A DNA stretch of 64,000 nucleotides, from NCBI RefSeq assembly GCF_013391805.1, contig NZ_CP058364.1, positions 1,612,501 to 1,676,500 on the forward strand, in the 5' to 3' direction. The notes under the pieces are model-generated. The model was given only the letters and a program-made list of their open reading frames with translations, ran no database searches and was not told where the DNA came from. The translations under genes and the position numbers were made by a program. Shown here one piece after another: positions 1 to 64,000 of this stretch (position 1 is the stretch's first letter; the number at the start of each line of letters is the position of its first letter). The stretch is from Galbibacter sp. BG1 (GTDB lineage Bacteria > Bacteroidota > Bacteroidia > Flavobacteriales > Flavobacteriaceae).

Positions 1-376
1 AAGTCCGTATAAAAGTAATTCGCTCCTTAATTAAAATCGCCGAAAGGATGAATACAATTATGGGCGTAATGGTAACAATTACCGAGCTATTTATAGGAGT
101 AGATAGGCTTAACCCTTTAAAGAAAGACAGCATGTTTATAACCATACCAAAAACAGAGCAACTAATAAGCCTAGGCCAGTCCTTAGTATCTATTTTTTCT
201 TTAGGACCCCAAACGCTAATGAGCCAAAATAGTGCTGCTGCCCCTGTAACGCGCAATAAGATAAAACCAAAGGGCTCTATGTAATTGGGCATTACATCTT
301 TGGCTACGGTATGGTTTATTCCGTAGATAAGACTGGCGCCAAAAGCAGCTACTAAGGCTAAAATTCGTTTATCCAT
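1..376 (-). CDS. EamA/DMT-family exporter, N-terminal part (cut by window edge)
   Basis: The reverse strand reads from ATG at 376 leftwards without a stop to base 1, giving about 125 residues of an unfinished membrane protein. It starts MDKRILALVAAFGASLIYG, followed by at least three more hydrophobic segments and a motif of the form TPINSSVIVTITPIIV. This layout is typical of the first EamA repeat of drug/metabolite transporters, which export small metabolites across the inner membrane. The substrate cannot be told. The start overlaps the stop of the upstream ArsC-like gene by 8 bases (ATGGATAA), so the two are probably translationally coupled. The C-terminal half lies outside the window. Confidence 0.8.
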   Translation of the reverse strand, partial: MDKRILALVAAFGASLIYGINHTVAKDVMPNYIEPFGFILLRVTGAAALFWLISVWGPKEKIDTKDWPRLISCSVFGMVINMLSFFKGLSLSTPINSSVIVTITPIIVFILSAILIKERITFIRT

Positions 377-722
377 GGATTGCTTTCTTAGCGCTTTCTA
401 CTGTTTTCTTACTATTTCCAATAAAAATGGCATCGTTGTTAATAATCACCGGCCTTTTAAGAAATGTATAGTGTTCTAGAATTAGGTTTTTATAATCTTC
501 CTCGGTAAGGGTTTTATTTTTCAGCTCACGTTCTTTATACAACCTTGCTCTATTGCTGAATAAAGATTCGTAAGAACCAGAAATTGATTGCATTTCCTCG
601 AGTTGTGCTGCTGTGATGCTTTCCGTTTTAATATCTTGAAAAACAAAACTGGAAGGGAGTTCAAGTTCTTTTATAATACGCTTACAAGTTTCGCAAGTGC
701 TTAGGTGATAAATTTTTTGCAT
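369..722 (-). CDS. ArsC/Spx-family thioredoxin-fold protein
   Basis: 117 residues. The start at 722 (MQKIYHLSTCETCKR) is preferred because the 26 residues available upstream are not conserved-looking and would precede the beta-strand that opens the fold. A CxxC motif is at residues 10-13, and the later RP pair in FLKRPVIINN matches the cis-proline region of the ArsC family. Family members are arsenate reductases or Spx-like redox/regulatory proteins. There is no arsenic-resistance neighbour, so arsenate reduction is not supported by context. It is the first gene of a two-gene unit with the DMT exporter, overlapping it by 8 bases. Confidence 0.8.
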   Translation of the reverse strand: MQKIYHLSTCETCKRIIKELELPSSFVFQDIKTESITAAQLEEMQSISGSYESLFSNRARLYKERELKNKTLTEEDYKNLILEHYTFLKRPVIINNDAIFIGNSKKTVESAKKAIHG

Positions 723-881
723 CTTCAGGAATTTTGAATGCAAATTTAGCGTTATTAACTTAGTTTTTATGGTTGTTGTTTCAGTTTTATAACAAACCAC
801 GATTACCTTGTTTTGAGTTATAATATAAAAGCAGTTTTCACGTAAATTTTGGTAATTTTACAGCTAATTAAGAAATAATTT

Positions 882-1340
882 ATGATAGCGTATCAATTGG
901 AGATCCTTCAGAAAAGCAGGGAAGCCGTTTTAAGGTTAACGGAAGGCTTAACCGAACAACAATTAAATAAAATCCCGGAAGGATTTAATAATAACATAGC
1001 TTGGAATGTAATTCATTTGGTGGTTACCCAGCAGCTTCTGTGTTATAAATTGGCAGGGAAAGATATGTATGTTTCAGATGAAATTGTGAATAATTACAGA
1101 AAGGGAACTGCTCCAAACCCAAGCCAGCCTGTCTCTTTAAAAGAGTTTGAAGCTTTTAAAATAGAGTTGATGAAAAATGTGGAGCGCATAAAAAACGACT
1201 ACAATAAAGTCGATAATTTTAATAGCTATACCACGAGTGCTGGGGTTACCTTAAATACCATAAACGATGCCATTGCCTTCAATAATTACCACGAAGGATT
1301 GCATACAGGGTACATTATTGCTTTACTTCGAGCCATTTAG
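882..1340 (+). CDS. DinB-like / YfiT-type four-helix protein
   Basis: 152 residues, predicted all-helical. Three histidines at about residues 45 (NVIHL), 137 and 141 (YHEGLHTGY) match the metal-binding triad of the DinB/YfiT superfamily, which includes thiol-dependent transferases and many stress proteins of unknown substrate. The gene is monocistronic and runs head-on into the next gene; the last 26 bases overlap its 3' end on the other strand. The exact reaction cannot be inferred. Confidence 0.8.
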   Translation: MIAYQLEILQKSREAVLRLTEGLTEQQLNKIPEGFNNNIAWNVIHLVVTQQLLCYKLAGKDMYVSDEIVNNYRKGTAPNPSQPVSLKEFEAFKIELMKNVERIKNDYNKVDNFNSYTTSAGVTLNTINDAIAFNNYHEGLHTGYIIALLRAI

Positions 1341-2091
1341 GTTTTATAAAAGATTTGGCCTCTTCAAAAGGGATCGAAATTTTCGTTAGACCGTCTGCAT
1401 AGGCAGCAATTTCGTAAGGATTATAGGTTAAAATAATGCCATTCTCGTTGAAACCAATGCTGTTGGGTAGGTGGAAATTATCATTTTCAAACATAAATCC
1501 ACTACTGTTTATATTGGCTTCAGGGCTTATTTTTTCTTGTTTCCTAAAGGTTTTTTCGGCAAAATCGATAAAAGATTTTTCGTCGATCAAGAGGTCTTTT
1601 GCACTTAATTCCTCACCTGTTTGAAGGTTGAAATTTAAATAACTTACACTGCCATACCCGTGGGCCCCACCGGTAAAAACATAGCTATCCATTTTAACAG
1701 AGGCAAAGTTTTCATTCTCAAAAGAAACTTTTCCTTTAATGCTAGCTTCCCATGGAATAATATCTTCCGGAAAACGCTCTTTTAACTGGGTGTAATCACT
1801 TCGGAAAATGGATAAGGCAGTTGTTATGGAGTCCGATGTTTTTTCTTCGGAATAGTTGAGGGTATTGATGACAAATTTTTCAATGGTCCCGTTAATTTTT
1901 GAAGCTGCTTCAACTGCAGGTTCTGCCTGTGGTATTTGAATAGTTACCTTAGGGCAATCAGTACAGTTTTTAGGGCAATCAGTACAGTTTTCAGTCGGAA
2001 TATCCTTATTTACAAAACTTAAGGTCTCTTCGCTATCGCAAGAGATGAAAAGGAATAGGATGCCCAACAAAAGGGTGAAAAATTGCTTCAT
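1315..2091 (-). CDS. DUF3298/DUF4163 (RsiV-like) lipoprotein
   Basis: 258 residues. The N-terminus is a lipoprotein signal (hydrophobic stretch then LFISC, lipidated Cys about residue 19). The body resembles the DUF4163/DUF3298 pair of secreted proteins: a beta-rich part with the motif YVFTGGAHGYGSVSYLNF, then LDTGEELSAKDLL-like text (here LQTGEELSAKDLL) and a C-terminal NENGIILTYNPYEIAAYADG. These domains occur in RsiV-type lysozyme-sensing anti-sigma factors and in stand-alone envelope lipoproteins; this is the stand-alone form. A perfect seven-residue tandem repeat (NCTDCPK twice) near residues 36-49 adds four cysteines. The 3' end overlaps the convergent DinB-like gene. Confidence 0.8.
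   Translation of the reverse strand: MKQFFTLLLGILFLFISCDSEETLSFVNKDIPTENCTDCPKNCTDCPKVTIQIPQAEPAVEAASKINGTIEKFVINTLNYSEEKTSDSITTALSIFRSDYTQLKERFPEDIIPWEASIKGKVSFENENFASVKMDSYVFTGGAHGYGSVSYLNFNLQTGEELSAKDLLIDEKSFIDFAEKTFRKQEKISPEANINSSGFMFENDNFHLPNSIGFNENGIILTYNPYEIAAYADGLTKISIPFEEAKSFIKPKWLEVKQ
1950..1991. repeat. two perfect 21-bp tandem repeats inside the lipoprotein gene
   Basis: Bases 1950-1970 and 1971-1991 are identical 21-base units in the frame of the lipoprotein gene on the reverse strand. They encode NCTDCPK twice. This is a simple in-frame duplication in the linker after the lipidation site. Confidence 0.9.
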
Positions 2092-2209
2092 AGTGCAGTT
2101 GTTAAATAAAGAATAAAGGTATGACGTTCTTTGCTATCACCAAAAGTAAATGATATTTTTGATAGAGAAGTGTTTTTAAATTCATTTTAAGAAAAATACA
2201 CCTGATAAT

Positions 2210-3364
2210 ATGAGTAAAGACAAACTACGTTTTAACACTAAAACCATACATGGTGGTCAAGAACCCGATAAAGCATATGGTTCCGTAATGCCGCCTATTT
2301 ACCAAACATCCACTTACGCTCAAAGCACTCCTGGAGGACATCAAGGATATGAGTATTCCCGAAGTGGGAATCCTACGCGAACAGCTTTGGAGAACAGCTT
2401 GGCAAGCATTGAAAATGGCGCTTACGGTTTGGCATTCGCTAGCGGACTCGCAGCGATAGATGCCGTTATAAAATTGTTGAAGCCTGGCGATGAGGTTATA
2501 TCCACTAACGATTTGTATGGAGGTAGTTACCGTTTGTTCACTAAGATTTTCGAGGACTTCGGGATTAAATTTCATTTCGTGAATATGGAATCGCTTTCGA
2601 ATGTGGAGAATGCCATAAACAAAAATACAAAACTCATCTGGGTAGAGACACCTACCAACCCTATGATGAATATTATAGATATAGAAGCTATTTCTAAAAT
2701 TGCTAAAAAACACCAACTGCTGCTCGGGGTAGACAATACGTTTGCGACACCTTATTTGCAGCGACCATTGGATTTGGGTGCTGATTTAGTGATGCATTCT
2801 GCTACCAAATACCTAGGTGGGCATAGCGATGTGGTTATGGGAGCCTTGGTAGTAAAAGATAAAAAGCTTGCAGAAAAACTTTATTTTATACAAAACGCCA
2901 GTGGGGCAGTTGCAGGGCCAATGGATAGCTTTTTAGTGCTTAGGGGGATTAAAACACTTCATATTCGTATGCAGCGGCATTGCGAAAATGGAGAAGCTGT
3001 TGCTAAATACTTGGCAAACCATCCAAAAATAGAAAAAGTATATTGGCCTGGCTTTAATTCTCATCCCAATCATGAAATTGCTAAAAAACAAATGAAAGGT
3101 TATGGGGGAATGATTTCTTTTGTGACAAAAGGCAATAATTATCAAGAAGCCATTCGTATCGTAGAGAATTTGAAGGTTTTTACACTTGCAGAGTCCCTGG
3201 GCGGAGTAGAGTCTTTAGCCGGTCACCCAGCAAGTATGACGCATGCTTCCATTCCAAAAGAAGAAAGGGAAAAGACGGGGGTTGTAGATGCATTGATTAG
3301 GTTAAGTGTTGGCATTGAGGATGAAAAAGACCTAATTGAAGATCTTGAGCAAGCAATAGGATAG
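2210..3364 (+). CDS. cystathionine gamma-synthase/lyase family PLP enzyme
   Basis: 384 residues, full length for the Cys/Met-metabolism PLP family. The YGSVMPPIYQTSTYAQ opening, the EYSRSGNPTR substrate/phosphate region, WVETPTNPMMNIIDI and the PLP lysine in SATKYLGGHSD (about residue 200) are all present. The ESLGGVESLAGHPASMTHASIP block near the C-terminus is typical of cystathionine gamma-synthase and gamma-lyase. Whether it makes cystathionine from O-acyl-homoserine or splits it cannot be settled from sequence alone; no other transsulfuration gene is adjacent. The gene appears monocistronic. Confidence 0.88.
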   Translation: MSKDKLRFNTKTIHGGQEPDKAYGSVMPPIYQTSTYAQSTPGGHQGYEYSRSGNPTRTALENSLASIENGAYGLAFASGLAAIDAVIKLLKPGDEVISTNDLYGGSYRLFTKIFEDFGIKFHFVNMESLSNVENAINKNTKLIWVETPTNPMMNIIDIEAISKIAKKHQLLLGVDNTFATPYLQRPLDLGADLVMHSATKYLGGHSDVVMGALVVKDKKLAEKLYFIQNASGAVAGPMDSFLVLRGIKTLHIRMQRHCENGEAVAKYLANHPKIEKVYWPGFNSHPNHEIAKKQMKGYGGMISFVTKGNNYQEAIRIVENLKVFTLAESLGGVESLAGHPASMTHASIPKEEREKTGVVDALIRLSVGIEDEKDLIEDLEQAIG

Positions 3365-3425
3365 CGAAAACGTTTGAAATTGACGATTTAATAAAATAAT
3401 AACCTACATTTTTTAATAAAAGTTA

Positions 3426-3433
3426 TAATTTTG
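3426..3433 (+). promoter_or_regulatory. putative -7 box of gdhA promoter
   Basis: TAATTTTG matches the Bacteroidota -7 consensus TAnnTTTG and lies 33 bases before the gdhA start. No clear TTG -33 element is present at the usual 17-23 base spacing, so the call is moderate. Confidence 0.5.
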
Positions 3434-3466
3434 CTTTTAAATTATTAAATACTTAATCCATTTTTT

Positions 3467-4819
3467 ATGAACGCAATGGAGCAAAAAATAGAAGCATTTA
3501 TGGACGAAGTTAAACTTCGTAATGCTCACGAACCAGAATTTCTTCAAGCAGTGCAGGAAGTTGCAGAAACCGTACTTCCATATATTGCCCAGCATGAAAT
3601 TTACAATGGTAAAAATATATTATTAAGAATGGTAGAGCCGGAACGAGCTATTATGTTTCGCGTGCCATGGGTAGACGATAAAGGAGAGATCCATGTTAAT
3701 AGAGGTTATAGAATTCAAATGAGTTCTGTGATTGGTCCCTACAAAGGTGGACTTCGTTTCCACCCAACAGTGAACATGAGTATTCTTAAATTCTTGGCTT
3801 TCGAGCAAGTTTTTAAAAACAGTTTAACAACCCTTCCTATGGGAGGCGGTAAAGGAGGATCGGATTTTGACCCGAAAGGAAAATCTGATGATGAGATCAT
3901 GCGCTTTTGCCACAGCTTTATGTCAGAACTCTTTAGACATATCGGTCCGAATACCGATGTACCCGCTGGTGACATAGGGGTAGGAAGCCGTGAAATTGGA
4001 TTACTGTTTGGGATGTACCGAAAAATCAAGAACGAATTTACAGGGGTTTTAACCGGTAAAGGTCTTTCTTGGGGTGGATCCTTAATCCGTCCAGAAGCTA
4101 CAGGATATGGGAACGTTTATTTTGCGCAAAATATGTTGGAGCGTAAAGGAGATAGTTTTGAAGGTAAAATTGTAACTGTTTCAGGTTCTGGGAATGTAGC
4201 GCAATATGCTACGGAAAAAGCTACGCAATTAGGGGCAAAAGTGGTAACACTTTCAGATTCTTCAGGAACCATTTACGATAAAGATGGTATTGATGAAGAA
4301 AAACTTTCGCACGTGATGCATATTAAAAACGTAAAACGCGGAAGGATTTCAGAATATCTTGAAAAATATCCAGATGCGGAGTATTATGATGGAAAAACGC
4401 CATGGCATATTAAATGCGATATTGCTTTGCCATGTGCTACCCAAAACGAATTGGATAAAGATAATGCCAAGGATTTAGTCGATAACGGTTGTATTTGTGT
4501 AAGTGAAGGGGCTAATATGCCTTGTACGCCAGGCGCGATAACTGTTTTTCACGAGGCAAAAATTTTATTTGCTCCCGGGAAAGCTTCGAATGCTGGAGGG
4601 GTTGCTACTTCCGGATTGGAAATGGCGCAAAACTCACTTCGTTATAGCTGGACGAGAGAAGAGGTAGACGATAAACTAAAAGGGATTATGAAAAGCATTC
4701 ATAATGCTTGTATCGAGCATGGTGAAGATGGCGATGGATATATAAACTATGTTAGAGGAGCTAATATTGCAGGTTTTGTGAAGGTAGCAGATGCTATGTT
4801 GGCACAGGGTGTGGTGTAA
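3467..4819 (+). CDS. gdhA: NADP-specific glutamate dehydrogenase
   Basis: 450 residues, the usual size of the hexameric bacterial enzyme. It reductively aminates 2-oxoglutarate to glutamate. The substrate region KGGLRFHP and the catalytic-lysine block PMGGGKGGSDFDPKGKSD are intact, followed by the PAGDIGVGSREIG segment and a Rossmann coenzyme domain with GSGNVAQYATEKA, typical of the NADP-preferring class. The second in-frame ATG at codon 4 is an alternative start. The gene is monocistronic, with its own promoter box and a strong terminator downstream. Confidence 0.96.
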   Translation: MNAMEQKIEAFMDEVKLRNAHEPEFLQAVQEVAETVLPYIAQHEIYNGKNILLRMVEPERAIMFRVPWVDDKGEIHVNRGYRIQMSSVIGPYKGGLRFHPTVNMSILKFLAFEQVFKNSLTTLPMGGGKGGSDFDPKGKSDDEIMRFCHSFMSELFRHIGPNTDVPAGDIGVGSREIGLLFGMYRKIKNEFTGVLTGKGLSWGGSLIRPEATGYGNVYFAQNMLERKGDSFEGKIVTVSGSGNVAQYATEKATQLGAKVVTLSDSSGTIYDKDGIDEEKLSHVMHIKNVKRGRISEYLEKYPDAEYYDGKTPWHIKCDIALPCATQNELDKDNAKDLVDNGCICVSEGANMPCTPGAITVFHEAKILFAPGKASNAGGVATSGLEMAQNSLRYSWTREEVDDKLKGIMKSIHNACIEHGEDGDGYINYVRGANIAGFVKVADAMLAQGVV

Positions 4820-4846
4820 TATAAAGTTCTTTTAAAATATTATAGA

Positions 4847-4880
4847 CCCGACAGGTTTTTGAAATCCTGTCGGGTTTTTT
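4847..4880 (+). terminator. rho-independent terminator of gdhA
   Basis: A perfect 9-base stem CCCGACAGG (4847-4855) / CCTGTCGGG (4866-4874) with a 10-base loop is followed by six T residues. It ends the gdhA transcript. The opposite strand lacks a T-tract on that side, so it should act on rightward transcripts only. Confidence 0.9.
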
Positions 4881-4889
4881 GTTTCTATA

Positions 4890-6074
4890 TTAATTGTTTT
4901 GTACCAGCGGAGTCTTGTACTTTTTCCTCATATAAATATTAAGTCCGAGGAAGGCTATTATTAAAATTGCGGGGAGTATAGACATGGTGCGCAGCGCTTC
5001 GGTAGCGTTTGCGGTATCCATCAATCGGCCCATAATAGGCAAAACCAAAGAAACGGAAAGCATTCCTGCACCACCCATAATAGATAGTCCCAAAGCACCG
5101 GTTTCTGGCAGGTATTCGGCCACAAAACCAATCATAGTAGGCCAGAAAAATGTTACGCCTATAGCAAATACAGCAGCTGCAGCAAAGGTAAAACCGCCAC
5201 TGGTAATGGTAAGCAACCAGAGGCCGATAAATGTAAAAATTGCTGAGAATAAAAGCATTCCAGCGGGTTGTAGTTTATGTATCACCTGCCCAGCAAAGGC
5301 GCGGCCGAGTGCCATTATGCCATTAATAAAGGCCAATACTAGCAGCGGGTAAGCCACAGAATTGTGTAGGAGCGACTCTATTCTTTGGGTAGTTCCTAGC
5401 TCTGAGGCTGCCGTCATAAGCATACAAACAACCATAAAAATAAATAAAGGCTTTCCAAGGTTTCTTACCATATTCCCAAAAGAACCCCCCATTTGTACCC
5501 TTTCGGTAACGGGAAATTTTTTGCCCCAAAAAATCAGGCCATAGATTATAACTGGAATGTAAAGCAAGCCAACCATTATCTGCCAACTTAAGCCCATTAC
5601 ATCCATTACGAGCCATCCTAAAATAGAGCCAATTACAATTCCGCCAGGGAACCATACATGGAAACGGTTGAGCATTTTGGTCTTTTTTGTCGGAAACATG
5701 GAAGCAATCATGGGGTTGAATGCGGCTTCTACCATTCCGTTTCCTATACCTACAAAAAGGGTTGCTATAAAAAGTGAATTCATATCATTCGCCATAATCG
5801 TTAAGGTGATACCAATAGCGTGGGTAACAAAGGCGATCCAGGATATTCTTTTAATACCTAAACTATCTACAAGCGGTCCGCCAAATATCATGGCTAGCGT
5901 AAAACCCCAAAACGCGGGGGCGAAAGCTGTCCCTATTTGTTCAAGACTAAGGCCAACTCCTGCTGGGCCAAAGACCATTTCCAGCTTTGCTCGAATCGCA
6001 AACGTCATAGAGGTAACAACCAGTGCTATACAGGAACCAATAAATAGTTGTTGCTTGTTAATGTTTTCTTCCAT
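4890..6074 (-). CDS. MFS transporter
   Basis: 394 residues with about 12 hydrophobic segments. After MEENINKQQ the first helix begins at residue 10; the first loop carries GGPLVDSLGIKRI, the usual MFS motif A position, and the sixth helix is preceded by a cytosolic loop with KKFPVTERVQ. The size and layout fit sugar- or metabolite-transporting MFS proteins of Bacteroidota, but the substrate is not recognisable. No neighbouring catabolic gene suggests one. It converges on gdhA, with only the terminator between them. Confidence 0.85.
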   Translation of the reverse strand: MEENINKQQLFIGSCIALVVTSMTFAIRAKLEMVFGPAGVGLSLEQIGTAFAPAFWGFTLAMIFGGPLVDSLGIKRISWIAFVTHAIGITLTIMANDMNSLFIATLFVGIGNGMVEAAFNPMIASMFPTKKTKMLNRFHVWFPGGIVIGSILGWLVMDVMGLSWQIMVGLLYIPVIIYGLIFWGKKFPVTERVQMGGSFGNMVRNLGKPLFIFMVVCMLMTAASELGTTQRIESLLHNSVAYPLLVLAFINGIMALGRAFAGQVIHKLQPAGMLLFSAIFTFIGLWLLTITSGGFTFAAAAVFAIGVTFFWPTMIGFVAEYLPETGALGLSIMGGAGMLSVSLVLPIMGRLMDTANATEALRTMSILPAILIIAFLGLNIYMRKKYKTPLVQNN

Positions 6075-6267
6075 CGTTTAGTGTAGTTTTGGTTACTTGT
6101 TATTCAATCGTTTTATATTGTACAATTATTCAGGGGTATTTCTATTGTATTCCTAAAAATACCGATAAAACTTTTGCAAAATAATAAAATATTATCAATA
6201 ATAGTCAGTTTGACTTTTTGAATTTTCCGTCGTAAGCTTATAAACGAATTTTAAGCATCTTTGTAAT

Positions 6268-6984
6268 ATGATTGTTACTACGAAGGCCATTGTACTTTCT
6301 GCTCTAAAATATGGAGACACCAGCTTAATTGTAAAGCTTTTTACAGAGAGCGATGGTGTAAAGTCTTATATGTTGAAAGGGGTGCTTTCTTCAAAAAAAG
6401 GAAAAGTAAAAAAGGGCTACTTCCAACCTTTAACGCAATTGGAGGTAGTGGCAAACCATAAAAACAAAGGTACTTTAGAAAGCATCCGGGAAGTAAAGCT
6501 TACATCCAGCTACAAAACTTTGCAAACCGATGTGTTAAAAAGTTCGATTGCTTTGTTCCTTTCGGAAATGTTGGTAGTTTCCCTTCAAGAGGAAGAGGAG
6601 AATAAAAGGCTTTTCGAGTTTATTTCAAACTCATTTTCTTGGCTTGATGATACCGATGAAGTGGGGAATTTCCACATTTCATTCTTGGTTCAGCTAACTT
6701 CATTTCTCGGGTTTTATCCAGATGATTCCTATATAGATGCGGCTTATTTCGATTTGGCTGAAGGTGTTTTTGTGCCTTCACTTTATAACGAGGTCATGGA
6801 AGGAGCTGGCCTGATGGCCTTCAAAAAATTTCTAAAGTGCGATTACGATGAGGCAAGACTTATTAAAATGGGGAGGGGTACACGCTCTGAGTTGTTGAAT
6901 AGCCTTATTCGGTATTATCAATTGCATTTAAACGATTTTAAAAAACCAAAATCTTTGGAAATCCTTCAGCAGGTCTTCGGTTAG
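6268..6984 (+). CDS. recO: DNA repair protein RecO
   Basis: 238 residues, normal length. The N-terminal OB fold starts MIVTTKAIVLSALKYGDTSLIVKLFTESDG and is followed by the helical C-terminal part, as in RecO, which loads RecA onto SSB-coated DNA with RecR in the RecF pathway. The zinc-binding cysteines found in some RecO proteins are missing, as is common in this phylum. A near-consensus -7 box (CATCTTTG) lies about ten bases before the ATG, so the 5' untranslated region would be very short. Confidence 0.9.
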   Translation: MIVTTKAIVLSALKYGDTSLIVKLFTESDGVKSYMLKGVLSSKKGKVKKGYFQPLTQLEVVANHKNKGTLESIREVKLTSSYKTLQTDVLKSSIALFLSEMLVVSLQEEEENKRLFEFISNSFSWLDDTDEVGNFHISFLVQLTSFLGFYPDDSYIDAAYFDLAEGVFVPSLYNEVMEGAGLMAFKKFLKCDYDEARLIKMGRGTRSELLNSLIRYYQLHLNDFKKPKSLEILQQVFG

Positions 6985-7136
6985 GCGATATTTTTTCTTT
7001 TTTTGTTCCCATGGGTATCTTTTAAAAATATCATGGACACATAAATTGGCTTCTTGCACCATTATTTTTCAGTAAAAATCTCTTTCAAACCGTTGCTTTT
7101 AATGGTTTTAAGGTATGTCAATTCGCTGGAATTTAG

Positions 7137-7144
7137 TAATTTTG
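7137..7144 (+). promoter_or_regulatory. putative -7 box of ileS-dksA promoter
   Basis: TAATTTTG, a perfect TAnnTTTG box, lies about 130 bases before ileS. The leader it would produce contains two short inverted repeats (CCCT/AGGG near 7158-7170 and CCAC/GTGG near 7222-7233) but no T-tract terminator. The 293-base gap before ileS holds no gene. Confidence 0.5.
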
Positions 7145-7277
7145 CAAACTTTAAACCCTCATAGGGGGTGATTTTAAGACGTTTATCGTTAAAGCGAATT
7201 TTAAATTATTATTTTGTGGCCCCACTAGTGTGGCTAGGGTAAGGTAATTAAGACAAAGGTTAACCGATTAGATATAA

Positions 7278-10200
7278 ATGAAGTTTACAGAATATAAAGG
7301 ATTGGATTTGCCTAAGACTGCAGAAGAAGTTCTAAAGTTTTGGGAAGAACAGGATATTTTTGAAAAAAGTATAACCACTAGGGAAGGAAAAGAACCTTTT
7401 GTTTTTTTTGAAGGTCCTCCTTCGGCCAATGGGTTGCCTGGAATTCACCACGTAATGGCACGTGCCATTAAAGATATTTTTTGTCGTTACAAAACCCAAA
7501 AGGGATATCAAGTTAAACGAAAAGCTGGATGGGATACACACGGCTTACCTGTAGAGCTTGGGGTGGAAAAAGAATTGGGGATTACCAAAGAAGATATCGG
7601 TACTAAAATATCGGTAGAAGAATACAACGAAGCTTGTAAAAAAGCGGTAATGCGTTATACAGATATCTGGAACGACATGACCCGCAAAATTGGTTATTGG
7701 GTAGATATGGAAGATCCATACATTACTTACAAACCAAAATATATGGAGAGTGTTTGGTGGTTGCTTAAGCAAATCTATAACCAAGATTTGATGTACAAGG
7801 GGTATACCATCCAACCTTATTCTCCAAAGGCAGGAACAGGGTTGAGTTCTCACGAAATCAACCAGCCAGGGGCCTATCAAGATGTTACCGACACTACTAT
7901 TGTAGCGCAATTTAAAGCAAAAGAAGAAACCCTGCCTTCCTTTTTAAAAGGTTTTGGTACCGTTCATTTCTTAGCTTGGACAACTACTCCATGGACGCTT
8001 CCGTCGAATACAGCATTAACAGTTGGGCCTAAAATCGATTATGTTTTAATAAAAACTTTTAATCAATACACGTTTGAGCCTGTAAATGTAGTAGTGGCAA
8101 AACCTTTATTGAAGAAACAATTTTCTGGTAAATATTTTGAAGGTTCAGAAGAGGATTTTCAGAATTATAAAGAAGGAGCTATGAAAATACCTTACCAAGT
8201 TGTTGCTGAAGGTAAAGGAGCGGATATGGTTGGGGCAGAATACGAGCAGCTATTAAACTATGCGTTACCGTATCAAAATCCAGAAAATGCTTTTAGAGTA
8301 ATTTCTGGAGATTTCGTAACTACCGAAGATGGTACAGGTATTGTACATACAGCGCCTACTTTTGGTGCCGATGATGCCAAGGTAGCTAAAGAAGCTACTC
8401 CTGAAATTCCACCAATGTTGGTATTGGATGCAAACGACAATCCGGTGCCTTTAGTAGATTTACAAGGGAGATTTAGAGCAGAACTACCCGAAATTGGCGG
8501 AAAATATGTTAAGAATGAATATTACAATACGGGAGAAGCTCCAGAGAAATCGGTAGATGTCGAGATTGCAATTAAATTAAAAGAAGAGAATAAGGCCTTT
8601 AAGGTTGAAAAATATGTTCACAGTTATCCGCATTGTTGGAGAACAGATAAACCGGTGTTGTACTACCCGTTGGATTCTTGGTTTATAAAAGTTACCGAGG
8701 TAAAGGAACGGATGTATGAATTGAATAAAACCATCAACTGGAAGCCGAAGGCAACTGGCGAAGGAAGATTTGGAAATTGGCTGCAGAACGCCAACGACTG
8801 GAACCTTTCGCGTTCTCGTTTTTGGGGAATTCCATTGCCTATTTGGCGTACGGAAGATGGTAAGGAAGAAATTGTTATAGGTTCTGTGAAAGAGCTAAAG
8901 GCAGAAATGGCAAAAGCGGTTGCAGCGGGAGTTATGGAAACCGATATCTTTGCAGACTTTGAAGTGGATAATATGAGTGAAGAGAACTATGATAAGGTAG
9001 ATCTTCATAAAAATGTAGTAGACCAAATTGTGTTGGTTTCACCTTCCGGAAGACCCATGAAGCGTGAAGCCGATTTAATAGACGTTTGGTTCGATTCTGG
9101 TTCGATGCCATATGCCCAATGGCATTATCCTTTTGAAAATAAGGAGAAAGTTGATCAAAAAGAAGCCTATCCGGCTGATTATATAGCCGAAGGTGTCGAC
9201 CAAACAAGAGGATGGTTTTATACCCTACACGCAATTGGTACCATGGTTTTCGATTCTGTGGCTTACAAAAATGTAGTTTCAAACGGACTGGTATTGGATA
9301 AAAATGGACAGAAGATGTCTAAGCGTTTAGGAAATGCCGTAGACCCTTTTGAAACCCTCAAGGAATATGGTCCAGACGCTACGCGTTGGTACATGATTTC
9401 CAATGCGAATCCATGGGATAACCTAAAATTTGATTTAGAAGGGATCGCAGAGGTGCGAAGAAAGTTCTTCGGAACACTTTACAATACCTACTCTTTCTTC
9501 AGTCTATATGCAAACATCGACAACTTCACCTATGCCGAAGATGATATTCCTGTGGAGGAAAGACCTGAAATTGATCGTTGGATCCTTTCAGAATTAAATA
9601 CATTGGTGAAAAAGGTAGATGAAGCTTATGCCGACTACGAACCGACGAGAGCCACAAGAGCGATATCCGACTTCGTTCAGGAGAATTTGAGCAATTGGTA
9701 TGTGCGGTTGTGCAGAAGGCGTTTTTGGAAAGGCGATTATGAAAAAGATAAGATTTCTGCCTACCAAACCCTTTACACATGCTTGGTAACGGTTGCTAAA
9801 TTAGGAGCTCCAGTGGCTCCTTTCTATATGGATCAGCTATATAAAGATCTGGTATCCACTACCAATAGAGAGAAGAGCGAAAGTGTACATCTAGCGGATT
9901 TCCCTCAATTTGTAGAAAACTTTGTTGATAAGTTGTTGGAAGGAAGAATGGAGAAGGCACAGGTTATTTCTTCTTTGGTACTGTCCCTGCGGAAAAAAGA
10001 AATGATAAAAGTGCGCCAACCGCTGCAAAGGGTAATGATACCAGTACTTGACGAAGCACAGCGAGACGAGATTATGGCAGTGGAAGAGCTTATAAAATCG
10101 GAAGTTAACGTAAAGGAAATCGAGTTGATCGATGATGCTTCCGGGCTTTTAGTAAAGCAAATTAAGCCAAATTTCAAGGTGCTTGGGCCTCGTTTCGGCA

Positions 10201-10673
10201 AAGATATGAAGCTGATTGTCAGTGAAATAAACAAATTCGACCAGCCTGAAATTCAGAAAATAGAAAAGGAGGGTGAGATTGTTATTGAAATTAATGGAAA
10301 AAGCATTACTTTAGGAATCGATGAAGTGGAAATTTCATCGCAGGATATAGAAGGGTGGTTAGTAGCCAGTTCGGGTGCAATCACAGTAGCATTAGATGTA
10401 ACGATCAACGATGATTTACGAAATGAAGGCGTAGCTCGGGAATTAGTAAATCGTATTCAAAACCTTAGAAAAGACTCCGGTTTTGAAGTAACAGATAAAA
10501 TCGATGTGAAGTTGCAGAAAGATGGATTTGTAGAAAAAGCTGTCCAAAATAATATGGACTATATCAAAGCGGAAACCTTAACAGCAGAGCTTAATTTTGA
10601 AGATCATCTCAATAATGGTACAGAAATTGCGTTTGATGAGGTGAATACCAGATTAATCATTCAAAAACACTAG
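7278..10673 (+). CDS. ileS: isoleucyl-tRNA synthetase
   Basis: 1131 residues, the longer (eukaryote-like) IleRS type common in Bacteroidota. It is a cytosolic class I synthetase charging tRNA-Ile. The HIGH-equivalent GIHH is at residues 55-58 and KMSKR is near residue 680 (GQKMSKRLGNAVDP). The editing domain includes AWTTTPWTLPSNTALTVGP and GTGIVHTAPTFGADD, and the WFDSGSMPYAQWHYP block confirms the Ile/Val/Leu subfamily. The next gene begins four bases after the stop, so the two are co-transcribed. The long-type IleRS is often less sensitive to mupirocin; that is family knowledge, not tested here. Confidence 0.97.
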   Translation: MKFTEYKGLDLPKTAEEVLKFWEEQDIFEKSITTREGKEPFVFFEGPPSANGLPGIHHVMARAIKDIFCRYKTQKGYQVKRKAGWDTHGLPVELGVEKELGITKEDIGTKISVEEYNEACKKAVMRYTDIWNDMTRKIGYWVDMEDPYITYKPKYMESVWWLLKQIYNQDLMYKGYTIQPYSPKAGTGLSSHEINQPGAYQDVTDTTIVAQFKAKEETLPSFLKGFGTVHFLAWTTTPWTLPSNTALTVGPKIDYVLIKTFNQYTFEPVNVVVAKPLLKKQFSGKYFEGSEEDFQNYKEGAMKIPYQVVAEGKGADMVGAEYEQLLNYALPYQNPENAFRVISGDFVTTEDGTGIVHTAPTFGADDAKVAKEATPEIPPMLVLDANDNPVPLVDLQGRFRAELPEIGGKYVKNEYYNTGEAPEKSVDVEIAIKLKEENKAFKVEKYVHSYPHCWRTDKPVLYYPLDSWFIKVTEVKERMYELNKTINWKPKATGEGRFGNWLQNANDWNLSRSRFWGIPLPIWRTEDGKEEIVIGSVKELKAEMAKAVAAGVMETDIFADFEVDNMSEENYDKVDLHKNVVDQIVLVSPSGRPMKREADLIDVWFDSGSMPYAQWHYPFENKEKVDQKEAYPADYIAEGVDQTRGWFYTLHAIGTMVFDSVAYKNVVSNGLVLDKNGQKMSKRLGNAVDPFETLKEYGPDATRWYMISNANPWDNLKFDLEGIAEVRRKFFGTLYNTYSFFSLYANIDNFTYAEDDIPVEERPEIDRWILSELNTLVKKVDEAYADYEPTRATRAISDFVQENLSNWYVRLCRRRFWKGDYEKDKISAYQTLYTCLVTVAKLGAPVAPFYMDQLYKDLVSTTNREKSESVHLADFPQFVENFVDKLLEGRMEKAQVISSLVLSLRKKEMIKVRQPLQRVMIPVLDEAQRDEIMAVEELIKSEVNVKEIELIDDASGLLVKQIKPNFKVLGPRFGKDMKLIVSEINKFDQPEIQKIEKEGEIVIEINGKSITLGIDEVEISSQDIEGWLVASSGAITVALDVTINDDLRNEGVARELVNRIQNLRKDSGFEVTDKIDVKLQKDGFVEKAVQNNMDYIKAETLTAELNFEDHLNNGTEIAFDEVNTRLIIQKH

Positions 10674-10677
10674 TACG

Positions 10678-11058
10678 ATGGAAACAGACATGAAAGTAAG
10701 GTACTCAGATAAAGATCTAGCAGAGTTTAGAGCACTTATAGAGGCTAAAATGGAGAAGGCTTATCAAGATTTGGAGCTTTTGAAGAGTTCTTATAAAAAT
10801 GATGGTAATAATGGAACAGACGATACCTCGCCTACATTTAAGGCGTTTGAGGAAGGTTCTGAGACCATGAGCAGGGAAGCGAACACACAACTTGCATTGC
10901 GTCAAGAGAAGTTTATCCGAGATCTTAAAAATGCATTGGTGCGTATTGAAAACAAAACCTATGGTATTTGCAGGGTTACTGGGAAACTTATCAATAAAGA
11001 GCGGTTAAAATTGGTTCCGCATGCTACCCTTAGCATCGAAGCTAAAAATATGCAGTAA
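10678..11058 (+). CDS. DksA/TraR-family protein with degenerate zinc finger
   Basis: 126 residues. It has an N-terminal coiled coil and the C-terminal DksA-like block YGICRVTGKLINKERLKLVPHATLS-. In classical DksA this block has four cysteines; here only the first remains and the others are Thr, Ser and Ala or similar, so zinc binding is unlikely. The family binds RNA polymerase through its secondary channel and mediates growth-rate or ppGpp control; whether this member does so is inference. It is placed four bases behind ileS and followed by a terminator. Confidence 0.8.
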   Translation: METDMKVRYSDKDLAEFRALIEAKMEKAYQDLELLKSSYKNDGNNGTDDTSPTFKAFEEGSETMSREANTQLALRQEKFIRDLKNALVRIENKTYGICRVTGKLINKERLKLVPHATLSIEAKNMQ

Positions 11059-11079
11059 CATATTCAACTATTTTTATAC

Positions 11080-11108
11080 AAAAAACGCTCTTAAACTGGG
11101 CGTTTTTT
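11080..11108 (+). terminator. terminator of ileS-dksA operon
   Basis: AAAAACGC (11081-11088) pairs with GCGTTTTT (11100-11107), with a run of seven Ts closing the 3' arm. It lies just after the DksA-like gene and before the next start at 11159. Confidence 0.8.
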
Positions 11109-11158
11109 TGCTTTTTACAACCTTTAGCCACCAAAACTGTAACTTTTAATGTTTTTAA

Positions 11159-11776
11159 ATGAGATTCTGGTTACTAGTTTTAATCCTTTTTCAAAGTAGT
11201 ATCAGCCTTGCCCAAAAAGCTGTTACAAAATCAGTTGCTGCAGAGGGGGTTTCCTTTGTCTCCATAGATGCATCCAACCTATTTAGTGTATCCATAAGTA
11301 CCGGCAACAACGAAAAAATCGCTTTGCGCACAACGATGGAAGGCGAATATCAAAATGAATATATAAACACCATAAAGGAAGAGGGGACTACATTGTTTGT
11401 GGGGGTTGAAAAAAGGCCTCTATTCAATGCTCCAAATGATAAACTGAGTGCCCATAAGGTGGTATCGGTTCATTTGGAAATAAAGGTGCCAAAAAATATG
11501 GACGTTAAAATTTACGGTGACTATACCGAGATCAAGGCTACCGGTGAATTTGGCGTTTTAGAATTAATTACAGGGAATAAATTGATTTTCCTGGACAGTG
11601 TGCAAGGCCTTTTGGTAAATGCAAGGACGCAAAACGGAAATATTATCCTTAAAGATGCCAGCGGAACAATAGAGGCAAACTCTAAATATGGAAAAGTCCA
11701 TCGGGAGGGTGCTATTTTTGATGGAAACACTAAGTTCGAGATAAATTCGTTGAATGGTAACATTTACATTCAATAA
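11159..11776 (+). CDS. secreted beta-rich protein, DUF4097/GIN-domain-like
   Basis: 205 residues. A clear type I signal peptide (MRFWLLVLILFQSSISLAQ) precedes a beta-helical-looking body with repeating motifs such as VKIYGDYTEIKATGEFG, LLVNARTQNGNIILKDASG and TIEANSKYGKV. Such alternating turns are seen in the DUF4097 and GIN-domain groups of putative adhesins. I recognise no catalytic residues. It sits between the DksA terminator and lspA and may share a transcript with lspA (80-base gap). Confidence 0.6.
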   Translation: MRFWLLVLILFQSSISLAQKAVTKSVAAEGVSFVSIDASNLFSVSISTGNNEKIALRTTMEGEYQNEYINTIKEEGTTLFVGVEKRPLFNAPNDKLSAHKVVSVHLEIKVPKNMDVKIYGDYTEIKATGEFGVLELITGNKLIFLDSVQGLLVNARTQNGNIILKDASGTIEANSKYGKVHREGAIFDGNTKFEINSLNGNIYIQ

Positions 11777-11856
11777 ACAGAATAATATCCTTATTTTTAC
11801 CGCCATTGAAAAATAAGAATCCATTATACTTTGCTGTAGGCAATTATTTTTAAAGC

Positions 11857-12480
11857 ATGTCATTAAAAAAAGCAACCCTTATTATTGTTTTGGTGCTACT
11901 TCTAGACCAAATTTCAAAGATTTATATAAAAACACATTTTGTTTTAGGAGAATACGTAGAGGTTTTCAGTTGGTTTAAGATTCTATTTATAGAAAACGAG
12001 GGTGCCGCGTGGGGAACTAAAATCAGTGATATTATTCCCGTTATTTCCGATGCTACGGGAAAACTAGTGCTTACCGTTTTTAGATTGTTTGCCATTTGTG
12101 GGATTGCCTATTGGTTATACGATTCGGTAAGAAAAAATGCAACTTCAACCTTGATTGCCGCCATTGCCTTAATTTTTGCGGGAGCCCTTGGTAATATTAT
12201 CGATTCTGTTTTTTATGGAGTTGTTTTTAACGATAGTTACGGCCAGGTAGCCACTTTATTTGCTGAAGAACCCTACGGAACGCTGTTTCATGGCAAAGTG
12301 GTAGATATGCTTCATTTCCCAATGATAGACACCGTACTTCCAGATTGGGTGCCAATTTGGGGAGGCTCTAATTTTAGGTTTTTTGAGCCAGTTTTTAATG
12401 TGGCCGACGCAGCAATAAGTATTGGTGTTGGTGTTTTGTTGGTTTTCAACAAGAAAGCATTCCCGAAAAATCAAAAGTAA
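11857..12480 (+). CDS. lspA: lipoprotein signal peptidase (signal peptidase II)
   Basis: 207 residues with four membrane segments. It is an inner-membrane aspartyl protease that removes signal peptides of prolipoproteins. The conserved FIENEGAAWG near residue 48, the first catalytic Asp in GALGNIIDSVFYG, and the second in FNVADAAISIGVG are present. It is longer than the E. coli enzyme because of an insertion between the catalytic blocks, as is usual in Bacteroidota. It converges on the folate gene, with three bases between stops. Confidence 0.95.
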   Translation: MSLKKATLIIVLVLLLDQISKIYIKTHFVLGEYVEVFSWFKILFIENEGAAWGTKISDIIPVISDATGKLVLTVFRLFAICGIAYWLYDSVRKNATSTLIAAIALIFAGALGNIIDSVFYGVVFNDSYGQVATLFAEEPYGTLFHGKVVDMLHFPMIDTVLPDWVPIWGGSNFRFFEPVFNVADAAISIGVGVLLVFNKKAFPKNQK

Positions 12481-12483
12481 AGT

Positions 12484-13050
12484 TTAAAACGTATAAACTC
12501 CATCCGGGGTAACACAATAATCCACAGGAATATCTTCCGTAGAAATATCGGTAAAAACATCCTTTTCAGGAGGAAAAAAGGAAAGTCCGATTTTAATGAC
12601 GCTCTCTTTACACGAAGCTAAAAACCGATCGTAAAATCCTTTTCCGTAGCCAATTCTATTCCCTTTGTGGTCGTAAGCCAAAAGGGGTACAAAAACTACA
12701 TCAATTTTGTGGTTGGGTACCTCTATTCCGTCTACGGGTTCGGGAATACCATAGTTATTAACCTTTATAGCGGTATTATCGGTAAGTAAATAATTGGTGA
12801 GTGTACCTGTTTTAAAATTGCTTTTTGGGATGATTACTTCTTTATCTTTTCCTTGGAGGATGCTAAGAACAAAAGAGGTATCTATTTCTTTTTGGTTTTC
12901 CATGCTAAGAAAAATATGGAAATAGGTATTGTTCCATATATCTAGCGGTAAAAGTTGGTTGGCAATGGCAATACTTAATTCTTCAATATTGCTAGTAGTA
13001 AGTTTTGAGCGTTTATTTTTATATTCTAAACGAAGCTCAGTTTTATTCAT
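12484..13050 (-). CDS. 5-formyltetrahydrofolate cyclo-ligase
   Basis: 188 residues. The enzyme converts 5-formyl-THF to 5,10-methenyl-THF with ATP. The N-terminal basic helix (KTELRLEYKNKRSKL) and the C-terminal phosphate-binding motif RIGYGKGFYDRFLA with VPLLAYDHKGN before it are diagnostic. The start lies three bases after the stop of the response regulator gene, so both are likely on one transcript. Confidence 0.93.
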   Translation of the reverse strand: MNKTELRLEYKNKRSKLTTSNIEELSIAIANQLLPLDIWNNTYFHIFLSMENQKEIDTSFVLSILQGKDKEVIIPKSNFKTGTLTNYLLTDNTAIKVNNYGIPEPVDGIEVPNHKIDVVFVPLLAYDHKGNRIGYGKGFYDRFLASCKESVIKIGLSFFPPEKDVFTDISTEDIPVDYCVTPDGVYTF

Positions 13051-13053
13051 GTA

Positions 13054-13461
13054 TTAAACTTTTTCAAACATCTCTTCCAATTCTCCCAATGAGATTGGCT
13101 TTACCCAATAATCTGAAACCTCTTCAAAGGCTTTTGCTCTTTCTATGTCTTCAGGATTAATGGAGGAGCTTACCACGTAAAGCGTAATGGGGTGGTCTAA
13201 TTCGCATTTAATTTTTACAAATTCTTCCAAAAACTGCCATCCGTCCATTACCGGCATATTAAGGTCCAACAGGATTACCTGCGGAAGTTTTTCTTTTTCT
13301 GGCTGTTCGAAAACGCCTTTAAAATAAGAGTAAGCTTCGCTGCCATTTTCGAATACCAAAAACTCCTTACACAGTTTTTTAATATCCAATAAACGCGACA
13401 ACATTTTTACATAGAGCTTGTCGTCATCTATAATACAAGCTAGGTCAATTTTATGATTCAT
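13054..13461 (-). CDS. single-domain response regulator (CheY-like)
   Basis: 135 residues forming one receiver domain and no output domain. The acidic pocket IIDDD is at residues 10-14, the phosphoacceptor D66 lies in LLDLNMPVMDGW, and the conserved Ser/Thr and Lys lie in VVSSS and YWVKPIS. Proteins of this kind act as phosphorelay intermediates or bind protein partners. No kinase is adjacent. It is followed by the folate cyclo-ligase gene with a three-base gap. Confidence 0.9.
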   Translation of the reverse strand: MNHKIDLACIIDDDKLYVKMLSRLLDIKKLCKEFLVFENGSEAYSYFKGVFEQPEKEKLPQVILLDLNMPVMDGWQFLEEFVKIKCELDHPITLYVVSSSINPEDIERAKAFEEVSDYWVKPISLGELEEMFEKV

Positions 13462-13652
13462 GAATGTAATGTTAGGGCTACAATTATAATGAATTAGGTG
13501 CTAAATATAGTTTTTTTTTAATATTTCATTGTATTAAAAAATTACAGGTTTCATAAAATGATCGAAATTGTTAATTTAAGTTAAAAGATATAATCTTTTT
13601 CTGTCATATAAAAAGAAAATTTACTGAAATGGATTTTAATTTTTGTTTGAAT

Positions 13653-13660
13653 TATCTTTG
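13653..13660 (+). promoter_or_regulatory. stranded -7 box, likely the ancestral uvrC promoter
   Basis: TATCTTTG matches TAnnTTTG and points right. If the IS30 element (13665-14770) and one copy of its AAG duplication are removed, this box sits about 25 bases before the uvrC ATG, a normal promoter distance in this phylum. No good -33 TTG is visible at the right spacing. Confidence 0.5.
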
Positions 13661-13671
13661 AAAGGCTGAGT

Positions 13672-14679
13672 TCAACCCATAAGTGCAAAACATTTGTTTC
13701 TTAGGACTTCAATTGGGTTTTGGTAATTAAATTTTCTAATCGGTCTGTAATTTAGTAATCTTTCAACTTCTTTTATTCTTTTTTCTGAGACTTTTCTCAG
13801 GTCTGTTTTCTTCGGAAAAAATCTTCTTATCACACCTATTCTATTCTCTACGGTTCCTTTATCCTGTGATGTATAAGGTCTGGTAAAGTATGTTTTTGCG
13901 TTGAGGAGCCTTCCTATTTTTTGATGCTGTGCAAACTCCTTTCCGTTATCGAAGGTCAAGGTCTTCACCCAAGATGAACTGAAGTTGGTGAGCCTCTTCT
14001 CCATTTTTTCATATACCTCCCCAGCTTCTTTCCCACTTAGTTTTTCCATCATCGTTACCAATGTGGCCCTGTCTGTCATTACCAAAAGAGCCGATCTGTG
14101 ATTGCTTCCCATCATCAGGTCTACTTCAATATCGCCTATACGCTCACGGTGGTCCAGCACATCTGGGCGCTGGTCAATTCCTACACGGTTTTTAATGGCT
14201 CCCCGCTTATCCTTGGCGTTCCCTCTCTTTTGCCTCCTGCTACCATGCTTGAGATCTTTGTAGAGTTTAGCGTATTTAGCATCTGCCTTTTTCTTGCTCT
14301 TCTTAACGCTCCATATCCACTGGTATATTGTCTCGTGGCTCACACAGGTTTCCTCTTCAATAGCTAAGCGTTTGCTTATAAGTTCTGGACTCCACTTTTC
14401 ATAACGGAGCAAACCCGCGATACGCTCTTTCAACTGTTCCGTGAGCTGTAATTTCTTGGGCTTCATTTTATGCCTGTTATCTGCTCTTCGCTGTGCATTT
14501 TTGGCTATATAGCTGCCAGCGGTCTTTCCCCGTTTGGCAATGTTCCTAGATAACTCCCTGTAAACGGTACAGGGGTCGACCCCGATAATTATAGCTATTT
14601 CACTTTTACTGATTTCTGTTTCCAATAAGGCTTCAATTTGATACCTTTGGTGGATGGTCAATTGTTTGTATTTTTTCAT
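13672..14679 (-). CDS. IS30-family transposase
   Basis: 335 residues and apparently intact. The N-terminal helix-turn-helix (LTIHQRYQIEALLETEISKSEIA) resembles the HTH_38 domain, and the region near residues 110-125 (CVSHETIYQWIW) is typical of IS30. The DDE triad is visible: D187 in IGDIEVDLMMG, D244 in LTFDNGKEFA and E278 in SQDKGTVENRIG. It cuts and joins the element ends by the IS30 circle/junction route (family knowledge). A near-consensus -7 box (TAATCTTG) lies directly before the start on its strand. Confidence 0.95.
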   Translation of the reverse strand: MKKYKQLTIHQRYQIEALLETEISKSEIAIIIGVDPCTVYRELSRNIAKRGKTAGSYIAKNAQRRADNRHKMKPKKLQLTEQLKERIAGLLRYEKWSPELISKRLAIEEETCVSHETIYQWIWSVKKSKKKADAKYAKLYKDLKHGSRRQKRGNAKDKRGAIKNRVGIDQRPDVLDHRERIGDIEVDLMMGSNHRSALLVMTDRATLVTMMEKLSGKEAGEVYEKMEKRLTNFSSSWVKTLTFDNGKEFAQHQKIGRLLNAKTYFTRPYTSQDKGTVENRIGVIRRFFPKKTDLRKVSEKRIKEVERLLNYRPIRKFNYQNPIEVLRNKCFALMG

Positions 14680-14705
14680 GCAAGATTAATATAACAATTG
14701 GTCCT

Positions 14706-14735
14706 AAAACTCTTGGGGCTAGCCCCAAGAGTTTT
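14706..14735. terminator. perfect 30-bp palindrome at the IS right end, probable bidirectional terminator
   Basis: Bases 14706-14720 are the exact reverse complement of 14721-14735. The stem has a GC-rich core (CTTGGGGCTAGCCCCAAG) and A/T tracts at both feet, so RNA from either strand would form a hairpin followed by U residues. It lies between the transposase start and the right inverted repeat. It may block read-through transcription into the transposase from outside. Confidence 0.7.
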
Positions 14736-14741
14736 AAATAT

Positions 14742-14749
14742 TAATTTTG
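14742..14749 (+). promoter_or_regulatory. outward-facing -7 box at the IS right end
   Basis: TAATTTTG, a perfect TAnnTTTG, overlaps the inner part of the right inverted repeat and points towards uvrC, about 44 bases before its ATG. The nearest TTG upstream is 26 bases away, longer than the usual 19-23, so the promoter is plausible but not certain. Confidence 0.4.
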
Positions 14750-14792
14750 CACTTATTCCTTGAACTTAGAAAGTATAAATTGAAATGTGCTC

Positions 14793-16586
14793 ATGAGTAA
14801 AACCCCAATAGATATACAATTACAAACCTTGCCAGATAGTCCTGGGGTTTATCAATTCTATAACAAGGAGGGAAAGATCATTTATGTGGGAAAGGCAAAA
14901 AACCTAAAGAAGCGGGTTTCTTCCTATTTTCATAAAAACCACGAATATGGAAAAACTAGGGTACTGGTAAAAAAAATAGACACTATAAAGCATATTGTGG
15001 TGCCTACGGAAACCGATGCGCTGTTGTTGGAGAATAACCTTATAAAAAAATATCAACCAAGGTATAATGTAATGCTGAAAGACGACAAGTCTTATCCTTG
15101 GATCTGCATAAAAAATGAACGCTTCCCCCGTGTATTCCCTACCCGTAATTTAATAAAGGATGGTTCTGAATACTTCGGGCCTTACACAAGCATGAAAACG
15201 GTTCGAACTCTTCTAGACCTCATTAAAGGTCTTTATTCTTTGCGAACCTGTAATTACGATTTGTCTAAAGAGAAGATCGAAGCGGGCAAATACAAAGTGT
15301 GTTTAGAGTATCATTTAGGGAACTGCAAGGGGCCTTGTGAAGATTACCAATCGTTGGTAGAATACGATCGACAAATAGAGGCCATTCGCGAAATTATAAA
15401 GGGGAACTTTAAAGATTCCTTAAACCAGTTTAAAATACAAATGAAAACGCTGGCTGAAGAGATGCGGTTTGAAGAAGCCCAAAAAATAAAGGAAAAAATA
15501 GATGTTTTAGAGAACTATCAAGCAAAATCTACCGTAGTTAATCCAAAGATCAGTAATGTAGATGTGTTTTCCATTGTGTCGGATGAAAGCTTTGGGTATG
15601 TTAATTTCCTACAATTATCCTATGGTTCAATCATCAGGGCGCATACGATAGAAATAAAGAAGAAGCTTGATGAAAGCGATAAAGAGTTACTGGAATTGGC
15701 GGTTATAGAGTTGCGCACACGTTTCAATTCGCAATCCAAAGAGATTTATTTGCCATTTGAAGTGGAGGTGCCAGAGGGGGTTAAAATAACCATTCCTAAA
15801 TTAGGAGATAAAAAGCGAATTTTGGAACTTTCTGAAAGGAATGCCAAATTTTATCGACAGGAACGTTTTAAGCAAATTAAAATAGTGGATCCCGACCGCC
15901 ATGTAAAACGTATCATGGGGCAAATGAAGAAAGATTTACGCCTGTCTGAAGAACCAAGGCATATTGAATGTTTCGATAATTCCAATATTCAAGGTACCAA
16001 TCCGGTTGCAGCATGCGTTGTTTTTAAAGATGGAAAACCGAGCAAGAAAGATTATCGGCATTTTAATATAAAAACGGTGACGGGCCCCGATGATTTTGCC
16101 TCTATGGAAGAGGTGGTGCACCGGCGGTATAAGCGATTGCTTGAAGAAGATGAGCCCTTGCCGCAATTAATCGTTATAGATGGCGGTAAAGGTCAGCTTT
16201 CATCGGCATTAAAAAGTTTGGATCGATTGGGTTTGAGGGGAAAAATTGCCATTATAGGAATTGCAAAGAAATTGGAAGAGATTTATTATCCGGGAGATTC
16301 TATTCCCATGTATTTGGATAAAAAATCTGAAACCTTAAAAATTATACAGTATTTAAGAAACGAGGCACATAGATTTGGAATTACTTTTCACAGGAACAAG
16401 CGAAGTAAGGCGGCAATTAATTCAGAATTGGAGAATATTGAAGGAATAGGGGAGAAAACCGCGAACGATCTATTAAAAAAATTCAAATCGGTAAAAAGAA
16501 TCAAGGAAGCTTCCGAAGTACAGATTGCAGAGGTTATCGGGGCATCTAAAGCACAAAAGGTATTCCAGGCCTTTCACAAGTCATAA
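14793..16586 (+). CDS. uvrC: excinuclease ABC subunit C
   Basis: 598 residues from ATG at 14793; a GTG two codons upstream is possible but less likely. UvrC makes both incisions in nucleotide excision repair. The GIY-YIG domain opens with LPDSPGVYQFYNKEGKIIYVGKAKNLKKRV, the UVR motif is EEMRFEEAQKIKEKIDVLENYQ, the RNase H-like domain includes RHIECFDNSNIQGTNPVA and VIDGGKGQLSSA, and a C-terminal helix-hairpin-helix (ENIEGIGEKTANDLLKKF) is present. The IS30 element ends only about 22 bases upstream, so its original promoter is displaced. The patatin gene follows 11 bases after the stop. Confidence 0.97.
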   Translation: MSKTPIDIQLQTLPDSPGVYQFYNKEGKIIYVGKAKNLKKRVSSYFHKNHEYGKTRVLVKKIDTIKHIVVPTETDALLLENNLIKKYQPRYNVMLKDDKSYPWICIKNERFPRVFPTRNLIKDGSEYFGPYTSMKTVRTLLDLIKGLYSLRTCNYDLSKEKIEAGKYKVCLEYHLGNCKGPCEDYQSLVEYDRQIEAIREIIKGNFKDSLNQFKIQMKTLAEEMRFEEAQKIKEKIDVLENYQAKSTVVNPKISNVDVFSIVSDESFGYVNFLQLSYGSIIRAHTIEIKKKLDESDKELLELAVIELRTRFNSQSKEIYLPFEVEVPEGVKITIPKLGDKKRILELSERNAKFYRQERFKQIKIVDPDRHVKRIMGQMKKDLRLSEEPRHIECFDNSNIQGTNPVAACVVFKDGKPSKKDYRHFNIKTVTGPDDFASMEEVVHRRYKRLLEEDEPLPQLIVIDGGKGQLSSALKSLDRLGLRGKIAIIGIAKKLEEIYYPGDSIPMYLDKKSETLKIIQYLRNEAHRFGITFHRNKRSKAAINSELENIEGIGEKTANDLLKKFKSVKRIKEASEVQIAEVIGASKAQKVFQAFHKS

Positions 16587-16597
16587 AACAAAAAAAA

Positions 16598-18820
16598 GTG
16601 AGAATTAAATTTTTATTCATAGTACTTTTTACAGCAGCTTTCTCTTTTGCGCAAGAAGATAAAAGTCAAGACCCCAAAGTAGGTTTGGTTTTAAGTGGTG
16701 GTGGAGCCAAAGGGTTGGCACACATTGGTGCGCTCAAAGCGATAGAAGAATCTGGGGTGCGCATAGATTATATTGGTGGAACCAGTATGGGAGCCATTAT
16801 TGGAGCATTGTACGCCGCTGGATATTCTGCAAAGCAATTGGATTCTATCTTTAGGGAAACCAATTTCGACGTTTTGTTACAGGATAAAATTCCGCGTTCT
16901 GCCATGTCTTTCTACGAAAAAAGCAGTTACGAAAAGTACGCGCTAACTTTACCGTTCGATAAATTTAAAGTTTCATTTCCTACGTCGCTATCCAAGGGCC
17001 AAAACCTCTATAACCAGCTTTCCCGTTTGTTGTTTAATGTGAATGGGGTAGAAAATTTTAACGATCTTCCCATTCCTTTTTTCTGTATGGCTACCGATGT
17101 GGAAACGGGAGAACAAGTAATTTTAGATAAAGGTTATCTTCCAAGGGCGCTTTCTGCGAGTGCCGCCATTCCTTCCTTTTTTGAACCGGTTCCCTATGAA
17201 GATAAACTTTTGGTAGATGGAGGAGTACAAAATAATTATCCTGTAGATGAGGTTCTAGACTTAGGGGCCGATATAATCATTGGTGTGGATGTTCAAGACC
17301 CTTTACTGAAGCGGGATAAACTAAAATCGGCTACCGACGTGCTCGTACAGATAAATTATTACAATACGGTAAACGATATGGAAGAGAAGCTGAAAAAGAC
17401 AGATGTTTATATCAAACCGAATATTGAGCCCTTTAATATTTTATCATTTGGGGAAGGGGAGAAAATTATTGAAAGCGGTTATGAAGCGGGAGAATTAAAG
17501 ATAAGTTCTTTGGATAGTGTTGCGAAGCTTCAAAAAAAGCCACCGATTAAACAATATCCAGGGGAAGCTGTAGATACCTTTTTAATAGACCGTCTTTCTT
17601 TTGAAGGTAACGACAAGTTCACAAGAGCATACCTCAAAGGGAAATTGCGCTATACAACTGAAGAATATATCAATTTTGATAAGATCGATCAAGGGATGAG
17701 CAATCTCTCGGCAACCAATAACTTTAATAGTGTACGCTATGAGATTCGCCCAAATAAAGAGGGGTATAAACTGTCGGTTCCTATAATAGAAAGGAATACT
17801 GATATGTTTCTAAAACTAGGGGTTCATTACGACGGCTTGTATAAAACCGCAGGACTGGTAAATATTACCAAGAAACATTTGTTCTTTGACGACGATGTGG
17901 TGTATTTCGATTTTATAGTTGGAGATTTTATCAGGTATAATTTTGAATATTATTTGGACAAAGGTTTTTATTGGAGCTTCGGTTTCAAATCCCGTTATAA
18001 TTCTTTTGCTAAGGATGTGGAATTCGATTTTGTGCAGGGAACGGTTCAGGAAGAATTGCCGGATGTAAATAAACTTGATATCGAAATATCAGATTTTACC
18101 AATCAGCTATATGCGCAAACGGTTTGGAAAGAAGAGTTTACTTTTGGGCTCGGTTTAGAGCATAAATATTTGAAGATTGAAACAGAAACCATTACAGATA
18201 GCGACGGAAAAGAGGTGGTATTGGAAAACGATAACTATTTTAGTACTTACGGGTATTTAAAGTTTGATACGCTGGATGACAAATACTTTCCTTCCAAGGG
18301 AATGTTTTTCGACGGCGATTTCCATTTATATCTATTTTCCAGTGGTTTTGAAGAAAAATCAGATAATTTTTCAATCGCTAAGGCCAAAATGGGCTTTGCA
18401 GTACCTATTGCCAAAAACTTTTCGATGGATTTCTTTACGGAAGGCGGATTTAAAATTGAAAATACCAATGTACAGGCTTTCGATTTTGTGCTTGGCGGTT
18501 TTGGAAACGATTTTATAAATAATATTACTCCTTTTTTAGGGTACGATTATTTAAGCTTTGGTGGGGATAGCTTTGTAAAGGCAACATTTAATGCCGATTG
18601 GGAATTTGTTAAACAGAACCATTTTAATATATCTGCCAACATTGCCAATGCGGGAGATGATATTTTCGAAAAAGGGGAGTGGTTTACTTTGCCCGATTAT
18701 ACAGGATATTCTGTAGGCTATGGCTACGAATCTATAATCGGTCCGCTTCAAGCAAAATTTTCTTATTCCCCAGAAACAGGCGATAATTGGCTGTATGTAA
18801 GTGTTGGGTTTTGGTTTTAA
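16598..18820 (+). CDS. patatin-like phospholipase fused to POTRA/outer-membrane beta-barrel
   Basis: 740 residues beginning with GTG and a signal peptide (MRIKFLFIVLFTAAFSFAQ). The patatin domain has the oxyanion loop SGGGAKGLAHIGAL, the nucleophile Ser63 in GTSMG and the catalytic Asp near residue 207 in LLVDGGVQNN. After residue 320 comes a POTRA-like part (FLIDRLSFEGNDKFTRAYLKGKL) and then a long beta-rich region ending in VSVGFWF, as expected of an Omp85-type barrel. Such proteins are secreted or outer-membrane lipases of the PlpD type. It is in an operon behind uvrC, which is probably a chance pairing. Confidence 0.92.
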   Translation: MRIKFLFIVLFTAAFSFAQEDKSQDPKVGLVLSGGGAKGLAHIGALKAIEESGVRIDYIGGTSMGAIIGALYAAGYSAKQLDSIFRETNFDVLLQDKIPRSAMSFYEKSSYEKYALTLPFDKFKVSFPTSLSKGQNLYNQLSRLLFNVNGVENFNDLPIPFFCMATDVETGEQVILDKGYLPRALSASAAIPSFFEPVPYEDKLLVDGGVQNNYPVDEVLDLGADIIIGVDVQDPLLKRDKLKSATDVLVQINYYNTVNDMEEKLKKTDVYIKPNIEPFNILSFGEGEKIIESGYEAGELKISSLDSVAKLQKKPPIKQYPGEAVDTFLIDRLSFEGNDKFTRAYLKGKLRYTTEEYINFDKIDQGMSNLSATNNFNSVRYEIRPNKEGYKLSVPIIERNTDMFLKLGVHYDGLYKTAGLVNITKKHLFFDDDVVYFDFIVGDFIRYNFEYYLDKGFYWSFGFKSRYNSFAKDVEFDFVQGTVQEELPDVNKLDIEISDFTNQLYAQTVWKEEFTFGLGLEHKYLKIETETITDSDGKEVVLENDNYFSTYGYLKFDTLDDKYFPSKGMFFDGDFHLYLFSSGFEEKSDNFSIAKAKMGFAVPIAKNFSMDFFTEGGFKIENTNVQAFDFVLGGFGNDFINNITPFLGYDYLSFGGDSFVKATFNADWEFVKQNHFNISANIANAGDDIFEKGEWFTLPDYTGYSVGYGYESIIGPLQAKFSYSPETGDNWLYVSVGFWF

Positions 18821-18883
18821 GAATTCCTTAGCGGAAATCTCCATAAATTATTACGATATTTGTAGTATTCAAACGTTTTCGCT

Positions 18884-20044
18884 ATGCCTTTTTATCATAA
18901 ACTTGGAAAAATACCACATAAAAGACACACCATCTTTAAAAAACCAGATGGAAGCTTGTATTACGAGCAACTATTTGGAACCATAGGTTTCGATGGCATG
19001 TCTTCCAATCTCTACCACGTGCATAGGCCTACACAGGTTAAAGAGATAAAATCGCAGGTAAATGTAGCTCCAGAGATTGCAGTTCCCAATAATATTCAGT
19101 CGTATCGTTTTCACGGATTTAAAATTAAACCTGAAGCTGATTTTCTAAAGAGCAGAAAGTCTATTTTAACAAATTCAGATTGTACTATACAATTGGCGGC
19201 TCCCAAAAAATCCACTTCAGAATATTTTTATAAAAATTCTGATGCCGATGAAATGATTTTTATTCATCAAGGAAATGGGAAGTTACGCACTCACCTTGGA
19301 AATATAGATTTTAAGTATGGGGATTATTTAATTATCCCTAGAGGTGTTATCTACAAAATAGATTTTGAAACAGAAGACAATAGGTTGTTTGTAGTAGAAT
19401 CGCGAAGGCCTATTTATACACCTAAAAAATATAGGAATTGGTTTGGTCAACTTTTAGAGCATTCTCCATTTTGTGAGCGTGATATTAGGCGCCCGAATGA
19501 ATTGGAAACTCTTGACGAAAAAGGAGAGTTTTTAATGAAAATTAAAAAACAGGATGAGATTTTCGATATGGTCTATGCCACGCATCCTTTTGATGTGGTT
19601 GGCTACGATGGCTTCAATTATCCTTATGCTTTGAGCATTCACGATTTTGAACCTATAACAGGTAGAATTCATCAACCACCACCTGTGCACCAAACTTTCG
19701 AAACAGATGCTTTTGTAGTCTGTAGTTTTGTGCCTAGGCTATACGATTACCATCCCGAGAGTATTCCTGCACCGTATAACCACAGCAATATAGATTCCGA
19801 TGAGGTTTTGTATTATGTGGACGGTGATTTTATGAGTCGGAATGACATTGAAAAAGGCCATATTTCCTTGCATCCTGCAGGAATTCCCCATGGGCCACAT
19901 CCTGGGGCTGTGGAACGCAGTATTGGAAAGAAGCAAACGGAGGAATTGGCGGTAATGGTAGATACCTTTAAACCACTAAAATTAACAAAAGAGGCAATGG
20001 ATATTGCCGACGACACCTACTACCAATCTTGGTTGGAGCATTAA
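18884..20044 (+). CDS. hmgA: homogentisate 1,2-dioxygenase
   Basis: 386 residues. This non-heme iron enzyme opens the ring of homogentisate in tyrosine and phenylalanine catabolism. The cupin-like halves are recognisable: HQGNGKLRTHLGNIDFKYGDYLIIPRGVIY in the first, and the iron-ligand region PPPVHQTFE... with ISLHPAGIPHGPHPGAVERSIG in the second. The next gene, 66 bases on, encodes the enzyme of the preceding step, which strongly supports the assignment. The protein is shorter than the human enzyme (445 residues), as is usual in this phylum. Confidence 0.93.
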   Translation: MPFYHKLGKIPHKRHTIFKKPDGSLYYEQLFGTIGFDGMSSNLYHVHRPTQVKEIKSQVNVAPEIAVPNNIQSYRFHGFKIKPEADFLKSRKSILTNSDCTIQLAAPKKSTSEYFYKNSDADEMIFIHQGNGKLRTHLGNIDFKYGDYLIIPRGVIYKIDFETEDNRLFVVESRRPIYTPKKYRNWFGQLLEHSPFCERDIRRPNELETLDEKGEFLMKIKKQDEIFDMVYATHPFDVVGYDGFNYPYALSIHDFEPITGRIHQPPPVHQTFETDAFVVCSFVPRLYDYHPESIPAPYNHSNIDSDEVLYYVDGDFMSRNDIEKGHISLHPAGIPHGPHPGAVERSIGKKQTEELAVMVDTFKPLKLTKEAMDIADDTYYQSWLEH

Positions 20045-20110
20045 AGATTGGTGTCGAAACCTTCTAAAATATTGAAAATAATTATTTGAAATTATCTAAT
20101 TTAAAAAAAT

Positions 20111-21250
20111 ATGTCACAAGATACCACATCATTAAAACTTGAAAAGGAAGTAGCGGCCGCAGAAGATTTTTTGCCATTACTGGGAACAGATTATGTAGAG
20201 CTTTATGTGGGAAACGCAAAGCAAGCGGCACATTATTATCAGGCAGCTTGGGGCTTTCAACCATTGGCCTACGCTGGTTTGGAAACAGGTCGTAAAGACA
20301 GTGTTTCGTATGTTCTTCAGCAAGATAAAATAAGAATTGTGCTTACTTCACCCTTAAAACAAGGAGGGGAAATTAATAGGCATATAGAAAAACATGGAGA
20401 TGGAGTAAAAGTGGTGGCGCTTTGGGTAGATGACGCAACTAAAAGCTACCAAGAAACTACCAAAAGGGGTGCGCAAAGCTATATGGAGCCTAAAACAATA
20501 GAAGACGATCTCGGGAAAGTAGTTCTTTCTGGAATTCATACCTATGGGGAAACGGTGCACGTTTTTGTAGAACGCTCTAATTATAATGGGGCATTTATGC
20601 CAGGTTTTAAGGCTTGGAATCCAACGTATAAACCGGCGCCGGTTGGTTTAAAATACATAGACCACATGGTAGGGAATGTAGGTTGGAATGAAATGAGAAA
20701 ATGGTGCGAATTTTACGCCAAGGTAATGGGGTTTGCCCAATTGGTATCTTTTGATGATAAGGATATTTCTACGGAATATACTGCGTTAATGAGCAAGGTG
20801 ATGAGTAATGGGAATGGAAGAATAAAGTTCCCAATAAACGAACCTGCTGAAGGAAAGAAAAAATCGCAGATAGAAGAATATATAGAGTTTTATAATGGAG
20901 CAGGCGTACAACACATTGCGTTAGCTACCGATAATATTATAGAAACCGTAAAGCAGTTAAAAAACAGGGGTGTAGAATTTCTTCACGTGCCAGATACCTA
21001 TTACGATACAGTTTTAGATAGGGTTGGGGAGATCGATGAATCTTTGGAACCTTTAAAAGAACTAGGGATTCTTATCGATAGGGACGACGAAGGGTACCTA
21101 TTGCAACTATTTACAAAGCCCATTTTAGATAGGCCTACCATGTTTATCGAGATTATTCAAAGAAAAGGAGCCAAATCTTTTGGAAAAGGAAACTTTAAGG
21201 CGCTGTTTGAGGCTATAGAGCGAGAGCAGGAAATGAGAGGTACGTTATAA
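20111..21250 (+). CDS. hppD: 4-hydroxyphenylpyruvate dioxygenase
   Basis: 379 residues. It converts 4-hydroxyphenylpyruvate to homogentisate, the substrate of the neighbouring hmgA product. Two vicinal-oxygen-chelate domains are visible. The iron ligands are His in YIDHMVGNV (about residue 185), His in GVQHIALATDNI and Glu near the C-terminus in MFIEIIQRKGAKSFGKGNFKALFEAIE, which is also the C-terminal gating helix. The pair forms a tyrosine degradation unit. Confidence 0.96.
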   Translation: MSQDTTSLKLEKEVAAAEDFLPLLGTDYVELYVGNAKQAAHYYQAAWGFQPLAYAGLETGRKDSVSYVLQQDKIRIVLTSPLKQGGEINRHIEKHGDGVKVVALWVDDATKSYQETTKRGAQSYMEPKTIEDDLGKVVLSGIHTYGETVHVFVERSNYNGAFMPGFKAWNPTYKPAPVGLKYIDHMVGNVGWNEMRKWCEFYAKVMGFAQLVSFDDKDISTEYTALMSKVMSNGNGRIKFPINEPAEGKKKSQIEEYIEFYNGAGVQHIALATDNIIETVKQLKNRGVEFLHVPDTYYDTVLDRVGEIDESLEPLKELGILIDRDDEGYLLQLFTKPILDRPTMFIEIIQRKGAKSFGKGNFKALFEAIEREQEMRGTL

Positions 21251-21336
21251 AAAAGGCGTTTTTTTGTTAAATTATCAATTACAGCTAAAACATTTTATCA
21301 TCTAAGTGTTAAAAAAGTTAAACTTATTTATTATGC

Positions 21337-21366
21337 TTGCATAACATCTGTATTGTATTAACTTTG
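21337..21366 (+). promoter_or_regulatory. consensus Bacteroidota promoter for a small RNA
   Basis: TTG at 21337-21339 and TAACTTTG at 21359-21366 are separated by exactly 19 bases, an ideal match to the Bacteroidota promoter TTG-N19-TAnnTTTG. Transcription should start near 21371-21374. No coding frame follows; a strong terminator is reached about 100 bases later. Confidence 0.75.
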
Positions 21367-21370
21367 CGCT

Positions 21371-21471
21371 CGCAATAGGGGTGGTGCCCTATGCAGACTT
21401 TAAGTAAAGTTTTCATAATTTAAAGTTTTGGTTGGTTAATGAAAAAAGCTCGACTTCGGTCGAGCTTTTTG
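21371..21471 (+). ncRNA. candidate stand-alone small RNA, about 100 nt
   Basis: The interval starts just after an ideal promoter and ends with a UUCG-capped intrinsic terminator. A hairpin with a bulge forms from GCAATAGGG (21372-21380) and CCCTATGC (21387-21394) around a GTGGTG loop. A second short hairpin ACTTTA/TAAAGT follows (21397-21410). No start codon with a useful frame is present. The following gene has about 100 further bases before its start, so this is not its leader. I do not recognise the family; it could be a new sRNA or a member of a known flavobacterial RNA motif. Confidence 0.6.
21444..21470 (+). terminator. UUCG-capped terminator of the small RNA
   Basis: AAAAGCTCGAC (21444-21454), loop TTCG (21455-21458) and GTCGAGCTTTTT (21459-21470) form an eleven-base perfect stem with a T-tract. 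The extra-stable UUCG tetraloop makes this one of the strongest terminators in the window. Confidence 0.9.
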
Positions 21472-21574
21472 CTTTTGGTCATGTTTGGTACTTTTGGAAT
21501 AATAATTGTTAATTGTAATTACAAAGAATCGTAATGTAATTGAATTTATTATTTTTACATCAATAACTTGAAGT

Positions 21575-22363
21575 ATGAAGAAGATTATCTTAGCCCTGAC
21601 CATATTTTGGTTATCAGCATTTGTTAACCAAAGTGAAGAAATTAAATCCGATTCCTTTCAAGCTGGAGAGTGGTTTAAATTCCGTATTCACTATGGTATT
21701 TTTAACGCCAGTTATGCCACCCTCGAAGTAAAAAACGATTATGTACAGGGGCGAGAAGTCTATCATGTTATAGGAAGAGGACAAACCACTGGGTTGGCAA
21801 GCCTGTTTTTTAAGGTAGACGACAACTACGAGAGTTACTTTGATAAAGAAACCGGTCAGCCTTATAAATTTATCAGGCAGATAGATGAAGGTGGCCATAC
21901 CAAAGATCTAGAAATCAACTTCGACTACGACGCTAAGAAAGCCATCTTAGAAGATCACAAACACGATACCGAGCAAAGTTTTGAAATCAATAAAGGCGTT
22001 CAAGACCTAATTTCTGCATTTTACTATATGAGAAATCGTGTAGACAGGCACCAATTGTCTAAAGGGCAAGAATTTGTTTCAGACATTCTTTTTGATGATG
22101 ATGGCCTCTTTAAGTTTAAGCTTAAATATTTAGGAAAGGAAACCTTAAATACTAAGTTTGGTAAGATTAAATGTTTGAAATTTAGACCGTACGTGCAATC
22201 GGGACGTATTTTCGAAGAGGAGGAAAGTTTAACGCTTTGGGTTTCTGATGATGATAATAAAATGCCTATCCGAATTAAGGCAGATATCTTGGTGGGATCG
22301 ATAAAAGCAGATTTGGAAGCTTTTAAAGGGCTTAAAAATCAGTTTAAAATAATAATGGATTGA
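21575..22363 (+). CDS. DUF3108 periplasmic protein
   Basis: 262 residues. A signal peptide (MKKIILALTIFWLSAFVNQSEE) precedes a beta-rich domain with FKFRIHYGIFNASYATLEV-like text, GQTTGLASLFFKVDDNYESYFDKETGQPYKFIRQIDEGG and a C-terminal LWVSDDDNKMPIRIKADILVGSIKADLEAF, the hallmark of DUF3108. Its function is unknown; the fold resembles outer-membrane lipid-handling beta-barrel-like proteins. Its stop TGA overlaps the ATG of tryptophan 2,3-dioxygenase (TGATG), so translation is coupled. Confidence 0.85.
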   Translation: MKKIILALTIFWLSAFVNQSEEIKSDSFQAGEWFKFRIHYGIFNASYATLEVKNDYVQGREVYHVIGRGQTTGLASLFFKVDDNYESYFDKETGQPYKFIRQIDEGGHTKDLEINFDYDAKKAILEDHKHDTEQSFEINKGVQDLISAFYYMRNRVDRHQLSKGQEFVSDILFDDDGLFKFKLKYLGKETLNTKFGKIKCLKFRPYVQSGRIFEEEESLTLWVSDDDNKMPIRIKADILVGSIKADLEAFKGLKNQFKIIMD

Positions 22364-23325
22364 TGGATATAAAGCCGGAAATTGAAGCGCAAATTGCAAA
22401 GCTTGAAGAGAAATACAAAAATTCGGGTCAAGATCTTAGCTCTTATTTAGACGGACTCCTTTACGAAAAATACTTAACGTATTGGGATTACATTCATCTT
22501 GATACGCTTTTGAGCTTGCAAATACCGCGAACGCATTTTCCAGATGAAGAAATCTTCATCATGTACCATCAAATTACAGAACTGTATTTTAAACTCATTA
22601 TCCATGAGCAAAAGCAGTTGATTGATGACAAGGTTCAGAAATTGGACTTCTTAATTACCAAAATTGAGCGCATCAATAATTATTATAAAATTTTGATCAA
22701 TTCATTTAATGTAATGATTAATGGAATGGATCGATCGCAGTTTTTAAAGTACCGCATGGCCTTGCTTCCTGCAAGCGGATTTCAATCGGCACAGTTTAGG
22801 ATGATAGAGATTTATTCTACTCCCATATACAATTTACTTCCGGCAAATGTAAAGCAAGAATTAGATGAAAACGCCCCGCTTGAAGAGCTTTACGAAAATA
22901 TTTATTGGAAAAAAGGTGCGGTAGATACTAAAACCAATGAAAAAACGCTTACCTTAAAGCAGTTTGAGTACAGGTATACGCCAAGATTCATGAGAATAGC
23001 AAATGAGGTAAAAGGTGTTACTATTTACGAAAAATTCTTAAATTTGCCCGACGAAGTAAAAAATAACCCGTTGCTAATCAACGCGATGAAAGAGCTAGAT
23101 GTAAATGCAAACGTTAATTGGAACTTAATGCATATGGGTGCCGCCTATAAACATTTGAGCAAAGACAAGCAAACGATTGATGCTACGGGAGGAACAAATT
23201 GGAAAGATTATTTGCCACCAAGTTTTCAGAAAATAATATTTTTTCCTGAGATTTGGAGCGAAACAGAGAAAGCCGACTGGGGAAAGCAGTGGGTGGAGCA
23301 TATGTTTAACCCTCAAACAAATTAA
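22363..23325 (+). CDS. kynA: tryptophan 2,3-dioxygenase
   Basis: 320 residues from the ATG at 22363, which overlaps the previous stop as TGATG; a TTG one codon earlier is less likely. The heme enzyme opens the indole ring of tryptophan to N-formylkynurenine. The signature YEKYLTYWDYIHLDTLLSLQIPRT, the substrate-binding DEEIFIMYHQITELYFKLIIHE and the PASGFQSAQFRMIE block are all present. Other kynurenine-pathway genes are not in the window. Confidence 0.92.
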   Translation: MDIKPEIEAQIAKLEEKYKNSGQDLSSYLDGLLYEKYLTYWDYIHLDTLLSLQIPRTHFPDEEIFIMYHQITELYFKLIIHEQKQLIDDKVQKLDFLITKIERINNYYKILINSFNVMINGMDRSQFLKYRMALLPASGFQSAQFRMIEIYSTPIYNLLPANVKQELDENAPLEELYENIYWKKGAVDTKTNEKTLTLKQFEYRYTPRFMRIANEVKGVTIYEKFLNLPDEVKNNPLLINAMKELDVNANVNWNLMHMGAAYKHLSKDKQTIDATGGTNWKDYLPPSFQKIIFFPEIWSETEKADWGKQWVEHMFNPQTN

Positions 23326-23331
23326 TTTTAA

Positions 23332-24657
23332 ATGCCAAAGAATGTATTCGCACTTGTATGTTTAGCCTTATTGGCTTTCGTAGCGTGCAAAGAAGAGAAG
23401 AGAGAGAAGGTAGAAGAGGCCAATGTGGTAAAAGCGGCGGACCTAAAACCTATTGAAGTAAAGGAATTTGGATACAATTTAAACCAATATTACGTAGTAA
23501 GGGATACGGTAAAGGCTGGAGACAGTTTTGGTGAAATACTACAACGAAATAATCTAGACTACCCACAAATATACAATATTGTAGAAGGCGCTAAAGATTC
23601 TTTTAATATAGCTAGTCTACAAGTAGGGAAACCTTATACCCTTTTATGTACTAAGGGAGATTCACTTCAAGTACCAAAATGTTTTATTTACCAGCCGAAC
23701 AGCATCGACTACGTAGTGGTCGATTTTGCTGATTCCACTTTGGTTAAAAAAGGGAAGAAAGAAGTGAAATTAGTAGAACGGGAGGCAACAGGAATCATTA
23801 ATGGTTCTCTATACCAAACCTTGCAAGAACAAGGCTTGAGCCCAATTGTAGCTTATAAAATGTCTGATGTGTATGCATGGACCATCGACTTCTTCAGAAT
23901 TCAAAAAGGAGATCGCTTCAAGGTTATTTTTACTGAAAAGTATATCGATGATTCTATTTACGCTGGTGTCGATAAAATTAAGGCAGCATATTTTGAACAT
24001 AAAGGTGAACCTATTTATTCGTTCCGTTTCGAAACCGATTCTACCAAACATATTGTAGATTATTTTGATGAAAATGCAAAGAATTTAAGAAGGGCATTTT
24101 TAAAGGCTCCAGTGCAGTTTAGTAGAATATCTTCCCGTTACAATTTAAAACGAAGAATTGCCTACTACGGAAATAAGATTAGACCTCATAAAGGAACAGA
24201 TTTTGCCGCGCCCGTAGGGACACCCATTCTGTCTACTGCAAATGGTACGGTAGTAGAGTCTGCTAGAAGAGGGGGAAATGGTAACTATGTAAAAGTTAAA
24301 CACAACGGTACTTATAGCACACAATACCTCCATATGAGCAAGCGTAAAGTGAATGTTGGTCAATATGTAAAACAAGGCGATGTCATCGGTTGGGTAGGTA
24401 TGACCGGGAATACAAGCGGGCCTCACGTATGCTACCGTTTTTGGAAAAATGGAAGACAGGTAGATCCTTTTAAGCAAGATTTGCCAAAGGCAGAACCCAT
24501 TGGGGATTCCCTTAAAGTAAAATACCTTGCGCATATTGAGCCTATAAAAGCAAGATTGGATTCCTTAGTTTTTCCTAGTGAAGAAACTACCAATGAAGAA
24601 GAATTTTTAACAGAACTAAATCAGAAGAATGCCATTAGCAGCAATAAATCCAACTAA
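23332..24657 (+). CDS. M23-family peptidoglycan peptidase (lipoprotein)
   Basis: 441 residues. The N-terminus is a lipoprotein signal with Cys at residue 19 ([11 protein letters not shown]). A middle part with a LysM/OapA-like section ([21 protein letters not shown]) precedes the M23 domain: His286 and Asp290 in [14 protein letters not shown] and [33 protein letters not shown]. The canonical HxH ending is here H365-V-C367 ([12 protein letters not shown]), so one expected zinc-ligand histidine is Cys. It may cut cell-wall peptides or act as a regulator of division amidases. Its last 29 bases overlap pgi. Confidence 0.88.
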
Positions 24658-26269
24658 ATTAGAAGCTTGGAAAAAGCTACAAGAACACTACAATACATTT
24701 CAGGATACTACAATAAAAAGTTTATTTGCACAAGACTCCCAAAGAGCAAACAAATATACCATTCAATGGAATGATTTTTATTTGGATTATTCCAAAAATA
24801 GAATCGACGATACCACGCATAAGTTATTATTGCAATTAGCAGATGAGGTAAAACTTAAGGATGCTATCGAAAAGTATTTTTCGGGTGACCTTATTAACGA
24901 AACAGAGAATAGAGCTGTATTACATACGGCATTGAGGGCTAAGGAAAGGGAGAAAATATTTGTTGATGGGGAAAATGTGGTACCTGAAGTTTATGAGGTA
25001 AAAGAAAAGATAAAAAACTTTACTGAAAGTATTATTTCTGGAACTAAAAAAGGACATACAGGAAAGGCATTTACCGATGTGGTAAATATAGGTATTGGTG
25101 GCTCAGACCTTGGTCCGGCGATGGTAACGGAAGCACTTCAATATTATCAAAACCATCTCAACGTTCATTTTGTAAGTAATGTAGATGGAGACCACGTGCA
25201 TGAGGTCATTAAAAAGTTGGATCCAGAGACAACCCTTTTTGTAATTGTTTCCAAAACCTTTACAACCCAAGAAACCTTAAGCAACGCTACTACCATTAAA
25301 AATTGGTTTTTAAAGTCGGCTTCACAAAAAGATGTTGCGGCGCATTTTGTGGCAGTTTCCACAAATTTGGAAAAAATAGCAGAATTTGGGATCGACTCCG
25401 AAAATGTTTTCCCAATGAAAGATTGGGTTGGAGGCCGTTTTTCTCTTTGGAGTGCTGTGGGGTTATCTATAGCCTTGGCCGTTGGTTACGACAACTTCGA
25501 TAAGTTATTGGCCGGGGCAAATGCTATGGACGAACATTTTAAGGAAACACCATTCGAAAAAAATATCCCTGTTATTTTGGCACTATTGAGTGTATGGTAC
25601 AATAACTTTTATGGAGCAGAAAGCGAAGCGTTAATTCCGTATTCGCAATACCTTCATAGATTATCCGCATACTTACAGCAAGGCACTATGGAAAGTAACG
25701 GGAAAAGTGTGGACAGAAATGGCGAAAAAGTAACCTACCAAACAGGAACAATTATTTGGGGAGAACCTGGTACCAATTCACAACATGCTTTCTTTCAACT
25801 AATCCATCAAGGAACTAAATTAATCCCAGCGGATTTTATTGGCTTTACGGAATCTTTACATGGAGATAAAGACCATCACGATAAATTAATGGCCAATTAT
25901 TTTGCGCAAACGGAAGCTTTGCTGAACGGTAAAACAGAAGCTGAAGTAAGGGCAGAATTGGAAGAAAAAAATCTTTCAGAAGAAGAAATAGAGAAACTAT
26001 TGCCTTTTAAACTTTTTGAAGGTAATAAACCTACAAACTCATTATTGATTCACAAATTAACCCCACAGGCTTTGGGAGAGTTGATAGCGATGTACGAGCA
26101 TAAAATTTTTGTACAAGGGGTGATTTGGAATATTTTTAGTTTCGATCAATGGGGGGTAGAATTAGGAAAACAATTGGCTTCTACCATATTGAAAGATATA
26201 AATTCTGAAAAAGTTAGTAATCACGACAATTCCACGTTAAATCTTTTAGAATTTTATAAAAGGAGTTAA
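24629..26269 (+). CDS. pgi: glucose-6-phosphate isomerase
   Basis: 546 residues, full length. It interconverts glucose-6-phosphate and fructose-6-phosphate. The start [21 protein letters not shown] matches the family N-terminus, so the 29-base overlap with the peptidase gene appears genuine. The signatures [51 protein letters not shown] and [21 protein letters not shown] are intact. It is the last gene of the DUF3108-kynA-M23-pgi run and is followed by a terminator. Confidence 0.97.
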
Positions 26270-26288
26270 CAATATTTTAAAATTCAAT

Positions 26289-26335
26289 AAAACGTAGCCG
26301 TGTAATCTTCACAATATTACATTGTTACGTTTTTT
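26289..26335 (+). terminator. terminator after pgi
   Basis: Outer arms AAAACGTA (26289-26296) and TACGTTTT (26326-26333) plus an inner TGTAAT/ATTACA stem form a long hairpin followed by T residues, 19 bases after the pgi stop. Confidence 0.75.
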
Positions 26336-26434
26336 GTTTATTTTTGTCTTAGTGTTAAATTATTTAACAATGCCTTAATCAAAGAGTCTTATTTATCTAA
26401 GACTTTTGCAGGGTTAAATTAAATCAAACAAAAA

Positions 26435-29179
26435 ATGAAGACAATTCAAAATTGGATTTTAACAGCAGTAATTGCATTGATTACTACAACAGCCTTCTCA
26501 CAAGGAACAATTACAGGGTCTGTTGTAGATGGAAGCCTTCAGGAACCATTACCTGGAGCAAACGTAATGGTTAAGGGTTCTACTTCTGGAACTTCAACCG
26601 ATTTCGATGGAAATTTTACTTTAAACGTTACTCAAAACACAGGAACTGTTGTGGTTTCTTACATTGGTTTTGTAGCTCAGGAAGTAAAGTATACCATTGC
26701 AAATGGAACCGCAAACTTGGGCACAATTAGCTTACAGGCAAACGCCGAAGAATTAGAAGGAGTTGTGGTTACAGGAGTTGTGGATATTGCAAAAGATAGA
26801 AAAACGCCAGTGGCGGTTTCTACCATTAAAGCAAACGAAATTCAGGAAAAGCTTGGTTCTCAGGAATTTCCCGAGGTATTAAACACCACACCATCTATTT
26901 ACGCTACCAAAACCGGGGGAGGTTTTGGTGATGCAAGAATAAATATTCGTGGATTTGACACTCAAAATTCAGCCGTAATGATTAACGGAGTTCCAGTAAA
27001 CGACATGGAGAACGGACAGGTGTACTGGAGTAACTGGGCTGGATTGAGCGATGTAGCCTCGGCTATTCAAGTGCAAAGAGGTCTAGGTTCTTCCAAATTG
27101 GCTATCTCTTCCGTAGGAGGAACAATAAATGTGCTAACCAAGAGCTCTTTACGTAAAGAAGGAGGATTCATTGGCAGTACTGTTGGAAATGATAATTATT
27201 TAAAAACAATTGGTGCTTATTCCACAGGATTAATGGATAATGGTTGGTCTGCTTCTGCACTTTTTAGTCGCACAGCAGGGGCCATGTATGTAGATGGAAG
27301 TGATTTTGAAGGGTACAATTACTTTTTTGCATTGGGATATCAGCCGGCAGATAATCATCAGTTGGAATTTACCGTAACAGGAGCGCCGCAATGGCACCAC
27401 CAAAGATCTTTTGCTCCTTCCATAAGCGACTACATTCAATATGGTAATGGAACAGATCCAGATAGAAGGTACAATAGTGATTGGGGATATAAAAATGGAG
27501 AAGAATATAACTTCAGAAGAAATTTCTATCATAAACCTATTTTAAGTCTTAATTGGTCATGGGATATAAATTCATCTATGAAACTTGAAACGTCTACCTA
27601 TGCTTCCTTTGGTAGAGGGGGAGGAACTGGTGAAATTGGAGAGATAAATGGCCAACGTCAATTTCAATTGCCTAGATCAAGTGATGGACTTGTTAGGGTA
27701 GACGATATTGTTAATTACAATAGTGGTGGACTGGTACCAGACTTTAGTCCTCAACCAAGAGAAAGAATAGACGGGTTGTTTTTAAACAATAGCGATTTAA
27801 ATCCTAATGAAAATAACACCAATGGAATTACTCGTAGAGCTTCCATAAATTCTCATAACTGGTATGGGATACTCGCTAATTTAAGCACAGAGCTCAATGA
27901 TAAACTAACGTTGGATTTCGGTATCGATCTTAGAAACTACAAAGGTTTCCATTATCGTAGGGTAAATGACCTTTTAGGGGGTGACGCTTACCAGCAAACG
28001 GATGATCGCAACAATCCCGTTAACGATCCATCTCAATCAAACATCTTTTTTGAAACATATGACGCCAATCAACCATGGTGGGTTTTTGGAAATATAGATG
28101 ATGAGGAAAAAATAGACTATTACAATGTAGGTTACGTAAATTGGTTAGGTGTTTTTGGTCAATTGGAATATGAATTCACTGAAAATGTTACTGGATTTAT
28201 CCAGGGAGCACTATCCAATCAAGGGTTTTCTAGAGAAGAATTTTTTAATGAAGTACCGCCTGCGAAAACAGATTATGAAAATATTTGGGGTGGAAATATA
28301 AAAGGAGGAGTTAACTGGAATATTGACGCTCATAATAATGTGTTTGTTAACGGAGGATATTACTCAAAACAACCTTTATTTGACGCAGTTTTTATTAACT
28401 TTTCAAATACTGTAAATCCAAATCTTACTAATGAAAAAGTTACAGGTATAGAATTGGGTTACGGCTATAGGAGTTCATTATTTAGAGCAAACGTAAACCT
28501 TTATAGAACGAGTTGGGCAGATCGTTTCGAATCTGTTTCTGCAACGTTTAACGCTGGTGAGCCAAATGAAATTAGAGGAACTGCGAATCTGCTAGGTATT
28601 ACACAAGTTCACATGGGAGTAGAATTCGATGGGAGATTGCAATTAGATCGTTTAGGAATTAACGGAATGTTTTCTCTTGGGAATTGGGAGTATAAAGACG
28701 ACGTACAAGCCACTTATTTTGACAATGATCAAAATCCAATTATTATCAACGGTCAACCAGCTGAGGAAAATTTACCACTGGATGGCGTGAAAGTAGGTGA
28801 TGCTGCTCAACTAACAGCTTTTTTAGGAGCCGATTATCAACTTTTTGATGCGCTTACTATTGATGCCGGTTATCGTTTTGCCGATAATCTATATGCAGAT
28901 TTTGATGCCACTGATATAGATGACCAAGGAGCCCTTAAATTACCTTCATTTGGTTTACTCGATGCAGGTTTTACGGTAAACCTTCCAGTACTAAAAGAAT
29001 ATAGACTTAATTTTAGGGTAAATGTAAATAACGTTCTAGATGAAACTTACATTGCAGAGTCTGATACCAACATCTTTGCACAACCCGGAGACGATACCTA
29101 TAATGGAATATCGACAGCTAATAGAGTCTTCTTCGGTTTTGGTAGAACCTGGAATGCAAGTCTCCGATTTAATTTCTAA
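26435..29179 (+). CDS. TonB-dependent receptor with carboxypeptidase-regulatory-like N-terminus
   Basis: 914 residues. After the signal peptide (ending TTAFSQ) comes a CarboxypepD_reg-like domain (GTITGSVVDGSLQEPLPGANVMVKGSTSGTSTDFDGNF), then the plug (VINTTPS-like text EVLNTTPSIYATKTGGGFGDARINIRGFDTQNSAVMINGVPVNDMENGQVYWSNW) and a long beta-barrel ending in aromatic residues (WNASLRFNF). It imports an unknown ligand across the outer membrane using TonB energy. No SusD partner follows, which sets it apart from polysaccharide-utilisation pairs. It is monocistronic, between two terminators. Confidence 0.92.
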   Translation: MKTIQNWILTAVIALITTTAFSQGTITGSVVDGSLQEPLPGANVMVKGSTSGTSTDFDGNFTLNVTQNTGTVVVSYIGFVAQEVKYTIANGTANLGTISLQANAEELEGVVVTGVVDIAKDRKTPVAVSTIKANEIQEKLGSQEFPEVLNTTPSIYATKTGGGFGDARINIRGFDTQNSAVMINGVPVNDMENGQVYWSNWAGLSDVASAIQVQRGLGSSKLAISSVGGTINVLTKSSLRKEGGFIGSTVGNDNYLKTIGAYSTGLMDNGWSASALFSRTAGAMYVDGSDFEGYNYFFALGYQPADNHQLEFTVTGAPQWHHQRSFAPSISDYIQYGNGTDPDRRYNSDWGYKNGEEYNFRRNFYHKPILSLNWSWDINSSMKLETSTYASFGRGGGTGEIGEINGQRQFQLPRSSDGLVRVDDIVNYNSGGLVPDFSPQPRERIDGLFLNNSDLNPNENNTNGITRRASINSHNWYGILANLSTELNDKLTLDFGIDLRNYKGFHYRRVNDLLGGDAYQQTDDRNNPVNDPSQSNIFFETYDANQPWWVFGNIDDEEKIDYYNVGYVNWLGVFGQLEYEFTENVTGFIQGALSNQGFSREEFFNEVPPAKTDYENIWGGNIKGGVNWNIDAHNNVFVNGGYYSKQPLFDAVFINFSNTVNPNLTNEKVTGIELGYGYRSSLFRANVNLYRTSWADRFESVSATFNAGEPNEIRGTANLLGITQVHMGVEFDGRLQLDRLGINGMFSLGNWEYKDDVQATYFDNDQNPIIINGQPAEENLPLDGVKVGDAAQLTAFLGADYQLFDALTIDAGYRFADNLYADFDATDIDDQGALKLPSFGLLDAGFTVNLPVLKEYRLNFRVNVNNVLDETYIAESDTNIFAQPGDDTYNGISTANRVFFGFGRTWNASLRFNF

Positions 29180-29201
29180 TTAAATTAAATACAACAATAT
29201 T

Positions 29202-29236
29202 AATCCCGATATGGTAAAACATCATCGGGATTTTTT
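29202..29236 (+). terminator. terminator after the first TonB receptor
   Basis: AATCCCGAT (29202-29210) pairs with ATCGGGATT (29224-29232) and continues into a run of seven Ts. It lies 22 bases after the receptor stop. Confidence 0.88.
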
Positions 29237-29305
29237 TATGCCTTTTCTAAAGTTTTATCAAGGTTTAATTCTTATTTTTGAAAAACTAACAAAATATTCA
29301 AACTC

Positions 29306-29740
29306 ATGTATTCTACGGTTAATGCGTTACACTCCTACTGGGCTTATTTTACACTTTTAGTATTGGCGATTGCTTTTTTAAATGCCATGGTTGGGTTTTT
29401 TAAAAACAAGGATTTTAGCATGGCTAAAGATCTTCGTATAAGTTTGTTTGCCCTTATTTTTACACATATTCAATTGGTTATTGGCTTGGTTCTTTACTTT
29501 GTGTCCCCACGTTTTAAAGCATGGCAAACGGGGAATGTTATGGGAAATAGTTTACTCCGTTTAATCCTTGTGGAGCACCCCTTTATTAATATTATTGCTA
29601 TTGCTTTAATTACCATAGGCTGGAGTAAGCACAAGAAAGAAACTACCTCTAAAAGAAAATTTGGTAAAATTGCCTTGTTTTATGGCTTAGGGCTTTTCCT
29701 TATTTTACTAAGAATTCCATACATGTTGTGGTTCGATTAA
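29306..29740 (+). CDS. small four-helix inner-membrane protein, cytochrome-b-like
   Basis: 144 residues with four hydrophobic helices. Histidines fall in or near helices (LHSYWAYF, THIQLVIG, VEHPFINI), a pattern seen in small cytochrome b561-like or COX15-like membrane proteins of Bacteroidota. The order SYWAY.., FTHIQLVIGLVLYF and LLRLILVEHPFINI is a recognisable conserved hypothetical family. Heme binding is inference. It converges on the endonuclease gene. Confidence 0.6.
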   Translation: MYSTVNALHSYWAYFTLLVLAIAFLNAMVGFFKNKDFSMAKDLRISLFALIFTHIQLVIGLVLYFVSPRFKAWQTGNVMGNSLLRLILVEHPFINIIAIALITIGWSKHKKETTSKRKFGKIALFYGLGLFLILLRIPYMLWFD

Positions 29741-29759
29741 AATAGTATAGAAAGACTTT

Positions 29760-30809
29760 TTAGTCTCTATTAGAAACTTCTTTTACCAAATACATATAAA
29801 CCGGAAAGTGGTCTGAATATCCTGCGGTGTAAGCACCCGATGCATAGCTTCGAAAGGGATATCCTTTGTACCTTCCGGTTTTAGTTTTCAAATAGGGTGC
29901 ATTGTAGACTCCTGCTTTCCAAAAACGGAAAAAACTCTGTGGTTGGATTAGGTTTTCTGTTATATATATCTGGTCGAATAGACTCCATTTATCGCGATAG
30001 GCAAGCGAACCAATCCCCTTTTTAAATAATTTTTCCATAGGGTTGTAAAGGTCATTTTCCATTAGTTCATTTCTTGAACCTTTCGTGCGGAGAATTTTTT
30101 TAAAAGAATCGTCAGTGGGATTGTCATTAAAATCTCCCATACTTATAATTTTTATATCCGGGTTTTTCCACCTTAGAGAATCTATTATTTTTTTATTGAG
30201 TCGCGCAGCCGCCTCCCTTAGCGGTTTGCTTCTTTGTTCACCACCACTTCTCGAGGGCCAATGGTTTACTACAAAGCAGAAAAGTTCTCCATCTATATAG
30301 CCATCTACAACCAGTTGATCCCTGGTTTTATCTAAAAAACCCTCCTCGTTATAAATTATTAGTTTTCTAAATGCAGTATGGTTCGGGATAAATTTATCCT
30401 TTTTATAAAGGAAAGCTACGTCAATGCCTCTTTCATCTGGAGAATCTCGGTGTACAATTCCGTAATTACTGTTTTGTAAGGCAGGGGTAGCAATCAAGTC
30501 TTTTAAAACTTCCAAGTTTTCTATTTCAGCTATTCCTATAATATCTGGAGGGCTCTTGGCAACCTCCAATGTAACATTTTCAAGAGTTTTGGAAATCTTC
30601 TGCAGCTTATCGCTATATCGGTCTCGGCTCCATTGATACTTTCCTTCAGGGGTGCGTTCATCATCAAAGGTAAGCGTATCATTTTTTGTGTCATATAAAT
30701 TCTCTACGTTGTAAAAGACAACGGAAATAACAGAATATTCCTGTTGTTGGCTTATTAAAATATTGATATTCAGACTTAAAAAAAGAAGTAAAAGAGGTTT
30801 TGACGCCAT
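29760..30809 (-). CDS. secreted endonuclease/exonuclease/phosphatase-family protein
   Basis: 349 residues. The N-terminus is a signal peptide (MASKPLLLLFLSLNINILIS). The EEP fold is shown by VVFYNVENLYDT, the catalytic-Glu block IIGIAEIENLEVLKDL, VNHWPSRSGGE, the metal/phosphate block IISMGDFNDNPTDDS and the terminal SDHFPVYMYL. Such proteins cut nucleic acids or sugar/inositol phosphates outside the cell. It is divergent from a TonB receptor and a DUF5689/lamin-tail lipoprotein, with 65 bases between, which suggests external nucleic acid or phosphate scavenging. Confidence 0.9.
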   Translation of the reverse strand: MASKPLLLLFLSLNINILISQQQEYSVISVVFYNVENLYDTKNDTLTFDDERTPEGKYQWSRDRYSDKLQKISKTLENVTLEVAKSPPDIIGIAEIENLEVLKDLIATPALQNSNYGIVHRDSPDERGIDVAFLYKKDKFIPNHTAFRKLIIYNEEGFLDKTRDQLVVDGYIDGELFCFVVNHWPSRSGGEQRSKPLREAAARLNKKIIDSLRWKNPDIKIISMGDFNDNPTDDSFKKILRTKGSRNELMENDLYNPMEKLFKKGIGSLAYRDKWSLFDQIYITENLIQPQSFFRFWKAGVYNAPYLKTKTGRYKGYPFRSYASGAYTAGYSDHFPVYMYLVKEVSNRD

Positions 30810-30874
30810 TTTATTTTCTATTTATATTAGTAAATATACTTTTTTAATTTATATTTAACACTTTAAAATAGAGA

Positions 30875-33610
30875 ATGAGTTCTAAATATCTATTATTGTT
30901 TGTTCTAATTTTTGAATTTTCATCTGCTCAAACTGAAAATTTAAAAGGTGTTCTCTATGATGCCCGAACAAAAACGCCCATTGCGAATGCTTCGATTCAA
31001 ATTGAAAAGACTTTTCAGCAAACCAGATCTTTAGACGACGGGAGTTTTAACCTTCAAGGGGTGGTTAGTGGTAATAATTTAATGGTAATTACCAAAGAGG
31101 GCTACCAACCAAAAAAGTTGCCTTTTTCCAAGAAATATGGTCAGACTATAGATTTTAAAACTATTTATTTGGAACCAGATGTTAAAGAACTTCAGCATGA
31201 AAATACGGTAACCCTTACCGAAAATGATTTTATAGACGATGTGGATGCCGATTTTTCCAGTGGGATGCTCCAGGCCACTCGGGATTTATTTTTAACACGG
31301 TCGGCTTTCGATTTTAGTCAATCTTTCTTTAAGGTTAAGGGTTACGATTCTAAGTACGGGGATTTAATGATTAACGGATTGCCCATGAATAGAATGTTTA
31401 ATGGCAGGCCGCAATGGAATAACTGGGGCGGACTAAACGATGTTTTCAGAAATCAAGAATATTTCGACGGACTCGAAGCAAATCCCTATACTTTTGGTGG
31501 GATTCTGGGAACTACAAATATAAGTAGTAATCCTGCAGGAATGCGCCCAGGGTTGCGGTTGTCGTCTTCTTTTTCCAATAGAACCTATGCTGGAAGGCTT
31601 ATGGCTACCTATAATTCGGGATTGTCTACGAGCGGCTTCTCATATAGTTTATCTGCTTCCCGCCGCTGGGCGGAAGAAGGTTATGTGGATGGAACGGTCT
31701 ACGATGCTTATTCCGTTTTTGCATCTTTAGGATATCAAATAAACAAAAAGCACAATTTATTTGTCACGGCATTTTATACACCAAACCGCCGAGGTAAATC
31801 TGCACCCATAACCGAGGAGGTTTTTGAGTTGGTGGGAAGAAAATACAATTCATATTGGGGGGAGCAGAACGATGCAATTCGTAATTCCAGAATTCGTAAG
31901 ATTGAAGAACCCATTGCAATGTTCAACTACGATTTTTCTGGAGATGAATTCTTTTTGAAAGTAGGTGCTGCCTATCAATTTGGTACGTTTGCAAGCAGTA
32001 GACTGGGGTATTACGACGCTCCGAGTCCGAATCCGGATTACTACCGCTATTTGCCCAGTTTTTATATCAATAATTCCCTAGGGGCCAATTTCGAGAATGC
32101 CAATTTAGCTGAAGAAGGGTTTAAAAATGATCCTCAGTTACAATGGACATCCTTGTATCAAGCAAATTCTTCCGAAGTAAAAAATGGGAAAAGTTCTTAT
32201 GTGCTTTACGACGATACTACCGATGAAAACCAGTTTATTTTAAACTTTTCCAGCAGTTATGCACTTAATCCATACTTTAAACTGGATGCTGGTGCCCGTG
32301 CGAAATTATCAAGTTCAGAAAATTATGGGCTGCTAATAGATCTGTTAGGAAGCGATTTTCATGAAGATTTAGATCCTTTTTCCAATACTAGAAACGATGC
32401 GAGTGGAGATTTGAATAAGGTTGTAAATGATAGAATGGGGTATAATTATGAAATGACTTCCAGTTGGTATGAAGGATTTTTCCAAGCGAATTTAGAATTG
32501 GAAAAGCTTAGTTTTTTTAGTGCGGTACAGATTTCGCAAACCAAATATCAAAGAAATGGACTCTTTTTAAATGAGCGTTTTCCACTTACTTCTAAAGGAA
32601 AAAGTGAGCAACTTTCTTTTACCAATTATGGGCTAAAATCTGGGTTTACTTACAAATTTAACAACCGTCATGTGGTAAGTGCCATGGCAACCTATCTTAC
32701 AGATGCTCCCACGCTTCAGAATTCTTTTGTAAATGCGCGGGAAAATAACAAGGTTGTAGATAGCTTGGAGTCTACCACGATTTATTCGGGAACCCTAACT
32801 TACCATCTAAGGCTCCCCAAAATTACGGCAAAGCTCACGGGTTATTATACAAAATTTGAGGACGATACCGATATTAACTATTTCTATGTGGATGCCGGTG
32901 TCGGGAGTGATTTTGTGCAAGAGGTGGTTACTGATATTTCCAAAAGACACCTAGGGGGCGAGCTTGGTTTCACCTACCAAGCAACTTCAGAAATTAAACT
33001 CACCGCGGTCGCTGCATACGGAGATTTTCGCTATATCGACAACGCCAACGTTACCATTAATTTTGATACGGTGGGAGCCGAAGACGAACTTATAAACTTA
33101 ATTGGAGAATTGGATTTAGGAAAAGCTGCTATAAAAGACTATAGACTTGCCACAGGTCCGCAAAAAGCGTATTCTGTAGGGGTGGAATACCGAAGTAGAA
33201 AGTATTGGTGGATAGGGATGACAGCCAATTACATGGACGATAATTATGTGGATATTTCTGCCATAAAAAGAACTGAAAGTTTTTTGCAGAACCCTGATGG
33301 AGGTTCGTTCCCCAATGCTACAGATGAAGAAGTGGATAAACTGTTGCGACAGGAAAAATTAACCCCGGTATATCTCTTGAACTTAACAGCAGGAAAATCT
33401 TGGCTTATTAAGAAAAAATATGTGAGTCTATTCGGGAGCTTTAACAACCTTTTTGATGTTACTTACCGAACGGGAGGGTTTGAACAGAGCAGAAATGCAA
33501 ATTTCGGTCAAGCTTATAACGACGATTTAAGGGGTGCACCGTTGTTCGGGAATAAATACTGGTACGGTTACGGGAGGACATTTTTCTTAAACCTTGCTGT
33601 AAATTTTTAG
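30875..33610 (+). CDS. TonB-dependent receptor (second)
   Basis: 911 residues. A signal peptide (MSSKYLLLFVLIFEFSSAQ) precedes a CarboxypepD_reg-like domain (LKGVLYDARTKTPIANASIQIEKTFQQTRSLDDGSF). The plug and barrel follow, the C-terminus being the aromatic FFLNLAVNF. It is followed without any gap by the DUF5689/lamin-tail lipoprotein: the stop TAG ends at 33610 and the next ATG begins at 33611. That partner stands where SusD would stand in a glycan system, so the receptor may carry a nucleotide, phosphate or other non-glycan ligand. Confidence 0.9.
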   Translation: MSSKYLLLFVLIFEFSSAQTENLKGVLYDARTKTPIANASIQIEKTFQQTRSLDDGSFNLQGVVSGNNLMVITKEGYQPKKLPFSKKYGQTIDFKTIYLEPDVKELQHENTVTLTENDFIDDVDADFSSGMLQATRDLFLTRSAFDFSQSFFKVKGYDSKYGDLMINGLPMNRMFNGRPQWNNWGGLNDVFRNQEYFDGLEANPYTFGGILGTTNISSNPAGMRPGLRLSSSFSNRTYAGRLMATYNSGLSTSGFSYSLSASRRWAEEGYVDGTVYDAYSVFASLGYQINKKHNLFVTAFYTPNRRGKSAPITEEVFELVGRKYNSYWGEQNDAIRNSRIRKIEEPIAMFNYDFSGDEFFLKVGAAYQFGTFASSRLGYYDAPSPNPDYYRYLPSFYINNSLGANFENANLAEEGFKNDPQLQWTSLYQANSSEVKNGKSSYVLYDDTTDENQFILNFSSSYALNPYFKLDAGARAKLSSSENYGLLIDLLGSDFHEDLDPFSNTRNDASGDLNKVVNDRMGYNYEMTSSWYEGFFQANLELEKLSFFSAVQISQTKYQRNGLFLNERFPLTSKGKSEQLSFTNYGLKSGFTYKFNNRHVVSAMATYLTDAPTLQNSFVNARENNKVVDSLESTTIYSGTLTYHLRLPKITAKLTGYYTKFEDDTDINYFYVDAGVGSDFVQEVVTDISKRHLGGELGFTYQATSEIKLTAVAAYGDFRYIDNANVTINFDTVGAEDELINLIGELDLGKAAIKDYRLATGPQKAYSVGVEYRSRKYWWIGMTANYMDDNYVDISAIKRTESFLQNPDGGSFPNATDEEVDKLLRQEKLTPVYLLNLTAGKSWLIKKKYVSLFGSFNNLFDVTYRTGGFEQSRNANFGQAYNDDLRGAPLFGNKYWYGYGRTFFLNLAVNF

Positions 33611-36286
33611 ATGAAAAAGCTAAAGTACATATCGGTTTTTATGATTGCTTTTATAGGGCTGGCTATTGGCTGTGTAGAAAATGATGATTATAAAACTCCT
33701 AAAGATATATGTGTTGAAAATAGTATTCAGTCAAATGTCACTTTTCAAGATATTAAAGCACTGTATCAAGGGGAATTAATGCAAATACAAGAAGATTTAA
33801 TAATTGAAGGATACGTTGTATCTGCAGATGAGGATAATAATTTTTACGGGCGTCTTGTCATTCAAAATACAGAAGAAAATCCTACCGATGGGTTTGAGTT
33901 GAATCTCGATTTAAGGGATCTTTACCTTTTCTATCCAATTGGTCAAAAAGTATTGGTGAAAGTGAAAGGGCTCTATCTGGATGACGATAACGGAGTTTTT
34001 AAATTGGGCGGTGTTTTCGCAGCTTTTGGGAATACTTCCGTAGGACGGCTTCCCGCGACCAAAATCAACGAACATCTATTTATCTCGTGCGAAAGTCCGC
34101 AAGCGGTACGCCCTAAATTATATAACCTTTCGCAATTGGATAGCACGGCGGTAAATACTTTGGTGAGCATAAGCGATGTTGAAATAAGTCCTGAAGACCT
34201 CTGCAAAACCTTTGCGGAACCCGAAGAAACTACACTACGAACGTTAAACGATTGCGAAACCAATGTTTTATTAATGGAAACCAGTGGATATGCCGATTTT
34301 CAATCGGTGGTAATGCCATTGGGGAATGGAACAGTTACCGGTATTCTCACCAAAAATAAAAGTGAGTATATTATTACCATACGAAACTTGGAAGATGTAG
34401 CTCTTAACAATCCCCGGTGCGGAGAGATTGAATATTATTGTGATGCCCCAGAGATTAATACTTCCATAAAAGCCATTAAAAATTTATATGACGATACGCC
34501 CATAGCGATTACTGAAAAAATGGTGTTCGCTGGAATCGTAACGGCTGATGATGCCTCGGGTAATTTTTATAAGGAAATTTATGTTCAGGATGAGACAGCA
34601 GGCATTAAGATTTTGATTGATGAAACCAAACTCTTCGAAAAAGGGTTTAAGATCGGGGAACAATTTGCCATAGCGGTAAGTGGAATGACCTTGGGAGATG
34701 TCGATGGGGAATTGGTGTTGGGCACTATCTCTAAAGAAGGGGATCTCACAGGCATCAAAGAAGAGCAATTTTACCGCTTTTTCTATGCGGAAGAAAGCAC
34801 ATTGGAAACAACGCCGAGTGTTGTTTCCATAAATAACTTAAAGGGAGAGGATGTTGGTCAACTCATACAGCTAGACGACGTTCAATTTGTTGAAGAAGGT
34901 AGTTATGTGGTAAATAACAAAGATACCGAAGCAATTTTAACCAATTGTTTTGCTGAAGAAATACCCATGATAACCTCACGGAGATTTAAAGAAGGCGAAA
35001 ATACTTTACCAACATTCAATGGTAGTATCATCGGGATTTTACAATACAATGATGGATTTTATATTCGTATTAGAACAACAACTGATGTTGAGGGCATGGA
35101 AGCAGAGCGTTGTAATGTTCTGGAAAACGCCTCGCTGGTTTCTATTGATGAATTACAGCAATACGCGGCAAGTCTAGAAACGATAGAAGATAATATTAAA
35201 ATTAAGGGTATCGTAACCTCCGATGCCACTACAGGAAATATTTCAGCGAATACATTAATTCTTCAGGAGGAAAGCACGGGAGCGGAAATTAGATTGACTG
35301 CTCCACATAACATCCCGCTTCATAGCTCAATAGAAATAGCGTTGAGAGGAGCTGTATTGGAGTATGATGAACTTGGGATGGTTATTAGTAATATTCCAAA
35401 CAGTCAAGTGCTTGCTGTGGAAGAAGGTGCCGTTGTAGAACCTATATCGATAAGTTTAAATGAAGTTTCATCGTATAATTACAATAATATATTGGTTCAA
35501 GTTAACAATTTTCAATTCGAAGACCTAACACAAGTGTATGCCGAAAACAATGTGTTGACCAATTGCGAAATTTCTTTTACTATTTCATTATTTCCCGAAA
35601 GTAGTTTTATAGGAACAAACGTCAAATCTGGAAGCGGGAATGTGGTTTTTATTCCTTTAAGGGATCGGTTGTATGTGCGAAATGAAGCTGATTTTAAGTT
35701 GGATAAACCTTATGAAGATTGTTCACTGCAGTATACCAGCGAGTTTGTGTTTATTTCAGAAATAGCAGACCCCGATAATACTTCGACCGCTAGTAATTTG
35801 AGGTTTATTGAATTGTATAATGCTTCCAGCGAGGAGGTAGATTTAAATGGTTGGCAGTTGCGTCGATACACCAATGATAATACAGAGTTTACCGAACGAA
35901 GTGTAATAGATCTTTCAGGCAACCGAATTTCCTCAGGAAGTACTTTCCTAATTGCCGCCGATTCCCTCGCGTTTGAGTCGGTTTACGGCTTCAAACCAGA
36001 TTTGGAAGGGGGAACAGGAGGTGCAGCCGATTCTAATGGGGACGATAACATAGAATTGCTGGATGGCAATGGTGTGGTAGTAGATGTTTTTGGAGTTCCT
36101 GGGGAAGACGGATCTGGAACCAATCACGAATTTGAAGATGGGAGAGCGGTGCGTAATACTTCCGTGATAAGAAATAACAGTGTGTACACTTTTTCAGAAT
36201 GGACTATTTATAACGATACCGGAGCGGCCGGAACAACCAATTTACCACAGCAAGCACCCCAGGATTTTAGTGCTGGGATTAGGTGA
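33611..36286 (+). CDS. DUF5689-repeat and lamin-tail-domain surface lipoprotein
   Basis: 891 residues. The lipoprotein signal ends at Cys21 (IGLAIGCVEN). Three similar OB-fold-like DUF5689 units are visible around residues 40-220, 280-470 and 510-690, each with the pattern I.G.V.S.D...GN....IQ...GF.L (for example IEGYVVSADEDNNFYGRLVIQ and IKGIVTSDATTGNISANTLILQ). A lamin-tail domain follows near 715-840 (FVFISEIADPDNTSTASNLRFIELYNA). Both domain types occur with extracellular nucleases. It is coupled to the TonB receptor and divergent from the secreted EEP protein. It probably binds ligand at the cell surface. Confidence 0.85.
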   Translation: MKKLKYISVFMIAFIGLAIGCVENDDYKTPKDICVENSIQSNVTFQDIKALYQGELMQIQEDLIIEGYVVSADEDNNFYGRLVIQNTEENPTDGFELNLDLRDLYLFYPIGQKVLVKVKGLYLDDDNGVFKLGGVFAAFGNTSVGRLPATKINEHLFISCESPQAVRPKLYNLSQLDSTAVNTLVSISDVEISPEDLCKTFAEPEETTLRTLNDCETNVLLMETSGYADFQSVVMPLGNGTVTGILTKNKSEYIITIRNLEDVALNNPRCGEIEYYCDAPEINTSIKAIKNLYDDTPIAITEKMVFAGIVTADDASGNFYKEIYVQDETAGIKILIDETKLFEKGFKIGEQFAIAVSGMTLGDVDGELVLGTISKEGDLTGIKEEQFYRFFYAEESTLETTPSVVSINNLKGEDVGQLIQLDDVQFVEEGSYVVNNKDTEAILTNCFAEEIPMITSRRFKEGENTLPTFNGSIIGILQYNDGFYIRIRTTTDVEGMEAERCNVLENASLVSIDELQQYAASLETIEDNIKIKGIVTSDATTGNISANTLILQEESTGAEIRLTAPHNIPLHSSIEIALRGAVLEYDELGMVISNIPNSQVLAVEEGAVVEPISISLNEVSSYNYNNILVQVNNFQFEDLTQVYAENNVLTNCEISFTISLFPESSFIGTNVKSGSGNVVFIPLRDRLYVRNEADFKLDKPYEDCSLQYTSEFVFISEIADPDNTSTASNLRFIELYNASSEEVDLNGWQLRRYTNDNTEFTERSVIDLSGNRISSGSTFLIAADSLAFESVYGFKPDLEGGTGGAADSNGDDNIELLDGNGVVVDVFGVPGEDGSGTNHEFEDGRAVRNTSVIRNNSVYTFSEWTIYNDTGAAGTTNLPQQAPQDFSAGIR

Positions 36287-36365
36287 GATTAAAGGATTGT
36301 AGCAAATAACGCATAGTTTCCAAAACACCTTCGATTAATTATCAGATAGTTTTTATCTTTACCAT

Positions 36366-37139
36366 ATGCCAGATTCACTAAAAATAGCAGCGATACAGAC
36401 CTCATTGGTTTGGGAAAACCCCAGTGCAAACAGAGAGTTGCTTCAGGAGAAAATTCAAATGGTTGAAAATGTCGATTTAATTGTGCTTCCAGAGATGTTT
36501 ACTAGCGGTTTTACCATGAATGCAGAAACGGTTGCGGAAGATAATGATGGGAAGACTTTGGCATGGTTAACACAATTGGCTTCAGAAAAAAACATGGCAA
36601 TTACGGGAAGCATTGCTTTTAAGGAGAATTCTAATTTTTACAACCGAATGTTTTTTGTAACCCCATCGGGAGAAGTATTTAAGTACGATAAACGGCATAC
36701 CTTTACATTGGCTGGGGAGGACAAAGTATATACCGCTGGAAAGGAAAAAGTAATTGTAAAATATAATGGTTGGCATTTGTGTTTACAGGTGTGTTACGAT
36801 CTGCGGTTTCCGGTTTTCGCAAGGAATGTGGAAGATTACGATGCAATGATTTATGTAGCCAATTGGCCCAATAAACGTGTCAATGCTTGGGATGTATTAT
36901 TGCAAGCCCGTGCGATTGAAAATATGTGCTATGTGGTAGGCGTAAACCGAATTGGTTTGGATGGAAATAACTTTGAATATAGTGGGCATTCGGCCGTGTA
37001 CGATCCTTTAGGGGAATCATTGGTTTACAGTGAGAACGAGGAATTACTATACGCCACATTAGAAAAATCGACCATCGAAAAATACAGAAGCGGACTCAAA
37101 TTCTTGGATGATCGCGATAGGTTTAGATTGTTGGATTGA
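36366..37139 (+). CDS. nitrilase-family omega-amidase (YafV-like)
   Basis: 257 residues, a compact carbon-nitrogen hydrolase. The Glu of the triad is in IVLPEMFTSGF, the Lys in YDKRHTFTLAGE and the nucleophile Cys in LCLQVCYDLRFPVFARN. These match the YafV/NIT2 group, which hydrolyses alpha-ketoglutaramate and related omega-amides, a repair or salvage role. A TATCTTTA box lies just before the ATG. It appears monocistronic. Confidence 0.88.
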   Translation: MPDSLKIAAIQTSLVWENPSANRELLQEKIQMVENVDLIVLPEMFTSGFTMNAETVAEDNDGKTLAWLTQLASEKNMAITGSIAFKENSNFYNRMFFVTPSGEVFKYDKRHTFTLAGEDKVYTAGKEKVIVKYNGWHLCLQVCYDLRFPVFARNVEDYDAMIYVANWPNKRVNAWDVLLQARAIENMCYVVGVNRIGLDGNNFEYSGHSAVYDPLGESLVYSENEELLYATLEKSTIEKYRSGLKFLDDRDRFRLLD

Positions 37140-37264
37140 GGGTGTTGAGTTATTGAGGTATTGAGGGCAGGAAAGTGGTTGCCTTCAAAATATCAGTAAT
37201 TTTACCAAACTAGGATCTTTAAATCTTAAACCAGAAAGAATTAACTTCCCGGATCCATCTTAAA

Positions 37265-38872
37265 CTACTGCAGAATAAACGTCTGTTCGATTTCCCAGTT
37301 CGCACGTAATTCCACCGGGTCTGGGTAATAACTAATACGTTCGGGCTGAATTTTTTTGAGGTAATTCCCAGTATCCCATTTTCCGTTGCCATTGCTATCG
37401 TGAATAACCCTAATCAAGTAGGTAGCGGGATCTATATTCCTAAATTCGTAAGCGTACTTTTTTTCTTTGATGAACATTTCCTGTTTTACCTCTCCATTAT
37501 TATCCGTAAGCTGCAAAATTATCGGGTATTGCTCTACGTTTTTAAGGTTGACGCGCATGCTCCCTAAATCCGCCAAGCTTTTAGTAGACGTATTATAGGT
37601 TAATGTATCGTTTACATCATTGTAAAAATCGGTTATCGCTCCGGGCAGTAACTTAACTTGGTATTTTTGATCTGGTTCTGTATCCCACTTCACACTTAAA
37701 ATATTATCGGTTTTGTTTAAGTTGCTTGTAAAATCTAAAAAAGCAGAATCTTTATTCATTACAGATATCAATTCTTTATTGAGGGTTTCCATTGGAGTGG
37801 AAGCATGAAGCTTTAAAGAATCGTTTAAACTAAATTTCTTATTTACTTGGGCAACTACCAGCGTATCGGCATACAATTCTTTTACACGAACGGTAAAGGT
37901 ATCTATGGTTTGTTCTTTCCCAACCTTAAAAACCAAAGAGTCGGCTTCAAAGGGAGTAAAGAAATAATTAAGGGTATCGGTTTTCATGTCTTTAAAAACC
38001 CGATAATCGTAATCAGCTGGCCTTTCAGATAACAATTCTATCTCCATGCCTTCTGGATTTCCTTCAAACCCAAAATAGATTTTATTTTTGGCAATTAATG
38101 AAGGTCTGTCGGGTTTAAATGCAGGAACTTCTTTGAACAAACTTATACCATAGATGGAATCTGTCGGGATTTTTATAAAGTGGTCTATAAATCCAATTTT
38201 ATCGGTCTTGGGGTCGAATTTATAATTATTGGCTTTGTCTTTTATGGCCACCATTCTGTACAGCCCTTCTTTTAAATAGGTGAGCCTAAAATTGGTAGAG
38301 CTGTCGAGGGTATTGGTTATGTAATTTGGTGGTTTTTGGTAGATGGTAGAGTCGGTATAAGCGGTATCCACCTCATATAGCATTACAGAAATAAAGGGGT
38401 CTGGTTTTTTTTGAACGGCATCCACCACAAACCCTTCCACCTCCAAAGAATCTAAATAGTCACCCGTGGAAAAAGCATAGGTAAAGAACGAATAGGGATT
38501 TTCTTCGGTATTGTCGACCACACTTTGCCCAAAATTAAAAACATAGGTGGTGTTTTCCTTTAAGGTATCCAATAATTCGATCTCCAAATATTTGCTGGCC
38601 CCTGATTGCGGAAAAATATAAGGTTGGTTTTTCAATGGGGGAGATACAATAAGCTGTTTTTGTAAATCCTTCAGTTTGATATATTCGTCGAAGGTAATTC
38701 TAATTTTATCTTCGCTAAAGTTTGTAGTGTTGTTTTCTGGATCGGAAGAGGTTATGTATGGCGGATCTACATCTTTAGGTCCTCCTTGAGGGGTGCCTCT
38801 TCTAGCACAACTAATTAAACAGATAATAATGCCAAAAAATAAACTATAACTTAAAAGGCTTTTAATGCTCAT
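37265..38872 (-). CDS. Ig-like-domain lipoprotein (Bacteroidota conserved)
   Basis: 535 residues from ATG at 38872; a TTG three codons upstream is less likely. The lipoprotein signal ends LISCARRGTPQGGPKDVDPPYI, a very conserved N-terminus in Bacteroidota proteins. It continues with an Ig-like domain (ITSSDPENNTTNFSEDKIRITFDEYIKL). The rest is beta-rich with FNFGQSVVDNTEENPYSFFTYAFSTGDYLDS and a C-terminal PATYLIRVIHDSNGNGKWDTGNYLKKIQPE, a calcium-loop-like motif. Function is unknown; location is the outer membrane or cell surface. Confidence 0.82.
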   Translation of the reverse strand: MSIKSLLSYSLFFGIIICLISCARRGTPQGGPKDVDPPYITSSDPENNTTNFSEDKIRITFDEYIKLKDLQKQLIVSPPLKNQPYIFPQSGASKYLEIELLDTLKENTTYVFNFGQSVVDNTEENPYSFFTYAFSTGDYLDSLEVEGFVVDAVQKKPDPFISVMLYEVDTAYTDSTIYQKPPNYITNTLDSSTNFRLTYLKEGLYRMVAIKDKANNYKFDPKTDKIGFIDHFIKIPTDSIYGISLFKEVPAFKPDRPSLIAKNKIYFGFEGNPEGMEIELLSERPADYDYRVFKDMKTDTLNYFFTPFEADSLVFKVGKEQTIDTFTVRVKELYADTLVVAQVNKKFSLNDSLKLHASTPMETLNKELISVMNKDSAFLDFTSNLNKTDNILSVKWDTEPDQKYQVKLLPGAITDFYNDVNDTLTYNTSTKSLADLGSMRVNLKNVEQYPIILQLTDNNGEVKQEMFIKEKKYAYEFRNIDPATYLIRVIHDSNGNGKWDTGNYLKKIQPERISYYPDPVELRANWEIEQTFILQ

Positions 38873-39068
38873 AATACCCAATTAAAGCTGCAAATTAACG
38901 ATTATTTTTAGTAACGTTGAAAATAAGATGTCATTGTAAAGAATAAGATTTTTAAATAGCAGCGTATCTGTTATGCAGAAACTACCGAATTAAAAAATGA
39001 CTAGATTATAGCCGTTTGAATTTATACTTAATTTGATAAATGCTTATATTAGTAAAAAAGATTGCTTT

Positions 39069-39305
39069 ATGAAAACTATAGATATTAGAAAGAAACTTAT
39101 TCAAGAAGTTAACCTTTCAAAAAATAGTAACCTTTTGGAAGAGCTTTATTATTTTTTAAATAAGGAAAATGAATTAGAAGAAGTATTTCAATTGAATGAA
39201 GCGCAAAAGACCGAAATAGAAGCTGCACGTCTTCAAATAAAAGAAGGACATTATTTATCCAATAAAAAGGCTAACAAGGATATTGAGAAATGGCTAAACG
39301 AATAA
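39069..39305 (+). CDS. antitoxin of a RelE/ParE-type pair
   Basis: 78 residues from the ATG at 39069 (MKTIDIRKKLIQEVNL), preferred over a start 12 codons upstream because the shorter form matches short acidic antitoxins. The body is helical with LEEVFQLNEAQKTEIEAARLQIKEGHYLSNKKANKDIEKWLNE, a typical toxin-neutralising C-terminus. The toxin start lies inside its last codons (16-base overlap), the usual arrangement. The antitoxin gene is intact whereas the toxin is frameshifted. Confidence 0.8.
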   Translation: MKTIDIRKKLIQEVNLSKNSNLLEELYYFLNKENELEEVFQLNEAQKTEIEAARLQIKEGHYLSNKKANKDIEKWLNE

Positions 39306-39602
39306 TTTGGTCTTCCAACCGCTCAGTCTAAAAGAAAAGAAATATTAAGCTATTGGGCAGAAAGGAATAAATCTAAAGAATTCAGCAAAAAACTTAACAA
39401 TCTTTTTCAAGAAGCCGTTCAATTAATTTCCTTATATCCTGATATAGGAAAACCAACCAGTAAACCCAATATTAGACTTAAAATTGTGAGGGACTATTAC
39501 ATCGTTTACGAATTTGAAAATGAGTTGATTTCTATTTTAACCATTTGGGATAGTAGACAAAACCCAGACAAGTTGCGTAAAGTTATAAACCCAGAAAAAT
39601 AA
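39290..39602 (+). pseudogene. RelE/ParE toxin, broken by a one-base insertion
   Basis: The ATG at 39290 encodes MAKRIIWSS and then meets a stop within 14 codons. The frame one base over reads PTAQSKRKEILSYWAERNKSK and continues to a proper stop at 39602, with typical toxin motifs (LYPDIGKPT, RDYYIVYEFEN, ILTIWDSRQNP). Removing one T from TCTTCC near 39311-39316 restores MAKRIIWSPTAQSKRK, a sensible complete toxin of about 103 residues. So the gene carries a +1 insertion, either a real inactivation or a sequencing error. Confidence 0.85.
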
Positions 39603-40301
39603 TTATGCGGTAATGGCAATGGTGGCAATGCTAATTTTTGTGCTTTCGTCCGCAGTAAAAGCCCTAGCACAGCTTTCGAGAGTGGCACCGGTAGTAATTA
39701 CATCATCTACCAAAAGCACATGCTTGTTAGATAAGTCAAGTTTGGTGCGCACCACATACTTCGTTTTTTCTTGGGAGCTCCTAGACAATCGGTCTTTTAA
39801 AGTTTGGGTAGTGGTATAAGTGGTGTTGAAAAGGATTTCTTCGGAATAGGTAGCACCCAATTGTGTGGCAATCTCTTTCCCAAATTTGGCAACTTGATTG
39901 TAACCACGCTGCTTTTGCTTTTTAGGATGTAATGGAACTGGAATTACAAAATCTATATGCTGAAACCTTTTTGAAGCGGCAAGTTCCTGTCCCATCCATT
40001 TCCCGAAAAAAACGCCAACCTCTTCTCGATTTTTGTATTTTAAATGGTGAATAAGCTGCTGAACGATTCCTTTTTTGTAATATCGCAAAAAGGAAGCGCC
40101 ATTTTCAATTTTTACCCTTCCAAACAAAATTTTTTCGGCTGGGTTGTCGTTTTCATTTATAAAATTTGTAATTGGTAATTCATGTCTGCATGAAACACAA
40201 AGGAAAGATGCATCATTTGGTATAATTTCCATACAGCCTAAACAAGTGGATGGAAAAAATAAATTTTCAAGATCATTTACTATCTTTACCCTTTTAATCA
40301 A
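39603..40301 (-). CDS. comF: ComF-family phosphoribosyltransferase-like protein
   Basis: 232 residues. A zinc-ribbon N-terminus (FFPSTCLGCMEI...FLCVSCRHEL) precedes a type I phosphoribosyltransferase domain with VPVPLHPKKQKQRGYNQ and the PRPP loop VLLVDDVITTGATLES. ComF is needed for uptake of single-stranded DNA in natural transformation. It converges on the toxin remnant; the two stops are adjacent. Confidence 0.92.
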   Translation of the reverse strand: MIKRVKIVNDLENLFFPSTCLGCMEIIPNDASFLCVSCRHELPITNFINENDNPAEKILFGRVKIENGASFLRYYKKGIVQQLIHHLKYKNREEVGVFFGKWMGQELAASKRFQHIDFVIPVPLHPKKQKQRGYNQVAKFGKEIATQLGATYSEEILFNTTYTTTQTLKDRLSRSSQEKTKYVVRTKLDLSNKHVLLVDDVITTGATLESCARAFTADESTKISIATIAITA

Positions 40302-40341
40302 TTCTAGTAGTTGAAGTTATATTCGAATTTAACTAATTTAA

Positions 40342-41262
40342 ATGAGTGCTCAAAAAAAGCAACTTGGTCAAAAAATAATATTAGGAGTTTTACTTTTATG
40401 TATCGCCGCCCTTACCGGATTCTCTTACTTTAATTATGTTGAAAGTGAAGAGAAAGTGTCGTTTTTAGAAAACGCAAAAGGGATGATTGTTGAAGACCTT
40501 GAAAGTATACAAAACGATTTGAATGATTTAGCCAAAGAGAATGAATCGCACATCAAGGAAATTGATTACAGCAGAAAGCGAATTGCCATGCTTATGGACT
40601 CTATAAAGCTACTGGAAGTAGATTACCAAATCTTGGGGCGTTACCGAAGGGAGTTGGCAGAAATACGAAAAGATAATAAAGAACTACACAAAATTACCGA
40701 CTCCATAAAAAAGCAAAATTTCTTGCTTTCCAAGGAAATAGACAGTACAAAACTTAGATATATCGAGTTGGAACGGTATTCCAATGCTTTAAAAAGCGCC
40801 AATGAGAATCTAACACAGTTTACAGATTCTTTAATCAACGAGAATATTGCGCTGTCCAGACAAATAGATAAAAACCCCTCTTTGAAAGTTTCTAATTTGG
40901 CAGGCATTGCTTATAAGGTGAGAAATAACGGAAAGGTTATTGAGACCAACCGTGTCAATAAAGCCGAGCGACTGCGAGCATGTTTTAATATTGCACCCGG
41001 AACACTTTTAAAACCTGGGGAAAAAGAATTCTATATTCAGTTTATAGATCCAAATAATAATATTTTAGGCAGCCGAAGCGCTGTTACCTTCAATAACAAA
41101 AAGCTTATTTACAGCAAAAAAATCGTAATCGACTACGAGAATAAACCTATGGGTATTTGCGATTATATTATCGTTGGCGGACTCGAAAAGGAAGGCGATT
41201 ATCGGGTAAATATTTTCTATCAAGAAAATTTGCTGGCATCTTCTGTTTTTAAGCTCAAATAA
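40342..41262 (+). CDS. coiled-coil membrane-anchored protein of unknown function
   Basis: 306 residues. One N-terminal membrane helix (IILGVLLLCIAALTGFSYF) is followed by about 170 residues of heptad-rich coiled coil (repeated LENAKGMIVEDLESIQNDLNDLAKE-like text), and then by a globular C-terminal part with KPGEKEFYIQFIDPNNNILGS and a final YRVNIFYQENLLASSVFKLK. The order resembles conserved Bacteroidota hypotheticals with a beta-sandwich end. Likely periplasmic. It may be transcribed with glyS, 35 bases downstream. Confidence 0.6.
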   Translation: MSAQKKQLGQKIILGVLLLCIAALTGFSYFNYVESEEKVSFLENAKGMIVEDLESIQNDLNDLAKENESHIKEIDYSRKRIAMLMDSIKLLEVDYQILGRYRRELAEIRKDNKELHKITDSIKKQNFLLSKEIDSTKLRYIELERYSNALKSANENLTQFTDSLINENIALSRQIDKNPSLKVSNLAGIAYKVRNNGKVIETNRVNKAERLRACFNIAPGTLLKPGEKEFYIQFIDPNNNILGSRSAVTFNNKKLIYSKKIVIDYENKPMGICDYIIVGGLEKEGDYRVNIFYQENLLASSVFKLK

Positions 41263-41285
41263 AATTCTAATTCTTCTAAAAAGTA

Positions 41286-41293
41286 TATTTTTG
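41286..41293 (+). promoter_or_regulatory. putative -7 box directly before glyS
   Basis: TATTTTTG matches TAnnTTTG and ends only four bases before the glyS ATG at 41298. If used, the transcript would be leaderless or nearly so. Confidence 0.4.
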
Positions 41294-41297
41294 CGAC

Positions 41298-42842
41298 ATG
41301 GCAAATCAAGATGATCAATTCAAGAAAGTAATTTCCCATGCCAAAGAGTATGGGTATATTTTTCCTTCAAGTGAAATTTACGACGGTTTAAGTGCTGTTT
41401 ACGATTACGCTCAAAACGGAACTGAACTCAAAAAAAATATTCGTGAATATTGGTGGAAGGCAATGGTGCAAATGCACGATAATATTGTGGGAATAGATGC
41501 TTCTATTTTAATGCACCCTACCACTTGGAAAGCCTCTGGCCACGTAGATGCTTTTAACGATCCTTTAATCGATAACAAGGATTCCAAGAAGAGATACCGT
41601 GCCGATGTTTTGGTGGAAGATTATGTCGCCAAAATTGAAGCTAAAATAGAAAAAGAGGTGACCAAAGCTGAAAAAAGATTTGGCGATGCTTTCGATAAGG
41701 AGCAGTTTGTAGCTACCAACCCGCGTGTTGTAAAATATAACGAACAGGCACAGGCTATTTTAAAGCGATTGGGACAATCGTTGGAAAAAGAAGATTTAGC
41801 CGATGTGAAAGCGCTTATTGAAGAGCTGGAAATTGCCGATCCAGAAACGGGAAGCAAAAATTGGACGGAAGTAAAGCAGTTCAATTTAATGTTTGGCACC
41901 AAATTGGGTGCTTCTGCAGATTCTGCGATGGATTTATACCTGCGTCCAGAAACCGCTCAAGGTATTTTCGTGAACTTTTTAAATGTTCAGAAAACAGGGC
42001 GTATGAAAATTCCTTTCGGGATTGCCCAAACAGGAAAAGCCTTTAGGAATGAAATTGTAGCCAGACAGTTTATATTTCGTATGCGTGAGTTTGAACAAAT
42101 GGAAATGCAATTCTTTATCAAGCCTGGAACCCAAAAAGAATGGTACGATTACTGGAAAGAAACCCGATTGAAATGGCATTTGTCATTAGGGATGGGAGCA
42201 GATAATTACCGTTTCCACGATCATGAGAAATTGGCTCATTACGCTGATGCCGCTTCGGATATTGAATTTAGATTCCCTTTCGGGTTCAAGGAATTGGAAG
42301 GAATTCATTCCAGAACCGATTTCGATTTGGCACAACATGAAAAATTCAGCAATAAAAAATTACAGTATTTCGATCCGGAAGAAAATAAGAGTTATGTTCC
42401 TTATGTATTAGAAACATCGATAGGTTTGGATAGAATGTTCTTAGCTGTATTTTCGAACGCCTTACAAGAAGAAGAATTGGAAAATGGTTCTACGAGAACG
42501 GTTTTAAAACTCCCTTCTGTATTGGCGCCAACTAAAGTAGCTATTCTGCCTTTGGTTAAAAAAGATGGATTGCCGGAAGTAGCCAGGGAGATTTTTGAAG
42601 AATTGAAATGGGATTTCAACGTAACTTACGATGAGAAAGATGCGGTAGGAAGAAGGTACCGACGCCAAGATGCGGCAGGAACACCTTTTTGTGTAACTGT
42701 AGACCACGATACTCTAGAAGATAAAACGGTTACCATAAGACACCGGGATACTATGGAACAAAAGCGAGTTAAGATTAGCGAGCTAAGAGATATTGTTTCG
42801 AAGGAAGTAGATATTAGAAATTGGTTGATGAAAACCAAATAA
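41298..42842 (+). CDS. glyS: glycyl-tRNA synthetase (alpha2 type)
   Basis: 514 residues. This is the dimeric, eukaryote-like class II GlyRS. The N-terminus KKVISHAKEYGYIFPSSEIYDGLSAVYDY is conserved; motif 2 lies in IPFGIAQTGKAFRNEI and RQFIFRMREFEQMEMQFF, and motif 3 in VLETSIGLDRMFLAVF. A C-terminal anticodon-binding domain (VAILPLVKKDGLPEVAREIFEEL) completes it. It charges tRNA-Gly in the cytosol. Confidence 0.96.
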   Translation: MANQDDQFKKVISHAKEYGYIFPSSEIYDGLSAVYDYAQNGTELKKNIREYWWKAMVQMHDNIVGIDASILMHPTTWKASGHVDAFNDPLIDNKDSKKRYRADVLVEDYVAKIEAKIEKEVTKAEKRFGDAFDKEQFVATNPRVVKYNEQAQAILKRLGQSLEKEDLADVKALIEELEIADPETGSKNWTEVKQFNLMFGTKLGASADSAMDLYLRPETAQGIFVNFLNVQKTGRMKIPFGIAQTGKAFRNEIVARQFIFRMREFEQMEMQFFIKPGTQKEWYDYWKETRLKWHLSLGMGADNYRFHDHEKLAHYADAASDIEFRFPFGFKELEGIHSRTDFDLAQHEKFSNKKLQYFDPEENKSYVPYVLETSIGLDRMFLAVFSNALQEEELENGSTRTVLKLPSVLAPTKVAILPLVKKDGLPEVAREIFEELKWDFNVTYDEKDAVGRRYRRQDAAGTPFCVTVDHDTLEDKTVTIRHRDTMEQKRVKISELRDIVSKEVDIRNWLMKTK

Positions 42843-42932
42843 TAAAACTGTTTTAAGCCATCATTGAAAGCTAAATCTGCCTGATCAATCTTCGGAAGAT
42901 AAGCTTATCTCAAGGTAGCGGATTAAATATAG

Positions 42933-43045
42933 AGGTTGTTCAAAAAGTTATCTGGAGAACATTTCTGTCTAATTGAGCGTAGTCGAAATCATGAATTTCT
43001 CGGCTAAGCTCTAAAAGAAAGCTCAATTTACTTTTTGAACAACCT
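42933..43045. repeat. 113-bp MITE/REP-like inverted-repeat element
   Basis: Perfect 16-base arms (42933-42948 and 43030-43045) enclose a nested inverted pair AATTGAGC (42971-42978)/GCTCAATT (43021-43028) and a small GAAAT/ATTTC pair. The inner text TTGAGCGTAGTCGAAAT resembles interspersed repeats found in many flavobacterial intergenic regions (from memory). The element has no gene and could also act as a terminator between glyS and the convergent receptor gene. Confidence 0.75.
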
Positions 43046-43054
43046 TTTTGTTTT

Positions 43055-45436
43055 TTAAAATGTTACCGTGGCTCCCACTAAAAAGTTAATCCCCGCCTGA
43101 GGATAATAACCAGTTCCGTTCAAAGTAGACACAGATCCATCGTTGTTGGAAACATCATAGGTATAATAGTATCCATTGGAGATGTATTCCACATCAAAAA
43201 TGTTGTTGACCAAACCACTTAGTACAATCGACTTAAAGAAACTGTTGGTTTTTAAAGTGTATTGTAGATTTAAGTCGTTCACGAAATAAGCACTTAATTT
43301 AGAATTTTCGGCATCGGTATTTCCCAGATATTGTTCTGAGACATATTTTGATAGGAAAGAAAACTGTAGGCTTTTTGTTGGAGTGTAGGTAAAGTTGTTG
43401 CCCGCTATAAAATTAGGGGAGTAGGAAATGTTGGTGTTGCCCAGTTCTTGTAGCTCTCCGTCTATTTGTGTTACGAAATCTACGTTTTTGTTACTGCTCA
43501 AAGCAAAATTAGGCTGAAGAAAGAATTTCTCTGCAAAACGGAAGGTTGCATCCACTTCCAACCCTAAACGGTAGCTGTCTCCCACATTCTCACGTAGTGG
43601 CGCCCCTACATCGTTAAGCTCCCCAGTAAGCACCAATTGGTTTTTATAACGCATGTAATACGTATTGGCATTTATTTTAATGTTTGGTTTTGCGTAGCGC
43701 CAACCCAGCTCAAAATCGTTAAGGGTTTCCGGCTCTGGATCGCCACTTTCATAATCATTACGGTTGGGTTCTCTGTTGGCTCTGGCATAAGAGAAATAAA
43801 GACTGTTATCTTCATTTAGATGGTAAGTAAGTCCGGCTTTCGGATTAAAAAAGTTGAAGTCGTCGTCCACCAAACCAGTTTCGTTCCCATTAGCTTGGTA
43901 AGACACCCGGCGGTATTGCATGTCTCCATACAAACTCAGATTATCAGTAACCGAATAGATGAGTTTGGCGTAGCTATTAAAGTCGGTTTTAGTTGAGTTA
44001 TCATCATAATACCGGTCTCTAATTTCACTATCGGTAGCATATCTTGCCCAAATAATCTCCCCAAAATGGTCGCCTTCATATTTGTTCAAGGCCCCACCGG
44101 CTATGAATTCAATTTTTTCGTTTTTGTATTCCGCAGAAAAAGTTGTTCCGTAGAAATCGTTATCCAACCATCTTCTTCTAATTAAATCGGTGGTGTTTAT
44201 GGTGTCTCCATTGACGGTAATCGGGTCGAAACCATAGGTGGCAAAATCATCGTCTTGGCGATACTGCTCAAAGAAACCTCTTCCTTTGGTGTAATGGATA
44301 GCAAGATTGGTACTCCAGTTTTGGTTTAAGCGCTCGTTCCAATGCAGTTGAAAATGGTCTTGCTTGTAATCGTCCACCTCATTATCGTAATAGTCTACAA
44401 TATTCCCTTCGGCGTCATAGATAGCACCCGCACTGTTAAAAGTTCTACCATAAGCATCTATTTGATACTGCTCTACACCGTTCCAAGATTGATAGGTTTT
44501 TTCTTGTCCTCCAAAAACCAGTGCTTTTATCAAGGTATTTTCATCTACATAAGCACCTTGTAAGAAATAAGACTCAAGATCTGATGAAGCCCTGTCGATA
44601 TAACCGTCGGATTTTATTCGGGACAATCTTCCGGAAACCTCAATATGATCGTTTAATTTACCTGTACTGAATTTTATGTTGGCTCTGCGCGTATCGAAAC
44701 TTCCGATCGAACCTGAAATTTCTGCATAGGGATCCTGGGAAATAGCATCGGTAAGCAAGTTTAAACTGGCACCAAAAGCCCCTGCTCCATTGGTAGAAGT
44801 TCCCACACCGCGCTGTAATTGTAAATTTTCTGTGGAAGAAGCGAAGTCAGGCATGTTCACCCAAAACGTCCCATGGGATTCCGAATCGTTGTAAGGGATC
44901 CCATTGATGGTAACATTAACACGTGTCGCGTCGCTACCTCGTACACGAATACCCGTATATCCAACGCCCGCTCCAGCATCAGACGTAGTAACCACCGAAG
45001 GCATATAGCTCATAAGCACAGGAATGTCCTGTCCTAAATTCCTTGGCGCCATTTCTTCCGCCGTTAGATTGGAATAGGTTACCGGCGCATCCCCGCTTAC
45101 CCTTATGGCAGAAACCAACACTTCGTCCAGCATAACGTCTTTTTCAGAAATTTGGACATTCAATTCGGTGTCTTTGGAAACTTGAAGGGTTTTTATAATA
45201 GGTTTTTGCCCCGAAAAATTAAAGGTAATTGTTTGTTTTCCCTTGGGAACCGTTAACTCGTAATAACCATTTGCATCGGTTTGTGTACCCGCATCACTTT
45301 CTTTGTGCAAAACGGTAGCACCGGGAATGGGCACATTTTCTTGATCTGTAAAAACTCCGGAAACTTGAAATTCCTGAGCATTGGTTATGCCTGCAGAACA
45401 CAGTAATAAACTAAAAAAGATGAATAAAAACTTCAT
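43055..45436 (-). CDS. TPP-controlled TonB-dependent receptor (putative thiamine/precursor uptake)
   Basis: 793 residues. It has a signal peptide ending TNAQ, a CarboxypepD_reg-like domain (QVSGVFTDQENVPIPGATVLHKESDAGTQTDANGYYEL), a plug (PVLMSYMPSVVTTSDAGAGVGYTGIRVRGSDATRVNVTINGIPYND) and a beta-barrel ending GINFLVGATVTF. The TPP riboswitch in its leader indicates that expression falls when thiamine pyrophosphate is high. That makes thiamine or a thiamine precursor the best guess for its ligand. No inner-membrane PnuT or thi biosynthetic gene lies next to it. Confidence 0.9.
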   Translation of the reverse strand: MKFLFIFFSLLLCSAGITNAQEFQVSGVFTDQENVPIPGATVLHKESDAGTQTDANGYYELTVPKGKQTITFNFSGQKPIIKTLQVSKDTELNVQISEKDVMLDEVLVSAIRVSGDAPVTYSNLTAEEMAPRNLGQDIPVLMSYMPSVVTTSDAGAGVGYTGIRVRGSDATRVNVTINGIPYNDSESHGTFWVNMPDFASSTENLQLQRGVGTSTNGAGAFGASLNLLTDAISQDPYAEISGSIGSFDTRRANIKFSTGKLNDHIEVSGRLSRIKSDGYIDRASSDLESYFLQGAYVDENTLIKALVFGGQEKTYQSWNGVEQYQIDAYGRTFNSAGAIYDAEGNIVDYYDNEVDDYKQDHFQLHWNERLNQNWSTNLAIHYTKGRGFFEQYRQDDDFATYGFDPITVNGDTINTTDLIRRRWLDNDFYGTTFSAEYKNEKIEFIAGGALNKYEGDHFGEIIWARYATDSEIRDRYYDDNSTKTDFNSYAKLIYSVTDNLSLYGDMQYRRVSYQANGNETGLVDDDFNFFNPKAGLTYHLNEDNSLYFSYARANREPNRNDYESGDPEPETLNDFELGWRYAKPNIKINANTYYMRYKNQLVLTGELNDVGAPLRENVGDSYRLGLEVDATFRFAEKFFLQPNFALSSNKNVDFVTQIDGELQELGNTNISYSPNFIAGNNFTYTPTKSLQFSFLSKYVSEQYLGNTDAENSKLSAYFVNDLNLQYTLKTNSFFKSIVLSGLVNNIFDVEYISNGYYYTYDVSNNDGSVSTLNGTGYYPQAGINFLVGATVTF

Positions 45437-45582
45437 TCGTAATTGTTTTACGAATAAAAGGGGTTGTTATTCTTGTTTGTTTGTTAAATTGATTGTTTGC
45501 CTTTGTAAATGCTTTGGTTGTAATCTATTTGTTGACCTAATGAAGTCTATTAAGATAACAACCAAACATTTTTTTGTTGTTC

Positions 45583-45677
45583 GGCCCTCCCTAAACAGCA
45601 TTACCTGTTCTAGGTTCCATGGGTATAATCTCAGCCTGTTTTAATGATGATCTAATCATTAAAAAAAGCACCCCTTT
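45583..45677 (-). promoter_or_regulatory. TPP riboswitch (THI element)
   Basis: On the reverse strand the leader reads GGGGTGC, then after a variable stem CTGAGATTATACCC, GAACCTAGAACAGGTAATGC and finally AGGGAGG. These are the conserved aptamer blocks of the thiamine pyrophosphate riboswitch in the right order and spacing. It lies about 150 bases upstream of the TonB receptor start and controls it. The bases from 45437 to 45582 include GGTTGTTAT and ATAACAACC, complementary stretches that could make the expression platform. Confidence 0.95.
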
Positions 45678-45687
45678 TGAGATGCCG

Positions 45688-45719
45688 CAAAGCTACAAAA
45701 CGCTTATTTAATCATGCAA
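45688..45719 (-). promoter_or_regulatory. promoter of the TPP-riboswitch transcript
   Basis: Reverse-strand box TAGCTTTG (45688-45695) matches TAnnTTTG. A TTG at 45717-45719 lies 21 bases upstream. Transcription would begin just before the riboswitch aptamer. Confidence 0.6.
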
Positions 45720-45817
45720 ATATTTTGATAAAAGTTTGATATGCTTTTCAATCACTTTATTTACCTTTAAAAATTGTTATATAACAGCCTTGACTTTTAA
45801 ATAAACGATACAAATAA

Positions 45818-48280
45818 ATGAAAGAATCCAAGAGTAGAATTCCTTTAAAAGTATTCCTTAGTTACTTGGCGCTGGTGTCGCTGGTAGTAGTAGTTGGATG
45901 GATGGTTTATAACGAGTTGAGCTCGTTTACCCAAGCACAACGGGACGAAACCATCGAGAAGGATAAAGTGTTACGCATAGGGAAGCTACTCACTTTAATG
46001 TACGAAAGCGAAAGTTTTGCCCGTTCTGCCGTACAATCCAACAACAGGGAGCCATACCTTCGGTTTATTAGGAAGAACGATTCCATATCGGCTCAAATAG
46101 ATTCCTTAAAATTATTGATCAATGAGCCATACCAGTCTAAATTATTGGACAGTGTAAATTACTTGCTTCAGCAGAAAATAAAAAACATTAGTGAATTACG
46201 GGAGCTCCGTCTCAACGATACTTCAGAAAAAAATATTGAAACGGCTATTGAAAAGTTATCCAATATAGAGGATCAATTGGGGAGGCTTTCCCTTAAGGAC
46301 TTTGTGGAAGATCCTGAAAACCTAGATGAAGATACCAAGAATTTGCTGCAACAGCGCATCGAGATTTATAACCGCTACATTCCACGTGATTCTACAAATT
46401 CGGTGGATCAAAAAACGTTGGATTCTATTGTAACGGCCTCTCGAGAAATGCTTCAAAATGTAAAAGAAGAGGCTTCATCCCAAAAATTGTATTACGCGTT
46501 TAAAGAAAGGCAGTTGTTAAAAAACGACCTTAATACCTCGCAACAGCTTCGGCAAATTTTAACGGCGTTTGAAGATGAGTTTATTTCAAATTCAAGACAG
46601 CTTAATGCAGAACGGGAAAAAGTGCTTCAAAGAAGTATTCGAGTAGTTTCCGTAGCTGCTATAATTGGAGGGATTTTAGTGGTGTTGTTTTCGTTAATAA
46701 TTCTGCGTGACTCATGGAAAAGCCAACAATACAAAAAACAAATAGAAAGGTCCAACGAGCACAATAAGCTTTTATTAAAAAGCAGGGAGCAGCTTATATC
46801 CATGGTGAGTCACGATCTAAGAACACCTTTGAGCACCATTGTTGGCTATACCGAATTACTAAAGGAAGCCGATTTAAACGAAAAGGAATCACATTACACC
46901 GATAGTATAAAGAATGCCTCGAAATATGTAACCCAGCTTGTAGAAGACCTGCTTGACTTTAGTAAACTGGAGGCAGGGAAAATTAATATAGAACGTGTGT
47001 CTTTCGATCTTGCTAACCTTGTAAAAGAAACCGCCGAAAGCGTACAATCGATTTATGCTTCTAAAAATATCGAACTGGTTATAGATATTGATCCGGCAAT
47101 AGATAAACTCCTTTTGGGAGACCCTTTTCGGGTAAAACAAATTTTATCCAACCTTGTAGGGAATGCTTTTAAATTTACAGAAGAAGGAAGTATAGCCATT
47201 AAAGCGCGTTTAAAGAGAACGAGCGATGGCAAACAGCTTGTTTCGCTAGCTGTAATAGATACGGGAATTGGCATTAAAAAGGAGAAACAAGATATCATTT
47301 TTGAAGAGTTTACTCAAGCCGAAGGCGGTGACACCGAAAAGAAATATGGCGGTAGCGGTTTAGGTCTTACCATTTCCAGAAAGCTGGCAAAATTACTCGG
47401 TGGAAATTTATACCTAGAAAGTAAGGAGGGGAAAGGGAGTACCTTTTCATTTGTTTTTCCTGCGGAATTTAGCAATCAGGAAATAGCGAAAAAACCAGAA
47501 ACCAAAGAGGAGTTGCCAGTTTCCAACAAAAGATTCACGGCCATTGTAATAGATGATGACGAAACTTTATTGAGTTTGAACCGGGAAGTATTGGAAAATA
47601 ATAATTTTGAAGTATTTACTTTTAATAGCGGAAAAAAGGCTTTGGAAGAAATAAGTAATATTGCGTACGATTTTATAATTACCGATATACAATTGCCGTC
47701 CTTCAACGGATTCTATTTTGCTGAAACACTGAGATCAGACGAGCAATACCGTTACAACAATCAACCTATAATTGCCGTTACGGGAAGAAAAGATTTAAAT
47801 AAAAAAAGTTATATTGAAGCTGGTTTCGCAGAGTTTCTCTACAAACCATACGAACCTAAAATATTGCTGAATAAGATTGCCCAAGTTGTAAACCATGAAA
47901 ACCAAACCCCGGAAATGGAAGAAGCCCCACCAGAAAAATCGGCCGCTGCCAACGAACTTTTTGACCTAACCTCTTTGAGTTCTTTTTTAAATGACAAAGA
48001 AGCTGTGCTAGAAATCATAGATGTTTTTAAAGAAACTACGGTTGAAGATCTAAAGGATCTAAAAATTATGATTAAAGAATCAGATTTGGAAGGTGTTCGG
48101 AAGATTGCCCACAAAATGCAAACTATGTTTAAGCAAATAAGTGCGCAAACAGTAATACCTATTCTTAACTTTTTGGAACATTTTAAAGATGAAGAGCAAA
48201 AGCAGTTACCTGAAAATTATAAGGCGCTAAAGAAAAATATAAAGCTCACGTTTAAAGCTGTGGATAAAAATTTAAAATAG
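45818..48280 (+). CDS. hybrid histidine kinase with receiver and Hpt domains
   Basis: 820 residues. Two membrane helices (about 14-31 and 275-297) enclose a helical periplasmic sensor. HisKA has phosphoacceptor His332 (SMVSHDLRTPLST); the HATPase part shows NLVGNAFKFT, DTGIGI and the GSGLGL lid near residue 513. A receiver domain has Asp623 in IITDIQLPSFNG and Lys near 677. A C-terminal Hpt domain carries His765 (VRKIAHKMQTMF). The complete His-Asp-His chain implies transfer to a separate response regulator. The NtrC-type regulator 1 kb away is the nearest candidate. Confidence 0.93.
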   Translation: MKESKSRIPLKVFLSYLALVSLVVVVGWMVYNELSSFTQAQRDETIEKDKVLRIGKLLTLMYESESFARSAVQSNNREPYLRFIRKNDSISAQIDSLKLLINEPYQSKLLDSVNYLLQQKIKNISELRELRLNDTSEKNIETAIEKLSNIEDQLGRLSLKDFVEDPENLDEDTKNLLQQRIEIYNRYIPRDSTNSVDQKTLDSIVTASREMLQNVKEEASSQKLYYAFKERQLLKNDLNTSQQLRQILTAFEDEFISNSRQLNAEREKVLQRSIRVVSVAAIIGGILVVLFSLIILRDSWKSQQYKKQIERSNEHNKLLLKSREQLISMVSHDLRTPLSTIVGYTELLKEADLNEKESHYTDSIKNASKYVTQLVEDLLDFSKLEAGKINIERVSFDLANLVKETAESVQSIYASKNIELVIDIDPAIDKLLLGDPFRVKQILSNLVGNAFKFTEEGSIAIKARLKRTSDGKQLVSLAVIDTGIGIKKEKQDIIFEEFTQAEGGDTEKKYGGSGLGLTISRKLAKLLGGNLYLESKEGKGSTFSFVFPAEFSNQEIAKKPETKEELPVSNKRFTAIVIDDDETLLSLNREVLENNNFEVFTFNSGKKALEEISNIAYDFIITDIQLPSFNGFYFAETLRSDEQYRYNNQPIIAVTGRKDLNKKSYIEAGFAEFLYKPYEPKILLNKIAQVVNHENQTPEMEEAPPEKSAAANELFDLTSLSSFLNDKEAVLEIIDVFKETTVEDLKDLKIMIKESDLEGVRKIAHKMQTMFKQISAQTVIPILNFLEHFKDEEQKQLPENYKALKKNIKLTFKAVDKNLK

Positions 48281-48709
48281 CAATGACTGTGTTTAGCATA
48301 AAAGTTTATCTCTAAATATCCCGAGAGAGAATGAGCTTTAATTCGGTAAGTTCAAAGGTTTCCCGATGGATATATAAGCTTTCCCGCAAGCTTGGTAGGG
48401 TTTTATGTAACGGAGTAGCCTTTCCCGCAAACCTTATTGCCCCTCCCGAGAACCGTGAAGCGAGTTTTTATTTATAACAAGAGAGGTCGAGAATCCATAT
48501 GAAAGGAGTTGTGAAAGAATTGTTACGTAGGTTGGCACGGGTCTTAACAAGCACAAAAATACTGAATGCCGACGCTTCAGTAACATTGACAATCCTCGTG
48601 ATTTATCTGCCTACATTTCGTTCGGTTTTGTGAGATTTTTATTCGGGCTGATTTTAAGTTCTCTAAAGTAAATTAGGGCATATTTTCCTATATTGGCAAT
48701 AGTATTTTT
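48281..48709. other. 429-base stretch without a recognised gene
   Basis: Several imperfect copies of TTTCCCG (near 48359, 48381, 48421 and 48443) and the pair AAGCTTTCCCGCAAGCTT (48378-48395) occur here. A 51-codon frame without an ATG is open on the reverse strand (48312-48467). The composition is more GC-rich than the surrounding intergenic DNA. It could be a remnant of a mobile element brought in with the MazEF genes. I identify no RNA or protein family. Confidence 0.5.
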
Positions 48710-49033
48710 TTAGTCTACAAAGGTCTCTTTTATTACTTCTTTACATTTTTCAATTTCCGATTTTGTCAGACTTTCAAAAACTCGGATGATTCTTGTTTTA
48801 TCTACGGTTCGAATTTGGTCGATTGCAATCATCCCCTTTTTTCCGTTGTGTTTTACAGAAACTCTAGTCGGGTATTTTTTTAGGGACGTCGTCATTGGCG
48901 CAAGTACGATTGTTTTTAAGAATTTATTCATTTCATTTGGTGAAACGATAACGCAAGGTCTTGTCTTTTTTATTTCACTACCAATTGTAGGGTCAAGATT
49001 TACAAGAACAATTGAGTATTGTTTTAAATCCAT
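48710..49033 (-). CDS. MazF/PemK-family mRNA interferase toxin
   Basis: 107 residues, the standard size. The fold-defining motifs are QYSIVLVNLDPTIGSEIKKTRPCVIVSPNEMN at the start and the GMIAIDQIRTVDKTRI block, with the conserved Arg of the catalytic site in KKTRPC. These enzymes cut single-stranded mRNA. It overlaps the 3' end of the antitoxin gene by 10 bases, so the pair is one operon. Confidence 0.93.
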   Translation of the reverse strand: MDLKQYSIVLVNLDPTIGSEIKKTRPCVIVSPNEMNKFLKTIVLAPMTTSLKKYPTRVSVKHNGKKGMIAIDQIRTVDKTRIIRVFESLTKSEIEKCKEVIKETFVD

Positions 49034-49269
49034 TCCTCGAGGTTTTCATCGTCGAAGACATCGTTCATAAGTAGCTTGTCATCTCCGATTTCGCTCATTT
49101 TCTTAAACTCCTTTTCCCAATTTTTTCTTGGTGAAGCGATTGGCTTAAGAACTATTTGTTCTTTTTCCAAGATGAGTTCAACCTTGTCTTTAATATTATA
49201 TTTATCCAGAATGGTCTTGCTTAAACGAAGTCCTTTTGAATTTCCAATTTTAATTATTGATGTTTCCAT
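49024..49269 (-). CDS. MazE/AbrB-family antitoxin
   Basis: 81 residues. The N-terminal SpoVT/AbrB DNA-binding domain is evident (ETSIIKIGNSKGLRLSKTILDKYNIKDKVELILEKEQIVLKP), and the acidic C-terminus (IGDDKLLMNDVFDDENLEEWI) should neutralise the toxin. The gene lies upstream of the MazF gene and probably autoregulates the operon. Confidence 0.9.
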   Translation of the reverse strand: METSIIKIGNSKGLRLSKTILDKYNIKDKVELILEKEQIVLKPIASPRKNWEKEFKKMSEIGDDKLLMNDVFDDENLEEWI

Positions 49270-49346
49270 AATTAATAAATGTTATTACAAAGTAAGTACA
49301 TTTTGTTGGACTATCAAAATTTGTTTCGTATGAATACCAAATGGCT

Positions 49347-50714
49347 TTAAGCCTCGATCTCGTATTCTTTAATTTTATTGTAAAGTGTTTTTCGGGTAAT
49401 ATTTAGTAAACGCGCAGCTTTAGATTTGTTGTTGCCAACCTCATTTAATGCGTTTATTATAAGGTCGCGCTCATTGTCTTTAGTGGAGAACGACTTTACT
49501 TGATTGGCAGTTTCCTTCGGTGGACTGGTAATTTCCATGGGTAAGACGTTCTTTTCGATGAGCTCTCCTTGTGTAAGTAAAGCCGAACGTTTAATTACAT
49601 TCGACATTTCACGTAAGTTACCGGGCCATTTATACTTTTGAAAAATTTTAATAACCTCGTCCGAAAATCCTAAAACATTTTTGTTGAGCTGTTCGTTAGC
49701 CATATTCAAAAAATGATCGGCAAAAAGCAAAAGGTCTTCCTGGCGTTCGTGTAAATTGGGCACTTTTATGGAAAACTCATTGAGTCTATGGTAAAGGTCT
49801 TCGCGAAACTGTCCTTTTTCCACGGCTTGGAGCAGATCTTCGTTGGTGGCGGTTATCAAACGGATGTCTACATCAATCTCTTGGTTGCTTCCTATAGGTT
49901 TTATTTTTCGTTCTTGTAGCGCCCGTAAAAGTTGAATCTGATTTTCATAGGACAAATTACCTACTTCATCTAAAAATATCGTTCCACCATTGGCAGCTTC
50001 AAAATGGCCAATTTTATTATTAACGGCTCCCGTGAAAGAACCTTTTACGTGTCCGAAAAATTCACTGGCCGCGATTTCTTTTGGGATGGCCCCACAATCA
50101 ACGGCTATAAAACTAAAATTCTTTCTTCTACTATTATCGTGAATGCGTTTGGCTACCACTTCTTTTCCAGTACCGCTATCTCCCGTAATTAAAACCGACA
50201 TGTCGGTGGGGGCAACCAATTTAATGTATTCATTTAATTTAATGGAAGCACTGCTAATTCCAGAAACCGGTTTTTTGGCAGACAAGGGTTTTGTCTTGGA
50301 CGTTTTAGAAGGTGCTTTAGCAGTGGTCTCTTCCACTGGTGTGGAAGTCTTTTTTTCTCCTTTAAGCGCATTTTGTATCACGATAAGAACTTCATCTTGA
50401 TTAAATGGCTTGGAAATATAGTCAAAAGCGCCCTTTTTCATCGCTTTTACAGCGGTGGAAACTTCAGCATAACCGGTCATTAAAATAACGGGTGTATCGG
50501 GATGCTTTTCTTTTACTTTGGTAAGTATGGTAATTCCATCATCGTCAGGAAGCCTGAGATCTGTAAAAACTAAATCATACGAAGTATTGGAGAGCTTTTT
50601 TTGAGCTTCTTCCGATGAATAACTGGTCTCTACCGTGAAATCATTTTTTTTTAAAAAACGTTCCAACATCGCCGAAAACGTAACATCATCTTCTATTAAT
50701 AAGATCTTTGGCAT
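49347..50714 (-). CDS. NtrC-family sigma-54-dependent response regulator
   Basis: 455 residues. The receiver has D52 in LVFTDLRLPDDDG and Lys102. The AAA+ domain has Walker A GDSGTGKE (178-185), the sigma-54 contact loop GSFTGA, and Walker B GGTIFLDEVGN. A Fis-type helix-turn-helix (NEVGNNKSKAARLLNITRKTLYNKIKEYEI) ends the protein. It activates RNA polymerase containing sigma-54. The two downstream-oriented PepSY-like genes just upstream of it have -24/-12-like elements, so they are likely targets. A terminator and 155 bases separate it from them. Confidence 0.95.
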   Translation of the reverse strand: MPKILLIEDDVTFSAMLERFLKKNDFTVETSYSSEEAQKKLSNTSYDLVFTDLRLPDDDGITILTKVKEKHPDTPVILMTGYAEVSTAVKAMKKGAFDYISKPFNQDEVLIVIQNALKGEKKTSTPVEETTAKAPSKTSKTKPLSAKKPVSGISSASIKLNEYIKLVAPTDMSVLITGDSGTGKEVVAKRIHDNSRRKNFSFIAVDCGAIPKEIAASEFFGHVKGSFTGAVNNKIGHFEAANGGTIFLDEVGNLSYENQIQLLRALQERKIKPIGSNQEIDVDIRLITATNEDLLQAVEKGQFREDLYHRLNEFSIKVPNLHERQEDLLLFADHFLNMANEQLNKNVLGFSDEVIKIFQKYKWPGNLREMSNVIKRSALLTQGELIEKNVLPMEITSPPKETANQVKSFSTKDNERDLIINALNEVGNNKSKAARLLNITRKTLYNKIKEYEIEA

Positions 50715-50775
50715 TCTATAACTGACTTTCTACAAAAATAGAAAGTTATTAGAAGCTACCACCTAAAAAAATCAT

Positions 50776-50802
50776 AAAAAAAGGGACGGCTTTCACCATC
50801 CC
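50776..50802 (-). terminator. terminator of the first PepSY-like gene
   Basis: On the reverse strand GGGATGG (50796-50802) pairs with CCGTCCC (50783-50789), one pair being a G-U wobble that is only possible in RNA of this strand, and seven U residues follow. Confidence 0.8.
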
Positions 50803-50869
50803 CAAACAAAATATGACTTTGTTTAAAACTTGAATTCTTTAAATTAACTTTTCATGAACTGAAACAAAA

Positions 50870-51172
50870 TTATTTCTGAATCCATTCCCCATCTGCGGTG
50901 GCATATAGGTTGGATGTTTGTCCTCCAACTTCCACTTGGATTTTGTATTCGTCTGCGTCATTTTTAAACGCTTTTGAAACTTCAATTCCTGGGAAATCGG
51001 CTTCCAAGGCATCTGTTATGGCTGTTGGAAGTTCTGTGGCATCTATAGGTGTATACTCATCTTGGTCTGCGTAAATTTCTTCTGCAATTCCGTCGTGAAA
51101 AATTACTGGGGTTGTTGCAAAAGATGCAAAACTACCTAATGCCATTGCTGATGCTAATACTAACTTTCTCAT
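50870..51172 (-). CDS. secreted PepSY-like protein, copy 1
   Basis: 100 residues. The signal peptide MRKLVLASAMALGSFASFA is followed by a single PepSY-like (DUF2874-type) unit: ELPTAITDALEADFPGIEVSKAFKNDADEYKIQVEVGGQTSNLYATADGEWIQK. It is a paralog of the gene at 51593-51892, sharing the signal peptide, the core and the last residues GEWIQK/GDWIQK. Periplasmic PepSY-like proteins are strongly produced in Bacteroidota, but their role is unclear. The upstream region has a sigma-54-like element. Confidence 0.88.
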   Translation of the reverse strand: MRKLVLASAMALGSFASFATTPVIFHDGIAEEIYADQDEYTPIDATELPTAITDALEADFPGIEVSKAFKNDADEYKIQVEVGGQTSNLYATADGEWIQK

Positions 51173-51225
51173 ATCTTTTTCTTTTTTTATGTTTTACTTA
51201 AACTTAAATCGTTTACAGTTTATAA

Positions 51226-51241
51226 AACCAATTTTATACCA
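51226..51241 (-). promoter_or_regulatory. putative sigma-54 (-24/-12) element of copy 1
   Basis: The reverse strand reads TGGTATAAAATTGGTT from 51241. GG and the GT in the -12 position are separated by ten bases; the consensus is TGGCACG-N4-TTGC, so only the final C is replaced. The aligned region is homologous to the element of copy 2. It lies about 55-70 bases before the start codon. Confidence 0.6.
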
Positions 51242-51346
51242 CATTTAGGGTGAATCACTTAATATTTTAATATTCAATTAGTTACAGTCAAATGCAGATT
51301 ATTTTGACTAAGAGAAGCTGTTTAAAACTGTATAATTTGAATACAA

Positions 51347-51376
51347 AAGTGAGTAATTTGTGTACCGGGGTACACA
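51347..51376. promoter_or_regulatory. candidate enhancer site: AAGTGAGTAA plus palindrome
   Basis: AAGTGAGTAA (51347-51356) is followed by the inverted repeat TGTGTACC-GG-GGTACACA (51359-51376). It lies about 110-135 bases upstream of the -24 element of copy 1, the usual place for an NtrC-class activator site. The AAGTGAGTAA part recurs upstream of copy 2. Confidence 0.5.
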
Positions 51377-51520
51377 GCTGTTATATAAGTAAAGGGCGTT
51401 TTTTCAGACTGATTTTAGTCATTTGGATCCGTTTTTACAGATAAAATTTTAATCTTACTGGAGAGTTATCGTTCAATTCTCGTCAGGTAGGGAATAGAAT
51501 TTGGTGCCGCGTGGGAAAGC

Positions 51521-51556
51521 AAAAAAGACTTGCCAATAAATTGACAAGCCTTTTTC
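51521..51556 (-). terminator. terminator of the second PepSY-like gene
   Basis: On the reverse strand CTTGTCAAT pairs with ATTGGCAAG around a short loop, followed by TCTTTTTT. It lies 37 bases after the gene's stop. The rest of the 420-base gap (51173-51592) holds the regulatory elements listed separately. Confidence 0.75.
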
Positions 51557-51592
51557 TCAAACGTAATTAAAATAAACGAAGCTTATTGCTTA

Positions 51593-51892
51593 TTATTTCT
51601 GTATCCAATCTCCGTTCTCGTTGGCATATAAAGTAGTTGTTTCCTCTCCTACCATTACGTCCAACTTATATTCTGAAGCTTCATTTTTATATGCTTTAGA
51701 AATTTCGGCTCCTGGGAAATCTGCTGCTAGGGCATCAGTTACCGCTTGTGGAACCTCTGCTACATCAATTTCTTGATATTCTTCTTGAATGGTGTTAACA
51801 GTTTCATTGTTATTTTCTAAAACTACTGGGGTAGCTGCAAATGCTGTTAAACTACCTAATGCTAAAACGGATGCTAAAACTAACTTTTTCAT
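51593..51892 (-). CDS. secreted PepSY-like protein, copy 2
   Basis: 99 residues from the ATG at 51892; a longer start at 51931 would add 13 non-signal residues (MKTINNNHKNIYI) and is rejected because the -12 element lies within it. The signal peptide MKKLVLASVLALGSLTAFA and the body EVPQAVTDALAADFPGAEISKAYKNEASEYKLDVMVGEETTTLYANENGDWIQK match copy 1 closely. The paralogs are separated by terminators and regulated by similar promoters, hence independent transcription units arising from tandem duplication. Confidence 0.88.
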   Translation of the reverse strand: MKKLVLASVLALGSLTAFAATPVVLENNNETVNTIQEEYQEIDVAEVPQAVTDALAADFPGAEISKAYKNEASEYKLDVMVGEETTTLYANENGDWIQK

Positions 51893-51940
51893 GATATAAA
51901 TGTTTTTATGATTATTATTAATTGTTTTCACTTATTAAAT

Positions 51941-51956
51941 AGCCATTTCTATACCA
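51941..51956 (-). promoter_or_regulatory. putative sigma-54 (-24/-12) element of copy 2
   Basis: Read on the reverse strand from 51956, TGGTATAGAAATGGCT has GG and GC exactly ten bases apart and fits TGGYAYR-N4-TNGCW. This is one of the best-looking sigma-54 elements in the window. It is about 50-65 bases before the start codon of copy 2. Confidence 0.65.
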
Positions 51957-52040
51957 AGGTCGTTAGCATAGTTCTGTTAAATACTAATTAACTGATAATC
52001 AGTATTTTAATTCGTTTCGAGAAAAAATAATTCCATATGG

Positions 52041-52050
52041 AAGTGAGTAA
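52041..52050. promoter_or_regulatory. shared upstream motif of copy 2
   Basis: AAGTGAGTAA occurs here about 86 bases upstream of the -24 GG of copy 2, and identically about 107 bases upstream of that of copy 1. The remainder of the gap 51893-52226 holds a small palindrome ACTGATAATCAGT (51991-52003) and no gene. Confidence 0.45.
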
Positions 52051-52164
52051 AACACTGTGAAAGCCGCAAAGAAAGTGTGTAATAACTACCCGATTTTATT
52101 CAGAAATAGTCAATGCCAAAAGTGTAAATTTAGAACCTTAATTATTCAAATTGAGTTAGTTGCA

Positions 52165-52203
52165 TAAAAAATGGGCGTAATACAATTTTATTGTATTACG
52201 CCC
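52165..52203 (-). terminator. terminator of the DUF2723 gene
   Basis: A perfect 13-base stem GGGCGTAATACAA (52173-52185) / TTGTATTACGCCC (52191-52203) has a five-base loop. On the reverse strand it is followed by ATTTTTT. It lies 24 bases beyond the stop of the DUF2723 gene. Confidence 0.9.
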
Positions 52204-52226
52204 AGTCTTTTTATTTCGATTCAGTT

Positions 52227-55200
52227 TTATTCTATAACAGTCCCATCCTCTAATGGATTAATAGGAGCTTCTCCATCGTTAATGGCAGAATCAATTTCTT
52301 CCATAGGCTTTACATTGTCGTCTATGGCAGGTTGTCCTTGAGGCACCTGATTTGGTTGCGCAGCACCCGGTCTTTGATAAAAATGACTGAAACGCTCCAG
52401 ATAGTCGTTAAAAGTTTTTGTCTCCGGAAGTGCAAACTCTTTATTGTCATTACCAACAACAATATCAAGTAAACTTCGGTACCTCTCCACATCGCTTACG
52501 ATGTCTGAAGCATAATTATATTGGGTATCGATATCTAGATTACTGTAATAGTTTAAGCTTTCTTGGTATTTCTTGGCAATGTTCTTATAAAGTTCCCTAG
52601 CTTTTTCAGTTTCCCCTACTTTATAATAACCTTCTACGTATGGTTCTAAGAAAACATAATAACCAAAGTAGCCAAATGGCATTTTCTCCATCGCTAAATC
52701 CAATACGTCTTTAGCTTTTTGGGTTTTATCGGTTCTAATTAACTTTTCAGTTAATCGCGCCAAATTCCCACGGTACGAGATACTGTTTTTGCGTGTTTCT
52801 GGATCGTGGTAAATATCAGGAGATTCGGAATTCCCCCAATCCCAGTCCATTACAATATTATACATAAGGTCTTCGTCAATGCGGCCCATTTCATACGGAT
52901 TGTTTTTATCAATCGGGGTTTCAATAGGCACTAACTTATATACAAGACCGTCTAGTTGCAAGTAATCTTTCATCCAAAGATATTCCGCAGGATCGAAACT
53001 TCCTCCTGTAAAGTATATTGGACGCTCCCAATTATTGTTTGCCAAAATATCCAACATTAATATACGGTTCTTCGGCAAGGCACTTTTAGGAAGGTCAATG
53101 TCTATATAATCCACAATTTTAGCAGAGTCTTTTTCTTTTACCAATCCGTTTTTAAGAACAGTTCCTTTATTTACAGGTACACGGATTTTATTTGTGGGGT
53201 AGAAAGGCAAGTTTAGATAGCTTTCTGGATATTGAGAAATGTCCCCGCCCCGTTTTTTAATAAGGTTTCTTATCGTATTGTCATCGTTGCTTATCCAGTC
53301 CATGAATTTTTTAATGTCCCAACGTTCATCTGTTAATTGCTGGTAATACACAGCATCACGAACACCATAGGCATATTTATCGTGGGTAAGTTGAGACGGA
53401 ATGGGTTTGCTCTGGTACGCAGTTCGCTTCATTTGGTCGATATACCAATCCGTAGCGAATAAACTAGTATTGATCGTTCGTACATCTGTGCGGTATCCTT
53501 CTATTTCCTGCGCATACCATAAAGAAAATGTATCGTTATCTCCAATAGTAAAGAGTATGGCGTCTTTATCTTCCTCTATGGAATCTAAATAGGATTTTGC
53601 CATGGATTGTGCCGTATACCTATCGGAACGATCATGGTCGTCCCAATTTTGGTACGCCATTACCGTGGGTACTGCTAAAAAACAAACCACGGTAATTAGT
53701 GGGGCCAATACTTTTGGCTGAAGGTATTTTTTAAACTCCTCAAAAAGTGCATACACTCCCATTCCAATCCACATAGAAAAAACGAAGAAAGAACCTACAA
53801 GCGCATAATCCCGTTCGCGGGGTTCAAAAGGACGTTCGTTCAAGTAAATTTTAAGGGCGAGCCCCATAAAGAGGAAAAGGGTAAAAAGCACCCAAAATTG
53901 TTGCTTGTTGGACTTCAGAATAAAAATAAATCCGATAAGCCCCAAAATTAAAGGCAAAAAGAAATAGGTGTTTCGGGCTTTGTTGTTCAATACATCCGAT
54001 GGAAGGTTGTCTTGAGAGCCCAATCTCCATTCATCTATAAATTTTATACCGCTCAACCAGTTTCCGTGGTTATCCAGTTTTCCTTGAATATCGTCTTGGC
54101 GCCCAGTAAAATTCCACATGAAATAACGCCAGTACATGTACCCCATTTGAAATTCAAAAAGGTAATGCATATTTTGCCAGAAGGTCGGCTTTTCAATAAT
54201 TAGAAACTCGTTGAATTGCTTTATAAAGTTTAAATATTCTTCTTCATCGATGGTGCCATTTTCTAGGTCCCTCTTAAATTTACTAATGGCTCCTTTAAGT
54301 TGTTTCTCGCTACTGTACTGTGGCTTTACCTTTATATTTACGGGGCCTGTAATCTTCATATAATTAGCGGCGTGCTCACTGCTCCACATTCTCGGTAAAA
54401 ATCCTTCTTGCGAACTATTGGGAGCTACACGGGAGTTCTTAAAGTTGTTTACGATGACATATTTACCTGTTTTGTAATCTCTTTCATATTTCGGTTTGTC
54501 ATCTTTATAAGGATTGTCTGGATCTTGTCCTGCAAATGCATCGGTATACATTGGACCATAGAAAAGATGGGTTTCTGGATATTGCTCTAAGTTGTAATAA
54601 GCTAGAAGCTGGCGTGCATCTGTGGGGCTGTTTTCGTTAATTACCGTTCCAGCATTGGCACGTATGGGAACCATCATCCAAGTGGAAAACCCGATAAGGA
54701 TAAACATCACACTTAAAACAATGGTATTTAATAGGTTGTAATTTTTCTTGCGGGTATAACTCAATCCGAAGTAAAACAAAGCAATAATTAAGAGTCCCGC
54801 TATTATAGTTCCCGAGTTAAACGGTAAACCAATACTGTTCACGAAGAAAACCTCCAAATAAGCAAATAACTTCATTACATTAGGAAGCAGTAGTTTGAAA
54901 ATAAACAGGAGTATGGCAATAGAGATTACATTGGCAAGGATAAACGATTTCGCATTGTAATCTTTATAATTTTTAAAATAGTAAATCATTCCCAAGGAAG
55001 GGATCGTTAGCAGAGCCATAAAATGAACCCCGAAAGAAAGTCCAACTACCAAAGAAATAAGCACCAGCCATCTATTTCCGCGAGGGGTATGCATTTCGTC
55101 TGCCCATTTTAATCCCAACCACACCATAAGGGAAGTAAGGAGCATGGCCATGGCATATACTTCGGCTTCTACAGCATTAAACCAAAAACTATCAGAAAAT

Positions 55201-55613
55201 GTAAAGGCTAAAGCCCCCACAAATCCGCTTCCTAAAATGGCAATGTAATTACCAGTGGAGAGTTCGTTTACTGTAAGTTCTCCGTTTTTTAGGGCGAGTT
55301 TTCGTGTAATGTTGGTAATGGACCAAAACATAAATAATATGGTAAAGGCGCTAGAGAAAACCGACATGTGGTTTACGGTAACAGCGATAGCCTCAGCATC
55401 TGGGGCGAACATCGCAAAAAAAGCACCAATCATTTGGAAGAAGGGAGCCCCAGGAGGGTGCCCAACCTGTAATTTAGCAGAGGTGGCAATATACTCACCG
55501 GCATCCCAAAAGCTCGAAGTAGGTTCTACTGTTAGGTGATAGGTAATAAGTGCAATTAAAAAAACTACCCAACCTAGGATAGTATCCCATTTTTTAAATT
55601 GATTTGCAGACAT
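52227..55613 (-). CDS. DUF2723-family large membrane protein
   Basis: 1128 residues. The N-terminal half has about 11-13 membrane helices and starts with the diagnostic ITYHLTVEPTSSFWDAGEYIATSAKLQVGHPPGAPFFQMIGAFF. The WDAGE and GHPPGAP motifs resemble the catalytic first loop of GT-C glycosyltransferases (protein O-mannosyltransferase-like). The C-terminal half is soluble and contains ILFTIGDNDTFSLWYAQEIEGYRTDVRTINTSL and helical repeats before a Pro/Gln-rich tail. It probably glycosylates envelope proteins; the sugar and acceptor are unknown. A good monocistronic unit with its own terminator. Confidence 0.88.
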   Translation of the reverse strand: MSANQFKKWDTILGWVVFLIALITYHLTVEPTSSFWDAGEYIATSAKLQVGHPPGAPFFQMIGAFFAMFAPDAEAIAVTVNHMSVFSSAFTILFMFWSITNITRKLALKNGELTVNELSTGNYIAILGSGFVGALAFTFSDSFWFNAVEAEVYAMAMLLTSLMVWLGLKWADEMHTPRGNRWLVLISLVVGLSFGVHFMALLTIPSLGMIYYFKNYKDYNAKSFILANVISIAILLFIFKLLLPNVMKLFAYLEVFFVNSIGLPFNSGTIIAGLLIIALFYFGLSYTRKKNYNLLNTIVLSVMFILIGFSTWMMVPIRANAGTVINENSPTDARQLLAYYNLEQYPETHLFYGPMYTDAFAGQDPDNPYKDDKPKYERDYKTGKYVIVNNFKNSRVAPNSSQEGFLPRMWSSEHAANYMKITGPVNIKVKPQYSSEKQLKGAISKFKRDLENGTIDEEEYLNFIKQFNEFLIIEKPTFWQNMHYLFEFQMGYMYWRYFMWNFTGRQDDIQGKLDNHGNWLSGIKFIDEWRLGSQDNLPSDVLNNKARNTYFFLPLILGLIGFIFILKSNKQQFWVLFTLFLFMGLALKIYLNERPFEPRERDYALVGSFFVFSMWIGMGVYALFEEFKKYLQPKVLAPLITVVCFLAVPTVMAYQNWDDHDRSDRYTAQSMAKSYLDSIEEDKDAILFTIGDNDTFSLWYAQEIEGYRTDVRTINTSLFATDWYIDQMKRTAYQSKPIPSQLTHDKYAYGVRDAVYYQQLTDERWDIKKFMDWISNDDNTIRNLIKKRGGDISQYPESYLNLPFYPTNKIRVPVNKGTVLKNGLVKEKDSAKIVDYIDIDLPKSALPKNRILMLDILANNNWERPIYFTGGSFDPAEYLWMKDYLQLDGLVYKLVPIETPIDKNNPYEMGRIDEDLMYNIVMDWDWGNSESPDIYHDPETRKNSISYRGNLARLTEKLIRTDKTQKAKDVLDLAMEKMPFGYFGYYVFLEPYVEGYYKVGETEKARELYKNIAKKYQESLNYYSNLDIDTQYNYASDIVSDVERYRSLLDIVVGNDNKEFALPETKTFNDYLERFSHFYQRPGAAQPNQVPQGQPAIDDNVKPMEEIDSAINDGEAPINPLEDGTVIE

Positions 55614-55802
55614 GTAACTGTTTTTCGTATATAGCAGGCGAATTTAATAAATATTAAGGGAAAGTACCCCACTTTTCAAAAATGTTAACAGGGCGAATTT
55701 TGGGCAAAATAAAAAATTTCAAAAAAATGTTTGCGCATATCAAAGTTTGTTATAAATTTGCACCTGCTTTTACGGATGAGAGTCCAAACAAGCAAGGTTT
55801 AA

Positions 55803-55874
55803 TGGCCTATGGTGTAATTGGCAACACAGCTGGTTTTGGTCCAGTCGTTCTAGGTTCGAGTCCTAGTAGGCCAA
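55803..55874 (+). tRNA. tRNA-Gln (anticodon TTG)
   Basis: 72 bases fold as a cloverleaf: acceptor TGGCCTA (55803-55809) with TAGGCCA (55867-55873), D-arm with GGTGTAATTGGCAACAC, anticodon stem CTGG/CCAG around TTTTGGT with TTG in the middle, and T-arm CTAGGTTCGAGTCCTAG. The final A (55874) is the discriminator; the CCA end is not encoded. The promoter is not obvious. Confidence 0.95.
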
Positions 55875-55887
55875 CGGAAAACAAGGA

Positions 55888-55915
55888 AAACCCATACTTA
55901 TTGTGTGGGTTTTTT
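55888..55915 (+). terminator. terminator after tRNA-Gln
   Basis: AAACCCATAC (about 55888-55897) pairs with GTGTGGGTTT (55903-55912) and runs into a T-tract. It lies 14 bases past the tRNA end. Confidence 0.8.
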
Positions 55916-56011
55916 GTTGCCAAAAAAATTTAATTTCACTGTTAAACTGGAGCGATGCATTCCTATAATAAATTACTTTATTAGAAGTGTTTATAGGTTT
56001 AAAAAAAATTG

Positions 56012-56019
56012 TATATTTG
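56012..56019 (+). promoter_or_regulatory. -7 box of the rimP-nusA-infB operon
   Basis: TATATTTG is a perfect TAnnTTTG box 75 bases before rimP. The -33 element is weak. The next 50 bases form the leader that contains an internal terminator. Confidence 0.55.
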
Positions 56020-56046
56020 CACCGTTGAAAGTGAATAATCTATTTC

Positions 56047-56073
56047 AGAGGGGACAAAAAGTCCCCTCTTTTT
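56047..56073 (+). terminator. leader terminator/attenuator upstream of rimP
   Basis: AGAGGGGAC (56047-56055) pairs with GTCCCCTCT (56061-56069) around AAAAA and is followed by T residues. It lies between the promoter box and rimP, so transcripts either end here or read through into the operon. NusA, encoded downstream, is a termination factor, so feedback attenuation is plausible but not shown. Confidence 0.75.
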
Positions 56074-56086
56074 ATACAAATATTAG

Positions 56087-56548
56087 ATGTTGAAGGAAAG
56101 AGTAACAGCACTTTTAAATGAAGTTTTTGACGAGAATAAGTCGCTTTTTTTGATTGATTTCTCGATAACTCCCGATAATAAAATCAAAGTAATTGTTGAT
56201 GGCGATAAAGGAGTTTCTTTGAAAGATTGCATGGCAGTAAGCAGGCATGTAGAACACAACTTAGATAGGGAAGAGCAAGATTTTTCCCTAGAAGTTACTT
56301 CCCCGGGAGCTACGGAGCCTGTAGTTAACAACAGGCAGTACAAAAAAAGTATTGGTAGAAAATTTCAAGTAAAGACTGCTGAAGATAAATTTGAAGGAGA
56401 ACTAACAGCGGTAACCGAAACTGGTATCCAATTAAAATGGAAAGCCAGGGAGCCCAAACCGGTAGGTAAAGGAAAGGTAACTGTAAAGTACGAAAAAGAA
56501 ATCCCTTTTGCGGATATAGAGGAAGCTAAAGTGATGATAACATTTTAA
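56087..56548 (+). CDS. rimP: ribosome maturation factor RimP
   Basis: 153 residues. RimP helps assemble the 30S subunit. The two-domain layout is visible: the N-terminal alpha/beta domain with LFLIDFSITPDNKIKVIVDGDKGVSLKDCMAVSRHVEHNLD and the strongly conserved FSLEVTSPGATEP, then the C-terminal SH3-like domain (IGRKFQVKTAEDKFEGELTAVTETGIQLKW). It is the first gene of the canonical rimP-nusA-infB operon; nusA starts 13 bases after its stop. Confidence 0.95.
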   Translation: MLKERVTALLNEVFDENKSLFLIDFSITPDNKIKVIVDGDKGVSLKDCMAVSRHVEHNLDREEQDFSLEVTSPGATEPVVNNRQYKKSIGRKFQVKTAEDKFEGELTAVTETGIQLKWKAREPKPVGKGKVTVKYEKEIPFADIEEAKVMITF

Positions 56549-56561
56549 TTAAGAAATTGAC

Positions 56562-57794
56562 ATGGAGAATCTTGCATTGATCGAATCATTTTCTGAGTTT
56601 AAAGACGATAAACTCATAGATCGTGTAACGTTAATGGCCATTTTAGAAGATGTATTCAGAAATGCCCTTAAGAAAAAGTTTGGATCTGATGATAATTTTG
56701 ATATCATTATAAACCCAGACAAAGGAGATTTAGAGATTTGGAGAAACCGAATTGTGGTTGCTGATGATGAAGTGGAGGATGATAACCAAGAAATTTCTTT
56801 AACAGAAGCTAGAAAAATCGAACCAGATTTTGAAGTTGGAGAGGATGTATCTGAAGAAGTAAAGCTAATCGATTTAGGTAGAAGGTCCATTTTGGCTTTA
56901 AGACAAAATCTAATATCTAAAATTCACGAGCACGATAACACCACTATCTATAAGCAGTTTAAAGATCTTATAGGGGAGATTTATACGGCAGAGGTGCATC
57001 ATATTCGTCATAAAGCGGTTATTTTGCTAGATGATGAAGGGAATGAAATTATTCTTCCGAAGGATAAACAAATACCTTCAGATTTTTTCAGAAAAGGGGA
57101 AAATGTAAGAGGTATTATCGAAGGTGTAGAGTTGAAGGGTAACAAGCCCATGATTATAATGTCTAGAACTGCTCCTGAGTTCCTTGAAAAGTTATTTGAA
57201 CAGGAAATCCCTGAGGTATTCGACGGACTTATTACCGTTAAAAAAGTAGTGAGGATCCCAGGTGAAAAGGCAAAAGTAGCGGTGGATTCTTACGATGATA
57301 GAATAGATCCTGTTGGAGCTTGTGTGGGGATGAAGGGTTCTAGGATTCATGGGATTGTGCGCGAATTAGGAAATGAAAACATAGATGTTATTAACTTTAC
57401 AAACAATCCACAATTGTTTATTAGCCGTGCATTGAGTCCGGCTAGAGTAAGTTTAGTAACTTTGAACGATGAAACTAAACATGCCGAAGTGCTTTTAAAA
57501 CCAGAAGAGGTTTCTAAGGCAATTGGTAAAGGAGGTTTTAACATACGTTTGGCCGGTCAATTAACCGGTTACGAAATAGACGTGCTTCGTGAAGGTGTTG
57601 AGGAAGATGTTGAGTTAACAGAATTCTCAGACGAAATTGAAGCGTGGATTATAGAAGAGTTTAGAAAAATAGGTTTGGATACTGCTAAAAGTGTCCTAGA
57701 CCAAGAGGTGAGCGACTTAGTTAAGAGAACTGATCTTGAAGTGGAAACCATTGAAGAAGTGGTGAGAATTTTAAAAGAAGAATTCGAAGACTAA
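56562..57794 (+). CDS. nusA: transcription termination/antitermination factor NusA
   Basis: 410 residues. The N-terminal RNA-polymerase-binding domain begins MENLALIESFSEFKDDKLIDR. It is followed by an S1 domain (IGEIYTAEVHHIRHKAVILL) and two KH domains, the first with VGACVGMKGSRIHGIVRELGNENIDVINF and the second with PEEVSKAIGKGGFNIRLAGQLTGYEID. The C-terminal acidic repeats of E. coli NusA are absent, as in most non-gammaproteobacteria. It is the second gene of the operon. Confidence 0.97.
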   Translation: MENLALIESFSEFKDDKLIDRVTLMAILEDVFRNALKKKFGSDDNFDIIINPDKGDLEIWRNRIVVADDEVEDDNQEISLTEARKIEPDFEVGEDVSEEVKLIDLGRRSILALRQNLISKIHEHDNTTIYKQFKDLIGEIYTAEVHHIRHKAVILLDDEGNEIILPKDKQIPSDFFRKGENVRGIIEGVELKGNKPMIIMSRTAPEFLEKLFEQEIPEVFDGLITVKKVVRIPGEKAKVAVDSYDDRIDPVGACVGMKGSRIHGIVRELGNENIDVINFTNNPQLFISRALSPARVSLVTLNDETKHAEVLLKPEEVSKAIGKGGFNIRLAGQLTGYEIDVLREGVEEDVELTEFSDEIEAWIIEEFRKIGLDTAKSVLDQEVSDLVKRTDLEVETIEEVVRILKEEFED

Positions 57795-57941
57795 CTTTAT
57801 AGAAGGTTGCAACTTCTGGGCTTGCCTGCGAGGTATTTATAGGTTAATAATGTAGCGATTGCAATTTCCCAATAAAAAGGGATAAAGGCAAAAGCACAAC
57901 TCACAGAGTGAGTAAATAAAATTTAGGATAACAAATATTGT

Positions 57942-60812
57942 ATGGCTGAAAGCGCAAAATTGAGGCTAAATAAAGTTTTAAGAGAATTAAACATTTCGTT
58001 GGACCGAGCGGTAGAATATCTATCGTCTAAAGGTCATGAAGTGGAGGCACGCCCTACCGCAAAAATTACCAATGAGGTTTACAATGTGCTCTTAGACGAA
58101 TTTCAAACCGATAGGAGTAAAAAAGTTGCTTCCAAAGAAGTTGGGGAAGAAAAGCGTAAAGAGAAAGAAGCTATTAGGCAGGAATTGGAGAAAGAAAATG
58201 AGCTAAAACGCCAAAAGCAAGAAGAGCAAGAAGTTGTGAAGGCAAAAGCGAATTTGGCGGGTCCAAAAACTGTTGGAAAGATAGACCTCGACGGGAAGAA
58301 AGAGGAGCAGGCTTCTTCTAAAAAGAAAGAAGAAAAGAAAGCCGACAATGCAGCTGAGCCTAAGCAAGAGCAGAAGCAAGAAACTCCAAAGGAATCACCA
58401 AAACCTGTAGAGAAGAAGGAAGAAGTTGCTAAAGCGGAAGATAAAAAGCCTGTAGAGGCTAAAGCAGAGACTAAGCAAGAGGCGCCTGCAAAACCTAAAC
58501 AGGAAGCTCCTAAAGAACAGAAGCAAAAACCTAAAGAAGAAGTAAAGCCTACCGAGAAGAAAGAAACGGTTGCTCCGAATGAAACCAAGAAAGTGATCGT
58601 AGATGGGGAAGAGGTAGATTCTGAACAGGTAAAAACCAAATACACCAAACTTTCTGGTCCTAATTTTACAGGGGAGAAAATAGATCTTTCCCAGTTTAAT
58701 AAGCCTAAGAAGAAGAAGGAAGACGCGAAAGCTGGAGATAAAAAAGGTGCCAAACCTGGAGACGATAAGAAAAAACGTCGTCGTAGAATAAGCAAAGACA
58801 ATAACAAAGGGCCAAGACCAAATAATACTGGCGGCGGAAGATTTTCTAAAGACCGTAACCAAAGAGGTAAAGGTAGAAGAAATGCTCCAGTGGAAAAGGT
58901 AGAGCCAACAGAAGAAGAAGTACAAAAACAAGTACGGGAAACTCTTGAAAAACTTCAAGGAAAATCCAATAAATCCAAAGGGGCGAAGTACCGTCGTGAG
59001 AAAAGGGACTTCCATAGACAGAAATCTGAGAAAGAACTTGCGCAACAAGAGGCAGAAAGTAAAGTAATTAAGGTAACTGAATTTGTTACGGTTAGTGAGG
59101 TTGCTACACTTATGGATGTTTCTGTTACCCAAATTATTTCAGCGTGTATGTCTTTGGGTATGATGGTAACCATGAATCAGCGTTTAGATGCTGAAACCTT
59201 AACGATCATCGCTGATGAATTTGGATATGAAGTTGAGTTTATAACCACAGATATTGAAGAGGATGTAGAGGAAGTGGTAGACGATCCGAAAGATCTACAA
59301 GATCGTGCGCCTATTGTTACGGTAATGGGTCACGTAGATCATGGTAAAACTTCATTGCTGGATTATATTAGGGAAGAAAACGTAATTGCTGGTGAGAGTG
59401 GGGGAATTACCCAACATATCGGTGCTTACGGGGTGAGCTTAAAAAATGGCCAAAAAATTGCATTTTTAGATACTCCTGGTCACGAGGCCTTTACGGCAAT
59501 GCGTGCACGTGGGGCGCAGGTAACCGACCTTGCAATTATTGTGGTAGCGGCAGACGACGATGTAATGCCTCAAACAAAGGAGGCTATCAGTCACGCACAA
59601 GCGGCTGGAGTTCCAATAGTTTTTGCTATCAATAAAGTGGATAAGCCAACTGCAAACCCAGATAAGATTAAAGAAAGCTTGGCACAAATGAATCTTTTGG
59701 TAGAAGATTGGGGAGGTAAAATTCAATCCCAGGATATTTCGGCTAAAACAGGACAAGGTGTTCAAGAATTGTTGGAGAAAGTATTGCTGGAGGCTGAAAT
59801 TTTAGAGCTAAAAGCGAATCCGAATAAAATTGCCAACGGTACTGTTGTTGAGGCTTATTTAGATAAGGGTAGAGGATATGTTTCTACGGTGTTGGTGCAA
59901 GCTGGTACCTTAAAAATAGGAGACTACGTTCTTGCTGGGACTCATAGTGGTAAGGTAAAGGCAATGCAGGATGAACGTGGAAAGGACATAAAAGTAGCCG
60001 GACCTTCAACACCAATTTCAATTTTAGGATTGGATGGAGCGCCACAGGCAGGAGATAAGTTTAGCGTATACGAAGATGAGCGTGAAGCGAAGCAAATTGC
60101 TGCCAAACGTACACAATTGCAGCGTGAACAGTCAGTTAGAACGCAACGTCATATTACGTTGGATGAAATTGGAAGACGTATTGCACTTGGAGACTTTAAA
60201 GAACTTAACATTATCCTGAAAGGGGATGTTGATGGTTCTGTGGAAGCGTTGACGGATTCTTTCCAAAAACTATCTACGGAAGAAATACATATCAATATTA
60301 TTCATAAAGCAGTAGGGCCAATTACAGAGTCTGATGTGCTATTGGCTTCGGCTTCCGATGCGATTATTATCGGATTTAACGTTAGGCCAATGGGTAATGC
60401 CAGATCGATTGCAGATAAAGAAGAAATCGATATCCGAACTTATTCTATCATCTACGATGCCATAAATGATCTTAAAGATGCAATGGAAGGAATGTTGTCT
60501 CCAGAGCTTAAAGAAGAGATTACAGGTACGGCAGAGATTCGTGAAACCTTCAAGATTTCCAAGATCGGAACGATTGCTGGTTGTATGGTAACCGATGGTA
60601 AGATTTACAGAAATTCTGGAGTTCGTTTAATCCGTGACGGTGTGGTAATATATACCGGGGAACTGGCTTCCTTAAAACGTTTCAAGGACGATGTGAAAGA
60701 AGTTTCTAAAGGATACGATTGCGGACTTCAAATTAAAAACTACAACGACATTCAAGAAGGCGATGTAGTAGAAAGCTTCCGTGAAGTAGAGGTTAAGAAA
60801 AAGTTGAAGTAA
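57942..60812 (+). CDS. infB: translation initiation factor IF-2
   Basis: 956 residues. An N-terminal domain ([32 protein letters not shown]) is followed by about 270 residues of Lys/Glu/Pro/Ala-rich low-complexity linker. The G domain shows the P-loop GHVDHGKTS, the G3 motif [12 protein letters not shown] and SAKTGQG; the C-terminal domains bind fMet-tRNA. It positions initiator tRNA on the ribosome. A gap of 147 bases behind nusA holds no gene. It is followed by a strong terminator. Confidence 0.97.
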
Positions 60813-60831
60813 AGTTCAACATCATATAAAT

Positions 60832-60866
60832 AAAAAAGCGACTCTTTATCGGAGTCGCTTTTTTTT
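60832..60866. terminator. bidirectional terminator between infB and the SPOR gene
   Basis: AAAAAAGCGACTC (60832-60844) pairs with GAGTCGCTTTTTT (60852-60864). Both sides have A/T tracts, so it can end infB from the left and the SPOR-domain gene from the right. Confidence 0.88.
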
Positions 60867-60883
60867 ATGCGTTTAATTCCTTT

Positions 60884-61285
60884 TTAAGGCTGTAGGAGAA
60901 ATGCGCTGGGGTATTCTTCTTTCACTTCAATTAAATACCTGTCGGCTTCCAGTCTTGTTCTAAATTTACCAACACGGACTTTATAGTTGGGCGTTTCAAA
61001 AACAATTTCGCTCGTCAGATCCTTAAAATCTCCGTTAAAATCACGCTTTGCCTTCTCGGCACCTTCTAAAGTTCCGTTGTAAATTTGAATTCGATACCTC
61101 TTTTCAGTTTCAGTTTTATTCAGTTTGGTTTTGTACGCTACCAACTTTTCGATGCGGGCATCTTGTTCTATATTGATTTTTCCTTCTGGCTGTGAAGTTT
61201 TAACACTGCTTTGAGCGAAGCTAATTCCGCTAAAAACCAGGGCAAAAATGGATAGTGATATACTTTCTTTGTAACCTAATATTCT
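60884..61285 (-). CDS. SPOR-domain protein
   Basis: 133 residues from ATG at 61285 (MRILGYKESISLSIFALVFSGISFAQ), chosen because the signal peptide begins there; a start eight codons upstream (61309) is possible. The signal peptide is followed by a short linker and a C-terminal SPOR-like domain (EKRYRIQIYNGTLEGAEKAKRDFNGDF...YKVRVGKFRTRLEADRYLIEVKEEYPSAFLLQP), which binds glycan strands lacking stem peptides at division sites. Probably periplasmic. It converges on infB. Confidence 0.85.
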   Translation of the reverse strand, partial: RILGYKESISLSIFALVFSGISFAQSSVKTSQPEGKINIEQDARIEKLVAYKTKLNKTETEKRYRIQIYNGTLEGAEKAKRDFNGDFKDLTSEIVFETPNYKVRVGKFRTRLEADRYLIEVKEEYPSAFLLQP

Positions 61286-61412
61286 CATAATGAATGCTGT
61301 TTTATGCAAATGTACTTGTATTATTTTTTTAAAGTCTAATTTTTTTTATTTAGAATTGGTATAAATTATGTATTAACGCTTCTGTAACATTTCCCAAATC
61401 GAGTCTATGTCG

Positions 61413-61420
61413 TATTTTTG
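61413..61420 (+). promoter_or_regulatory. -7 box of the act (alternative complex III) operon
   Basis: TATTTTTG matches TAnnTTTG and lies about 82-89 bases before the actA start at 61502. No strong -33 TTG is seen. Confidence 0.45.
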
Positions 61421-61501
61421 TGCTCGGATTAGAAAAACGGTTTATTACCATTTTAGTATAAAAACCGTGCCAATTTTATGATAGAAAATACATATTTCAA
61501 T

Positions 61502-62794
61502 ATGAAAAAGGTGATACGCCGTAATTCAATTTCACGAATTTTAGGTATCGGATTAGCGCTTCTGCTATCATTTACAACTTCTGTATATGCTCAAGATGAA
61601 GCATCGGGTGACCCAGCTGCTGGGAAATCTTTGTTTAATACTTATTGTGCTGCTTGTCATAATCTAGATAGAAACATGACGGGTCCTGCTTTGAGAGGAA
61701 TTGGGGATAAGCATGAGAAAGAATGGTTGTATAAGTGGATAAAAAACAGTCAGGCGTTAATTAAGTCGGGTGATGAAGAAGCCGTAAAGCTTTGGGAAGA
61801 ATATAAGCCTTCTGTGATGACGGCTTTTCCTCAGTTGAGCAATGAGGATATCGATAATATTATTGCATATACCATGCAGCCTAAAGAAGAGAAAAAAGCA
61901 GATGCTGCTACAGCGCAGGCTGGAGGCGAGCAAGCTGGCGGTTCTTCTGGGGGTGTAGGAAACGAAATAATCTTAGGGGCGCTTATTTTAGTATTTGGAG
62001 TTCTTGTCGTAATGTTGTTTTTAGTTAATAAAACATTGAGAAGGATTGCGGAAGCTAATGGTGTTGTTTTTCCAGAGCAGGAAAAAAGATTGCCTTTGTG
62101 GAAAGCGTTCGTTCAAAACCAATTTTTAGTATTGGTGTCTGTTGTTTTCTTGTTGTTGGCTTCTGCCTACTTTGCATACGGTTATTTTATGCAGATAGGG
62201 GTAGATCAGGGGTATCAACCAATTCAGCCGATACATTATTCGCACAGAATTCACGCTGGAGATAACGGTATCGATTGTAAGTATTGTCACTCTTCCGCAA
62301 GAACTTCTAAGCATTCTGGAATTCCTTCATTAAATATTTGTATGAACTGTCATAAAAATATTGCAGAAGTTTCAGAAGAAACTGCAACAGCAGAATATTC
62401 AAAAGAATTTTACGATGGTGAAATTGCCAAACTTTATAAGGCTGTTGGTTGGGATGTTGAAAAGCAGGCCTATACCGGAGAAACACAGCCTGTAGAATGG
62501 GTGCGTATTCATAACTTGCCAGATTTCGCATACTTCAACCACTCACAACACGTAACGGTGGGTAGGATTGCATGTCAAGAATGTCATGGTCCTGTGCAGG
62601 AAATGGAAGTTATGTATCAACATGCTCCATTAACCATGGGTTGGTGTATAGATTGTCACCGTAAGACGAATGTGAAGATGGAAGGGAATGAGTATTATAA
62701 GAAAATACACGAAGAACTTTCTAAGAAATATGGTGTAGAGGAAGTGACAGCTGCTCAAATGGGTGGTATCGAATGTGCTAAGTGTCACTATTAA
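61502..62794 (+). CDS. actA: alternative complex III multiheme cytochrome (ActE-ActA-type fusion)
   Basis: 430 residues from the ATG at 61502 (MKKVIRRNSISR), eight codons inside a possible longer frame. A signal peptide precedes a monoheme cytochrome c domain (CAACH with distal Met in the region SVMTAFPQLS). After a Gly/Ala-rich linker come a membrane helix (IILGALILVFGVLVVMLFLV) and a second one, then a pentaheme domain with CKYCH, CMNCH, CQECH, CIDCH and CAKCH. This is six heme sites in one chain. The protein passes electrons from quinol oxidation in the ACIII complex. The actB gene follows 87 bases downstream. Confidence 0.9.
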   Translation: MKKVIRRNSISRILGIGLALLLSFTTSVYAQDEASGDPAAGKSLFNTYCAACHNLDRNMTGPALRGIGDKHEKEWLYKWIKNSQALIKSGDEEAVKLWEEYKPSVMTAFPQLSNEDIDNIIAYTMQPKEEKKADAATAQAGGEQAGGSSGGVGNEIILGALILVFGVLVVMLFLVNKTLRRIAEANGVVFPEQEKRLPLWKAFVQNQFLVLVSVVFLLLASAYFAYGYFMQIGVDQGYQPIQPIHYSHRIHAGDNGIDCKYCHSSARTSKHSGIPSLNICMNCHKNIAEVSEETATAEYSKEFYDGEIAKLYKAVGWDVEKQAYTGETQPVEWVRIHNLPDFAYFNHSQHVTVGRIACQECHGPVQEMEVMYQHAPLTMGWCIDCHRKTNVKMEGNEYYKKIHEELSKKYGVEEVTAAQMGGIECAKCHY

Positions 62795-62881
62795 TAAAAA
62801 TAATCTCGTTGAAGAGAGGTACAAATAAGAATTTAAGAAGAGCCTGTTAAGGCAGGTTGATTTAAAATAGTTATATATAAC

Positions 62882-64000
62882 ATGGCATCAAACAAAAAAT
62901 ACTGGTCAAGTGTTGAGGAGCTAAATCCAAATAGCTCTATCGCTGAGACGCTTAAACAGAATGAGTTTGTTGAGGAAATCCCGAACGATGAATTTTTAGG
63001 AGATAAAGATTCGTTGGGTTCTTCGTCTACAAGTAGACGTGATTTTCTTAAATATGTAGGGTTTTCTACGGCGGCTGCTTCTTTGGCGGCTTGTGAGGGG
63101 CCTGTAAAAAAATCGATCCCATATGTGGTTCAGCCGGAAAACATTATTCCTGGAAAAGCGAATTACTATGCAACTACGATTGCAGATGGATACGATTTTG
63201 CAAGCATATTGATTAAAACTCGTGAGGGTCGACCAATAAAAGTAGAGAGTAACACCGACGCTAAGATTAATGGAGGGGCTAATGCAAGAGTTCATGCGTC
63301 TATTTTAGGATTGTACGACAGTTTACGTGTGCAAGGGCCTAAGGCAAAAGGTGAGTATATCACTTGGGATGACTTAGATAAAAATGTAATTGCTGGATTG
63401 AATGCTGCTAAAGCTTCTGGAAAGCAAATCGTTTTATTAACGCAAACATATGCGAGTCCGTCTACCAAAAAGTTGATAGCTGAATTTTCTGCGAAATATG
63501 GAAACGTAAAACATGTTCAGTATGATGCCATTTCTGAAGATGCTGCCTTGAATGCTTTTGAAGCTTCTTATGGAGTTCGAGCGTTGGCAGACTACGATTT
63601 TTCTAAAGCAGAAGTTATTGTTTCTTTCGGCGCCGATTTCTTAGGGGATTGGCAAGGTGGAGGTTTCGATACAGGGTATGCGAAAGGTAGAATTCCTTCG
63701 GAAGGAAAAATGTCCCGTCATATTCAGTTTGAATCTAATTTAAGCCTTACAGGGGCGAGTGCAGATAAAAGGATTCCTTTAACTGCTTCTCAGCAGAAAG
63801 TGGCACTGGCTAAGTTTTACGGTTACCTAAACGGTAAGTCGATTAGTGGAGAATTGCCTGCTAAAATTGATGAAGCTGTTAAAAATGCAGCTGCACAAGT
63901 GGCGAGAGCTGGTAGGAATGCAGTTGTGGTTACAGGGATCAACGATGTGGATGCTCAAAATGTAACTTTAGCGATTAATAAGAGCATTGGAAGTGTTGTA
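62882..64000 (+). CDS. actB: alternative complex III iron-sulfur/molybdopterin-like subunit (partial)
   Basis: 373 residues are visible and the frame runs off the right edge. The N-terminus MASNKKYWSSVEELNPNS is followed by a twin-arginine-like signal at about residues 52-70 (TSRRDFLKYVGFSTAAASLAAC). The visible part then resembles the molybdopterin-oxidoreductase-like half of ActB (VSFGADFLGDWQGGG, GRIPSEGKMSRHIQFESNLSLTGASADKRIPLTASQ); the 4Fe-4S ferredoxin half should lie outside. This subunit is exported and joined to ActA. Confidence 0.9.
   Translation, partial: MASNKKYWSSVEELNPNSSIAETLKQNEFVEEIPNDEFLGDKDSLGSSSTSRRDFLKYVGFSTAAASLAACEGPVKKSIPYVVQPENIIPGKANYYATTIADGYDFASILIKTREGRPIKVESNTDAKINGGANARVHASILGLYDSLRVQGPKAKGEYITWDDLDKNVIAGLNAAKASGKQIVLLTQTYASPSTKKLIAEFSAKYGNVKHVQYDAISEDAALNAFEASYGVRALADYDFSKAEVIVSFGADFLGDWQGGGFDTGYAKGRIPSEGKMSRHIQFESNLSLTGASADKRIPLTASQQKVALAKFYGYLNGKSISGELPAKIDEAVKNAAAQVARAGRNAVVVTGINDVDAQNVTLAINKSIGSVV

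Follow-up and report, generated by a model that had tools for sequence, protein, structure and literature searches.

A small RNA of about 100 nucleotides encoded between hppD and a DUF3108 gene in Galbibacter sp. BG1 is almost certainly real and widely conserved, and it carries a core that mirrors the leader and start codon of an mRNA. We propose, with a probability of roughly 0.58, that it is a trans-acting base-pairing RNA that masks the translation starts of mRNAs for exported proteins. It most likely represents a new family of base-pairing regulators, one member of which may already have been detected by RNA-seq. Its transcription in Galbibacter, its pairing in cells and the direction of regulation we infer from the computational analyses described here. 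The first-pass annotation of this DNA regarded the element as an orphan. That status has to be abandoned, as the family is spread through the Flavobacteriaceae, where it commonly lies just upstream of DUF3108.

The window, a 64,000-nucleotide stretch of contig NZ_CP058364.1, places the element where it had been reported, between an open reading frame at 20111–21250 that matches glyoxalase/dioxygenase families of Pfam and falls just short of the cut-off for the HPPD N-terminal model, and one at 21575–22363 that Pfam identifies as DUF3108. Direct reading of the forward strand locates a Bacteroidota −33/−7 promoter at 21337–21366, consisting of TTG (21337–21339), 19 intervening bases and TAACTTTG (21359–21366), exactly as originally placed. 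Across loci, a TAnnTTTG box is found 20–28 nt 5′ of the hairpin 1 loop in 102 of 118. An intrinsic terminator, AAAAAGCTCGAC-TTCG-GTCGAGCTTTTT, spans 21443–21470 on the same strand; the UUCG loop stands as first described, but the fold pairs 12 bp in the stem and not the 11 bp previously given. The letters of this stem vary among genera while the pairing, judged by eye, is retained. On the basis of promoter, terminator, fold and conservation, the predicted transcript runs from 21370 to 21470 on the forward strand, its 5′ end being set from the −7 box.

Folding of 108 nt gives a minimum free energy of −35.1 kcal/mol (z = −3.55 against dinucleotide shuffles) and returns the two hairpins that had been predicted 5′ of the terminator. 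Hairpin 1 (21372–21394, forward strand) has the loop GUGGUG. Hairpin 2 (21396–21428, forward strand; ACUUUAA...UUAAAGU) is a feature of the RNA folds that presents CAU, the complement of a start codon, in its loop at 21414–21416. The conserved, unpaired linker GGUUGGUUA, a proposed second seed, lies at 21430–21438 on the forward strand. These features support the earlier view of a stand-alone small RNA that has a promoter and terminator to itself and is part of neither adjacent gene.

The first-pass annotation could assign the RNA to no known family, and Rfam does the same. When the whole window was searched with the Rfam 15 covariance models, only a tRNA, located elsewhere, reached the gathering score; at E values up to 10, the best score in the window was 20.2 bits, where gathering requires 40. 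Flavo-1, a flavobacterial structured RNA, had been named as a family to compare, and it is absent from the window's 12 Rfam matches at E ≤ 10. The two are alike in being flavobacterial structured RNAs, and no Rfam model matches the site of our RNA at gathering score. Fourteen loci with divergent homologs likewise gave no match at gathering score.

The element is kept in all seven Galbibacter genomes, our own included, at 88–100% identity, and alignment across the genus displays a frozen core, together with hairpin stems whose two sides vary in concert. Because of this retention in 7/7 genomes, together with the compensatory changes in hairpin 1 described below, we regard the element as more than a chance arrangement. 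A covariance model built from the seven Galbibacter sequences (R1) matched 131 of 397 family genomes and 84 of 237 genera at E ≤ 1e-3. A second model (R2), built from 15 members including two Flavobacterium sequences, matched, at E ≤ 0.01, 384 of the 398 genomes from Flavobacterium, and 331 of the 333 with completeness of 90% or more and contamination of 5% or less. In both cases the training sequences match by construction, because the models were built from them. Genome G132 was assigned to the genus Flavobacterium from its 89% identity to a PDB GldM chain; the runner-up among 269 genomes had 56%. Of 30 Flavobacterium loci, one (L301) had no usable match, and 19 were taken into the neighbour analysis. 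A pattern scan over named genomes gave at least 120 matches, and the 80 loci listed come mostly from Maribacter, Arenibacter, Allomuricauda, Zobellia, Cellulophaga, Capnocytophaga and their kin. The locus sets contain a few duplicates, where one genome appears twice (L006 and L124, for example).

Twenty further loci, 18 of them weak matches, extend the family to divergent members; the GUGGU hairpin loop is present in 15 of the 20 and the linker also in 15. Some of these weak matches may be false, because L281, L286, L290, L291 and L295 lack GUGGU. Twelve of the 20 entered the hairpin covariation and minus-strand analyses, and 10 entered the core count. Divergent homologs at L278, L279, L280, L282–L285, L287 and L292 lie at other loci and are accompanied by a sigma54-like promoter, TGGCAC-N5-TTG. 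Most genomes have a single match and a few have two or three. Two or three copies occur in G029, G184, G230 and G357, about 300 bases apart in the last three, and L283 carries three copies in tandem.

The strongest structural evidence comes from hairpin 1. The loop reads GUGGU[UGA] in 130 of the 130 loci used for the covariation analysis, a set that omits eight fetched divergent loci, five of which lack GUGGU. The first-pass annotation had suggested aligning relatives to look for compensatory changes, and these are present: seven pair levels are kept among 78 distinct hairpins. Counting from the innermost level, pairing is found in 73, 78, 73, 75, 71, 70 and 61 of the 78, compared with means of 61.5, 74.1, 65.9, 68, 54.0, 33.1 and 35.7 when the 3′ letters are shuffled. 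Level 6 is particularly varied, being U-A (26), A-U (24), C-G (8), G-U (5), G-C (5) or U-G (2). Sliding one arm against the other, a control that, unlike shuffling, preserves the relatedness of the sequences, reduces the counts at levels 5–7 to 33, 28 and 18 for a shift of +1, to 35, 27 and 20 for +2, and to 65, 35 and 35 for −1. Hairpin 1 therefore covaries strongly, as RNA. With its near-constant GUGGU loop, it may serve as a structural or protein-binding element.

The core, at 21401–21440 on the forward strand, is complementary to an mRNA leader together with its start codon, as judged by BLAST, a recount of aligned positions, gene context and duplex energy. Strong R1 members from genera other than Flavobacterium number 34, none of them chosen by the core-demanding pattern scan; 30 contain the core sequence, UUUUCAUAAUUUAAAGUUU(U)GGUUGGUUA, which may also be written UUUUCAU[AC]AUUUAAAGUUU(U)GGUUGGUUA, and all contain the linker GGUUGGUUA. 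In Flavobacterium the exact core is found in 0 of 29 members, while all 29 have both UUCAUAAUUUA and GGUU[AG]GUUA. The 10 divergent members counted include none with the exact core, one with UUCAUAAUUUA and five with the linker; over all 20 divergent loci, UUCAUAAUUUA is kept in four.

The complement of the core, TTAACCAACCAAAACTTTAAATTATGAAAACTTTACTT, reads as a leader with a start codon. Outside the small RNA itself, the Galbibacter sp. BG1 genome contains one strong match to the core (BLAST E = 9.0e-10), with 38 of 41 aligned positions complementary, the start codon among them. This match is the leader and start of a 626-residue protein with CBM96, fn3, polysaccharide lyase and Por secretion-tail (T9SS) domains; the leader reads AACCAACCAAAACUUUAAAAAG-AUG. 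The lyase gene is the last in an operon that domain matches identify as SusC-SusD-GH88-polysaccharide lyase (L327, 6195–14007). The core–lyase duplex has a predicted energy of −45.8 kcal/mol (−50.9 in a longer frame), and among 40 shuffled cores tried on 338 genes the lowest value is −35.1. The significance of this site is post hoc, because it was picked by a whole-genome search, and the site is present in two of the seven Galbibacter genomes only, the other being G003. Of 23 near matches inspected in the genus, nine were judged by eye to lie at gene starts and the others were not. The starts so identified, which are weaker candidates, include those of GH29 fucosidase, rhamnosidase, SusC-like and lipoprotein genes.

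A more general preference emerges from comparison with shuffled cores. The own-genome set drew 338 gene starts from the window plus 21 more stretches of the genome; the lyase operon in it is not a random draw, because it was added for its site. The lyase is the best partner of the core in this set (−45.8), and six starts score lower than −22, where shuffled cores give 1.4 ± 1.5. Exported-like genes, called by a crude hydrophobicity rule, pair better than the remaining genes by 1.54 kcal/mol in Galbibacter (shuffled cores, +0.45 ± 0.43; 0/40 reach this value). The corresponding advantage is −0.89 in G037 (shuffled, +0.09 ± 0.42; 0/40) and −0.94 in the Flavobacterium genome G612 (shuffled, +0.24 ± 0.43; 0/40). 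Mean start-region energies are −12.59 in Galbibacter, −13.20 in G037 and −12.48 in G612, compared with −11.71 ± 0.53, −12.12 ± 0.62 and −11.10 ± 0.54, respectively, for shuffled cores. In Galbibacter gene-internal stretches, the real core is no lower than shuffled ones (−12.70 versus −12.94). The absolute energy of the real core is about the same at starts (−12.59) as within genes (−12.70), and the preference for starts is thus one relative to shuffled cores.

When partners are ranked, exported genes take 12, 12 and 8 of the top 20 places in the three genera, numbers reached by 0, 0 and 4 of the 40 shuffled cores. Of the top 10 places they hold 7 (or 8), 5 and 4, which 1, 9 and 7 of 40 shuffles reach, a weak result. 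Measured against shuffled cores by mean energy, the core prefers the starts of exported genes over other gene starts in all three genera. The linker taken alone gives a significant preference in Galbibacter only (0/40), the figures for G037 and G612 being 8/40 and 3/40; part of the signal is therefore the matching of UUUUCAU to AUGAAAA, a start that is common in signal-peptide genes.

Near-perfect targets are rare. A 24-nt mirror of the leader, sought with up to three mismatches, matched nothing but the small RNA in all 12 variant-B genomes, and a 19-mer of the leader occurred 98 times over seven genomes (seven of these being the small RNA), against 84 for the reversed control. Leaders of the form AACCAAYYAAA-N-ATGAA are in no clear excess in genomes that bear the RNA (2.58 with the self match removed, versus 2.15; p = 0.11), in a two-group comparison that omitted 35 weak R1 genomes (E about 1e-7 to 1e-3). 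Over 397 gene starts from the named loci and the window, AACCAACC was found in none and AACCAA in 16 leaders.

We envisage the following mechanism. A sigmaA-type promoter would drive a transcript of about 100 nt that ends at the intrinsic terminator. Its first seed, UUUUCAU in the loop of hairpin 2, would pair with AUGAAAA at start codons, and its second, the linker GGUUGGUUA, with UAACCAACC in 5′ leaders. Such pairing would cover both the start codon and the leader, which in Bacteroidota works without a Shine-Dalgarno site, and translation of exported proteins, among them enzymes of polysaccharide utilisation loci (PULs), lipoproteins and T9SS cargo, would be blocked, or, for some targets, perhaps adjusted. 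In this way the RNA may tune the set of enzymes that is secreted.

The neighbouring genes offer two other explanations. Among 127 loci with neighbours, DUF3108 lies on the right in 104, on the same strand and mostly less than 300 nt 3′ of the terminator, HppD on the left in 75, and both flank the RNA in 71; these figures lean towards close relatives because 54 of the 127 loci came from the core-demanding pattern and a few are duplicates. The constancy of DUF3108 would suit an attenuator or riboswitch-like leader of that gene, with a shared promoter and a terminator that decides read-through. What makes this improbable is the DNA between terminator and reading frame. In the window, a sigma54-like promoter, TTGGAATAATAATTGT, of the form TGG[AC]A-N5-8-TTG lies past the terminator at 21494–21509 on the forward strand. 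The same form recurs between terminator and downstream frame in 88 of 103 loci, where shuffled versions of the final 110 bases of the spacers give 0.96 on average and four at most, and a TAnnTTTG box is found in 34 of the 103. Most likely, then, DUF3108 has a promoter of its own and the RNA is a separate unit, given a sigma54-like site in 88 of 103 spacers. In divergent lineages, moreover, the RNA adjoins other genes, and at nine of the 20 such loci a sigma54-like promoter stands upstream of the RNA itself. The promoters found between terminator and reading frame thus disfavour the attenuator. It is very improbable that the element is nothing but the terminator-bearing 3′ end of the hppD operon: the frequency of hppD as left neighbour would fit, but the RNA persists beside other left neighbours and is itself preceded by the promoter box in 102 of 118 loci. 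Where HppD is absent, the left neighbour is often patatin-like (a 24-member cluster, named by eye from one member), and a patatin-like relative is also found in the window, farther upstream at 16598–18820. A regular-expression search for ribosomal proteins over the locus set returned nothing.

Two further readings concern the core. Read on the minus strand, AACCAACCAAAACUUUAAAUUAUG could be an mRNA leader with a reading frame for a small protein behind it; the strand does read as a good leader followed by ATGAAA, a pattern M-K-...-G-[NH]-H-P appears in several lineages, and one frame is common to 37 of 63 distinct linkers. Yet the remaining linkers fall into frame classes of 14 and 12, 29 of the 63 meet a stop within 16 codons, seven pairs differ by a single-base insertion or deletion, including within Galbibacter, and hairpin 1 covaries as RNA. 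We give a minus-strand small protein almost no credence, the frame classes, stops and indels all disfavouring it. A protein-binding scaffold or decoy, in which the GUGGU-loop hairpin and the GGUUGGUU linker would bind an RNA-binding protein and complementarity to mRNA would be secondary, deserves more attention, though we still consider it unlikely. At the divergent loci, GUGGU is kept where the mirror of the start codon has decayed (15/20 versus 4/20 with UUCAUAAUUUA), and the accessible part of one report on the Bacteroides RNAs FopS and GibS has them binding the protein RbpB (PMC11697453). Against it, the core of most close members mirrors a start region over a greater length than a protein site needs, and the shuffled-core tests favour the starts of exported genes. 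Pairing with the starts of exported-protein mRNAs is the reading we prefer, and it is the one considered in what follows.

Compared by description, the closest work-alikes of our RNA would be these same FopS and GibS of Bacteroides thetaiotaomicron, which, in the sections of the source available to us, pair with mRNAs for SusC and glycoside hydrolases near the start codon, repressing their translation (PMC11697453). The resemblance extends to the target, since our core is complementary to the start of a glycan-enzyme mRNA (the lyase, 38/41). On the description available, FopS belongs to a 14-copy family (12–15 copies per genome), whereas our RNA is mostly single copy, so the multicopy character is not shared. 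FopS is also shorter (about 65–70 nt, with a 5′ seed), whereas our RNA, at about 100 nt, has an internal seed and places the GUGGU-loop hairpin first.

Within the flavobacteria, the relevant comparison is with Flavobacterium psychrophilum, for which the accessible text of an RNA-seq study names Rfp1–89, of which Rfp11, Rfp13, Rfp15 and Rfp18 are structured and conserved in other species (PMC9723704). The same text predicts that Rfp18 targets secreted metalloproteases and an adhesin, in one case at an intergenic site before the start; it places the pairing region of Rfp18 in the third stem-loop, and it reports that deletion of rfp18 lowers fpp1 and THC0290_0300 mRNA in stationary phase, a positive effect (PMC9723704). 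As far as these descriptions go, Rfp18 and our RNA are alike in being independent, structured and conserved in the genus Flavobacterium (384 of 398 genomes for the latter). In the Flavobacterium member L276, folding puts part of the linker seed in the third stem-loop, GUUAGUUAAUAGC, as described for Rfp18; in L297 this stem-loop comes fourth. The decrease of two protease mRNAs on deletion of rfp18, as reported there, contrasts with the repression that we would mostly expect of our RNA.

Position gives a further indication. The F. psychrophilum hppD gene is THC0290_0232 in the part of PMC5682007 that lists it, and interpolation from the positions in Table 2 of PMC9723704, as far as that table was available, puts it at about 281 kb, between Rfp11 and Rfp36. 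Rfp15 suits this position somewhat better than do Rfp13 and Rfp18. A binomial estimate by hand, which assumes that Rfp numbers follow genome order, as judged from the listed positions of Rfp11 and Rfp36, gives approximately 0.10 : 0.23 : 0.07 for Rfp13 : Rfp15 : Rfp18. Because the hppD position and the third stem-loop agree, on the portions of these sources available, the ortholog is probably one of these three RNAs, compared by position and description. The F. psychrophilum PSY1 primer matched none of the 35 genomes tried. For F. columnare, the available text of an RNA-seq study lists candidate small RNAs without Rfam matches (PMC5395568).

In both marine and soil habitats, flavobacteria are major degraders of polysaccharides. 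Little was found in the open-access literature on post-transcriptional control of their secreted enzymes, and a search of that literature by neighbouring genes or family found no description of the present element among the top-ranked papers. A nearly universal RNA with a start-mirroring seed would provide an entry point to this control, and the analysis yields covariance models and a predicted class of targets; it may also join Rfp18, an RNA with a measured protease phenotype, to a family-wide system. Bacteroidia ribosomes do not recognise Shine-Dalgarno sequences, as stated in the accessible part of PMC9976891, and our results suggest that a shared antisense RNA can read start regions free of such sequences. 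A bolder extension, which we consider conceivable though doubtful, is that one ancient RNA per genome acts as a general antisense of the Shine-Dalgarno-free start region, a brake or selector for exported proteins across the Flavobacteriaceae, while its promoter input has been swapped among lineages (GTTAAA repeats with sigmaA, a MarR beta-oxidation operator, sigma54). If this were true, one RNA would couple different signals to secretion in different lineages.

Two elements upstream of the promoter bear on such input. The direct repeat TGTTAAA-AAA-GTTAAA at 21307–21322 on the forward strand is a possible activator site, on the strength of its spacing across loci. In the window alone it is unremarkable, having one exact match, and 42 of 100 shuffles match at up to one mismatch. 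In the 102 boxed loci of 118, GTTAAA lies 41–43 nt upstream of the −7 box at 101 sites and again at 32–33 nt at 43 sites; repeats at so nearly fixed a distance resemble a conserved activator site. The palindrome TTATGC-TT-GCATAA, at 21331–21344 on the forward strand, covers the −33 element and is a candidate MarR-type operator on account of its recurrence. It, or its left part, occurs as TATGCTTGCATA at the matching offset in 13 of 90 upstream regions, including those of six of the seven Galbibacter genomes (L007 contributes a match on its second strand, E = 3.7e-4, to this count alone). In the Galbibacter sp. BG1 genome, 12 other places fit the palindrome with no more than one mismatch, and strand matches number 17 against five for the reversed control. 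Four of the 12 places were judged to lie in promoters: one belongs to a MarR gene, one to a thioesterase gene, one to a KAS III-like gene and one to etfB. Several of the remaining places are intragenic. The palindrome-bearing MarR gene adjoins a 3-hydroxyacyl-CoA dehydrogenase-like gene. This pattern suggests that a regulator of fatty-acid degradation may control the small RNA in the Galbibacter lineage. Written as [CT]TATGC-N2-GCATAA, the palindrome recurs at L040, L042, L043 and L051, in the apparent promoters of the four genes named above.
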